NCBI GenBank assembly: GCA_002393895.1
Contig: DGUE01000114.1
Location: forward strand, 3,658-28,258
Origin: Bacteroidales bacterium UBA4318
GTDB taxonomy: Bacteria > Bacteroidota > Bacteroidia > Bacteroidales > UBA932
Length of the DNA: 24,601 nucleotides
Reading direction: 5' to 3'
In this document: positions 1-24,601 of the stretch, one piece after another
Numbering within the stretch: position 1 is the first letter of the stretch
How the letters are laid out: the number at the start of each line of letters is the position of its first letter
The notes under the pieces: generated by a model
The model's database searches: none
Told to the model about the DNA's origin: nothing
What the model saw: only the letters and a program-made list of their open reading frames with translations
Program-made: the position numbers and the translations under genes

Positions 1-773
1 GCCTCCTGCTGGAGGGTCGAGGTGGTGAAGGGGGGCGCCGGGTAGCGGCTGCCTTCCGTCTTGTCTACCGAAGAAATGAGGTAGTGCGCCCCGATGCTGT
101 CCTGCAGGAACTTCTCTGCCTCTTCCGCGCTCTTGAACCTGGCGTCCAGCACACCTTTGAGGGAGATGCCGGCGGCGTTGATGAAGTTGCCTTCTATTTT
201 ATAGAAAGGTTCGGGGTGGAAAGCCATGATCTCGCGCTCGCGGTCCACCACCAGCCTCAGGGCGACGCTCTGCACGCGCCCTGCGGAGAGCCCGCGGTTG
301 ATCTTCTTCCAGAGGATGGGCGAGAGCTCGAATCCGACCAGGCGGTCGAGCACGCGGCGGGCCTGCTGGGCGTTCACGAGGTTCATGTCTACCTCGCGGG
401 GATTGCCGATGGCACGCATGATGGCATCTTTGGTAATCTCGTGGAAGGCGATGCGGCGGGTGCGGGCCTTGTCCAGGCCGAGGGTTTCGCAAAGGTGCCA
501 GGAAATGGCCTCTCCTTCGCGGTCTTCATCGGAAGCCAGCCATATGACGCTGGCCTTGCTTGCAAGTTTGGTGAGTTCGGCAACTACCTTCTTCTTGCCT
601 TCCGGTATCACATACTCGGGAGTGAACCCTCCTTCGATATCTATGCTGAGCTGCTTTTCCTGCAGATCCCTGATATGCCCTTCGCTGGCTTTCACCGTGA
701 AACCATCGCCAAGAAACCTTTGGATTGTCCTGGCCTTGGTAGGTGATTCGACTATTACTAAATTACCCTCCAT
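1..773 (-). CDS. topA: DNA topoisomerase I, N-terminal part (runs off the left edge)
   Basis: This type IA topoisomerase relaxes negatively supercoiled DNA by cutting and rejoining one strand. Only the first 257 codons are present, starting at the ATG whose complement is 771-773. The Toprim domain is clear. Glu9 lies in VIVESPTKA, the family motif ASEGHIRDL covers residues 29-37, and the acidic metal-binding motif DEDREGE (Asp82, Asp84, Glu86) follows. Next comes the topoisomerase signature region (QQARRVLDRLVGFELSP) and the RGLSAGRVQS segment. The catalytic tyrosine lies beyond the window. The 99-base gap to the divergent PBP gene carries a degenerate -7-like TTACTTTG on the minus strand (complement of 790-797). 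Identification is secure; only the 3' part and downstream neighbour are unseen. Confidence 0.96.
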   Translation of the reverse strand, partial: MEGNLVIVESPTKARTIQRFLGDGFTVKASEGHIRDLQEKQLSIDIEGGFTPEYVIPEGKKKVVAELTKLASKASVIWLASDEDREGEAISWHLCETLGLDKARTRRIAFHEITKDAIMRAIGNPREVDMNLVNAQQARRVLDRLVGFELSPILWKKINRGLSAGRVQSVALRLVVDREREIMAFHPEPFYKIEGNFINAAGISLKGVLDARFKSAEEAEKFLQDSIGAHYLISSVDKTEGSRYPAPPFTTSTLQQE

Positions 774-840
774 AACGTTCAATTTTTTGCAAAGTAAAAC
801 ACAAACTCGCTAATTTTCAAAATTTGTCGCCAAAAAAATT

Positions 841-848
841 TACCTTTG
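841..848 (+). promoter_or_regulatory. -7 promoter element for the PBP-ddl operon
   Basis: TACCTTTG matches the Bacteroidota consensus TAnnTTTG and lies 24 bases before the PBP start codon. The nearest TTG (824-826) is only 14 bases upstream, so the -33 element is weak or non-standard. Confidence 0.5.
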
Positions 849-872
849 TAATTCTAATCGTAGATTAAAAAA

Positions 873-3215
873 ATGGAAGACGCAACCAAGAAAAAGATAA
901 CAAAGTGGTTTTGGATACTGGTGACCGCTCCGTTCGCACTGCTGGCCTTTCTGCTGCTGCTCGTATGGATGTTCGCCAAGATCCCTTCTTTCGAGGAGCT
1001 CGAGCATCCGGACAGCAAGCTTGCAACCCAGGTGATTGCAGATGGCGGCGAGGTGCTGACCACCTTCCATATAGAAAACCGCACCTTTGTAAATTACGAA
1101 GAACTTTCCCCCAACCTGGTGGCTGCCACCATCGCAACCGAGGATGCCCGTTTCCGCAAGCACTCCGGAATCGATACCAAGGGCCTCATCCGCGTGGCGG
1201 TGAAGACCATCCTCATGCGGGACAGCAGCCAGGGCGGCGGTTCCACCATCACCCAGCAGCTCGCAAAGACCCTATATCCCCGCAAGGAGGGCGTTGGCAA
1301 GATAGGAATGGTCTGGATCAAACTCAAGGAGTGGATAACCGCAGTGAAGCTCGAACGCAACTATACCAAGGACGAGATACTCGTGATGTATCTGAACTCG
1401 GTGTTCTTCGGCAGCAGCGCCTATGGCATACGTGCCGCTTCCGAGACTTTCTTCGACAAGCTGCCTTCCGAACTCACCGTTGAGGAGGCCGCGACCCTGG
1501 TGGGAATGGTGAACAAGCCCACGAGGTACAATCCGGTAATCAACCCGGACAGGGCCCTCTCCCGCCGCAACTTCGTCATAGGGCAGATGGCCAGGAACAA
1601 GTATATCTCCAGGCACGATGCCGATTCCATAAAGCAGGTTCCCATCAACCTGGTGTACCAGGTGCGGGACCATAATGCCGGCCTCGCTCCCTATTTCAGG
1701 GACATGCTCAGGCGGGATATGAATGCCGAGAAGCCCAAGCGCAGCAACTACCAGTATGCCGAAGACTACACCGCAGATTCGCTCCGCTGGAGGGATGATG
1801 AGCTCTTCGGATGGCTGAACAAGAACAAGAAGCCGGGTGGAGAGAAGTACAACCTCGACAAAGACGGCCTCCGCATCTACACCACCATCAACTACCGCAT
1901 GCAGCAGAATGCGGAGCAGGCGGTGGCGGAGCACCTCGGGAACAATCTTCAGAAGGCCTTCGACCGCGAAAACAAGTGGAAGAAGAATGCTCCTTTTGCG
2001 GGGGATGTGGACAAGGCCACCAGGGACCGTCTGATGAGCAACGCCCGCCGCTGGAGCGACCGTTACCGCCTCCAGCGCAAGGCCGGTGTGCCGGAAGATG
2101 AAATCCTCGCCCAGTTCGACAAGAAGGTGAAAATGAGGGTGTTCGCATGGAACAAGAAGGGATACATCGACACCGTGATGACCCCGAACGATTCCATCCT
2201 GTGGTACAAGAGCGTGCTGCGCTGCGGCATGGTTGCCATCGAGCCGGTGACGGGCCACATCAAGGCCTACGTCGGTGGCCCGAACTACCGCTATTTCAAA
2301 TACGACAACGTCGGGCAGGGAAAGCGCCAGGTGGGGTCCACCATCAAGCCTTTCCTCTACACCCTTGCCATGCAGGAGGGGATGTCGCCCTGCGACAAGG
2401 TCATCAATGTGCCCCAGTCATTCATTGCCGGGGATGGAACCGACTGGACCCCGCGTTCCACCGACAAGGACGAGTGGATAGGCAAGACCGTCACCCTCAA
2501 GTGGGGGCTCACCCATTCATCCAATAACATATCCGCCTACCTGATGAAGCAGTTCGGCCCCCATGCCATGGCCGAGATGATGCACAAGATGGGCGTTTAC
2601 AGCCATCTGGACGAGGTGTATGCCCTGTGTGTGGGTGCTGCGGAGATTTCCATCCAGGAGATGGTGGCGGCATACAATGCCCTGCCTTCCAGGGGAGTTT
2701 ACATCACACCCCTGTATGTGACCCGCATAGAGGACAGCCAGGGTAATGTGCTGTCTGAATTCACCAACCGCAAGCGTGAGGCCATAGGCGAGAACACCGC
2801 ATACCTGATGATCAATCTCATGGAAGGGGTAGTGAACCATGGCACAGGTGCCCGCCTCCGCTCAGCATACGGCCTCAAGGGAGAGATCGCAGGCAAGACC
2901 GGAACCACCAACGACAACTCCGACGGTTGGTTCATCGGCTACACGCCCTCGATTACCTGCGGAGTATGGGTTGGAGGTGAGGACCGTCAGATCCATTTCA
3001 ATTCCCTCGCGCTGGGAAGCGGCTCCAACATGGCCCTGCCCATCTGGGGTATCTGGATGAAGAAGTGCCTCGCAGACGGCTTGTTCTCGGAGGCCGACCG
3101 TTTCCTCGCCCCCGCGGCTGTCAACTTTAACCTGGACTGCACCGGCGGCGACATAGAGACCACCGAGGAGGGCCAGGAAGAAAACAAGAGTGAAGAAGAT
3201 TACTATTTCGAATAA
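873..3215 (+). CDS. Class A penicillin-binding protein (PBP1A-like bifunctional transglycosylase/transpeptidase)
   Basis: This enzyme polymerises lipid II into glycan strands and crosslinks the stem peptides on the periplasmic side of the inner membrane. It has 780 residues. A short basic cytoplasmic tail is followed by one membrane segment (about residues 12-35). The GT51 domain shows EDARFRKHSG with catalytic Glu90, then GGSTITQQLAK and the MYLNSVFFG region. The transpeptidase domain has the three penicillin-binding motifs: Ser489-x-x-Lys492 in GSTIK, Ser549-x-Asn551, and KTGT at 675-678. The length and domain order are typical of Bacteroidota PBP1A (mrcA/ponA-type). The ddl start codon follows its stop by one base, so the two cell-wall genes form one operon. 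The acidic C-terminal tail (EEGQEENKSEED) is unremarkable. Confidence 0.95.
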   Translation: MEDATKKKITKWFWILVTAPFALLAFLLLLVWMFAKIPSFEELEHPDSKLATQVIADGGEVLTTFHIENRTFVNYEELSPNLVAATIATEDARFRKHSGIDTKGLIRVAVKTILMRDSSQGGGSTITQQLAKTLYPRKEGVGKIGMVWIKLKEWITAVKLERNYTKDEILVMYLNSVFFGSSAYGIRAASETFFDKLPSELTVEEAATLVGMVNKPTRYNPVINPDRALSRRNFVIGQMARNKYISRHDADSIKQVPINLVYQVRDHNAGLAPYFRDMLRRDMNAEKPKRSNYQYAEDYTADSLRWRDDELFGWLNKNKKPGGEKYNLDKDGLRIYTTINYRMQQNAEQAVAEHLGNNLQKAFDRENKWKKNAPFAGDVDKATRDRLMSNARRWSDRYRLQRKAGVPEDEILAQFDKKVKMRVFAWNKKGYIDTVMTPNDSILWYKSVLRCGMVAIEPVTGHIKAYVGGPNYRYFKYDNVGQGKRQVGSTIKPFLYTLAMQEGMSPCDKVINVPQSFIAGDGTDWTPRSTDKDEWIGKTVTLKWGLTHSSNNISAYLMKQFGPHAMAEMMHKMGVYSHLDEVYALCVGAAEISIQEMVAAYNALPSRGVYITPLYVTRIEDSQGNVLSEFTNRKREAIGENTAYLMINLMEGVVNHGTGARLRSAYGLKGEIAGKTGTTNDNSDGWFIGYTPSITCGVWVGGEDRQIHFNSLALGSGSNMALPIWGIWMKKCLADGLFSEADRFLAPAAVNFNLDCTGGDIETTEEGQEENKSEEDYYFE

Positions 3216-3216
3216 A

Positions 3217-4233
3217 ATGGGAAAGTACAAGACTATAGCCGTTATCTACGGAAGCGATTCCTCCGAATGGGAGGTAGCATGCCGCAGCGGGGAGTTCACC
3301 GCCTCGCGCATCGACGGCGACATGTATGACGTATATGAGATTTTTGCCCGTTTCGGCAAGTGGCAGCTGGTTGCATGCAAGAAGAAGGATGCAATGCGCG
3401 TGACTTTCCCCGAGGGCTCGCGGCCCGAGGTGGACAAGACCGACTTCAGCATCACCGTGTTAGGCGAAAAGGTGCGCTTCGACTATGTGTACATCATGCA
3501 GCACGGCGCGCCGGGGGAGAGCGGCCAGCTTCAGGGTTATCTGGAGATGCTCGGCATCCCCTTCAGCACCTGTTCATCCGCGGTCAGCGCCATCGCATTC
3601 GATAAGTATGCCTGCAAGAGCTACATACGGGATCTGGGAATCGTGAAGTGCGCTCCCGACGCATTCGTGCACAAAGGGGCCGACCTTGAGGCCTTTTCAG
3701 CTCAGGTTGCATCTTCGCTGAAATTCCCCGTGTTCGTGAAGCCCACCATCGGCGGGTCGAGTTTCGGGGTGACCATGGTTAAGAACCCCGCGGAGGTGGC
3801 TACCGCAGTGGGCTATGCCTTCTCTGAAGGGCCTACGGTGCTGGTGGAGCAGGGGATCAACGGCCGGGAATTCACCTGCGCGGCTTATCGCACCTCGGGT
3901 GCGGTCCACACCCTGCCCATTATCGAGATTATCTCCGATAACGAGTATTTCGACTATGATGCCAAGTATAACGGCCACAGCCGTGAAGTATGCCCGGCAG
4001 AGGCTTCCGAGCAGATAGTGAAGATGGTGCAGGAAACTACCGTCCGCATCTATGAGAACCTGGATTGCTCCGGGCTGGTGCGTATGGACTACATACTGTC
4101 TGAAGACGGGCTTTACTTCCTCGAAGTCAACACTATACCCGGCATGACCAGTGCGTCCCTGGTGCCAAAGATGGTGCGGGCCGCCGGCATAGACATAACA
4201 GATTTCCTTTCGGACATCATCGAAAACGGATAA
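3217..4233 (+). CDS. ddl: D-alanine--D-alanine ligase
   Basis: This ATP-grasp enzyme joins two D-alanines in the cytoplasm to supply the end of the peptidoglycan stem peptide. I chose the ATG at 3217 (338 residues) over an in-frame GTG at 3190. The protein then starts GKYKTIAVIYG as the family usually does, and it sits one base after the PBP stop. The N-terminal domain has QHGAPGESGQLQGYLE. The ATP-grasp part shows VKPTIGGSSFGV, VLVEQGINGREFT, the substrate loop YDAKYNGHSRE and the metal-binding RMDYIL and EVNTIPGM motifs. Pairing with a class A PBP couples precursor synthesis to wall assembly. A strong intrinsic terminator follows 15 bases after the stop. Confidence 0.96.
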   Translation: MGKYKTIAVIYGSDSSEWEVACRSGEFTASRIDGDMYDVYEIFARFGKWQLVACKKKDAMRVTFPEGSRPEVDKTDFSITVLGEKVRFDYVYIMQHGAPGESGQLQGYLEMLGIPFSTCSSAVSAIAFDKYACKSYIRDLGIVKCAPDAFVHKGADLEAFSAQVASSLKFPVFVKPTIGGSSFGVTMVKNPAEVATAVGYAFSEGPTVLVEQGINGREFTCAAYRTSGAVHTLPIIEIISDNEYFDYDAKYNGHSREVCPAEASEQIVKMVQETTVRIYENLDCSGLVRMDYILSEDGLYFLEVNTIPGMTSASLVPKMVRAAGIDITDFLSDIIENG

Positions 4234-4248
4234 AATCTGAAATCTTTT

Positions 4249-4278
4249 GCCCACCGGAGCGCTTCGGTGGGCTTTTTT
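4249..4278 (+). terminator. Intrinsic terminator of the PBP-ddl operon
   Basis: A perfect 8-bp stem (GCCCACCG with CGGTGGGC) encloses an 8-base loop and is followed by six T residues at 4273-4278. It lies 15 bases after the ddl stop and is the clearest terminator in the window. Confidence 0.93.
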
Positions 4279-4348
4279 ATCAAATAAACGTTTCCAAACT
4301 TCTAAAACGGATAATAATCGCTCACTTTGCAAAAAACGAAAGTGGGTT

Positions 4349-5518
4349 ATGAAAACATTATCCGAAAAAGTCTTTGTGCTGGCAGCGGTGCTGCTGTGTG
4401 CAATCGCCTGCAACCGGGGCGAAGATACGGTTGAAAGCGGCAGGCCGCTCGCTCTCATGACCAGGCGGGATGTGGCCAGGATGCTGTCCCTTCTCCCTCT
4501 CGGAAGCGACCAGTTGCGCGAGGTGTATGATGCCGTAAGTTCTTCCACGGCAAACGGCTACGATGAGGAATACATGATGTCCGACCTGCTTACAGCTCCG
4601 GGAGCCGGCGTTGGGGACGTCAGGGGCAAGTCGCGTAAGCAGTTGTACTCCACCCCGATACGTTCCTTGATAGAAGATTATCTGGCTTCCCGCGAGGCCT
4701 CTTCTACCAAGGCCGGTGCTGCGGATGTGCAGCGCTATCTGGATGAACTCATAGATTCCGGGATGCAGATTTACTGGCCGTATTCAGAACTCTGGGATGG
4801 CAGCACGCTCCCTCTTATAACCTACGACCCGGGGAATGGCGCCGAATCTAACTATGCCTATGTGATTACTTCGACGGATGGGGGTTATGAGGTGGTGGAC
4901 TCGGTGTTCGTGGACGAGAACGTGGCAAAGAGCCGCCCGGTGTGGGTAATCAATCAGAATGACGATTCTGCCTGCGTGCCGCTAAGCGCTTTCCTCGGCA
5001 CCAAGTCCATCTGGGATTCCGACGATGAGGATGAGGAAGAAGCTGATAGGTATAACCTTTATATTAAAGACTTTACCATGATGCGACACTACGACCCGTG
5101 GTTCGCAGGCGCCAGTGAGTTCCATGTGTGGTGCGGAGGGGTGGACGGCTTTTATGCATCTACCGAGGAACAGCTGAAAAACTACACTCCTTCGATCACT
5201 GATTTCATAGTGGTGGTCAAGCGCAGCGAAATAGGAAAGAAGAAAAGGTTCAATGCCGTCCTGGTTACGGATTTCTCGGACCAGCTGGATAAACTTGCTT
5301 TCCTCATCGTTGAAGACGACGGAGGCACCCGCACAAACTGGAAATGTGCTGCATCCGTAAAGATTAAATCCAAGACCTACGGCTTCGACATCGATATTCC
5401 CTACAGGAGCTCCGACGACGTTGTCTGGCGCGGCCAGCTAGGCGCCACGTATTTCACTAAAGGAAAAGCCATAGAAGGCCGTTTCGGCGATGTTAAACTT
5501 ACCTTTGCGCTGGAATAA
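4349..5518 (+). CDS. Putative lipoprotein of unknown function
   Basis: I do not recognise this 389-residue protein. It has a lipoprotein signal: Lys2, a hydrophobic core (VFVLAAVLLCAIA), and Cys21 followed by NRGED. An outer-membrane or periplasmic lipid anchor is likely. The mature part begins with a helical region (about residues 30-135) and then becomes beta-rich, with many Tyr, Trp and Asp. An acidic run (DDEDEEEAD, about residues 230-238) sits in the middle. I chose the ATG at 4349 because the in-frame upstream start at 4247 lies before the terminator of the preceding operon. A near-consensus -7 box TCACTTTG is at 4322-4329. It appears to be a single-gene unit, and nothing in the context suggests a specific role. 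Confidence 0.75.
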   Translation: MKTLSEKVFVLAAVLLCAIACNRGEDTVESGRPLALMTRRDVARMLSLLPLGSDQLREVYDAVSSSTANGYDEEYMMSDLLTAPGAGVGDVRGKSRKQLYSTPIRSLIEDYLASREASSTKAGAADVQRYLDELIDSGMQIYWPYSELWDGSTLPLITYDPGNGAESNYAYVITSTDGGYEVVDSVFVDENVAKSRPVWVINQNDDSACVPLSAFLGTKSIWDSDDEDEEEADRYNLYIKDFTMMRHYDPWFAGASEFHVWCGGVDGFYASTEEQLKNYTPSITDFIVVVKRSEIGKKKRFNAVLVTDFSDQLDKLAFLIVEDDGGTRTNWKCAASVKIKSKTYGFDIDIPYRSSDDVVWRGQLGATYFTKGKAIEGRFGDVKLTFALE

Positions 5519-5553
5519 TTACCTCGGATAGTAACAAATTCGCTACTTTTTAT

Positions 5554-5561
5554 TATTTTTG
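5554..5561 (+). promoter_or_regulatory. -7 promoter element immediately before hicA
   Basis: TATTTTTG fits TAnnTTTG exactly. It ends only one base before the hicA ATG at 5563, so transcription from it would give a leaderless or nearly leaderless message. There is no good -33 TTG at the usual 19-21 base spacing, so the real promoter could lie further upstream. Confidence 0.4.
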
Positions 5562-5562
5562 C

Positions 5563-5748
5563 ATGAAACGGGGAGAGTTAGAACGCATATTGCGTGCTGA
5601 AGGATGCTATCCGCTTAATACAGGTAAGAAACACGATAAATGGTATTCGCCCAAAACCGGATTATTGGTTTTATTGCCAAGACATGAAGCCAGGGATATA
5701 CCGATTGGTACTGTGAATGTTATTCTTAAAAAAGCAGGTATAAAATAA
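5563..5748 (+). CDS. hicA: HicA-family mRNA interferase toxin
   Basis: HicA toxins are small double-stranded-RNA-binding-fold ribonucleases that cleave mRNA when not bound by HicB. This 61-residue protein has the family layout: an N-terminal helix (GELERILRAEGC), then GKKHDKWYSP with the probable catalytic His24, a beta strand (LLVLLPRHEA) and a C-terminal helix (GTVNVILKKAGI). Its TAA stop shares one base with the hicB start, so translation is probably coupled. The pair is much richer in A+T than its neighbours. I counted about 38% G+C over 5641-5820 plus 6001-6060, against about 60% over two 60-base lines of the PBP gene. That suggests acquisition by transfer. The alternative, a solitary RNA-binding protein, is unlikely given the partner. 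Confidence 0.9.
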   Translation: MKRGELERILRAEGCYPLNTGKKHDKWYSPKTGLLVLLPRHEARDIPIGTVNVILKKAGIK

Positions 5749-6152
5749 TGACAGTAAATGCAATAATAGAAAAAGGGAAAGACGGATTGTTTGCTGTGCG
5801 GTCCGAGACTGTGATTGGAAGAACGTGCCTAGGTGGTTTTGGAGATAGCGTAGAGGAAGCAAAAGAAGATTTCCTGATGAGCGTAGATGAAGCAATTGAG
5901 GATTCAGATGAACAAAAACTGAGTCATCCAAACCGCGCTGATATCAACGTCGTTTTCACCTACGATCTCCCCTCATTTTTCAACTATTTCGACATGTTCA
6001 ATACGAGCAAATTCGCATCGTATGCAGGAATCAATGAATCGAAAATGCGTCAATATAAAAGCGGAATAACTTATCCTGGAGAAAAGACCACAAAGAAAAT
6101 ACTGTCTGCCGTCAGACAGATTGCGGCAGAATTGTCGACAGTAATGCTATAG
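5748..6152 (+). CDS. hicB: HicB-family antitoxin with C-terminal DNA-binding domain
   Basis: HicB neutralises HicA and usually represses its own operon. The protein has 134 residues. Residues 1-50 form a HicB partial RNase H-like domain (AIIEKGKDGLFAVRSE, then a GGFGDSVEEAKEDF segment matching the family's G-x-S/T-x-E-A pattern). Residues about 85-125 form a helix-turn-helix region (KFASYAGINESKMRQYKSG) expected to bind the operator. It overlaps hicA by one base. Its final six bases also encode the end of the convergent U32 gene. The order toxin then antitoxin is the usual hicAB order. The fusion with an HTH makes autoregulation likely, but I could not identify an operator. Confidence 0.88.
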   Translation: MTVNAIIEKGKDGLFAVRSETVIGRTCLGGFGDSVEEAKEDFLMSVDEAIEDSDEQKLSHPNRADINVVFTYDLPSFFNYFDMFNTSKFASYAGINESKMRQYKSGITYPGEKTTKKILSAVRQIAAELSTVML

Positions 6153-7889
6153 ATGAATGCTCATCTCGCAGGCTTTGCAGTCGAACTGCAGGGCTAGGCG
6201 GCGGCCGTTGTTGAGGAGGTAGAGGGGGCCTGATGGCTTAGCGCCCTGGTGTTTCGTGCACATCCCCAGTTCGTACTTGATGCAGTACTTGGATTTCATC
6301 AATTCGTGGACATCGGGAGTAGAGTGGGCGGCGGATGCGCCCTCTGGAGAAGTCGCCCTTCCGCCGGCCCCCGGAATCCTCATCGAATCCAGATCCTCCG
6401 CGATCAAACGGCGTATACTGTTAATGGTAGATGCGCTGAGCAGCGGCAAAGCCCCTCCGGGCGCGTCAGAAACCAGAGAATCCACATAAAAATGGTAGTG
6501 CAGACTCCGCTTCCCCAGTTGTTCGCGAAGCATGGCTTCTGCCCGCTCGCGGTTTTCCGCCTTCTCAAGATCGGCTTTAAAGGGGCTGAGAACTTCCCTT
6601 CCGTCCTCCGAAACAGCCGTAACATCTATGTTCCATTTCCCGTGGATATGAACCGAAAGGGCTACGGAGAGCTCTCTGCGGCAGGGGTTGCGGTCCAGAT
6701 CCTTCTCAAAGGCCGTGTCGATATTCCGGTAGAGGGACAGCCCTTCGCGTAGCCCGTCCACCGGTTTGCAAACAATTGTGTTACAGGAACAAAGGTCTCC
6801 ACGGAAGCCTACCACACCGCCCTTTCCTGCAAAGGCAAAGCCGTCTCCATTGTGAAGCTCCAGGGCCTTGGAAGCGGGTTTTAGCGTGATTTCGGCATCC
6901 TTGCCGCGCCTGCGTATGGAAACGACGGTGCCGATGAATTCTCCCATCGACTTCGGGGCGTCCATCGAGGACCATTGCCCCCGTTTCCCGTCGAAGAACA
7001 ATTCGGTATATCCCCTGTTGAACGTCTTCCAGGGGTCTGGGGCCACCCCGCCCGTTACTTTTCCGAAGGATGCCCTGGCATATTTATCCGGCTCTGATGC
7101 GACAATGGCGTCCAGGGCCTCGGAATAATACCTGGTGATGTTCCGGACGTAGGAAATGCTTTTCAGCCTGCCTTCTATCTTGAATGAGCACACTCCTGCT
7201 GCAGCAAGCTCGGACAGCCTGTCGTGAAGATTGAGGTCCTTCAGGGAAAGCAGGGCCTTGTTCCTAACGATCACCTTTCCGGAGTCATCAACCAGGTCGT
7301 ACATCGACCTGCAGGCCTGCACGCACTCCCCGCGGTCCGCGCTGCGGCCGTTCAGGTATTCACTCAGGCGGCATTCCCCGCTGTAGCCTACGCAGAGGGC
7401 GCCGTGCACGAAACATTCTACCTCACAGCCCGCGCCTTCGCAGATTTCCTTCACGGTGGCCATGGGCAGTTCGCGCTCCAGCACGATCCTGCTGCAGCCG
7501 GCTGAGGCATAGCGTCTGGCGTCTTCCAGGCTTCGGATTGCGCATTGCGTGGAAGCATGAAGGGGCACGGTGATATCCTGCCAGGAGCAAATCCGTATGT
7601 CGCGGATTATGAATGCATCCACCCCTGCCTCCTGCTCCTGCAGCATCTGCCTGTGCACCTCGTCCAGCTCGTCATCTCTAAGGAGTATGTTTACGGTCAC
7701 AAAAACCTTTACCCCGAACTTGTGGGCGTATTCGCAGAGCCTGGCTATGTCTTCCACCGTGTTCCAGGCATCCTTGCGTGCTCCGAACTGTGGCCCGGCA
7801 ATATATACGGCATCGGCACCGCAGTTTATCGCAGCGATGCCGATGTCAGCATTCCTTGCCGGAGAAAGGAGTTCCAGGCAGGTCTTCAT
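6147..7889 (-). CDS. Peptidase U32-family protein, RlhA-like (probable 23S rRNA cytidine hydroxylation)
   Basis: U32 proteins were named as collagenase-like peptidases, but characterised members such as RlhA, TrhP and UbiU/V act in hydroxylation reactions on RNA or ubiquinone precursors, most needing an iron-sulfur cluster. This 580-residue protein begins with the U32 barrel (ELLSPARNADIGIAAINCGADAVYIAG). It carries the ECFVHGALC signature (about 158-166) and the four-cysteine set Cys166, Cys173, Cys189 and Cys193. A DUF3656-like middle region follows. The C-terminus has a second Cys-rich motif (KYCIKYELGMC then FDCKACEM) common in Bacteroidota homologues. The length and layout are closest to RlhA, which modifies C2501 of 23S rRNA in E. 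coli. The gene starts 3 bases after the TPR gene stop, so they share an operon. Family is secure; exact substrate is inferred. Confidence 0.85.
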   Translation of the reverse strand: MKTCLELLSPARNADIGIAAINCGADAVYIAGPQFGARKDAWNTVEDIARLCEYAHKFGVKVFVTVNILLRDDELDEVHRQMLQEQEAGVDAFIIRDIRICSWQDITVPLHASTQCAIRSLEDARRYASAGCSRIVLERELPMATVKEICEGAGCEVECFVHGALCVGYSGECRLSEYLNGRSADRGECVQACRSMYDLVDDSGKVIVRNKALLSLKDLNLHDRLSELAAAGVCSFKIEGRLKSISYVRNITRYYSEALDAIVASEPDKYARASFGKVTGGVAPDPWKTFNRGYTELFFDGKRGQWSSMDAPKSMGEFIGTVVSIRRRGKDAEITLKPASKALELHNGDGFAFAGKGGVVGFRGDLCSCNTIVCKPVDGLREGLSLYRNIDTAFEKDLDRNPCRRELSVALSVHIHGKWNIDVTAVSEDGREVLSPFKADLEKAENRERAEAMLREQLGKRSLHYHFYVDSLVSDAPGGALPLLSASTINSIRRLIAEDLDSMRIPGAGGRATSPEGASAAHSTPDVHELMKSKYCIKYELGMCTKHQGAKPSGPLYLLNNGRRLALQFDCKACEMSIHL

Positions 7890-7892
7890 CCC

Positions 7893-8837
7893 TTACTTTA
7901 TGGCGGCGATCATCGCCTGCGCATTCTTCAGGTTGTTGGGGTTGATCTTGCCAGGATCGGCAATAGCCTTCTGGTAGTACTCCTTGGCTTTGGCATTATC
8001 CTTCAGCTGCTGGTAGGAAACTGCGATGCTGAAGAGGATGTCCCCTGCGTTCTTTGCATCGGGAGCAAGCTCGATGTACTTCTGGAAGTACTCGATGGCC
8101 TGCTTGGTCTTTCCACCGTTGGAGGCGGCGGTGCCGGCAATCTGATAAGCCTTTGCGTTTTCTCCGTACTTGTTGGACTGGAGGGCGGCTGCGATGGCAT
8201 CGTCATACTTCTTTGCCTTAAGGCTTGCGGCTGCATCCTGCTGGAAGAGGTTGATGAGCTGCTTGCTGGCTGCCTTGTCCTGGCCATTGGCGAGAGCTGC
8301 CTCGAAAGCCTCGACTGCACCTGCCTTGTCCCCGGTTGCCTTGAGGGCGGCACCGAGACGGAGACTGGCCATACCGTTGGCTGCATCTTCGGCGAGAACG
8401 GCCTTGTAGGCTTCTGCGGCTGCGGCATAGTCCTTATCGTTGAAGAATCCGTTTGCTTTCTGCATCAGCACCTGGGGAATCAGGACCGTTGCTTCGTCGG
8501 CCACATTGTCCACACCATACTTGGTGGCGACTTCTATGGTTTCTTTCAGACCTGCTACGGCCTTGTCGTATTCGGTTTCATTAACTGCCTTCTTCGCGAG
8601 CGAGAACATAAGGATAGGAATCGAGCTCTTGCAGTTTGCTACGATATCAGCACCAGCCTCACCAAGCCCTTCTGCCATGACGAGGGCTTCCTTGAAGTTC
8701 TGAAGAGCCATTTCAACGTTGCCGGCTTCGTTAGCGGTTACACCGTTGTTGAAAGTCTCAGTTGCCGTTGCAAGATCCTGTGCGTAAACTGCGCCTGCGC
8801 AGAGAATAGCTGCTACAATAGTGATAAGCTTTTTCAT
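7893..8837 (-). CDS. Secreted tetratricopeptide-repeat protein
   Basis: This 314-residue protein has a clear signal peptide (KKLITIVAAILCAGAVYA, cleavage before Gln20-Asp21), placing it in the periplasm or at the cell surface. The rest is alpha-helical with several TPR units. Examples are GNVEMALQNFKEAL, DYAAAAEAYKAVLAED, GDKAGAVEAFEAAL, GKTKQAIEYFQKYIELAP and DNAKAKEYYQKAIADP. TPRs usually hold protein partners, and none can be named here. It is the first gene of an operon with the U32 protein 3 bases downstream. A consensus -7 box lies upstream at 8880-8887 (minus strand). No enzymatic motif is visible. Similar TPR proteins are common in Bacteroidales and usually lack an assigned function. 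Confidence 0.85.
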   Translation of the reverse strand: MKKLITIVAAILCAGAVYAQDLATATETFNNGVTANEAGNVEMALQNFKEALVMAEGLGEAGADIVANCKSSIPILMFSLAKKAVNETEYDKAVAGLKETIEVATKYGVDNVADEATVLIPQVLMQKANGFFNDKDYAAAAEAYKAVLAEDAANGMASLRLGAALKATGDKAGAVEAFEAALANGQDKAASKQLINLFQQDAAASLKAKKYDDAIAAALQSNKYGENAKAYQIAGTAASNGGKTKQAIEYFQKYIELAPDAKNAGDILFSIAVSYQQLKDNAKAKEYYQKAIADPGKINPNNLKNAQAMIAAIK

Positions 8838-8879
8838 TTTCCTATAATTTTGTTTTGGTTCAATACTTGTTACAGTTTA

Positions 8880-8887
8880 CAAAAATA
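8880..8887 (-). promoter_or_regulatory. -7 promoter element for the TPR-U32 operon
   Basis: The minus strand reads TATTTTTG, an exact TAnnTTTG match, 42 bases before the TPR start codon. No strong -33 TTG is visible. The divergent plus-strand element at 8901-8908 is 13 bases away, so the two promoters probably interfere with or co-regulate each other. Confidence 0.55.
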
Positions 8888-8900
8888 GTAATTTTTGTTG

Positions 8901-8908
8901 TATTTTTG
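8901..8908 (+). promoter_or_regulatory. -7 promoter element for the M16-like gene
   Basis: TATTTTTG is an exact TAnnTTTG match, 17 bases before the chosen ATG at 8926. It overlaps the in-frame GTG at 8908, which argues against that GTG as the start. The -33 region (TTTAC near 8876-8880) is weak. Confidence 0.55.
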
Positions 8909-8925
8909 TGCCCGTTAGCCTTATT

Positions 8926-11472
8926 ATGTTAAAAGCGTTCAGACACATACTGTTTATTTCAATTTTCCTGGCAGTTTCTGCCGGGGTGTCTGCGCAGGAT
9001 CTTCCCACTTTCGGCCAGCAGGCCGGCATCACCACCGGGCGTTTTGCCAACGGTCTTTGCTACTACATCGTTCCCAACAAATCTTCCAAAGGTTATGCCA
9101 ATTTTGCACTGGTGCAGAAAGGCGTTGATAATCAGGAAGATGCACGGGCGGCGCTGGATTATGATTTCCTTGCCTCCAAGGGTGTCGGCTATACCCGGGA
9201 CGGCTATATCTCCTATTCCGGCGGCGCCGCAATCTTCAACTTTAAGGATGTTCCATGCTTCCAAACCGTTGCATTGGACTCCACCGTTATCCTTCTCTTC
9301 AACCTCATAAACAGCTTCAAAGGCGAACAGGCCATCGTGGCCTGCGGAGATCTGGACGCCGCCCGTCTGAAGGACAGGCTCTACATGCTGTCGCTCACAG
9401 TGAGCAAGCGCACACCCGCTCCGGAGAAGGAACCCTACATCTGGGCCCCGACTGACCGCGCCCGGTTCATCCACTACAACAATGCCTGCCGGGACCTGTC
9501 TGAAATCTGCATCACCTACTCCACCTCCCGCACTCCGGTCAAATACATGAGCACCCCGCAGCCTCTGGTTGCGGAGATGTTCTCCCGCGAACTCGGATAC
9601 ATCCTGCGCAAGCGAGTGGAAACCCTGTTTGCAGAGAAGGACATTCCACTCGGCTACATCCGTTTCAACTATATCGACAGCGCTCAAACCGATTCGGACG
9701 AGCAGTATTCCTTCCTCGTGGGAGTGGCGGAGAAGGATATCCCGGCCGCTACGGCCCTGATATCCGGAGTGCTGGCAGACATAGACAGGAACGGAGTTCC
9801 TCCCGATGAATTCCTGGATGCGAAGGAGCGCTTCCGCTCCTGGGCGGTGAAGGTGTCAAACGCGGGAGTGTCGAACGAGGAATTCGTATCCATCTGCACC
9901 GCGAACTACCTTTACGGGGCCAGCATGGCTTCCAGGAAGGAAGTGGAGAAGTTCTTCCGCGGGCGCAGGATATCCATCGAGCAGGACCTTTCCATGTTCA
10001 ACCGTTTCGTATCCGCCCTCATAGATCCCCGCAGGAACCTGACCGTGCGCTATGGCACCCCTTCCGATTCGCTGGATACCGAGGCTTTGCGGAAGTTGTT
10101 CCAGGACTCATGGAAAAACACCCAGGTGGCCACCGGTTATCGCGTAAAATCCGCCGACTCCCTATCTCTCTATTATCCTGTGGATAGAAAGATGAAGGTG
10201 AAATCCGAGACCGTCGATCCGCAAACGGGGGGCAGCGTCTGGGCCTTCAACAACGGCATGAAAGTGGTCTTCCGGAAAACCACTGACTCCCGTATCCGCT
10301 ATGCCTACATGGTGCGCGGCGGATACACCGAGGTTCCCGGCATCAAGGAGGGTGAAAGCGCTTTTGTGGGAGACATGTTAGGGCTGTACGATGTGAGCGG
10401 GCTGGATGCCATGCGCTTCCGCAACATGCTGGAAGCCAACGGCATAACCATGAACTGCAGAGTCGGCATCGCCGATATGTGCATCAGCGGCACCACCCCT
10501 CAGGATAAGATAAGCCTGCTGTTCCGCTCGCTCCTTTCCGTGCAGAAAAACCGCAGCCTGAACATGAAGAGTTTCGACTACTACCGGCGTTGCGAGGCTC
10601 TCCGCCAGGAAGATTTCCGTTTCTCGCCCGAGGGTATCAATGCGGTGACCGACAGCATAATGTGCCCCGATTTCTACTATCCGCACAACAAGTCGATGGA
10701 TAAACTGACAGACGAACTCCCCATGAAGGCCGAAAGTTATTTCGCTGCCCAGTTCGCCAAGAGTCAGGATGGGGTAATCTTCATCGAGGGGAACCTGAAT
10801 GCCTTCGACCTGCAGAAATACCTGTGCCGGGTGATGGGAAGTTTCCGCGGCAGCAAGAGTTTCTCCGTCCGCCCCAAGGTGGCCTACCAACTGCGCTCGG
10901 GATGGTCTACCTACACTGTGGCGAAGGATGACAGGATGGTGGGGGATGGCTCCAGCGCCAATCTCGCGATGGCCGCCGAGCGTCCGTTCACCATGCAGAA
11001 CTGGTGCGCCTTCCGCATCGCGGTGGAATACCTGCGGCGCGAGCTGGTGCGGGATATGGCACCCCTGGGGCAGTATTTCGAGATAGTCCCTGAACTCCAG
11101 CTCCTTCCTGTCGAACGCATCGCAGTCTTCGTCAACTGCCATCCCTGTCCATCCGAGGGCCTGCCATACGATGTGGAACCGGCCGATCCTATGGAGGTGA
11201 TGAACCGGCTCCGCGAGTCCCTTGTCAGAATCTCCCGCAGCACCCTCTCGGCATCTACCCTGAAGGGCCTGAAGGATGCCCTGGCCCAGGAAATGGCGGG
11301 CGAGCTGGACGATCCGGATTACGTGATGGATGCCTTCCTGCTCCGCAATTCAGAAGGCAAGGATGTGCTTTCGAACTACTCCACCTATCTTGGCAAGGTG
11401 ACTGCGCAGGACATTTCTGAAGTAATTGCAGCCCTGGAAAACGGCAGTAAAGTTGAGTATATAATCAAATGA
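8926..11472 (+). CDS. Secreted M16-like (insulinase-fold) protein lacking the zinc-binding motif
   Basis: This 848-residue protein has a signal peptide (residues 1-23, cleavage before Gln-Asp) and two M16-like halves. The first half opens with GRFANGLCYYIVPNK and a FALVQKGV strand, the usual start of an M16 domain. The second half opens similarly with FNNGMKVVFRKT and AYMVRGGYTEV. In active M16 peptidases a helix soon after this carries HxxEH. Here the equivalent stretches read ARAALDYDFLAS and ESAFVGDMLGL, so neither half can bind zinc in the usual way. It is probably a non-catalytic partner, comparable in principle to inactive M16 subunits elsewhere, or has a new role. The last four bases overlap the next gene as ATGA. 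An in-frame GTG at 8908 was rejected as it lies in the promoter. Confidence 0.8.
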   Translation: MLKAFRHILFISIFLAVSAGVSAQDLPTFGQQAGITTGRFANGLCYYIVPNKSSKGYANFALVQKGVDNQEDARAALDYDFLASKGVGYTRDGYISYSGGAAIFNFKDVPCFQTVALDSTVILLFNLINSFKGEQAIVACGDLDAARLKDRLYMLSLTVSKRTPAPEKEPYIWAPTDRARFIHYNNACRDLSEICITYSTSRTPVKYMSTPQPLVAEMFSRELGYILRKRVETLFAEKDIPLGYIRFNYIDSAQTDSDEQYSFLVGVAEKDIPAATALISGVLADIDRNGVPPDEFLDAKERFRSWAVKVSNAGVSNEEFVSICTANYLYGASMASRKEVEKFFRGRRISIEQDLSMFNRFVSALIDPRRNLTVRYGTPSDSLDTEALRKLFQDSWKNTQVATGYRVKSADSLSLYYPVDRKMKVKSETVDPQTGGSVWAFNNGMKVVFRKTTDSRIRYAYMVRGGYTEVPGIKEGESAFVGDMLGLYDVSGLDAMRFRNMLEANGITMNCRVGIADMCISGTTPQDKISLLFRSLLSVQKNRSLNMKSFDYYRRCEALRQEDFRFSPEGINAVTDSIMCPDFYYPHNKSMDKLTDELPMKAESYFAAQFAKSQDGVIFIEGNLNAFDLQKYLCRVMGSFRGSKSFSVRPKVAYQLRSGWSTYTVAKDDRMVGDGSSANLAMAAERPFTMQNWCAFRIAVEYLRRELVRDMAPLGQYFEIVPELQLLPVERIAVFVNCHPCPSEGLPYDVEPADPMEVMNRLRESLVRISRSTLSASTLKGLKDALAQEMAGELDDPDYVMDAFLLRNSEGKDVLSNYSTYLGKVTAQDISEVIAALENGSKVEYIIK

Positions 11473-12056
11473 GAAGGGAGGATTTCGGAACCATAATCGA
11501 GATTGGGGATGTGCTCGTGAGCGAAGATGTCGTGTGCGAGTTTTTCGCCTGTGATTACCCTGTCTGCAAGGGTGCATGCTGCATCGTGGGGGATAGCGGG
11601 GCTCCGCTGGAGGAAGATGAGCTGCCTGCATTGGAGAGGGATTATCCTTCTTTCTGCGCCTTTATGTCTGCTGCCGGACGGGCGGCCGCCGAAGAATCAG
11701 GCTTTTTTGCAATCGACCGGGATGGCGATCTTGTGACGCCTCTGGTGCCCGGCACAGAAGAGTGTGCCTATTGCCATTGGCAAGGAGATAACTGCCTGTG
11801 TGCCATTGAGAAAGCCGGGCTGGTAAAGCCCATTTCCTGCGCCCTTTATCCTATTCGTGTGAAGAAGTTCAAGGGCGGTGGCATGGCCCTTAACCTTCAC
11901 CGCTGGGATATATGCAAGTGCGCTTTCGAGCGTGGCAGGCGTGAGGGAATACGCGTGTATCAGTTCCTCCGCGAGCCTCTTATTCGTCGTTTCGGGCAGG
12001 ACTTCTACGAGGCCCTCTCCGCCGCGGCGGAGCATGTTATAGCAGATCAGGGATAA
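11469..12056 (+). CDS. Cysteine-rich DUF3109-family protein
   Basis: This 195-residue cytoplasmic protein (no signal peptide) matches my memory of the DUF3109 family, widespread in Bacteroidota and without an assigned function. Cysteines cluster in CDYPVCKGACC (about residues 28-38), ECAYCHWQGDNCLC (about 97-111), and single positions in PISCALYPI and WDICKCAFE. This resembles YkgJ-type CxxxCxxCC putative metal-binding proteins, so binding of iron, zinc or an iron-sulfur cluster is plausible but unproven. Its start overlaps the M16-like stop by four bases (ATGA), implying translational coupling. Its last 20 bases overlap the convergent hemW. Confidence 0.82.
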   Translation: MRREDFGTIIEIGDVLVSEDVVCEFFACDYPVCKGACCIVGDSGAPLEEDELPALERDYPSFCAFMSAAGRAAAEESGFFAIDRDGDLVTPLVPGTEECAYCHWQGDNCLCAIEKAGLVKPISCALYPIRVKKFKGGGMALNLHRWDICKCAFERGRREGIRVYQFLREPLIRRFGQDFYEALSAAAEHVIADQG

Positions 12057-13272
12057 TCTCGTCGGCGATGAACCAGTCCCGTTCCGGGATGGGGCCGCGG
12101 TCCGTACGGGCCAGTAGCATAACTTCTTCTGTATGAATCTGTTCGGGCGTCAGGTCTTCTCCCTCGGAGGTCCAGCCGCTCAGTTCCTGGCTGTTCCAGC
12201 TCCGGCGGTTCCCTATCAACGAATGTGCTCCCGGTCCGAGGCCTACGTAGGGATGCCTGGTCCAATAGGCGGAATTGTGCATGGCTTCGTGCCCCGGCAG
12301 GGCCCAGTTTGAGATTTCGTAGTGATGGTATCCGGCTTCGGCCAGGCGGCGGCACAGATAATCATACTGCGCCCGGCACTGTTCCTCCTCCAGTTCCTTC
12401 ACCTCGCCTTTTTCTATCATCCCCGCCAGAGCACTCCCTTCCTCGATGCTCAGCTGATACGCCGATATATGCTCCGGCCGCCAGCCGACCACCTCCTCCA
12501 CCGTCCTCTCCAGAATCTCCATCGTCATCCCCGGCACCCCGGTTATCAGATCTACGCTAATATCAATAGCGTGTTTCCGGTCAGGGGCAGCCCACGCAAA
12601 CTGTCTCGACTGCTCTGCAGTCTCAACCCCACCATTCGCTTTGCTCATGGTCCCCCCTCTTACAGTGCCGAGGGTGGCATGAGTTTGCTGCGGGCTCCCC
12701 TGACCGGAAATGATATTAAATGCGGCTCGTGCGCCATCAGCCGAATGCCGGCGGTTCATCCAACGGAGGATGCCGTCATCCAGCGACTGCACCCCCATAC
12801 TGATCCGCGTCACCCCCAGATCCAGCAGCCCCCGCACATACTCCTCACCCCTCTCTACTATATCCTCCGGATTCACCTCGATGGTGAATTCGCTGTAGCG
12901 TTGGATTCCTTCGCTTAGCTCGGAATGACAGGGAGTGGTGGAGTGTGTAGGCTGGTCGGGCTGTGTCGTTCGCGGAAGTTTTTTGAGTGGGCTCGTGCGT
13001 GGCGGTAGCGGAGCGAACGACACAGCCGCCAGCGTAGAAAGAATACGCTGCAGAACGGAAAGAGGAAGCACGCTGGGCGTACCTCCTCCTATATATAACG
13101 TATTCAGATCCAGCGTTTGGACGATCTCGCCGCATCGCGCCTCAATCTCAGCGCAAACCCCATCCGCCCAGGCATCGATCGCCGCCTCATCCCTCCCCTT
13201 GCACGCAATCTCCGAATAGAAATCGCAGTAGGTGCAGAAACTCCTGCAGAAGGGGACGTGGATGTAGATCAT
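12037..13272 (-). CDS. hemW: Radical SAM heme chaperone HemW, with two in-frame palindromic repeat insertions
   Basis: HemW (formerly annotated as oxygen-independent coproporphyrinogen oxidase) is a radical-SAM protein that binds heme and delivers it to respiratory enzymes. The 4Fe-4S motif is CRSFCTYC (Cys9, Cys13, Cys16). Further family motifs follow in order: LYIGGGTPS, FTIEVNPEDI, RISMGVQSLDD, SVDLITGVPGMT, HISAYQLSIEEG, HNSAYW and GLGPGAHS. At 411 residues it is longer than the usual 370-390. The excess lies in two places: about 35 residues between GGGTPS and FTIEVNP, and about 42 residues between AAFNII and ISVDLITG. Both match palindromic DNA repeats listed separately. No stop or frameshift results, so the protein may be functional. 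The start overlaps the upstream coiled-coil gene stop by one base (TAATG). Confidence 0.92.
   Translation of the reverse strand: MIYIHVPFCRSFCTYCDFYSEIACKGRDEAAIDAWADGVCAEIEARCGEIVQTLDLNTLYIGGGTPSVLPLSVLQRILSTLAAVSFAPLPPRTSPLKKLPRTTQPDQPTHSTTPCHSELSEGIQRYSEFTIEVNPEDIVERGEEYVRGLLDLGVTRISMGVQSLDDGILRWMNRRHSADGARAAFNIISGQGSPQQTHATLGTVRGGTMSKANGGVETAEQSRQFAWAAPDRKHAIDISVDLITGVPGMTMEILERTVEEVVGWRPEHISAYQLSIEEGSALAGMIEKGEVKELEEEQCRAQYDYLCRRLAEAGYHHYEISNWALPGHEAMHNSAYWTRHPYVGLGPGAHSLIGNRRSWNSQELSGWTSEGEDLTPEQIHTEEVMLLARTDRGPIPERDWFIADEIIPDLL
12574..12710. repeat. 137-bp palindromic element inserted in frame in hemW
   Basis: The two 29-base ends are near-perfect inverted repeats: 12574-12602 pairs with 12682-12710. 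Each arm begins TTTCCGGTCAGGGG and ends GCAAACT, with one shifted base in the middle. The interior contains another small inverted repeat, ACCAT/ATGGT, around TCGCTTTGCTC. It encodes roughly the segment from SGQGSPQQ to AAPDRK of HemW, which has no counterpart in the usual family layout. It encodes no transposase and is far too short to be autonomous. The exact insertion edges and any target duplication could not be fixed. Confidence 0.8.
12904..12931. repeat. Palindromic dispersed repeat, copy 1 (inside hemW)
   Basis: A 28-base sequence begins GATTCCTTCGCTTAGCTCGG and ends in AATGACAG, with ATTCC/GGAAT inverted ends. It differs from copy 2 at 22219-22246 by one base (A for C at 12917). On the hemW strand it encodes CHSELSEGIQ, outside any conserved HemW motif. 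Confidence 0.85.
12959..13027. repeat. 69-bp inverted-repeat element inside hemW, adjacent to repeat copy 1
   Basis: The perfect 15-base arms GGCTGTGTCGTTCGC (12959-12973) and GCGAACGACACAGCC (13013-13027) enclose a 39-base interior. With the 28-base repeat 27 bases away, it accounts for the extra Pro/Thr-rich segment of HemW (from about PLPPRTSPLKKLPR to TTPCHSELSE). The two parts may belong to a single composite element of about 125 bases. Confidence 0.78.
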
Positions 13273-14189
13273 TACCTCAGCATGGTCTCAGCCTTGCCAA
13301 GGCGGCCGCTGGCAGTATAGACTTCCGCGGTGTAGACACCCTTCACGAATTCGCCGGTGTTGTTCACGTAGATGCTCACGTCCACATCCTTCCCATTATA
13401 GTCGATTTCGCGGGATGCGGTAGCAGGCATGGCCTCTCCATCCAGGGTGAAGCTGGCGCCGGAGCCATCCATCAGCAGGATGCCCTCCGGATCTTTCACG
13501 CGCACGAAGATGCGCACAGGGCCGGTGGGGGCGAGGTCGTTCTCGGCGAGGGTGAGGTTGACCACCATCTGGGTGACGCGGCTGCTGCGGTCCATGACCT
13601 TGCCGGATGCTCCGTAAGCAACCAGCGAGACGCTGCGGGCCTTGATGATGGATCCGACCGCCACCTTCTCGGTGAGGGCGTTCACCTGCTCGTTCAGCTC
13701 GGCATTGCGGGTATTGGCCTCCTGGGCCTCCCTGCGGGCGTTGGACACCTGCACGGTGAGCTTCTTGTTGAGGGTGTTAAGCGAGTCGATCTGCTTGACG
13801 TATCCGCGCATGATGCTGCGCAGAGTGCCGAGCTCCTTCTCGTACTGGCGCATCTTGGCACGGTTGGTAGCCTCTGTCTTCTTGATGCGCTCCACCAGCT
13901 GGGCAACCTCCTCCTTGGAAGAGTCCAGCTGTGCGTTCACGGAGTCGTATTCGCTGGAGAGGGATTCATAGTCGCCCTGCAGGCTGACAATCTGCTCGGT
14001 GAGCTGCTGTTTATCGATTTCAAGGTCTTCGACCAGTTTGTTCTTGCTGGACCAGACATATGCCAGAACGGCACCAAGTGCAATGGCGATTACCGCCAGG
14101 ACCCACATCACGGGTTTCAGGCTGGTGCTGCGTTCTTTGCGTTCGCGCTCCTCGCGCTCAATTCTCATCAAAGGATCTTCTTTTTCCAT
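13272..14189 (-). CDS. Membrane-anchored coiled-coil protein of unknown function
   Basis: The 305-residue protein has a charged cytoplasmic N-terminus (about residues 1-25, rich in Glu and Arg). One membrane helix follows (about 27-46, VMWVLAVIAIALGAVLAYVW), then a long coiled coil (about 50-180) with regular Leu/Ile heptads. The C-terminal domain (about 185-305) is predicted to be beta-rich and to sit in the periplasm. Conserved-looking segments there include RVTQMVVNLTLAENDLAPTGP and FVRVKDPEGILLMDG. I recognise the type as a conserved Bacteroidota hypothetical, without a known function. It is the first gene of an operon with hemW, overlapping it by one base. A consensus -7 box lies at 14209-14216. 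Confidence 0.82.
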   Translation of the reverse strand: MEKEDPLMRIEREERERKERSTSLKPVMWVLAVIAIALGAVLAYVWSSKNKLVEDLEIDKQQLTEQIVSLQGDYESLSSEYDSVNAQLDSSKEEVAQLVERIKKTEATNRAKMRQYEKELGTLRSIMRGYVKQIDSLNTLNKKLTVQVSNARREAQEANTRNAELNEQVNALTEKVAVGSIIKARSVSLVAYGASGKVMDRSSRVTQMVVNLTLAENDLAPTGPVRIFVRVKDPEGILLMDGSGASFTLDGEAMPATASREIDYNGKDVDVSIYVNNTGEFVKGVYTAEVYTASGRLGKAETMLR

Positions 14190-14208
14190 GGTAAAAATGC
14201 TTATCGTG

Positions 14209-14216
14209 CAAAAGTA
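14209..14216 (-). promoter_or_regulatory. -7 promoter element for the coiled-coil/hemW operon
   Basis: The minus strand reads TACTTTTG, an exact TAnnTTTG match, 19 bases before the start codon at 14189. The divergent gene at 14241 has a one-mismatch box, TAAATTCG, at 14229-14236. Confidence 0.55.
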
Positions 14217-14240
14217 ATGATTTTTCAGTAAATTCGCAGT

Positions 14241-14702
14241 ATGAAATACCTTGTACGTGCTATCAAATACTTTGCCTATCTGGCGATATTCTTGTTTCTG
14301 ATCATTTTTTTACTGTCGGTATTCGGCGTGGTAGGCTCCTCGCTGGACGATATTTTCCGCGATGGCCTGCAGTCGGTGTGGAAGATTCTGGGCATTATGG
14401 CAGTGTTCGCGCTGATTTACCCACGGCTGGGCTTCGGCACACGCAATGCCCTCGTGCCCGGGGCTTACGAGGAAATCCGCAGCGGGGTCGTGGATGTTAT
14501 GCACGACCGGGGCTATGTGCTTGAAGATGAGAACGGTGAGAATCTTAAATTCCGTCTCCAGTCGCCCGTGATGCGCCTCTTCCGCATGCTCGAAGACCGC
14601 GTCACTTTCACGCGCACCGCTACCGGCTTCGAGCTCGAAGGCCCCGTCAAGGACCTCGTCCGTATAGTCAGTGCGCTGGAATACCGCTTCAGACCGGAAT
14701 AG
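14241..14702 (+). CDS. Small inner-membrane protein of unknown function
   Basis: This 153-residue protein has two membrane helices (about residues 10-33 and 44-62) separated by a short acidic loop (SSLDDIFRDGL). A soluble C-terminal domain of about 85 residues follows, with an alternating strand/helix pattern (VVDVMHDRGYVLEDENGENLKFRLQS, then DRVTFTRTATGFELEGP). I recognise no enzymatic motif. It stands alone between a divergent operon and a convergent one. Its last 14 bases overlap the end of the Xaa-Pro aminopeptidase gene. Codon use looks like that of its neighbours, so it is probably a genuine resident gene. Confidence 0.78.
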   Translation: MKYLVRAIKYFAYLAIFLFLIIFLLSVFGVVGSSLDDIFRDGLQSVWKILGIMAVFALIYPRLGFGTRNALVPGAYEEIRSGVVDVMHDRGYVLEDENGENLKFRLQSPVMRLFRMLEDRVTFTRTATGFELEGPVKDLVRIVSALEYRFRPE

Positions 14703-16470
14703 TCCTCTCCCGCAGCCACTGCGCATCGGAATCATCCAGATACGGCCGCAGGCGGTCGTAAACCAGGGCGTGATAGTCGTTCAGCCAGTCGCGTTCCGCA
14801 GGGGTAAGCATTTCCACCAGCAGGGGTGAGGTGTCGAAAGGGCAAAGCGTCAGCGGCTCGAAACGCAGCCAGCGGCCGAAATCGTTAGTGCCCGCATCCA
14901 CACAGAGCAAAAGGTTTTCGTGACGCACGCCGGACAGGCCTTCGCGGTAGATTCCCGGTTCATCCGAAACAACCATCCCGGCCTCGAAACCGGCAGGATT
15001 CAGGCTCTGGCGTATATCCTGCGGCCCCTCATGAACTCCCAGGAACCAGCCCACGCCATGGCCCGTGCCGTGCCCGAAATTCCGCTGATGACTCCAGAGA
15101 GGTTCGCGTGCCAGGGCGTCCAGCCTGCATCCGGGCGTGCCCAGAGGGAAGATGGCGGAAGCCAGGCCGATATGCCCGCGCAGCACCAGGGTATAGTCTT
15201 CCATCTCGAGCCGCGTGCATGAGCCCAGGGCCCATGTGCGGGTGATGTCGGTTGTGCCGTTCAGGTACTGCCCGCCGGAATCGCAGAGATACAGCCCGTG
15301 CGGCTCCAGCATGGGTGCCCCGGCCTTCGGAGTTATGTAGTGCGGCAGGGCCGCGGAAGGCCCGTAGGCCGATATGGTCTCAAAGCTGTCGCCCTGGTAT
15401 CCGGGGATTTCTGCGCGAAGTTGCCCGAGGTGAACGGCCGCGTCCCATTCGCTGACCGCCCGGTCGTTCTGCATGCAGCGGTCCAGCCAGTGGAGGAAGC
15501 GCACCATGGCAATGCCGTCCTGCAGGTGGCAGTCCCGCATGCCTCCTATTTCTATGGAATTTTTCACCGCCTTCCACTCCTGCACCGGAGAGGCGCATTC
15601 CACCAGGCGCGAAGGCCCGATCAAGGCCGAGAGATGGTAGTTTAGATCCGCCGCGGCAACGCTTCCGTCTATCTCGCTCATGGCAATCTCTATCTCCTCA
15701 TAATAACGGAGGAAGATGCCGTCCTCGCGCAGCTCTGTAAAGGTTTTCTCCGTACCTGCATCCTCCACCTCCTCCTTCAGGACGAACCATTCCGCGGTCT
15801 CTGATCCTACCAGGAGGAAGGAAATTACCAGGGGATTGTACTCGATATCAGATGCCCTCACGTTCAGGGCCCAGGCTATGTCGTCCAGGGAGCTCAGGAG
15901 GATGTAGTCCACCCCCTTTTCGGCGATCCAGTCCCGCAGGCGGCCGAGGCGTTCGATGCGGCTTTCGCCGGGATCGACTGTGAAGATGGGAGTCTGGGGA
16001 ATGCCCGGCCGGTCGGCCCAGATGGCATCCAGCAGGTTGGGCACGCTCACCAGATGGCAGGCTGCCCCGTCGGCATTCAGCCCTGACTTTATCTCGCGTG
16101 CGAAGCCGGCCGCCACGCAAAGCCCGTCCAGAGCGATGTAAACCTCGCTCTCTCCGGCGAACTTCTGCCTTATCCATTCGGGGATGGGCACCTGCTCCGG
16201 CACTCTCATCTTATGCAGTTCCACCCCGGTGCCCTGCAGTTGCTGCACGGCCTGGATGAAGTAGCGGGTGTCGGTCCAGAGCCCGGCATGGTCCAGGGTG
16301 ACCACCACATCGCCGGCCTCGCCGGTGAAGCCGGTCAGCCACTGCACGCACTTCCAGCGCTCAGCCGGATACTCGCTGCCGTGGGGGTCGCTGCCGGTGA
16401 TGATGACGGCATCCCATCCGCGGCTGCGCATCATCGCGCGCAGCTGTTCAATCCTATCAGCGTATGCCAT
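14689..16470 (-). CDS. pepP: Xaa-Pro aminopeptidase, M24B family
   Basis: This cytoplasmic metallopeptidase removes an N-terminal residue that precedes proline. At 593 residues it has the long form common in Bacteroidota: two creatinase-like N-terminal domains (about 1-150 and 155-310) and a C-terminal pita-bread catalytic domain. All five metal ligands are present: Asp397 (LCDSGGQY), Asp408 (GTTDITRTW), His471 (GHGTGHGVG), Glu504 (VSDEPGIY) and Glu518 (VRHENLLL). The catalytic domain is therefore intact. The start codon lies inside the last 14 bases of the upstream SGNH gene, indicating an operon with coupled translation. The 3' end overlaps the convergent membrane-protein gene. Confidence 0.95.
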   Translation of the reverse strand: MAYADRIEQLRAMMRSRGWDAVIITGSDPHGSEYPAERWKCVQWLTGFTGEAGDVVVTLDHAGLWTDTRYFIQAVQQLQGTGVELHKMRVPEQVPIPEWIRQKFAGESEVYIALDGLCVAAGFAREIKSGLNADGAACHLVSVPNLLDAIWADRPGIPQTPIFTVDPGESRIERLGRLRDWIAEKGVDYILLSSLDDIAWALNVRASDIEYNPLVISFLLVGSETAEWFVLKEEVEDAGTEKTFTELREDGIFLRYYEEIEIAMSEIDGSVAAADLNYHLSALIGPSRLVECASPVQEWKAVKNSIEIGGMRDCHLQDGIAMVRFLHWLDRCMQNDRAVSEWDAAVHLGQLRAEIPGYQGDSFETISAYGPSAALPHYITPKAGAPMLEPHGLYLCDSGGQYLNGTTDITRTWALGSCTRLEMEDYTLVLRGHIGLASAIFPLGTPGCRLDALAREPLWSHQRNFGHGTGHGVGWFLGVHEGPQDIRQSLNPAGFEAGMVVSDEPGIYREGLSGVRHENLLLCVDAGTNDFGRWLRFEPLTLCPFDTSPLLVEMLTPAERDWLNDYHALVYDRLRPYLDDSDAQWLRERTIPV

Positions 16471-17563
16471 ACTTGCGGAGAATCTTCACTACTGGCTTGC
16501 GGATGGATTCCGCCCAGAGGGTGTAGCCGTAGTTGTCCGGATGCGTTCCGTCCACAGAGGCCTCGTGGCTCGCCGGGCAGGCTTCGGGATGGATGAAATA
16601 TACATCCTTATACTTCTTGCGGCCCTCGGGAGTGGATTTTATCTCCTTGAAGATGGCTTCCGCCATATCTATCTTGGCCTGCTCTTTCTCATCTTCCCCG
16701 GTGTTGAAGTTGCGCTTCTCGCGGTAGATGGTCTGCTGGAAGATCAGCGGTTTGCCGGGATGGGCGGCTATCATCCTGTCGATGAAGGGCACCAGGCGCT
16801 CGCGTATCTGCTTGGCGTTGGGGTTGGAGAAAGAGTCGAAGATGAAGGCTTCGGCATCCACATCCACCAGCACGTCGCAGAAGTAGTCCTGGAGCATGCA
16901 GCGGCCGCTGCATCCAAGGGAGAGCAACTGCAGGCCGGTGGCCCTGGAAAGCTGTGCCGGGTAGGCCATGCCTGCACGGCTGGTGCTGGATCCGTGGGTG
17001 TAGCTGGATCCCCAGATGGCGATGCGGTGGCGGAAGGGATTCTCTATCGCAGCGAGGCCGGAGCCCTTCTCCACGCCCACTTTGATGGAGAGTTCCTCGC
17101 TGTAGGTGGGGAAGTAAAGCAGGCATTCATGCTCGCTGCCGTCCATGTTGGCGATCAGGGTGAGAGGCTTGCCGGGATTCTTCCTGGGGCTCACTCCGGA
17201 TGATGCCCAAACCCATTTTCCGCCTTTGCGGATGTAGAGGTCGTAGCCCCGGGCGGAGATGATGCTGGTGTTGGTGGGATCGTCCATCTCGCCGTATTCC
17301 GTGAGTATGCTGATGCTCCTGGAATCGGTCTTGAACACGCAACCCATGCCGGAAGACATGCGCACGAGAAGATTCTCCCGTTTGGTGAAACCCTTGTAGG
17401 TGGTGGTGTCCACTCGGTGATAGGGGTTTGCAGTCTTGCCGGGCATGAGCTTGCCGATGAGGGTGAGGCTGCTGGCTTCGGTGTAGACGTAATCTTGTGC
17501 GGAAAGCCTGGCGGAGGCGAAGAATGCGGCAAAAACGGCCGCGATTAAAAGAGTTCTTTTCAT
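16457..17563 (-). CDS. Secreted GxDLY-domain SGNH hydrolase (probable carbohydrate esterase)
   Basis: The 368-residue protein has a signal peptide (residues 1-22, cleavage before Gln-Asp). An N-terminal beta-sandwich domain carries the GxDLY motif (GYDLY, about 106-110). A SGNH_hydro_3-type esterase domain follows. Block I is GSSYTHG with probable nucleophile Ser187, block III is represented by SNPN (about 246-249), and block V is DGTHPDN with Asp338 and His341. Proteins of this layout are usually annotated as acyl or acetyl esterases, and the substrate here is unknown. It is divergent from the GH3 gene across a 40-base gap. I chose the start at 17563, which gives the signal peptide; the upstream in-frame start at 17674 runs into GH3. 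Its end overlaps pepP by 14 bases. Confidence 0.85.
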   Translation of the reverse strand: MKRTLLIAAVFAAFFASARLSAQDYVYTEASSLTLIGKLMPGKTANPYHRVDTTTYKGFTKRENLLVRMSSGMGCVFKTDSRSISILTEYGEMDDPTNTSIISARGYDLYIRKGGKWVWASSGVSPRKNPGKPLTLIANMDGSEHECLLYFPTYSEELSIKVGVEKGSGLAAIENPFRHRIAIWGSSYTHGSSTSRAGMAYPAQLSRATGLQLLSLGCSGRCMLQDYFCDVLVDVDAEAFIFDSFSNPNAKQIRERLVPFIDRMIAAHPGKPLIFQQTIYREKRNFNTGEDEKEQAKIDMAEAIFKEIKSTPEGRKKYKDVYFIHPEACPASHEASVDGTHPDNYGYTLWAESIRKPVVKILRKYGIR

Positions 17564-17564
17564 G

Positions 17565-17595
17565 TTGTAAAGATAAGATAAAATCGTTATTTTTG
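17565..17595 (+). promoter_or_regulatory. Promoter of the GH3-dusB-lpxK cluster
   Basis: TTG at 17565-17567 and TATTTTTG at 17588-17595 are separated by 20 bases, the expected Bacteroidota -33/-7 spacing. The ATG follows 8 bases later at 17604, so the leader would be very short. Confidence 0.6.
17568..17575 (-). promoter_or_regulatory. Near-consensus -7 element for the SGNH-pepP operon
   Basis: The minus strand reads TATCTTTA, one mismatch from TAnnTTTG, 4 bases before the start codon. It lies between the two elements of the divergent GH3 promoter, so both transcripts must share this short region. Confidence 0.3.
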
Positions 17596-17603
17596 GTACA
17601 ATT

Positions 17604-19658
17604 ATGAAAAAGACTATAATCCTTTCCATCGCCCTCCTGACGGGCATGACCCTTGCAGCCGGCCCGCGAATCACTCAAGCCGACAAGGACCGCGCAGCAA
17701 AACTAGTGAGCCAGATGACCATCGACGAGAAGATCGAGATGATCTCCGGCAAGATCGATGCCTTCCACACCTACGGCATTCCCCGCCTGGGAATCCCTTC
17801 GATACGCATGGCGGACGGCCCCCAGGGCGTCCGTAACGTGGATGGCAAGAACATTAAAAGCACTTTCTACCCCTGCGGAGTTTCCGCGGCGGCCAGCTGG
17901 AACCGCGATGCCGTGCATGAAATGGGCGCCGGAATAGGCTGCGCCGCCAAGGCGCACGGAGTGCAGATAATGCTGGGCCCCGGTGTAAATATCTATCGTT
18001 CAGCCCTCTGCGGCCGCAACTTCGAGTATTACGGGGAGGACCCGTACCTGGCCAGCGAGACTGCCGCCAGCTTCATCGAGGGCATGCAGGATCAGGGCGT
18101 GATGTCCACCATCAAGCACTTCGCCCTCAACCAGCAGGAGTACGACCGCCACGGCACGAGTTCCAACGCCGACGAGCGCACCATAAACGAAATCTACTTC
18201 CCCACCTTCCGCAAGGCCGTGGAGAAGGCCGGCGTGGGAGCGGTGATGACCAGCTACAACCCCGTGAACGGCACTCACGCTGCCGAAAACCCCTGGCTGG
18301 TGCGGGAGAACCTGCGCAAGTGGGGGCACGAGGGCATAGTGATGACGGACTGGACATCCACATACAACACTCTCGATTTCATAATGGGGGGAGTGGACCT
18401 GGAGATGCCCATGAACTACGTCACCAATCCCGAAGCCGTCAAGGAGCTGCTTGCAAACGGCGTAATATCCGAGGCTGACCTCGACGAGAAATGCCAGAAC
18501 ATCCTTCAGGCACTGAGCGCTTTTGGATTCCTGGACAAGAATCTGGAGGCGGATCCTTCCGCAGAAGATAACGCACTCTCCCAGAAGCGCGCCTACGAAA
18601 TCGCCCTCGAGGGTCCGGTGCTTCTCAAGAATGAAAACGGCATCCTGCCCCTCAAGCCCGGCAAGAAGAACCTCATCGCCGTCATCGGCCCCAACGCAAA
18701 CACGATTGTCTGCGGCGGTGGATCCGGATGGGTTAACCCCGAAGACGGCAAGGGCGTCACCCTTGCCCAGGGCATGCTGAATCTCGGAAAGAAATGGAAC
18801 GTGAAGGTGCTTGAGACTCCCGATCCGGCGGTCCTGAAGAAAGCTGCAGCGGTGATTGTTTCCATTGGCTTCAACAAAAATACCGAGTCCGAAGGCCGCG
18901 ACAGGGAGTACTCCCTCGGCGATGAGCAGAACTCCCTTGTGCAGGAAGTTGCAGCCTTGAATCCCAACGTGGTGGTGGTCGCCAATTCCGGCGGCGAGTT
19001 CGACATCACCCCCTGGGCCGATAAGGTCAAGGCCATCATACTCGACTGGTATCCCGGACAGGAGGGAGGCAACGCTATCGCCACCATCCTAAGCGGCAGG
19101 GTGTCCCCTTCCGGACGCCTGCCATTCACTTTCTGGGGCGCTCTCGATGCCAATCCCGCCCAGAAGTGGTACCCCGCTCCGCCTCTGCATCCCAGAAAAA
19201 ACAGGGACCGCTATCCCTTCACGACCTATGGCGAGGGCATTTTCCTTGGCTACCGCGGAGTGGAGCATTTCGGCGTGAAGCCCATGTTTGCATTCGGTTA
19301 TGGCCTGACATACACCACTTTCGAGTATGTGGATGCCTCCGTGACCAGGTCGGGTGATGGTTTCGATGTGAGCTTTACCGTCCGTAATACGGGCAAGGCC
19401 GATGCGAAGGAGGTCGCCCAGGTATATGTGGCTCCTGAGAGCCCTTCAGTGATGCGCCCCGCAAGGGAGCTGAAGGGCTACGAAAAACTGCTGGTCCCCA
19501 AAGGAGCCTCGCAGAAGTATTCCATACACCTCGGCCCGGAAGCCTTCAGCTACTACGACGTCGATACCCACTCCTGGAAACTGGACCCCGGCAAATACCG
19601 CATACTCATTGGCGCATCCTCACAGGATATCCGCCTGGAAGTGCCTGTAACACTATGA
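17604..19658 (+). CDS. Glycoside hydrolase family 3 enzyme (beta-glucosidase-like), secreted
   Basis: GH3 enzymes release terminal beta-linked sugars with retention of configuration. This 684-residue protein has a signal peptide (about residues 1-19) and the standard three domains. The TIM barrel has ADGPQGVR, GRNFEYYGEDP, KHFALNQQE and the nucleophile Asp249 in VMTDW. The alpha/beta sandwich contains GRDREYSLGDEQ and the YPGQEGG and SGRLPFT segments. The C-terminal fibronectin III-like domain runs from about 590. There is no PA14 insert. The layout fits beta-glucosidases and beta-xylosidases, and the sugar cannot be told from sequence. The neighbouring secreted esterase-like gene hints at action on acylated plant or host glycans. 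Its stop overlaps dusB as ATGA. Confidence 0.93.
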   Translation: MKKTIILSIALLTGMTLAAGPRITQADKDRAAKLVSQMTIDEKIEMISGKIDAFHTYGIPRLGIPSIRMADGPQGVRNVDGKNIKSTFYPCGVSAAASWNRDAVHEMGAGIGCAAKAHGVQIMLGPGVNIYRSALCGRNFEYYGEDPYLASETAASFIEGMQDQGVMSTIKHFALNQQEYDRHGTSSNADERTINEIYFPTFRKAVEKAGVGAVMTSYNPVNGTHAAENPWLVRENLRKWGHEGIVMTDWTSTYNTLDFIMGGVDLEMPMNYVTNPEAVKELLANGVISEADLDEKCQNILQALSAFGFLDKNLEADPSAEDNALSQKRAYEIALEGPVLLKNENGILPLKPGKKNLIAVIGPNANTIVCGGGSGWVNPEDGKGVTLAQGMLNLGKKWNVKVLETPDPAVLKKAAAVIVSIGFNKNTESEGRDREYSLGDEQNSLVQEVAALNPNVVVVANSGGEFDITPWADKVKAIILDWYPGQEGGNAIATILSGRVSPSGRLPFTFWGALDANPAQKWYPAPPLHPRKNRDRYPFTTYGEGIFLGYRGVEHFGVKPMFAFGYGLTYTTFEYVDASVTRSGDGFDVSFTVRNTGKADAKEVAQVYVAPESPSVMRPARELKGYEKLLVPKGASQKYSIHLGPEAFSYYDVDTHSWKLDPGKYRILIGASSQDIRLEVPVTL

Positions 19659-20668
19659 AAATAGGCTCCTTAGATCTTGGTGAGAGGCCGGTGCTGCTGG
19701 CTCCGATGGAGGATGTGACGGACCTGAGTTTCCGCATCCTCTGCCGGGAGCAGGGGGCGGATATGGTATACACCGAATTCATCCCTTCCGACGGGCTGAT
19801 CCGCGATGCTACCAAGGCCCTTGCCAAGATGAAAACCCTCGAGGAGGAGGCTCCGGTTGGCATACAGATCTACGGGCATATCCCCGAATCCATGGTCGAG
19901 GCGGCGAAGATGGCGGACCATGCTGTGGAGCTGGTAGGAGGCCACGGGGCGGACGTGATAGATATCAACTTCGGCTGCCCGGTCACCAAGATCGCCGGCC
20001 GCGGAGCCGGTTCCGGCATGATGCGCTACCCCGACAAGATGGTAGCTATCACAAAGGCTGTAGTGGAGGCCGTGGGCAAGCCCGTGACCGTGAAGACGCG
20101 CCTCGGCTGGGATAATGACAGCAAGATTATCGTGGAGCTTGCCGAGCGCCTGCAAGATGTTGGAATCCAGGCGCTTACCATACACGGACGCACCCGCTGC
20201 CAGATGTACAAGGGGGAGGCCGACTGGACGCTGATAGGCGAAGTTAAGAACAATCCCCGCATGCATATTCCCATCATCGGCAACGGCGACATCACCACCC
20301 CCCAGAAGGCTAAAGAGGCTTTCGACCGCTATGGGGTGGACGGAATAATGGTAGGCCGCGCCACCTTCGGGCATCCCTGGCTCTTCCGGGAGATAAAGCA
20401 TTATCTCGCCACCGGGGAGGAACTTCCGCCGCTGTCGGTTGCTGAAAAGGTCGCCCTCGCCAAGCGCCAGCTGGAGCTGTCCCTGCACTATAAGGGCGAG
20501 CCCCGCGGAATCTACGAGATGCGCAGGCACCTGTCCTGCTACTTCAAGGGCCTTCCGGAGTTCAAGGAAACGCGCATGAAGATGGTCACAACCCTGGATC
20601 CTGGTGAACTTTTCGGGATTCTTGATTATATTTGCGAGCGTTATGCTGATACAACGCCTGATTCTTAG
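19655..20668 (+). CDS. dusB: tRNA-dihydrouridine synthase, DusB-like
   Basis: This FMN enzyme reduces specific uridines of tRNA to dihydrouridine using NADPH. It has 337 residues. The flavin-binding barrel starts with LAPMEDVTDLSFR. The catalytic cysteine is Cys108 in INFGCPVTKIAGRGAGS. VKTRLGWD, LTIHGRTRCQMYKGEADW, IIGNGDITTP and IMVGRATFGHPWLF give the usual FMN and tRNA-contacting motifs. The C-terminal helical domain is present. Its start overlaps the GH3 stop by four bases, and the lpxK start lies inside its 3' end. The link to a glycosidase and lipid A gene is probably transcriptional convenience, not a shared pathway. Confidence 0.94.
   Translation: MKIGSLDLGERPVLLAPMEDVTDLSFRILCREQGADMVYTEFIPSDGLIRDATKALAKMKTLEEEAPVGIQIYGHIPESMVEAAKMADHAVELVGGHGADVIDINFGCPVTKIAGRGAGSGMMRYPDKMVAITKAVVEAVGKPVTVKTRLGWDNDSKIIVELAERLQDVGIQALTIHGRTRCQMYKGEADWTLIGEVKNNPRMHIPIIGNGDITTPQKAKEAFDRYGVDGIMVGRATFGHPWLFREIKHYLATGEELPPLSVAEKVALAKRQLELSLHYKGEPRGIYEMRRHLSCYFKGLPEFKETRMKMVTTLDPGELFGILDYICERYADTTPDS
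20627..20634 (+). promoter_or_regulatory. Possible internal -7 element for lpxK within dusB
   Basis: TATATTTG matches TAnnTTTG exactly and lies 8 bases before the lpxK ATG at 20643. It sits inside coding sequence and no -33 TTG is present at proper distance, so it could be a chance match. Confidence 0.3.
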
Positions 20669-21635
20669 CCGCGCCGCCAAGGCCTGGCGGAAAGCCCCCG
20701 GAGCCGAAGTGCCTACCATCTGCGTGGGCAATATCACCGTCGGAGGGACGGGAAAGACTCCCCATACCGAGATGATTCTCCGCATGTTGCAGGAGGCCGG
20801 CCGCGGAGGTCTGGCCGTGCTTTCGCGCGGATACAAGCGCAAGAGCAAGGGCTTCCAGACGGTTCAGGCCGACAGCACGGCCGCATTCGCGGGCGATGAG
20901 CCCCTGCAGATCAAGCGCAAATTCCCGGACGTGACGGTAGCGGTGGACAGGAACCGGGTGGAGGGTTGCCAGAAGCTGGTCTCGGACGGCGCCGGCATCA
21001 TAGTTCTGGACGATGCGTTCCAGTATAAGAAACTCCACGCCAGCCTGAACATAGTGCTGGTGAATTCCCTCCGTCCCCTGGACAAGGACCGTCTGCTGCC
21101 CTTCGGCCGCCTTAGGGACCTTCCTTCCAGAATCAAGGATGCGGACATGGTGATAGTCACAAAGTGCCCTCACGAGATGGAAGCGGAGGAGCGTGAAGAG
21201 TGGCGGAGCCGGCTGAAACTCCGCGATGATCAGCCGCTTTACTTCACAACTGTAGAATATGATGTCCCGGTTCCCGTGTGGCCGGACGAGGCCGATCCCC
21301 GCTACAATTACTCCAAGACCGTGATCCTTTTCAGCGGCATTGCCGACGACAGAGGGCTGCGCGCGCACCTGAGCGACACATATAAGATAGTAGAGGCCGT
21401 GAAATTCCCGGACCATCATGCTTTCAGCAGGGGAGACATCCGTCAGATAGATGTGGCTGTGCGGGAGCATCCTACCGCTGCCCTCCTTACAACAGAAAAG
21501 GACGCTGCACGCGTCCTCGACTGTAAAGATGTCCCATTAGAAATACGCAAGCGCCTGTTTGCCGTGCCGGTGCGGGCCACGTTCGTGGAAGAAGCCGACC
21601 GGGAGGCCTTCGCGCAGCGCCTCGCTACACTGTAA
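20643..21635 (+). CDS. lpxK: Tetraacyldisaccharide 4'-kinase (lipid A biosynthesis)
   Basis: LpxK phosphorylates the tetraacyldisaccharide 1-phosphate precursor of lipid A at the inner membrane. With the ATG at 20643 the protein has 330 residues. The P-loop is GNITVGGTGKTPHT (about 30-43). The catalytic region is VLDDAFQ (Asp123-Asp124), with Ala in place of the common Gly, and the FPDHHAFS motif is present near the C-terminal third. The family usually carries a longer hydrophobic N-terminus, and an in-frame GTG at 20604 would add 13 residues (NFSGFLIIFASV) that fit it. The start is therefore uncertain. The gene overlaps dusB by 26 bases (65 with the GTG) and overlaps the end of convergent frr by 11 bases. 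Confidence 0.92.
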   Translation: MLIQRLILSRAAKAWRKAPGAEVPTICVGNITVGGTGKTPHTEMILRMLQEAGRGGLAVLSRGYKRKSKGFQTVQADSTAAFAGDEPLQIKRKFPDVTVAVDRNRVEGCQKLVSDGAGIIVLDDAFQYKKLHASLNIVLVNSLRPLDKDRLLPFGRLRDLPSRIKDADMVIVTKCPHEMEAEEREEWRSRLKLRDDQPLYFTTVEYDVPVPVWPDEADPRYNYSKTVILFSGIADDRGLRAHLSDTYKIVEAVKFPDHHAFSRGDIRQIDVAVREHPTAALLTTEKDAARVLDCKDVPLEIRKRLFAVPVRATFVEEADREAFAQRLATL

Positions 21636-22194
21636 GTATTTCCTTTTCCTTTGCGGCGACGATATCATCGACGTTCTTCACGAACTTGTCGGTGACTTTC
21701 TGCACCTCGCCTTCGCCTTCCTTCTCGGTATCCTCGCTCATGCCCTCGTTCTTCTGGGCTTTCTTGAGGAGTTCCATGGCGTCGCGGCGGGCGTTGCGCA
21801 CCACTACCTTGGCGGATTCTCCGGCAGCCTTGGCCTTCTTCACAAGGTCCTTGCGGCGCTCCTCGGTGAGGGCGGGCACCACGCAGCGGATGATTTCGCC
21901 ATTGTTCTGGGGAGTGAATCCGAGGTTGGCATCCAGGATGGCCTTCTCGATTACGGGGATCATGTTGCGCTCCCAGGGCTGTATTGCGAGGGTGCGGGCG
22001 TCAGGAGTGGTGACGGATGCAACCTGCATCAGCGGGGTGGGGGTGCCGTAATAGCTGACAGTCACGCCGTTGAAGATGGCGGGGCTGGCCTTACCTACGC
22101 GGTAGGTCTTGAGGTCTTCTTCAAGGAAGAGAACGGCTTCCTGCATTTTTTCTTCAGCGCCGTTCAGGATTTCTTTTGCTCTGTCGGTTAACAT
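21625..22194 (-). CDS. frr: Ribosome recycling factor
   Basis: RRF works with EF-G to split the ribosome after termination. The 189-residue length is close to the standard 185. The motifs are typical: LKTYRVGKASPAIFNGVTV near the N-terminus, YYGTPTPLMQVASVTTPDARTL, IQPWERNMIPVIEKAI, LTEERRKDLVKKAK and the KVVVRNARRDAMELLKK helix. It lies downstream of pyrH on the same strand, 63 bases away, the classic pyrH-frr pairing. No -7 box is visible in that gap, which instead carries a palindromic repeat, so it is probably read from the pyrH promoter. Confidence 0.96.
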   Translation of the reverse strand: MLTDRAKEILNGAEEKMQEAVLFLEEDLKTYRVGKASPAIFNGVTVSYYGTPTPLMQVASVTTPDARTLAIQPWERNMIPVIEKAILDANLGFTPQNNGEIIRCVVPALTEERRKDLVKKAKAAGESAKVVVRNARRDAMELLKKAQKNEGMSEDTEKEGEGEVQKVTDKFVKNVDDIVAAKEKEILTV

Positions 22195-22218
22195 ATCTTT
22201 TGTTGTTTTATTCAGTTA

Positions 22219-22246
22219 GATTCCTTCGCTTCGCTCGGAATGACAG
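22219..22246. repeat. Palindromic dispersed repeat, copy 2 (between pyrH and frr)
   Basis: A 28-base sequence begins GATTCCTTCGCTTCGCTCGG and ends in AATGACAG. It matches 27 of 28 bases of copy 1 inside hemW. Its ATTCC/GGAAT ends and internal CGCTTCGC allow a small hairpin. It occupies the only gap in the pyrH-frr operon. Confidence 0.85.
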
Positions 22247-22266
22247 TTATGCATGAGTTATGCATG
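22245..22266. repeat. Perfect tandem duplication of an 11-mer at the pyrH 3' end
   Basis: AGTTATGCATG occurs at 22245-22255 and again at 22256-22266. The second copy contains the pyrH stop codon, and the first abuts the palindromic repeat. The duplication leaves the PyrH C-terminus intact. Confidence 0.8.
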
Positions 22267-22962
22267 CACTACAGTGCCGATCTTTTCGCCCTGGAGCACC
22301 CGGAGAAGGCCACCCGGGGTGTTGATGTCGAACACCACGATGGGCACGGGCCCCTGCTCGCAGAGGGCGAATGCCGTCTGGTCCATCACTTTCAGGTGCT
22401 TGGTAAGGGCCTCCTGGAAGGTGAGTTCGTCGTACTTGACGGCGGTCGGATCCTTCTCGGGATCGGCGGTGTAAACTCCGTCCACGCGGGTGCCCTTCAG
22501 CACTGCATCGGCGCCAATCTCAAGAGCGCGCAGGGCGGCTCCGGAGTCGGTGGAGAAATAGGGGTTGCCGGTTCCTCCAGATATCAGCGCCACGCCACCC
22601 TTTTCCATCAACTCGACAGCATTGTCGCGGGTGTAAAGCTGGGCGAGCGGGGCCATCTGTGTGGCGGTAAACACTTCTGCCTTGATGCCTTCGGAACGCA
22701 GAGCGCTGCACAGGGCGAGTGAATTTATAACTGTGGCAAGCATTCCCATGCGGTCTCCGGTCACCCGGTCGTAGCCTTTGCCAATGCCCTGGATGCCGCG
22801 GAAAAAATTTCCTCCTCCGTTCACTATGGCTATCTGGTATCCGGCGGAGACTGCCGCAGCTATCTCTTTTGCAAATTTGGAAAGGCTCGCTTCGTCGAGG
22901 CCTTTGCCGGCAGGGCCGCCAAGGCTCTCGCCGCTGAGTTTAAGGAGAACTCTTTTGTACAT
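22258..22962 (-). CDS. pyrH: Uridylate (UMP) kinase
   Basis: PyrH phosphorylates UMP to UDP in pyrimidine nucleotide synthesis and belongs to the amino-acid-kinase fold. The protein has 234 residues with the chosen ATG at 22962, which gives the standard start YKRVLLKLSGESLGG. Further motifs are IAIVNGGGNFFRG, RVTGDRMGMLATVINS, LISGGTGNPYFSTDSGAALRA and LKGTRVDGVYTADP, all at family positions. An upstream in-frame extension to 23052 crosses the promoter and was rejected. A good promoter (TTG, 20 bases, TATTTTTG) lies just upstream. frr follows on the same strand. Confidence 0.96.
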   Translation of the reverse strand: MYKRVLLKLSGESLGGPAGKGLDEASLSKFAKEIAAAVSAGYQIAIVNGGGNFFRGIQGIGKGYDRVTGDRMGMLATVINSLALCSALRSEGIKAEVFTATQMAPLAQLYTRDNAVELMEKGGVALISGGTGNPYFSTDSGAALRALEIGADAVLKGTRVDGVYTADPEKDPTAVKYDELTFQEALTKHLKVMDQTAFALCEQGPVPIVVFDINTPGGLLRVLQGEKIGTVVHA

Positions 22963-22988
22963 TAGCTTTATTGTTTGTTTGCGGGAAA

Positions 22989-23019
22989 CAAAAATATCGG
23001 AAAATTCGCAAACTTGCAA
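22989..23019 (-). promoter_or_regulatory. Promoter of the pyrH-frr operon
   Basis: On the minus strand TTG (complement of 23017-23019) is followed after 20 bases by TATTTTTG (complement of 22989-22996), an exact Bacteroidota -33/-7 pair. It is 26 bases before the pyrH ATG. Confidence 0.65.
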
Positions 23020-23028
23020 GAAATGACT

Positions 23029-23036
23029 TATATTTG
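23029..23036 (+). promoter_or_regulatory. -7 promoter element for sdhC
   Basis: TATATTTG is an exact TAnnTTTG match, 22 bases before the sdhC ATG. The -33 region is weak (ATTCG near 23004-23008). It is divergent from the pyrH promoter, and the perfect palindrome CTTGCAAG (23013-23020) lies between the two -7 boxes. Confidence 0.5.
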
Positions 23037-23058
23037 CAGACCAAAAGTACACAATCAG

Positions 23059-23751
23059 ATGTTTATTTTCAATTCATCCATCGGAAAGAAATTCATACAG
23101 TCCATCAGCGGCGCTTTCCTTATCATCTTCCTGCTCCTGCACGGAACCATTAACTTCTTCTCGGTGATCGACACCTTCACCGGCAAGTTCGGAGCGCCCG
23201 ACGGCCTCTTCCAGAAGGGATGCGACTTCATGGCCCTGCCCATCGTCACCATCATGGTGCCGGTGCTCGCCCTCGGTTTCTTCGTGCACATTGCATACGG
23301 TTGCTGGCTCACCTGGCAGAATATGAAGGCCCGCGGCGGTGTAAAGCGTTATGAGGTTGCAAGCAAGGCTGCCACCGACAGCTGGAGCGCCCGCAATATG
23401 TTCGTGCTCGGAATCATCATCCTCGGTGCCCTCGGTCTCCATCTTACGGACTTCTGGGCCCATATGCAGCTTCAGGAATTTATGGGTAACGAGGCGGAGA
23501 ATCCCTACACGCTGCTCACTACCACCTTCGGCCCCTGGTGGCTCACCGGCCTGTATCTGCTTTGGTTCGTGGCCGTCTGGTTCCACCTCTGCCACGGTTT
23601 CTGGAGCATGTTCCAGACCATAGGCTGGAATAGCCAGACCTGGTTCAAGCGCGTCAAGGTAATAGGAATCATCGTCGCCACCCTCATTTTCCTGATCTTT
23701 GCGGCGGTTGCCGTGAATGCATTCATACAGGCCAACTTCCTGATGGTGTAG
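23059..23751 (+). CDS. sdhC: Succinate dehydrogenase/fumarate reductase cytochrome b subunit, b558 family
   Basis: This subunit anchors the flavoprotein and iron-sulfur subunits to the membrane and carries heme b between them and the quinone. The 230-residue protein starts FIFNSSIGKKFIQSISGAFL, characteristic of the Bacteroidota b558-type SdhC/FrdC. It has five membrane helices (about residues 12-35, 62-84, 112-132, 162-182 and 200-225). Candidate heme-ligand histidines are His28, His77, His128 and His176, with His135 and His179 nearby. I chose the start at 23059; the longer in-frame start at 22975 crosses the promoter region. Normally sdhA and sdhB follow directly, but here rplM comes next, so the partner subunits must be elsewhere. 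Confidence 0.92.
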   Translation: MFIFNSSIGKKFIQSISGAFLIIFLLLHGTINFFSVIDTFTGKFGAPDGLFQKGCDFMALPIVTIMVPVLALGFFVHIAYGCWLTWQNMKARGGVKRYEVASKAATDSWSARNMFVLGIIILGALGLHLTDFWAHMQLQEFMGNEAENPYTLLTTTFGPWWLTGLYLLWFVAVWFHLCHGFWSMFQTIGWNSQTWFKRVKVIGIIVATLIFLIFAAVAVNAFIQANFLMV

Positions 23752-23758
23752 GCGGTAT

Positions 23759-23789
23759 TTTGATTTTATCAAATATTTTTCTAACTTTG
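23759..23789 (+). promoter_or_regulatory. Promoter of the rplM-rpsI operon
   Basis: TTTG at 23759-23762 and TAACTTTG at 23782-23789 are 19 bases apart, a full-consensus Bacteroidota promoter and one of the best in the window, as expected for ribosomal protein genes. The start codon is 60 bases further on. Confidence 0.7.
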
Positions 23790-23793
23790 CGGC

Positions 23794-23823
23794 CCCTTAT
23801 TTTTAAGGGATCGCAATTTTTTT
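23794..23823 (+). promoter_or_regulatory. Hairpin in the rplM 5' leader, possible ribosomal-protein autoregulatory site
   Basis: CCCTTA (23794-23799) pairs with TAAGGG (23804-23809) around a TTTT loop. After seven bases a run of seven T residues follows at 23817-23823. The layout could be an L13-binding leader or an attenuator. The 6-bp stem is A/T-rich at its loop end, so the structure is modest. Confidence 0.4.
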
Positions 23824-23849
23824 AAGTATAACTATTAAAGATCAAGACA

Positions 23850-24305
23850 GTGGACACACTAAGTTACAAGACAGTCTCGCTTAACAAAGCAACTGTAGAC
23901 AAGCAGTGGGTTGTCATTGACGCGACGGATATCGCTCTTGGTCGTCTGGCCTCCAGGGTTGCTCTTGTCCTCCGCGGCAAGACCAAAGCCGGCTTCACTC
24001 CCAACGTGGACTGCGGTGACAATGTCATCGTCGTCAACGCCGGGAAAGTCGCCCTCAGCGGCAAAAAGATGACCGACCGCGTTTACACCCGTTACACGGG
24101 TTATCCGGGCGGACAGAGGTTCACCACTCCCAAGGAGATCCTCGCTTCGAACCATCCCGAAAGGCTTGTAGAGAGAGCAGTCAGGGGTATGCTCCCCAAG
24201 ACCCGTCTTGGTGAAAAGATCCTCCACAACCTGCACGTTTACGCAGGTCCCGAGCATCCGCACCAGGCGCAGAACCCCAAAACTATCAAGTTGAACGAAA
24301 TTTAA
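23850..24305 (+). CDS. rplM: 50S ribosomal protein L13
   Basis: L13 is an early-assembling protein of the large ribosomal subunit. The 151-residue sequence shows the family features: WVVIDATDIALGRLASRVALVLRGK, then YTGYPGG, and VRGMLPKTRLGEKILHNLHVYAGPEHPHQAQ. Translation starts at a GTG (23850), since no ATG is suitably placed and the N-terminus DTLSYKTVSLNKATVDKQW fits Bacteroidota L13. The leader holds a strong promoter and a small hairpin. rpsI begins 9 bases after the stop, the conserved rplM-rpsI operon. Confidence 0.96.
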   Translation: MDTLSYKTVSLNKATVDKQWVVIDATDIALGRLASRVALVLRGKTKAGFTPNVDCGDNVIVVNAGKVALSGKKMTDRVYTRYTGYPGGQRFTTPKEILASNHPERLVERAVRGMLPKTRLGEKILHNLHVYAGPEHPHQAQNPKTIKLNEI

Positions 24306-24314
24306 AAGTCGCAA

Positions 24315-24601
24315 ATGGAACAGACACACGCCCTTGGAAGACGTAAAGCAGCTGTAGCTCGCGTTTATCTCTCAGCAGGTGCTGGCAATGTAACCATCAA
24401 CGACCGCCCCGTGGAAAGCTTCTTCCCTCAGGACGATCTCCGTTACATCGTCAACCAGCCGTTTGCAGTAACTGAAACCGAAGGCAAGTTCGACGTTAAG
24501 GTTAACGTCGTCGGCGGTGGCACCAAAGGCCAGGCCGAAGCCATCCGTCTCGGTATTGCACGCGCCCTCTGTGAGGTCGACAAGGAAGCATATCGTCCGG
24601 C
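24315..24601 (+). CDS. rpsI: 30S ribosomal protein S9, 5' part (runs off the right edge)
   Basis: The first 95 codons of S9 are present, starting at the ATG at 24315. The start [19 protein letters not shown], the [11 protein letters not shown] segment, and [20 protein letters not shown] match the family closely. The missing C-terminal tail would carry the basic residues that reach the P-site tRNA. It is cotranscribed with rplM. Confidence 0.96.

Follow-up and report, generated by a model that had tools for sequence, protein, structure and literature searches.

The window analysed here, by which we mean the whole stretch of 24,601 nucleotides from Bacteroidales bacterium UBA4318, carries on its minus strand an open reading frame of 411 aa (12037-13272) for the radical SAM heme chaperone HemW. 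The best NCBIfam match of the product is TIGR00539 (hemN_rel), which it matches in three stretches and with 180.4 bits, below the curated cut-off of 205.4, as is expected with large inserts in the gene. The features of this gene are listed below, with the positions of the window.

12037 to 13272, minus strand: hemW (radical SAM heme chaperone), 411 aa, insert-bearing, identified by its open reading frame and its match to TIGR00539 hemN_rel
12574 to 12710: palindromic element, in frame in hemW (site B), identified by a match to the R1 model described below (12576-12709, 93.2 bits), by its arms and by its fold
12574 to 12602: left arm (in core orientation), the outer 14 nt of which, TTTCCGGTCAGGGG, are site-specific
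12603 to 12627, plus strand: core hairpin 1 (GTC..GAC type; helix 4), where the common CGTC foot of the family reads TGTC
12631 to 12651, plus strand: core hairpin 2 (ACCA...TGGT; helices 5-6)
12655 to 12659, plus strand: CCCTC strand of a probable pseudoknot (helix 7), with its partner GAGGG at 12670-12674
12663 to 12681, plus strand: core hairpin 3 (CA-g-TGCC / GGCA-TG; helix 8), with GAGGG in its loop
12682 to 12710: right arm (in core orientation), placed by alignment of the arms
12900 to 12931: 32-nt REP-like repeat inside hemW, with another copy at 22215-22246 (94% identical)
12952 to 13032: second, different palindromic element in hemW (site A), with arms at about 12952-12973 and 13013-13032

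An earlier note, made from the letters of this DNA, had described a palindromic block with 29-base arms at 12574-12710, lying in frame and stop-free within hemW, and both observations were borne out. The arms at 12574-12602 and 12682-12710 are 79% complementary without gaps, and a gapped alignment pairs 27 of 29 bases and leaves a single 1-nt bulge on either side. A 19-base arm motif was seen twice, against an expectation of 0.00. The RNA fold calculated for 12560-12730 has an energy of -73.9 kcal/mol, compared with -51.7 +/- 3.75 for shuffled sequences (z -5.9), and 0 of 200 shuffles was as good. No stop interrupts the 411-aa frame across the insert.

The note had added that the gene seems to tolerate the insert. 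An AlphaFold2 model of HemW (from an alignment of 40 sequences) has a mean pLDDT of 64.9 and a pTM of 0.67, with 134 of the 411 residues below 50. Its longest low-pLDDT stretches are predicted at insert B (residues 193-234) and insert A (87-123), the insert residues having a pLDDT of about 24-36; further such stretches are at 18-26, 321-331, 343-348, 363-365 and the C-terminal 386-411. Translation of the insert is plausible from this model, a disordered loop would be consistent with tolerance, and the gene does appear to tolerate the insert.

We compared the gene with 80 related HemW loci from MAGs of Bacteroidales or Bacteroidia, several of which are named Candidatus Cryptobacteroides. The spacer at site B, which the note had put at about seven residues in the family, most commonly has 10 (63 of the 80 loci); it has 8-15 residues in 10 loci, 16-40 in two and more than 40 in five (L001, L005, L007, L008 and L056). 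In the window it has 52, and the net gain is roughly 37-43 residues. At the protein level, the full insert peptide of the window was found in 13 of the best 120 of 7885 HemW matches, the window's own P0001 included, and a shortened form in P0018 and P0020 from the same best 120. By peptide resemblance, other versions of the element family, in another frame or orientation, are present in the HemW of close relatives (P0004, P0011, P0019, P0068 and others), and site B is empty in the close relatives P0027, P0045 and P0030. The site-B pattern used for the proteins had no match in 15 of 85 and was overlong in three more. The same residues encoded by unrelated DNA, which the note had named as evidence against an inserted element, were not seen at this place; relatives have either a member of this family, another insert or none at all.

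Site A and site B types combine differently among HemW proteins (e.g. P0001, P0004 and P0007), which suggests, as judged from these sequences, recombination between strains. In P0014-P0016 the site B insert is near-identical to that of the window, yet overall HemW identity is only 76-78%, pointing to an exchange of gene segments. In the HemW of L001 (about 3001-4140), site B has a different insert of about 102 nt, whose ends may carry a TTTA direct repeat, and P0057 is empty at this place (AYSIL / TPTNKPDVS). The site A element (window 12945-13050) has matches in the genomes of 8 of 16 relatives, with 13 places in G002; a comparison of the window with L002 shows changed arms whose pairing is largely preserved.

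The window's site B element matches 14 of the 16 relatives' genomes, almost always through its interior. No match in these genomes starts before element position 25; among the places listed, most cover positions 49-113 or a part of these, and one alone (79-135, 79% identical) extends to the end of the right arm. When copies were printed in register, we observed a common core of about 70-80 nt, with outer arms that differ site by site. The earlier note had expected the 29-base arms to be the repeat. A genome-wide arm repeat has to be rejected, the matches elsewhere in the 16 relatives' genomes being almost wholly interior; in these genomes the arms are indeed largely found nowhere else, a result which the note would have taken against its reading, but the element still belongs to a repeat family because its core recurs.

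A covariance model of the core, R1, was built from 31 copies. At E 0.01 or less, 36 of 40 related genomes have matches to it (1-29 copies per genome), and under stricter filters so do 31 of the 149 genomes of a family sample; in an order sample it was found in 4 of 295 genomes (G001 belongs to both the family and the order samples). The genomes searched are draft MAGs with no completeness values. As far as sampled, the family is largely confined to a Cryptobacteroides-like lineage. Among the 80 HemW loci R1 matches 11, besides the window; at L005 and L007 the match is at site B, and the rest lie, by position, at other HemW loops. The insert in hemW is one copy of a multicopy family with a conserved folded core.

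For the analysis of copies we started from 128 R1 matches and removed L116, L119, L127 and L138, which are the same places as other loci, and the partial L086 and L108, leaving 122. This sample was drawn from the best matches listed, and leans to well-conserved copies; 118 of the 122 are distinct, since L154, L168, L178 and L194 repeat HemW loci, and L110 is on an odd tandem contig. The matches span 103-165 nt (137 nt in the window). It could be argued that the insert is merely a hypervariable protein loop under low constraint, or an artefact of assembly, and the lengths of sites A and B do vary widely between species. The same core, however, is found in unrelated genes of tens of genomes, and among the protein clusters listed 12 others than that of the window have the full peptide. 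Such a reading is refuted by this recurrence of the core, and we give it a close to negligible probability.

We aligned 99 copies to R1 with a structure named beforehand, and 93.2% of the cells pair. The covariation score is 0.421, as against 0.125 in shuffled alignments and at most 0.087 when the partners are slid. The element consists of arms (helices 1-3) enclosing two hairpins followed by a third one (NN-n-TGCC GAGGGT GGCA-NN). The outer two pairs of hairpin 3 show four and three Watson-Crick types, though they are absent from R1's own structure. A structure-free covariation scan also recovers the arms, hairpins 1 and 2 and, in hairpin 3, the outer pairs. Because arm pairs are part of the model to which the copies were aligned, the arm pair counts lean towards it. 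The CCCTC/GAGGG pairing (helix 7) is formed in 99.6% of cells and is nearly invariant. It is probable that CCCTC and the GAGGG loop form a pseudoknot, which is not proven because strands so nearly invariant yield no covariation. The foot of hairpin 1 is CGTC in 75 of the 99 copies, and the arms have a median of 28 matched bp. A 1-nt bulge recurs in the left arm on the same side of the core, 68 of 86 left 1-nt gaps being at positions 16-20 from the end of the compared stretch, and it is kept at a similar position although the surrounding sequence differs.

A stop-free frame runs through all the 122 copies examined. As the gene we took the longest open frame, although a few copies (L035/L154, L105) seem to have their true gene in a different one. 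By this measure 117 of the 122 copies lie in open frames of at least 150 aa, compared with 1398 of 1545 random windows (loci L081 and up), so that copies exceed the local coding density only slightly. Stops are scarce in the element: in 99 copies, 3.43 frames out of 6 are open on average, whereas dinucleotide shuffles have 2.79 (sd 0.10). In 62 of the 122 copies both flanking peptides, in one frame, match the flanks of another copy in another locus, which shows that the reading frame of the host gene runs on through the element; a random insertion of about 100 nt would keep the host frame in about a third of cases. From motifs in the flanking peptides, we take the host genes to include RNase R, FolP, GltD, UvrA, HemW, the biotin carrier (BCCP), E2, TrmB, RluD, RibF, AroK, TruB and others. 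Many of these read as housekeeping genes. A minority of copies are apparently just upstream of genes or between them (e.g. L102/L129, L136 and L198).

One gene which is shikimate-kinase-like (AroK, at L140) has two copies in opposite orientation, at 1501-1625 and 1753-1870. In the GltD linker of further species (L232, L233 and L235) other hairpin-like repeats, some of them tandem, occupy the same linker, and it seems that the loops used are shared by several families of elements.

In four comparisons of orthologues, the filled site was 32-33 residues longer than the empty one. The FolP pair L161/L208 has 43 and 11 residues, and the GltD pair L234/L244 has 51 and 19; the HemW pairs compared were P0004/P0027 and P0019/P0030. 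This gain is close to what the core with short terminal repeats would account for, judging from the sequences. It might be supposed that the insert is removed before or during translation, through self-splicing or ribosomal bypassing, since it is a folded element within genes and hairpin elements of Magnusiomyces mitochondria, cited as a precedent in the report we used (PMC6649704), behave in this way. An element that is removed needs neither an open frame nor a gain in whole codons; the copies examined have a stop-free frame, 62 of 122 have both flanks conserved in frame, and the differences between filled and empty sites are whole codons, all of which count against removal. In addition, no Rfam 15 family was matched at its gathering score in the window, which argues against a known structured RNA; the matches were weak (E 6 and above), four of them, with E 6-7, lying in 12540-12740. 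We consider removal to be very improbable.

The arms of a copy change together. In 20 orthologous pairs of copies, 431 paired cells could be compared, of which 342 are the same in both, 47 are compensated, 34 are changed on one side (20 left, 14 right) and 8 are changed otherwise. Independent change of the two arms would give 4.0 compensated cells. The observed count of compensated cells is biased upward, since cells had to pair in both species and some copies are shared among pairs, so that one change may be counted repeatedly, but compensated changes exceed one-sided ones. These 20 pairs are what remained of 23 that qualified, one identical pair and two with less than 60% of cells unchanged being excluded from the sum. 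Arm identity (median 94%) is unrelated to the divergence of the core (rho -0.09, p 0.40). Taken from the alignments, the arms of each copy appear to be kept matching as species diverge.

Core orientation differs in 7 of the 20 orthologous pairs. Opposite orientations could come from independent insertions into a hot spot, unless the arms are plainly homologous. FolP of G002 and G011 is the clearest example of the latter: the arms are homologous, all of their differences (4 of 4) are compensated, and the cores are oppositely oriented at one site, which would point to an inversion of the core.

A general habit of these genomes to form hairpins was also considered and rejected. Outside R1 copies, 270 kb of HemW loci contain 9 perfect stems of at least 12 bp, whereas codon shuffles gave 2.1. 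The genomes in which these 9 stems lie all have at least 10 R1 copies, but stems and copy number are not correlated (rho 0.09, p 0.58).

Matched arms could also be the mark of a structured RNA, selected for a function at the mRNA level (stability, translation control or protein binding), in which the arms co-vary through RNA pairing. The strong covariation in the arms and hairpin 3 and the near-invariant pseudoknot speak for this, as does an asymmetry in the mismatches read in the sense of the core (AC 68, GT 25), as if the opposite strand tolerated G-U pairs. The asymmetry does not serve as proof of an RNA role, since the mismatches read in the sense of the gene show no clear G-U excess (GT 52, AC 37). 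Moreover, with respect to the longest frame the core is found in both orientations (66 minus and 56 plus among the 122 copies), so no single transcript structure is kept; the host genes are unrelated, and close relatives lack the insert. Selection on the RNA is in our judgement unlikely. Template switching in the DNA is preferred to it because both orientations occur, because a clear G-U excess in the gene sense is not seen, and because arm homogenisation and spacer inversion have been reported elsewhere: in yeast coding genes, template switching between inverted repeats is described as homogenising arms and inverting spacers (PMC8604942), and it is given as one possible mechanism for coding palindromes in nematomorph mitochondria (PMC6649704).

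The site-specific outer arms might instead be the remains of an old target, if the element transposes into palindromes that exist already. Two empty FolP sites, L209 (16 bp) and L210 (11 bp), are indeed perfect hairpins without a core, and the empty site of L208 holds the 10-base palindrome AGGTATACCT, though this is not among the longest stems. Empty sites in general, however, are not palindromic: the mean longest stem is 5.63 against a background of 5.54 in 19 GltD sites and 4.97 against 4.96 in 75 HemW sites. In 14 FolP sites it is 6.21 against 5.12, an excess that rests on the two sites just named, whose hairpins may equally be scars of lost elements. The hypothesis of hairpin targets is weakened by these results, and we hold it to be quite unlikely.

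We therefore return to template switching, and to the reading that we consider probably correct, namely that this is a non-autonomous, mobile-like, protein-coding palindromic element, whose arms are kept matched and whose core is flipped by template switching. The element would have a net length of about 96-100 nt, made up of the three-hairpin core with its probable pseudoknot and short terminal inverted repeats, and would have inserted into many genes in Cryptobacteroides-like Bacteroidales of the rumen and gut. Copies would persist if they are in frame and stop-free, and would be translated as an extra disordered loop. Template switching at the level of DNA, in which one arm is copied from the other in a hairpin or cruciform, may then act on the inverted repeat. 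It would both make the arms complementary and keep them so, would recruit adjoining gene sequence into the outer arms, and might at times invert the core.

The HemW of L005 offers a possible view of how arms arise. Its left arm resembles the flank of the empty L011 (IIRSVAHGEG / IIRSVAGGQN), and its right arm is the inverse of this left arm, which suggests from the sequence that one arm is native and the other a copy. A more specific order of events, in which a folded core of roughly 100 nt inserts, fold-back copying rewrites one native flank as the inverse of the other, and the site-specific palindrome so formed goes on to maintain itself and to flip its core, is possible but must be put forward tentatively. 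If true, the element would be mobile without carrying its outer terminal repeats, which would be produced anew at each site. The recurrent bulge in the left arm counts against pure arm correction, which would tend to erase it.

No mobilising gene was identified in a search for Y1 transposase and reverse transcriptase in 30 of the 40 draft genomes. Y1 transposase is present in 15 of the 30, with no evident relation to R1 copy number, several copy-rich genomes (draft MAGs) having none, and R1 was near Y1_Tnp (within about +/-1.5 kb) in 2 of 22 loci. Mobilisation by RAYT/Y1 (REPtron) was rejected for want of a clear association, and copies were not found as a rule to flank a RAYT. RVT_1 was found in 7 of the 30 genomes (E 1e-10) and in none of the copy-rich G007, G037, G038 and G039, which are also draft MAGs; a retroelement-borne origin was rejected, reverse transcriptase not being detected in 23 of 30 genomes. 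The absence of mobiliser genes from draft genomes is weak evidence. A plasmid search gave no match to the element, and in viral contigs there was no exact match to one 28-base core pattern, which is a narrow test.

The earlier note had likened the insert to the RPE of Rickettsia, and this likeness is supported by the in-frame palindromic element, its size and its placement in genes. RPE (Ogata et al. 2000) are described in the source used as palindromic and as joined in frame to conserved protein genes, and the host protein of Rickettsia gmk is reported there to be functional with an RPE insert (PMC2229807). In both systems, as far as that source describes RPE, palindromes of about 100-150 bp are open in a usable frame and lie in conserved protein genes, with some copies outside genes. 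RPE have about 105-146 bp and terminal inverted repeats; here we found 137 nt in the window, 103-165 nt among the matches and arms with a median of 28 bp, with 117 of 122 copies in frames of at least 150 aa and both flanks conserved in 62 of 122. The host phylum differs, and the two are likened by working, size and structure, not by sequence kinship. The arms here are site-specific and still matched as cores diverge, whereas the Rickettsia elements are said in the account used to lose repeat identity over time (PMC6649704). The core here also has a multi-hairpin fold that is conserved, and one site can have it in either orientation.

Three other systems share features with the element. The coding palindromes of nematomorph mitochondria are long near-perfect inverted repeats in protein genes, for which repeat conversion has been suggested; both of their arms encode conserved protein and the parts of the report used here describe no shared mobile core (PMC6649704), whereas in our case the loops are variable and the arms enclose an inserted core that the copies share. 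In yeast, template switching at inverted repeats resembles the present case in arm homogenisation and in spacer inversion in coding DNA, but the spacers described there have 2-5 bp, with no mobile core in the portion of the report used (PMC8604942), and here the spacer is the core of about 70-80 nt. REPs tagged with CGTC/GTAG recall the CGTC foot seen in 75 of 99 copies, and are described as being also inside replication and repair genes; they are nevertheless given as 20-40 bp long and mostly intergenic (PMC3733652), whereas the element here has about 100 nt and arms, and is mostly in genes. A link to RAYT, moreover, was not found for it in the 30 genomes and 22 Y1 loci. The note had known of no equivalent in Bacteroidales, and our searches of open-licence papers, outside which most subscription papers lie, agree with it: no such element was found described in Bacteroidota.

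These findings bear on how the genomes are read. Annotation and phylogeny should treat such loops as repeats, because arm correction would give clustered, correlated substitutions. Since many species are at hand, with both orientations and with filled as well as empty sites, the entry of an element into a gene, its staying in frame and the self-maintenance of its palindrome are directly testable. Protein-coding palindromic elements are known mainly from Rickettsia and Wolbachia, which are obligate intracellular bacteria. The presence of up to 29 copies per genome in gut Bacteroidales, largely in genes that read as housekeeping genes, suggests a route to new protein sequence that is not tied to endosymbiont decay.
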